Source: Chloroflexota bacterium (GTDB taxonomy: Bacteria; Chloroflexota; Dehalococcoidia; UBA3495). From it: DNA of 8,641 nucleotides. The position numbers and the translations under genes were made by a program. The notes below the pieces were generated by a model, which saw only the letters and a list, made by a program, of their open reading frames with translations, ran no database searches and was not told the DNA's origin. The DNA lies in NCBI GenBank assembly GCA_022571575.1, contig JACZXN010000051.1, forward strand, positions 1 through 8,641, in the 5' to 3' direction. Position 1 is the stretch's first letter. Every line of letters starts with the position of its first letter. Below are positions 1 to 8,641 of the stretch, in pieces.

Positions 1-1
1 G

Positions 2-1657
2 CTGGTGTTCTTCCTGGCGGCCTACCCCGTGTTCTTTCTGTTTCTCAATAGCTTCGTCGTCAGTGACCCCGGCAAGGCCGTCACCTGGGGGTTTGGCGCT
101 TGGATCGCGGCCTTCAACGACACCACCCTGATCGTTGCCTTGGCCAACACCTTCTCCCTCGCCGCCACGCGGATGGTGATCGCCGTCGCCATCGCCATCT
201 TTTTCGCCTGGGCGGTGACCCGCACCGACTTGCCGTTCAAGGGCTTCATAGAGGTCGCCCTGTGGCTTGGCTTTTTTCTTCCCGTCCTGCCCATGACGCT
301 GGGCTGGGTGCTGCTCCTGGACCCCGACTACGGGCTCATCAACAAGGCCCTGATGTATATTTTCGGACTCACCAAGGCGCCTTTGAATGTTTTCTCCTAT
401 TGGGGGATCGTATGGTGCCACCTGGCGTTCTCGGTCTCGATCCGGTTTCTCCTCCTATCGCCCGCGTTTCGGAGCATGGACGCCGCCCTCGAGGAAGCGG
501 CCCGCATGTCGGGCAGCAGCAATTTGGGTGCGCTGTTCCGGATCATCATTCCGATCCTGGCACCGGCCATCCTGGCGTCGGTCGCTCTCGGGTTCATCAA
601 GAGCCTGGAATCCTTCGAGATAGAGTGGATATTGGGTAATCCGGCGGGGATTTCCGTCGCCTCGACCAAAATTTACGACTTCCTTCATTGGGAACCGCCC
701 TATTACGGGCGCGCCACGGCGCTGTCGGGGGTATTCTTGGTGACCATCTTCTTCCTTGTTTGGCTGCAAAGAACGCTCATCGGTAGCCGTGAATATACCA
801 CCGTTACGGGCCGCGGTTTCTCGGTCAGGCCGATCCGCCTTGGCCCCTGGCGCTGGGTCTGTTGCGGTTTTTGCCTACTGTTTATCTTCGTCATGATCCT
901 GCTGCCCTTGGGGACCTTGATCATGGGGACGTTCATGAACGTGTTCGGGTTCTTCGACCTGGAAACGGTATGGACCATCAGCCACTGGGTAGAGGCCTTC
1001 GACGATTCGATCTTCCTCAACAGTCTCATGAACACCTTCATACTGGCCGTTGGCGCCACCCTGATCGGCGTCCTGTTCTACGCCCTGGTCAGTTATGCCG
1101 TCATCAAGACCCGTTTCCCGGGCCGGGGATTGATGGATTTCTTTTCCTGGCTGCCATGGGCCTTGCCCGGCGTCTTGCTGAGTTTGGCAATGCTCTGGAT
1201 CGTTCTTGGCAGCGGCGGCATTTTGCGTTTCATGTACGGCACCGTCATGGTTCTCATCCTGGCGGTCATCATCAAGGAAATGCCGCTCGGCACCCAGATG
1301 ATGAAGTCGGGAACCATGCAGATCAGCCGCGAGCTGGAGGAATCATCGCGCATGTCCGGGGCGTCCTGGATCACTACCTTCCGCCGCATCATGCTGCCGC
1401 TGCTGAACCCCACCCTGATTTCGGTGGGGATCGTGATGATCATCATTTCGGTGCGCGAAATTTCGGCCATCGTCTTCCTCTCGAGCTACAGCTCGCGGAC
1501 CATTTCCTTGCTGATGATGGACTACATCGAGGATCAGAGCCTGGAAAAGGCGACGGTGATCGGCGTCTTCACGGTCTTCCTGATCTTGACCCTTTTGTTG
1601 ATCGGCGGGTTGTTGGGATTGCGCAAAGCCCCGGGCGCCGAGGGCCAGGGCCAATAG
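2..1657 (+). CDS. Iron(III)-type ABC transporter permease, two fused permease domains (5' partial)
   Basis: Inner-membrane permease of a binding-protein-dependent importer. The reading frame is open to the left edge, and the visible N-terminus already lies inside a membrane helix, so the true start is upstream. About 551 residues are visible, rich in hydrophobic segments. There are two permease domains in one chain. Each carries an EAA loop, the site that docks the ATPase: ALEEAARMSG followed by a conserved I-x-P near residues 161-183, and ELEESSRMSG followed by LP near 443-465. The linker around residues 262-284 (SREYTTVTGRGF, then PIRLGPWRW) is typical of the Fe3+ (FbpB/SfuB-like) permease family with duplicated domains. 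From family knowledge, partners would be a periplasmic binding protein and an ATPase, presumably upstream outside the window. The substrate is inferred; polyamine, thiamine or phosphonate permeases are related alternatives. The stop lies 7 bases from the stop of the convergent gene, and no terminator is visible between them. Confidence 0.85.
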   Translation: MVFFLAAYPVFFLFLNSFVVSDPGKAVTWGFGAWIAAFNDTTLIVALANTFSLAATRMVIAVAIAIFFAWAVTRTDLPFKGFIEVALWLGFFLPVLPMTLGWVLLLDPDYGLINKALMYIFGLTKAPLNVFSYWGIVWCHLAFSVSIRFLLLSPAFRSMDAALEEAARMSGSSNLGALFRIIIPILAPAILASVALGFIKSLESFEIEWILGNPAGISVASTKIYDFLHWEPPYYGRATALSGVFLVTIFFLVWLQRTLIGSREYTTVTGRGFSVRPIRLGPWRWVCCGFCLLFIFVMILLPLGTLIMGTFMNVFGFFDLETVWTISHWVEAFDDSIFLNSLMNTFILAVGATLIGVLFYALVSYAVIKTRFPGRGLMDFFSWLPWALPGVLLSLAMLWIVLGSGGILRFMYGTVMVLILAVIIKEMPLGTQMMKSGTMQISRELEESSRMSGASWITTFRRIMLPLLNPTLISVGIVMIIISVREISAIVFLSSYSSRTISLLMMDYIEDQSLEKATVIGVFTVFLILTLLLIGGLLGLRKAPGAEGQGQ

Positions 1658-1664
1658 GCACCCT

Positions 1665-1853
1665 TCAGCTGTCGAACACCAGGCTCTTGATGACGATGGG
1701 CACGTAATCTTCGTCGGCAAGGCGGGCGCCGATATCGATGAAGTCCAGTTCCGACAGGGACACTTCGTCGATACAGGGGAGGCCGACCTCGGAAGACAGG
1801 ATCTCCCCCACCACCTGGGCGATGTTTTGTTCGAAGACAAGGACGTGGGGGCG
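1665..1853 (-). other. EutA C-terminal-like segment fused in frame to scoB
   Basis: This marks residues ~158-219 of the chimeric gene. EutA is the actin-fold ATPase that reactivates coenzyme B12-dependent ethanolamine ammonia-lyase. Only its last ~62 residues are represented, with the hallmark IDEV, D-(F/Y)-IDIG and VP-(I/V)-(V/I)-KSL-(V/A)-F motifs at the right spacing and ending naturally at the stop. None of the ATP-binding motifs of the EutA N-terminus are present. The exact junction with the CoA-transferase part lies somewhere in 1854-1901; residues 143-157 could belong to either parent. The assignment rests on remembered E. coli EutA sequence, not on a search. Confidence 0.7.
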
Positions 1854-2324
1854 GTCCTCGGGCGCCATGTCCACCAGCGCCGCGCGCAGGCCTTGGGCCA
1901 GGTCCATGGCCCCGCCCACGTTGCCCACACCCCGCTGGGGCAGCATCCAGTTGGCCAGGTCGCCGGTGGCCGACACCTGGTGGGAGCCCAGGACCGTCAC
2001 GTCGACATGGCCGCCCCGGATCATGGCGAAGGCCGCCGCCGAATCGAAGAAGGACATCCCGCCGACGCTCTGGAGGTACTGGCCTCCGGCGTTGATCAGG
2101 TCGATGTCCTCGTCGCCTTCTTGCCCCGCTTCAACGACGGGCCCGCAGTTAAGGATGCCGCTTTCGCTGTGGTAAAAGACGGTCCGGCCCTCGGGCACAA
2201 AGCTGGAGACCATGGTTGGGATACCGATGCCCAGGTTCACGTAGGCGCCGTCGGGCAACTCCTTGGCGACCCGCATGGCGACGATCTCCCTGGGCAGACG
2301 CTCCTTATCGGCTAACGATGTCAT
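1665..2324 (-). CDS. Chimeric protein: N-terminal CoA-transferase subunit B joined to a EutA-like C-terminus
   Basis: 219 residues. Residues about 8-142 are a clear family I CoA-transferase beta subunit (ScoB/AtoA/PcaJ type). They include the glycine loop NLGIGIPT (30-37), the catalytic motif HSESGIL with Glu54, LINAGGQ (76-82), MIRGGHVDV (101-109), GDLANWM (121-127) and GGAMDL (137-142). After that the ScoB pattern stops: the usual ECSLPLTG block and remaining ~65 residues are absent. Residues ~158-219 instead match, from memory, the end of E. coli EutA, in order: VFEQNIAQ (EutA AEQDFGK), CIDEV, DFIDIG (EutA DYIDIG), VPIVIKSLVF (EutA VPVTVKSLAF). The other two frames over 1665-1900 do not restore a ScoB C-terminus, so a simple frameshift does not explain it. 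The ATG is preceded by a weak AGG about 9 bases upstream. It is the last gene of the CoA-transferase operon, 49 bases after the fusion gene. The catalytic Glu is present, but the fold is probably incomplete, so activity is doubtful. A contig join inside the gene is an alternative. Confidence 0.85.
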   Translation of the reverse strand: MTSLADKERLPREIVAMRVAKELPDGAYVNLGIGIPTMVSSFVPEGRTVFYHSESGILNCGPVVEAGQEGDEDIDLINAGGQYLQSVGGMSFFDSAAAFAMIRGGHVDVTVLGSHQVSATGDLANWMLPQRGVGNVGGAMDLAQGLRAALVDMAPEDRPHVLVFEQNIAQVVGEILSSEVGLPCIDEVSLSELDFIDIGARLADEDYVPIVIKSLVFDS

Positions 2325-2344
2325 CAGTTGGACCTGTACTTGAG

Positions 2345-2367
2345 ATTATACCCACTCGGCGTTTTAA
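2345..2367 (-). promoter_or_regulatory. Possible internal -10 element before the chimeric CoA-transferase B gene
   Basis: The minus strand has a perfect TATAAT at 2350-2345 in the 49-base gap between the fusion gene and the chimeric B gene. Hexamers 16-18 bases upstream (around TCCTGT) are poor -35 matches. Transcription from here would give a leader of only about a dozen bases. It may be an AT-rich chance match in a GC-rich genome. Confidence 0.22.
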
Positions 2368-2373
2368 ACAGGA

Positions 2374-3762
2374 TCAAAGATATGCGGAGAAGTCCGCCGG
2401 CCGGAGTACGATGCGGTCGATGAACAGGCCTGGGGTGACGATCTCCTCGGGGCCCAATTGTCCCGGTGCCACGATCTCGTCGACCTCCACCACCGTTACC
2501 CTGGCCGTGGTGGCCATCACCGGGTTGAAGTTCCGGGAGGTGCCCTTGTAGACCACGTTGCCCAGGGTATCCGCCTTGTGGCCCCGGATGATGCAGAAAT
2601 CGGCCCGCAACCCCTTCTCCAGTATGTATTCTTTGCCGTCGATGGTCCTGGTCTCTTTGCCTTCGGCCAGCAGGGTACCCACCCCGGTGGGCGTGTAGAA
2701 CGCCGCCACTCCCGCCCCGCCGCAGCGGAGACGCTCGGCCAAAGTCCCCTGGGGCACCACCTCCAGTTCTGTCTCGCCCCGGTTGTAGGCCTCCTCGAAG
2801 GCGCTGGGCCGGGAGGCTGATGGCGACACGGGGTAGGACGCGGTGGCCTTGGCCACCTGGTTGTTCTCAACCAGGATGCTATGGTCGATGATGTTGGGCG
2901 CTCCGAACCCGCTGACCCGGGCGACCCCGGCAGTGTTGCTGATCAACTCCAGTCCCTTAACGCCCAGGTCGCGCAGTCCCACCATCAAGTAGTGGGCCAT
3001 CCCGCCGGGGCCGGCGAAGCCGTCAACGTTGATGACCGCACCTTCAGGCACGTCCTTGAGGGCCTCCACCGCGCTGGGGTAGACCTTGTTGGGCATTTCC
3101 AGGGATGGGACTTGAAAGGTCATTTCCTTGACGCCGGATGAGACGGTCAGCGGCGCATCCGTGATGGCAATTACCTCTTCGGCGGTCCAACCGGGCGCTG
3201 TCTCCACCAACTCGAGACCCGAGGGACCGGCGTTCATCACCGCCACGCCGGTGATGATTATGTTGACCTGGCCGGCCCCGTCCACCGGCAGGCTGCACTT
3301 CTCAACGATGTTCGACCGGCCATCCGGGCTTTGGTGGGGCATAACCGCCACCACCCTCGAAGCCCCGTAGGCCATGTCCACCGCCGGTCCGGGGGCGAAC
3401 AACCCTTGGGTTGCCCCGGTCGTCCAGTGGACGAAATCTCCGTTGGCGGCCACCTGGACCGGCTGCAGGAAGGCGATATCAGTATGCCCGCCCCGAAGGA
3501 TGCCTGCAATGTCCACCACTCCAGTGTAAGCGCCGCCGGGCAGCATCATCACAGGTTGGCATTCCTGGTCCGCGGCATCTTTGTCCCGGCCTTGGAATCC
3601 TAGAAAACCACTATCCGAGACCAGCCATACACCACTTCCGTTGGTCAGTTCGCTGGGCAAGCTGCAGGGCAAGCCCGGACCCAGAGCGGCCACGGCTCCG
3701 GCAAAAAGTTCCTGGGCGGCGCGGCGGATCAAAAAAGACCGTTCTAGAGGTGTTCCAGGCAT
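2374..3762 (-). CDS. CoA-transferase with reversed domain order: B-like domain fused to A domain
   Basis: 462 residues holding two family I CoA-transferase domains. Residues ~6-208 align with beta subunits: GPGLP glycine loop (28-32), ILRGGHTD (88-95), NGDFVHW (107-113), GPAVDM (125-130), EKCSLPV (154-160). Residues ~224-462 align with alpha subunits: DGFAGPGG loop (247-254), VVPQGTLAERLRCGGAG (335-351), YTPTGVGTLLAEGKE (356-370), KADTLGN (396-402), SRNFNP (409-414), VVEVDEIV (424-431). Eukaryotic SCOT is A then B; here the order is B then A. In the B half the catalytic S-E-x-G motif reads VSDSG, so Asp50 stands where the CoA-binding Glu belongs. The linker is only ~15 residues, and the internal Met223 has no suitably spaced ribosome site, so one polypeptide is expected. 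The start has AGGAG 11 bases upstream, 20 bases after the stop of the A gene. By family it would transfer CoA between carboxylic acids; the substrate is unknown and the Asp may alter or abolish activity. Confidence 0.88.
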   Translation of the reverse strand: MPGTPLERSFLIRRAAQELFAGAVAALGPGLPCSLPSELTNGSGVWLVSDSGFLGFQGRDKDAADQECQPVMMLPGGAYTGVVDIAGILRGGHTDIAFLQPVQVAANGDFVHWTTGATQGLFAPGPAVDMAYGASRVVAVMPHQSPDGRSNIVEKCSLPVDGAGQVNIIITGVAVMNAGPSGLELVETAPGWTAEEVIAITDAPLTVSSGVKEMTFQVPSLEMPNKVYPSAVEALKDVPEGAVINVDGFAGPGGMAHYLMVGLRDLGVKGLELISNTAGVARVSGFGAPNIIDHSILVENNQVAKATASYPVSPSASRPSAFEEAYNRGETELEVVPQGTLAERLRCGGAGVAAFYTPTGVGTLLAEGKETRTIDGKEYILEKGLRADFCIIRGHKADTLGNVVYKGTSRNFNPVMATTARVTVVEVDEIVAPGQLGPEEIVTPGLFIDRIVLRPADFSAYL

Positions 3763-3782
3763 CTGCGGATGATCTCCTGTGG

Positions 3783-4484
3783 TTAGGCGGACAATACCAG
3801 GCGGTCGATGAATATGGCTTGGGTGATGACCAGTTCCGGGTCTAGCCCACCCGGCTCGACCACCCGGTCAACCTCAACCACCGTGACCGCGGCGGCCATG
3901 GCCATGGTGGGGTTCCAGTTGCGGCCGGTCCCTTCGTACACCATGTTGCCCAGGGTATCGGCGGTCGTGGCCCTCAGCAGGGCGAAATCGGCCTTCAGAG
4001 CAAATTCTAAGACGTGGTCTTTGCCGTCGAACCGGCGCGCCTCTTTGCCCTCGGCGAACCTGGTGCCCACGCCGGTGGGCAGGAACACGCCGCCGATGCC
4101 CGCGCCGCCCGCTCTCAGCCGCTCGGCCAAGACCCCTTGGGGCACGACTTCCAGTTCCAACTTGCCCGACTCCCACAGCTCTTTCACCGGGCCGCCGTGT
4201 TCCGGGTGAAACGGCAGGGGCGAGACCATCTTCTTGACCTGTCCGCCGGCAACCAAGTCACCGACGCCAAAGGCGCCTGATTCCTGGATCCACGCACCCT
4301 GGCAGATCAGGGTCAGATCGCCAACCCCGGTCTCGGCCAGCCCGCGGAGCAGTTTCTCCGGCTCCCCGCGCCCGGACCAACCGGCGATCAGCACAACCGC
4401 TCCGTCGGTGACGTCCTCCAAGGCCGCCCGGGCCGAGGCGAAGACCTTGCTCCGACTGGAGGAATTTCCGGGAACGCTGGTCAT
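3783..4484 (-). CDS. CoA-transferase subunit A (family I, 3-oxoacid/SCOT type)
   Basis: 233 residues, the usual length for a stand-alone alpha subunit (ScoA/AtoD/PcaI type). Visible motifs are the N-terminal glycine loop IAGWSGRGEPEKLL (about 33-46), VVPQGVLAERLRAGGAG, FLPTGVGTRFAEGKEARRFDGK, TADTLGNMVYEGTGRNWNP and the terminal VVEVDRVVEPGGLDPELV. The alpha subunit supplies half of the dimer interface and acyl/CoA site; the catalytic Glu sits on the beta subunit. It is the first gene of the operon, with AGGAA seven bases before the ATG and a TATAAT about 50 bases upstream. The next gene starts 20 bases after its stop. It is a clear paralogue of the C-terminal half of the fusion gene, which suggests an ancestral duplication of an A-B pair. 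Acetoacetate, succinate, adipate and similar acids are all possible substrates; the sequence alone does not decide. Confidence 0.9.
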   Translation of the reverse strand: MTSVPGNSSSRSKVFASARAALEDVTDGAVVLIAGWSGRGEPEKLLRGLAETGVGDLTLICQGAWIQESGAFGVGDLVAGGQVKKMVSPLPFHPEHGGPVKELWESGKLELEVVPQGVLAERLRAGGAGIGGVFLPTGVGTRFAEGKEARRFDGKDHVLEFALKADFALLRATTADTLGNMVYEGTGRNWNPTMAMAAAVTVVEVDRVVEPGGLDPELVITQAIFIDRLVLSA

Positions 4485-4531
4485 GGGAACTTTCCTGTAT
4501 CCATCTGGCTGGGCGTTTTCAGCAGCAAAGC

Positions 4532-4566
4532 ATTATAGCGGCACCCGGCCGGATATACCACGGTGA
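4532..4566 (-). promoter_or_regulatory. Putative sigma-70 promoter of the CoA-transferase operon
   Basis: A perfect TATAAT lies on the minus strand at 4537-4532, with weak -35 candidates (GTGGTA/TGGTAT) 17-18 bases upstream. Predicted transcription would start near 4525, leaving a ~40-base leader before the A-subunit ATG. The site sits between the chaperonin terminator and the operon, where a promoter is needed. Confidence 0.45.
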
Positions 4567-4587
4567 GGGCGTTCGCCGCGGCCCACG

Positions 4588-4629
4588 AAAAAGCCGCCCC
4601 ATCCTTCCGTGGAAGGACGGGGCGGCTTT
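4588..4629 (-). terminator. Rho-independent terminator of groES-groEL
   Basis: Two 19-base arms (4590-4608 and 4611-4629) form an inverted repeat with a single mismatch. In the minus-strand RNA that mismatch becomes a G-U wobble. The loop is effectively four bases, and the minus-strand transcript continues into five U residues. It lies 26 bases past the groEL stop, a textbook placement. On the plus strand the T run is only three, so it is best read as acting on the chaperonin transcript and insulating the CoA-transferase operon. Confidence 0.9.
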
Positions 4630-4654
4630 CGTACGCGCTGAGTCTGGGAAGGAC

Positions 4655-6304
<1,650 letters not shown>

Positions 6305-6371
6305 TCAAGGCTGGGCTGCTGCCCGCCCTGTTTGATGGTTCCAAAGTGAATTTGCTTGGGTGGTTCCTGGG

Positions 6372-6662
6372 CTAGTCGATCTTCGCCAGAATATCGCTTT
6401 CCCGAAGGATCAAAAGCTCGTCATCGCCGTCTTTGTACTCTGTGCCGGCGAACTTGGAGTAGATGACGCGGTCTCCCTTGGCAAGCTCCATGGGAATCCT
6501 GTTTCCATCATCGCTGACCCTGCCGGGCCCAACTGCGACGACCTCGCCCTCCTGGGGCTTTTCTTTGGCGGTATCAGGCAGGTAGATGCCACCCTTGGTT
6601 GTCTGTTCGCCCTCGCTGGGCTTCACAACCACACGTTCTCCCAATGGCGTAAAATTTGCCAC
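6372..6662 (-). CDS. groES: Co-chaperonin GroES (10 kDa)
   Basis: 96 residues from a GTG start. It forms the heptameric lid of GroEL. The N-terminus [13 protein letters not shown], the mobile loop with [10 protein letters not shown] (about 21-30) that contacts Gro[12 protein letters not shown], and the C-terminal [12 protein letters not shown] are all characteristic. The frame extends to an ATG at 6707, but that codon has no Shine-Dalgarno and would add 15 residues foreign to the family. AAGGAGG at 6672-6666 is followed, five bases later, by GTG at 6662-6660, giving the standard GroES N-terminus. A second GTG at 6665 is only two bases from the Shine-Dalgarno. It is the first gene of the groESL operon, under the promoter and CIRCE element at 6723-6781. 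Confidence 0.96.
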
Positions 6663-6722
6663 CACGGCCTCCTTACTATATCGCCGGGGAATATGGTTGC
6701 CCGGCATTAAACTCAGATGGGG

Positions 6723-6749
6723 TTAGCACTCTCAACCCGAGAGTGCCAA
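6723..6749 (-). promoter_or_regulatory. CIRCE operator (HrcA binding site)
   Basis: TTAGCACTC, nine bases, then GAGTGCCAA. This matches the consensus TTAGCACTC-N9-GAGTGCTAA at 17 of 18 positions; the only change is C for T in the right arm. It lies about 60 bases upstream of the groES start and overlaps the predicted transcription start. By established knowledge HrcA binds CIRCE and represses groESL until heat stress. hrcA itself is not in the window. The inverted repeat also lies upstream of the divergent crotonase gene. Confidence 0.95.
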
Positions 6750-6752
6750 GCT

Positions 6753-6781
6753 ATGGTAGAACGGGCACAAGACCTTGTCAA
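6753..6781 (-). promoter_or_regulatory. Sigma-70 promoter of groES-groEL
   Basis: On the minus strand a perfect TTGACA (6781-6776) is separated by exactly 17 bases from TACCAT (6758-6753), which keeps the key TA...AT of the -10 box. The predicted start of transcription falls near 6746, inside CIRCE, so bound HrcA would block initiation. The leader to the groES GTG is about 85 bases. Confidence 0.85.
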
Positions 6782-6935
6782 GATTGACGTGTCCGGCCTA
6801 GTATTTAGGGGTTGTTTCGAGGCCGCGGTTAAGCACCGTTTCCTCGTCCTGAATCCAATTTTAAATCTACCTGAAATCGTACAGAAATCCAGAGGAGAAG
6901 CCGGCATCGCCATACACCCTATAACAACCGGGCCT

Positions 6936-7649
6936 GTGCTCCTGTCGCTGAATGCCAATGTCGCAACCATCACTTTAGACCGGCCGGATAACGGCAACCG
7001 GGTCGACCAAGAGATGGCTGACGCCCTGGGCGAAGCTTGCCGTCTCATCGCGGAGGACGACGGTCTTCGCCTGGTAGTGCTGACCGGCAACGGCAACGTC
7101 TTTTCTATCGATGACGGGAGCGCCCCTACCGCAAAACCCGGCGCGCCGGTCGCCGCCCTGGCGGTCCCGGTCTTGGTGGCGTTGAACGGGGATGCCACCG
7201 GTCCCGGTCTGGAGTTGGCGCTGGCGGGAGACCTGCGCATCTGCGGGCCTTCCGCCCAATTCGGATTTCCCGGTCTGACCCGGGGCGTACTACCCCAAGA
7301 CGGCGGCACACAACGGCTGCCGCGTCTGGTGGGGCCGTCCTGGGCCAGAGACATGCTGCTGACCGGCCGGATGGTGGATGCCAAAGAGGCGTTGTCCATC
7401 GGGTTGGTGAACCGGGTAGCCGCCGGTTTGGATACGCTGATCGCTGAGTTGACCGAGCAGATAACGGCGGGAAGCCCATTGGGCGCCCGATACGCCAAGG
7501 AAGCAGTGGGCAAGGGGATGGACCTATCTTTGGACCAAGGACTGGCGCTCGAAGCCGACCTGAACGTTATACTTCAGTCCACGTCCGATCGGGCCGATGG
7601 AATCAAGTCGTTCTTGGAAAAACGTGGCCCGAAGTTTACTGGGTCTTAA
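6936..7649 (+). CDS. Enoyl-CoA hydratase/isomerase (crotonase) family protein with divergent active site
   Basis: 237 residues from GTG 6936; the fold is clearly crotonase. Visible blocks are NVATITLDRPDN (8-19), LRLVVLTGNGNVF (44-56), VPVLVALNGDATGPGLELALAGDLRI (77-102, given here in outline), and GGTQRLPRLVG (123-133), followed by LLTGRMVDAKEALSIGLV. The usual FCAGAD oxyanion motif reads FSIDDG, and the loop after it is ~15-20 residues shorter than usual. In G-G-G-x-E the middle Gly is Pro90; Glu93 (rat Glu144) is kept. The second catalytic Glu (rat Glu164) is Gly113 in FGFPGL. So hydratase chemistry is doubtful; isomerase-like or another crotonase reaction, or loss of function, is possible. 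The start is uncertain. The frame is open back to ATG 6717, but that stretch holds CIRCE and the groES promoter. GTG 6936 lacks a Shine-Dalgarno, whereas AUC at 6906 sits eight bases after an excellent GAGGAG. It is first of an apparent three-gene plus-strand operon. Confidence 0.8.
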   Translation: MLLSLNANVATITLDRPDNGNRVDQEMADALGEACRLIAEDDGLRLVVLTGNGNVFSIDDGSAPTAKPGAPVAALAVPVLVALNGDATGPGLELALAGDLRICGPSAQFGFPGLTRGVLPQDGGTQRLPRLVGPSWARDMLLTGRMVDAKEALSIGLVNRVAAGLDTLIAELTEQITAGSPLGARYAKEAVGKGMDLSLDQGLALEADLNVILQSTSDRADGIKSFLEKRGPKFTGS

Positions 7650-7686
7650 AGGTGCACCCCATCATAAATATGACGAAGGAAACCCT

Positions 7687-8229
7687 GTGAAGTTAAAACT
7701 GGACCTCCACACCCATGTGTGGGAGGCGTTCAATTTCGTGCCGCCGTCCGTGGAGATCGCGGAGAAGGTGGTTACTCAGATCAAGTCCAAGGGCATCGAC
7801 GGCATCGGCATCACCGACCACCACAATAAGGAATGGGCCTTTGAATTCCGCGAGTTGGTGGAGAAGCACTTTCCCGGACAGGTCCACATCCTGCCGGGCT
7901 GGGAGATCGAGATCCGGCCCGAGGCCAACCCCTTCGCCGAGTACCAGGTGGCCGAGCTTTTCCTTCCCGGCGGCGGGGTCTTCCGCACCTACTGCCACCC
8001 CGGTTATTACTCCCCCGAGATACTGATCGAGCCGGATATCCACGCCATCGAGATCGACAACTACATCCACAACTGGCACATCCGGAAGGACCAGGTGGCG
8101 GAGGTGGCATCGGAACACGACCTGATGCTGTTCGAGGTCAGCGACGCCCACAACCTGGAGAACATCGGCCTGCGCTACACCGAGGTGGAACTGGACGACC
8201 TGTACGCCAGGGCCGTACCCCAGGATTAG
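7687..8229 (+). CDS. PHP-domain metal-dependent hydrolase/phosphoesterase
   Basis: 180 residues, a compact single PHP domain. The full metal-ligand set is visible: DLHTH (His8, His10), ITDHHN (Asp44, His45), GWEIEI (Glu73), CHPG (His104), a further DNYIHNWH cluster (124-131), and SDAHN (Asp153, His155) near the C-terminus. PHP proteins use two or three metal ions to hydrolyse phosphoesters; they include histidinol phosphatase, DNA polymerase proofreading domains and small-molecule phosphatases. No polymerase or other domain is attached, so the substrate is open. The start is GTG 7687: AAGGA ends six bases before it, and the HxH strand follows at once. The frame extends upstream to 7597, but that part overlaps the crotonase gene. 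It lies 37 bases after that gene and two bases before the next crotonase, so co-transcription is likely. Confidence 0.88.
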   Translation: MKLKLDLHTHVWEAFNFVPPSVEIAEKVVTQIKSKGIDGIGITDHHNKEWAFEFRELVEKHFPGQVHILPGWEIEIRPEANPFAEYQVAELFLPGGGVFRTYCHPGYYSPEILIEPDIHAIEIDNYIHNWHIRKDQVAEVASEHDLMLFEVSDAHNLENIGLRYTEVELDDLYARAVPQD

Positions 8230-8231
8230 CC

Positions 8232-8641
8232 GTGCAGACGCCCGCGGACGACGGCCCCGCTACGGACGCCTTCGAGACCCTGCTGTTCCAGAAGCGCGGC
8301 GCGGTGGCCCATATCTCGTTGCGCCGGCCCCAGGTGGCCAATGCCTATAACATGCAGATGAGGGACGATTTCTCCCAGGCATTGGATGCGGTGCGGGACG
8401 ACCCAGAGGTGCGAGCGCTGTTGATAACCGGCGAGGGGCGCGGCTTCTGCGCCGGCGCCGACCTGACCGAGTTCGGCACGGCTCCGTCCCAGGTGATCGC
8501 CCGGCAGGTGCGGTGGGAGCGGGATGTTTGGGGGCAACTGGTAAACTTGGACAAACCCGTGGTGGCAGGGGTGCACGGGTACTGCATCGGCTCCGGGCTG
8601 GAGATCGCCCTGCTCTGCGACCTGAGGATCGCCGCCACCGG
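8232..8641 (+). CDS. Enoyl-CoA hydratase/isomerase (crotonase) family protein (3' partial)
   Basis: 136 complete codons are visible before the window ends, about half of a ~260-residue protein. The N-terminus has the crotonase pattern GAVAHISLRRPQVANAYN (23-40), DDPEVRALLITGEGRGFCAGADL (56-78, outlined) with an intact oxyanion motif FCAGAD, and KPVVAGVHGYCIGSGLEIAL (108-127), in which Glu124 corresponds to catalytic Glu144 of the rat enzyme. The second Glu would lie just beyond the edge. The start is GTG 8232, two bases after the PHP stop. AGGA inside the end of the PHP gene is six bases before it, which implies translational coupling. Unlike the first crotonase in this window, all visible active-site motifs are canonical. 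The reaction (enoyl-CoA hydration, isomerisation or other crotonase chemistry) cannot be fixed from this half. Confidence 0.88.
   Translation, partial: MQTPADDGPATDAFETLLFQKRGAVAHISLRRPQVANAYNMQMRDDFSQALDAVRDDPEVRALLITGEGRGFCAGADLTEFGTAPSQVIARQVRWERDVWGQLVNLDKPVVAGVHGYCIGSGLEIALLCDLRIAAT

Follow-up and report, generated by a model that had tools for sequence, protein, structure and literature searches.

An in-frame scoB–eutA open reading frame in a Chloroflexota contig, most likely an assembly chimera of two intact genes

The 219-residue open reading frame (ORF) at positions 1665-2324 on the minus strand of the window, that is, of the whole 8,641-nucleotide stretch of DNA analysed, is most probably no new fusion protein but a chimera, created in assembly (or amplification), of two intact genes, each of a known kind; the plus strand gives no such protein there. 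We put at about 86 per cent the probability that the ORF is an artefact, with one contig linking two unrelated loci through no more than 21 identical nucleotides (1896-1916), encoding the word GGAMDLA in the same frame in both. A misjoin is favoured because the crossover is confined to this short chance repeat and because both parents are intact. The ORF consists of the following parts.

1896..2324, minus strand: 5' part of scoB (3-oxoacid CoA-transferase subunit B), residues 1-143 (PF01144, TIGR02428, identity to P0001, gene order of loci L001-L006)
1896..1916, minus strand: 21-nucleotide stretch encoding GGAMDLA, a word of both parents, which holds the crossover (limits of the P0001 prefix and the P0241 suffix, blastn)
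1665..1916, minus strand: 3' end of a eutA-like gene, residues 137-219 and stop codon (PF06277, identity to P0241)

A preliminary description of this DNA had proposed an in-frame chimera of ScoB and EutA, and the domain content bears this out. Using hmmscan against Pfam, PF01144 (CoA_trans) was found at residues 13-147 (E 4.8e-25, profile positions 2-147 of 217), followed up to the end of the ORF by PF06277 (EutA) at residues 141-217 (E 4.3e-14), both above their cut-offs. The latter match is restricted to profile positions 394-474 of 475 and is therefore not that of a near-complete EutA. Among NCBIfam models, TIGR02428 matches over profile positions 3-142 of 207 (E 4.8e-55), with 186.2 bits against a curated cut-off of 243.55 bits, so that the ORF does not qualify as a full-length ScoB; EutA models also match, with E down to 1.9e-11. 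Taken alone, the last 73 residues still match PF06277 (E 2.1e-14). Thus, the chimera is real in the sequence, but its EutA part had been placed too late, at about residue 158, whereas identity to a full-length EutA begins at residue 137. Similarly, only the right end of the interval originally suspected of holding the junction, 1854-1901, overlaps the true one at 1896-1916 (residues 137-143).

Each half of the ORF has an intact counterpart at the protein level. The best match to the whole ORF among the 120 proteins listed of 8000 scored is P0001, a normal ScoB of 228 residues, which is letter-identical to residues 1-143 of the ORF and diverges beyond. The last 85 residues of P0001, missing from the ORF, belong to the normal protein: of 80 scoB genome loci, 79 align with P0001 at least as far as residue 210 (the remaining one, L014, as far as 203), and the alignment of P0001 with the best solved B subunit spans residues 11-226. 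A search with the tail of the ORF (74 residues scored) returned 222 proteins, the best 120 of which all carry PF06277 and none PF01144, according to a precomputed column. The top protein of this search, P0241, is a full-length EutA (511 residues). Its C-terminal 83 residues coincide letter for letter with residues 137-219 of the ORF, which lacks the first 428. Histidine-rich N-termini were observed in P0241 and in its EutA relatives P0243, P0244 and P0252. A comparison of P0241 with PDB sequences gave nothing better than E 0.15.

The two parents share the word in which they meet. P0001 reads NV-GGAMDLA-TG and P0241 reads GY-GGAMDLA-QG; the prefix common to P0001 and the ORF stops at residue 143, and the suffix common to P0241 and the ORF begins at residue 137. 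The identical DNA at the junction cannot exceed 21 nucleotides (1896-1916), an upper bound deduced from the proteins and not from parental DNA, because the flanking residues, V or Y before the word and T or Q after it, are irreconcilable by any choice of codons. Consistent with these limits, when the window was compared by blastn with 110 loci, with the matches of L001-L006 and L08x-L12x inspected, similarity to the six loci L001-L006 started at 1896 (L001, L002, L004 and L005) or 1897 (L003 and L006) in every case. Counting against the misjoin, the scoB stretch of the closest of them, L004, differs from window positions 1896-1916 at one base; the exact 21-mer occurs once in 122 loci, in the scoB of L009. 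GGAMDLA is present in only one of the best 120 listed EutA proteins, P0241 itself. By a random-sequence estimate, 2.4e-7 exact 21-mers would be expected between this pair of genes; the same kind of estimate gives about 2e5 pairs of places sharing an exact 21-mer in 1e9 bases of metagenome. A shared 21-mer is consequently rare for this gene pair and everyday for an assembler, and 21 is a common smallest k in assembly; 59 papers contain both ‘k-min 21’ and MEGAHIT.

The join would have been made in silico, in a small-k de Bruijn graph, or during DNA amplification, and not in a cell. Both the carrying of contigs built at small k into assembly at larger k and the formation of chimeric contigs through shared k-mers have been described; the same source adds, as a point against a misjoin here, that some assemblers break such contigs by means of read pairs (PMC7299287).

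The right parent is a Chloroflexota (SAR202-type) locus carrying an operon of scoA, a B-A fusion and scoB, together with groESL. The genes of this operon upstream of scoB are given below.

2374..3762, minus strand: fused B-A CoA-transferase of the right parental locus (TIGR02428 at 9-206, TIGR02429 at 223-453; syntenic in L001-L006)
3783..4484, minus strand: CoA-transferase subunit A (scoA-type) of the right parental locus (TIGR02429, E 6.8e-70; syntenic in L001-L006)

The order of eight genes, ech2, php, ech, groES, groEL, A, BA and scoB, is kept in all six loci L001-L006, whose record titles read SAR202, Dehalococcoidia or Chloroflexi; scoB accordingly has the placement expected in a scoA–scoB operon, with A, BA and scoB in conserved order. 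DNA similarity between the window and these loci covers the CoA-transferase–groESL block. The CoA-transferase operon (1896-4484) has three members, namely A, B and, between the two, a reversed B-A fusion, and the A, BA, scoB order was seen in 10 of the first 12 loci (L001-L009 and L011), counting only A and BA matches of at least 40 per cent. An inverted repeat at 6723-6749, composed of TTAGCACTC, 9 bases and GAGTGCCAA, lies immediately upstream of groES (minus strand, start 6707) and is, by its appearance, a putative CIRCE/HrcA operator.

The left parent would be an ABC-permease/eutA locus in which the two genes presumably lie side by side. Its other gene in the window is the following.

2..1657, plus strand: ABC transporter permease, of iron(III) type going by the names of its relatives and truncated at its 5' end by the window edge (PF00528)

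The permease and the ORF are convergent, with stop codons 7 nucleotides apart. The closest relatives of the permease are P0124 (99 per cent identity; partial, 88 per cent of the query), P0121 (94 per cent), P0122 (89 per cent) and a further one at 88 per cent. A neighbourhood of permease and eutA is suggested by P0122 and the second-best match of the tail search, the EutA protein P0242: for both, the longest JGI contig given measures 7936 bases. In L148 and L149, from two genomes of the class of genome G004, EutA and permease genes that are more distant likewise lie together on a contig. On these two grounds, positions 1-1916 probably derive from a permease/eutA locus. The EutA-like genes beside ABC permease genes occupy L148:586-11781 and L149:3-4692, the latter with an ABC-ATPase-like ORF and another ORF in between. 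The left 1895 bases of the window gave five short blastn matches in 149 loci, the best being 81 per cent over 54 nucleotides.

A second explanation is a genuine and very recent event of illegitimate recombination, which would have fused scoB with eutA at the short repeat within a single cell lineage and left an in-frame relic. We consider this improbable. The two parts do share orientation, frame and a short repeat, the requirements of microhomology-mediated joining; P0124, the permease relative at 99 per cent, was labelled ‘Chloroflexi bacterium’ by its depositor, and genes of both kinds, EutA-like and ABC permease, are present in Chloroflexota. Given the P0124 label, both halves could come from one genome, and codon usage does not separate them (G/df 1.72 between left and right against 0.94-2.20 among eight right-hand pieces). 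However, since parents with identical residues exist, such an event could only be very young, and its product would be a broken scoB; the junction is absent from all listed relatives. Further, EutA proteins in the order of G004 are distant from P0241: matches at E <= 1e-30 were found in 19 of the 250 genomes, with identity of at most 50 per cent among the best six or fewer first-look candidates scored per genome. (In this order, a single genome had as many as six EutA matches.) The more specific version of this scenario, an in-frame scoB–eutA fusion made at a repeat no longer than 21 bp within a Chloroflexota population that retains both intact parents, is likewise improbable. Of the two origins first suggested, misassembly and in vivo deletion, the former is therefore favoured by the intact identical parents, the crossover within a shared word and the lack of the fusion in the listed relatives, the latter being unlikely.

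The ORF tail matched in none of the five genomes of L001-L005 (a search run without positive control); among 393 genomes in the class of G004, 20 had a match, with identity of at most 49 per cent. P0241 had matches in 26 of 400 genomes sampled across the phylum of G004 (at most 55 per cent identity, scoring the best three or fewer first-look candidates per genome) and, at E <= 1e-100, in six of the 29 genomes from the class of G663, again with at most 55 per cent. The permease matched in six of 10 genomes at E <= 1e-20, the best at 45 per cent over a 190-residue fragment and 38-39 per cent near full length, and, at E <= 1e-60, in none of 18 genomes from other groups (without positive control). 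Viral contigs contained neither relatives of P0241 or of the permease nor the exact 21-mer. That no close eutA was found among relatives of the right-hand genome is in keeping with a join across organisms, although the P0124 label points the opposite way.

The fusion itself was also sought among the listed relatives and found in none of them. The EutA motif DFID[IVF]G occurs in none of the best 120 listed ScoB proteins of the whole-ORF search, and ScoB motifs occur in none of the best 120 listed EutA proteins of the tail search. A protein with both halves should outscore P0001, and there was none among the matches listed. Judged by titles or the first lines of abstracts, the literature likewise yielded no EutA/CoA-transferase fusion.

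These counts weigh against a third explanation, which we regard as extremely improbable: a working fusion protein, with a fragment of a CoA-transferase B subunit attached to a reactivase module of EutA type. The ORF is open and in frame, both Pfam matches exceed their cut-offs, and in a predicted structure the EutA part (residues 141-210) has block means of 72-88 pLDDT. The architecture is nevertheless found in none of the 240 best listed homologues, and the idea of a tethered domain is not supported by the composition of the ORF: ScoB is without its last 85 residues, in a family whose best solved B subunit spans P0001 residues 11-226, and EutA contributes just its last 83 of 511 residues. Structure prediction, proposed earlier as a check, gave models of low confidence for both proteins, with a mean pLDDT of 48.7 for the chimera, whose ScoB part stays below 50, and of 41.3 for the intact control P0001, modelled with the same 23 rows.

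The misjoin reading carries a caution for annotation. Where the repeat is codon-aligned, a misjoin can yield an ORF that stays in frame, has two domains and matches known proteins significantly in each half, and protein databases can take up ORFs of this sort as novel fusions. The contig, too, may carry genes from two organisms.

Compared with known systems, the ORF resembles the ScoB/PcaJ 3-oxoacid CoA-transferase subunit B (TIGR02428, PF01144) in that residues 1-143 are identical to those of intact P0001, but it differs in lacking the last 85 residues of that protein. It resembles the EutA family of ethanolamine ammonia-lyase reactivating factors (PF06277) in that residues 137-219 are the C-terminus of P0241, but differs in lacking the first 428. 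With the chimeric contigs of small-k de Bruijn assembly (PMC7299287), it has in common that intact sequences are joined within a short repeat, in an arrangement that the listed relatives do not share.
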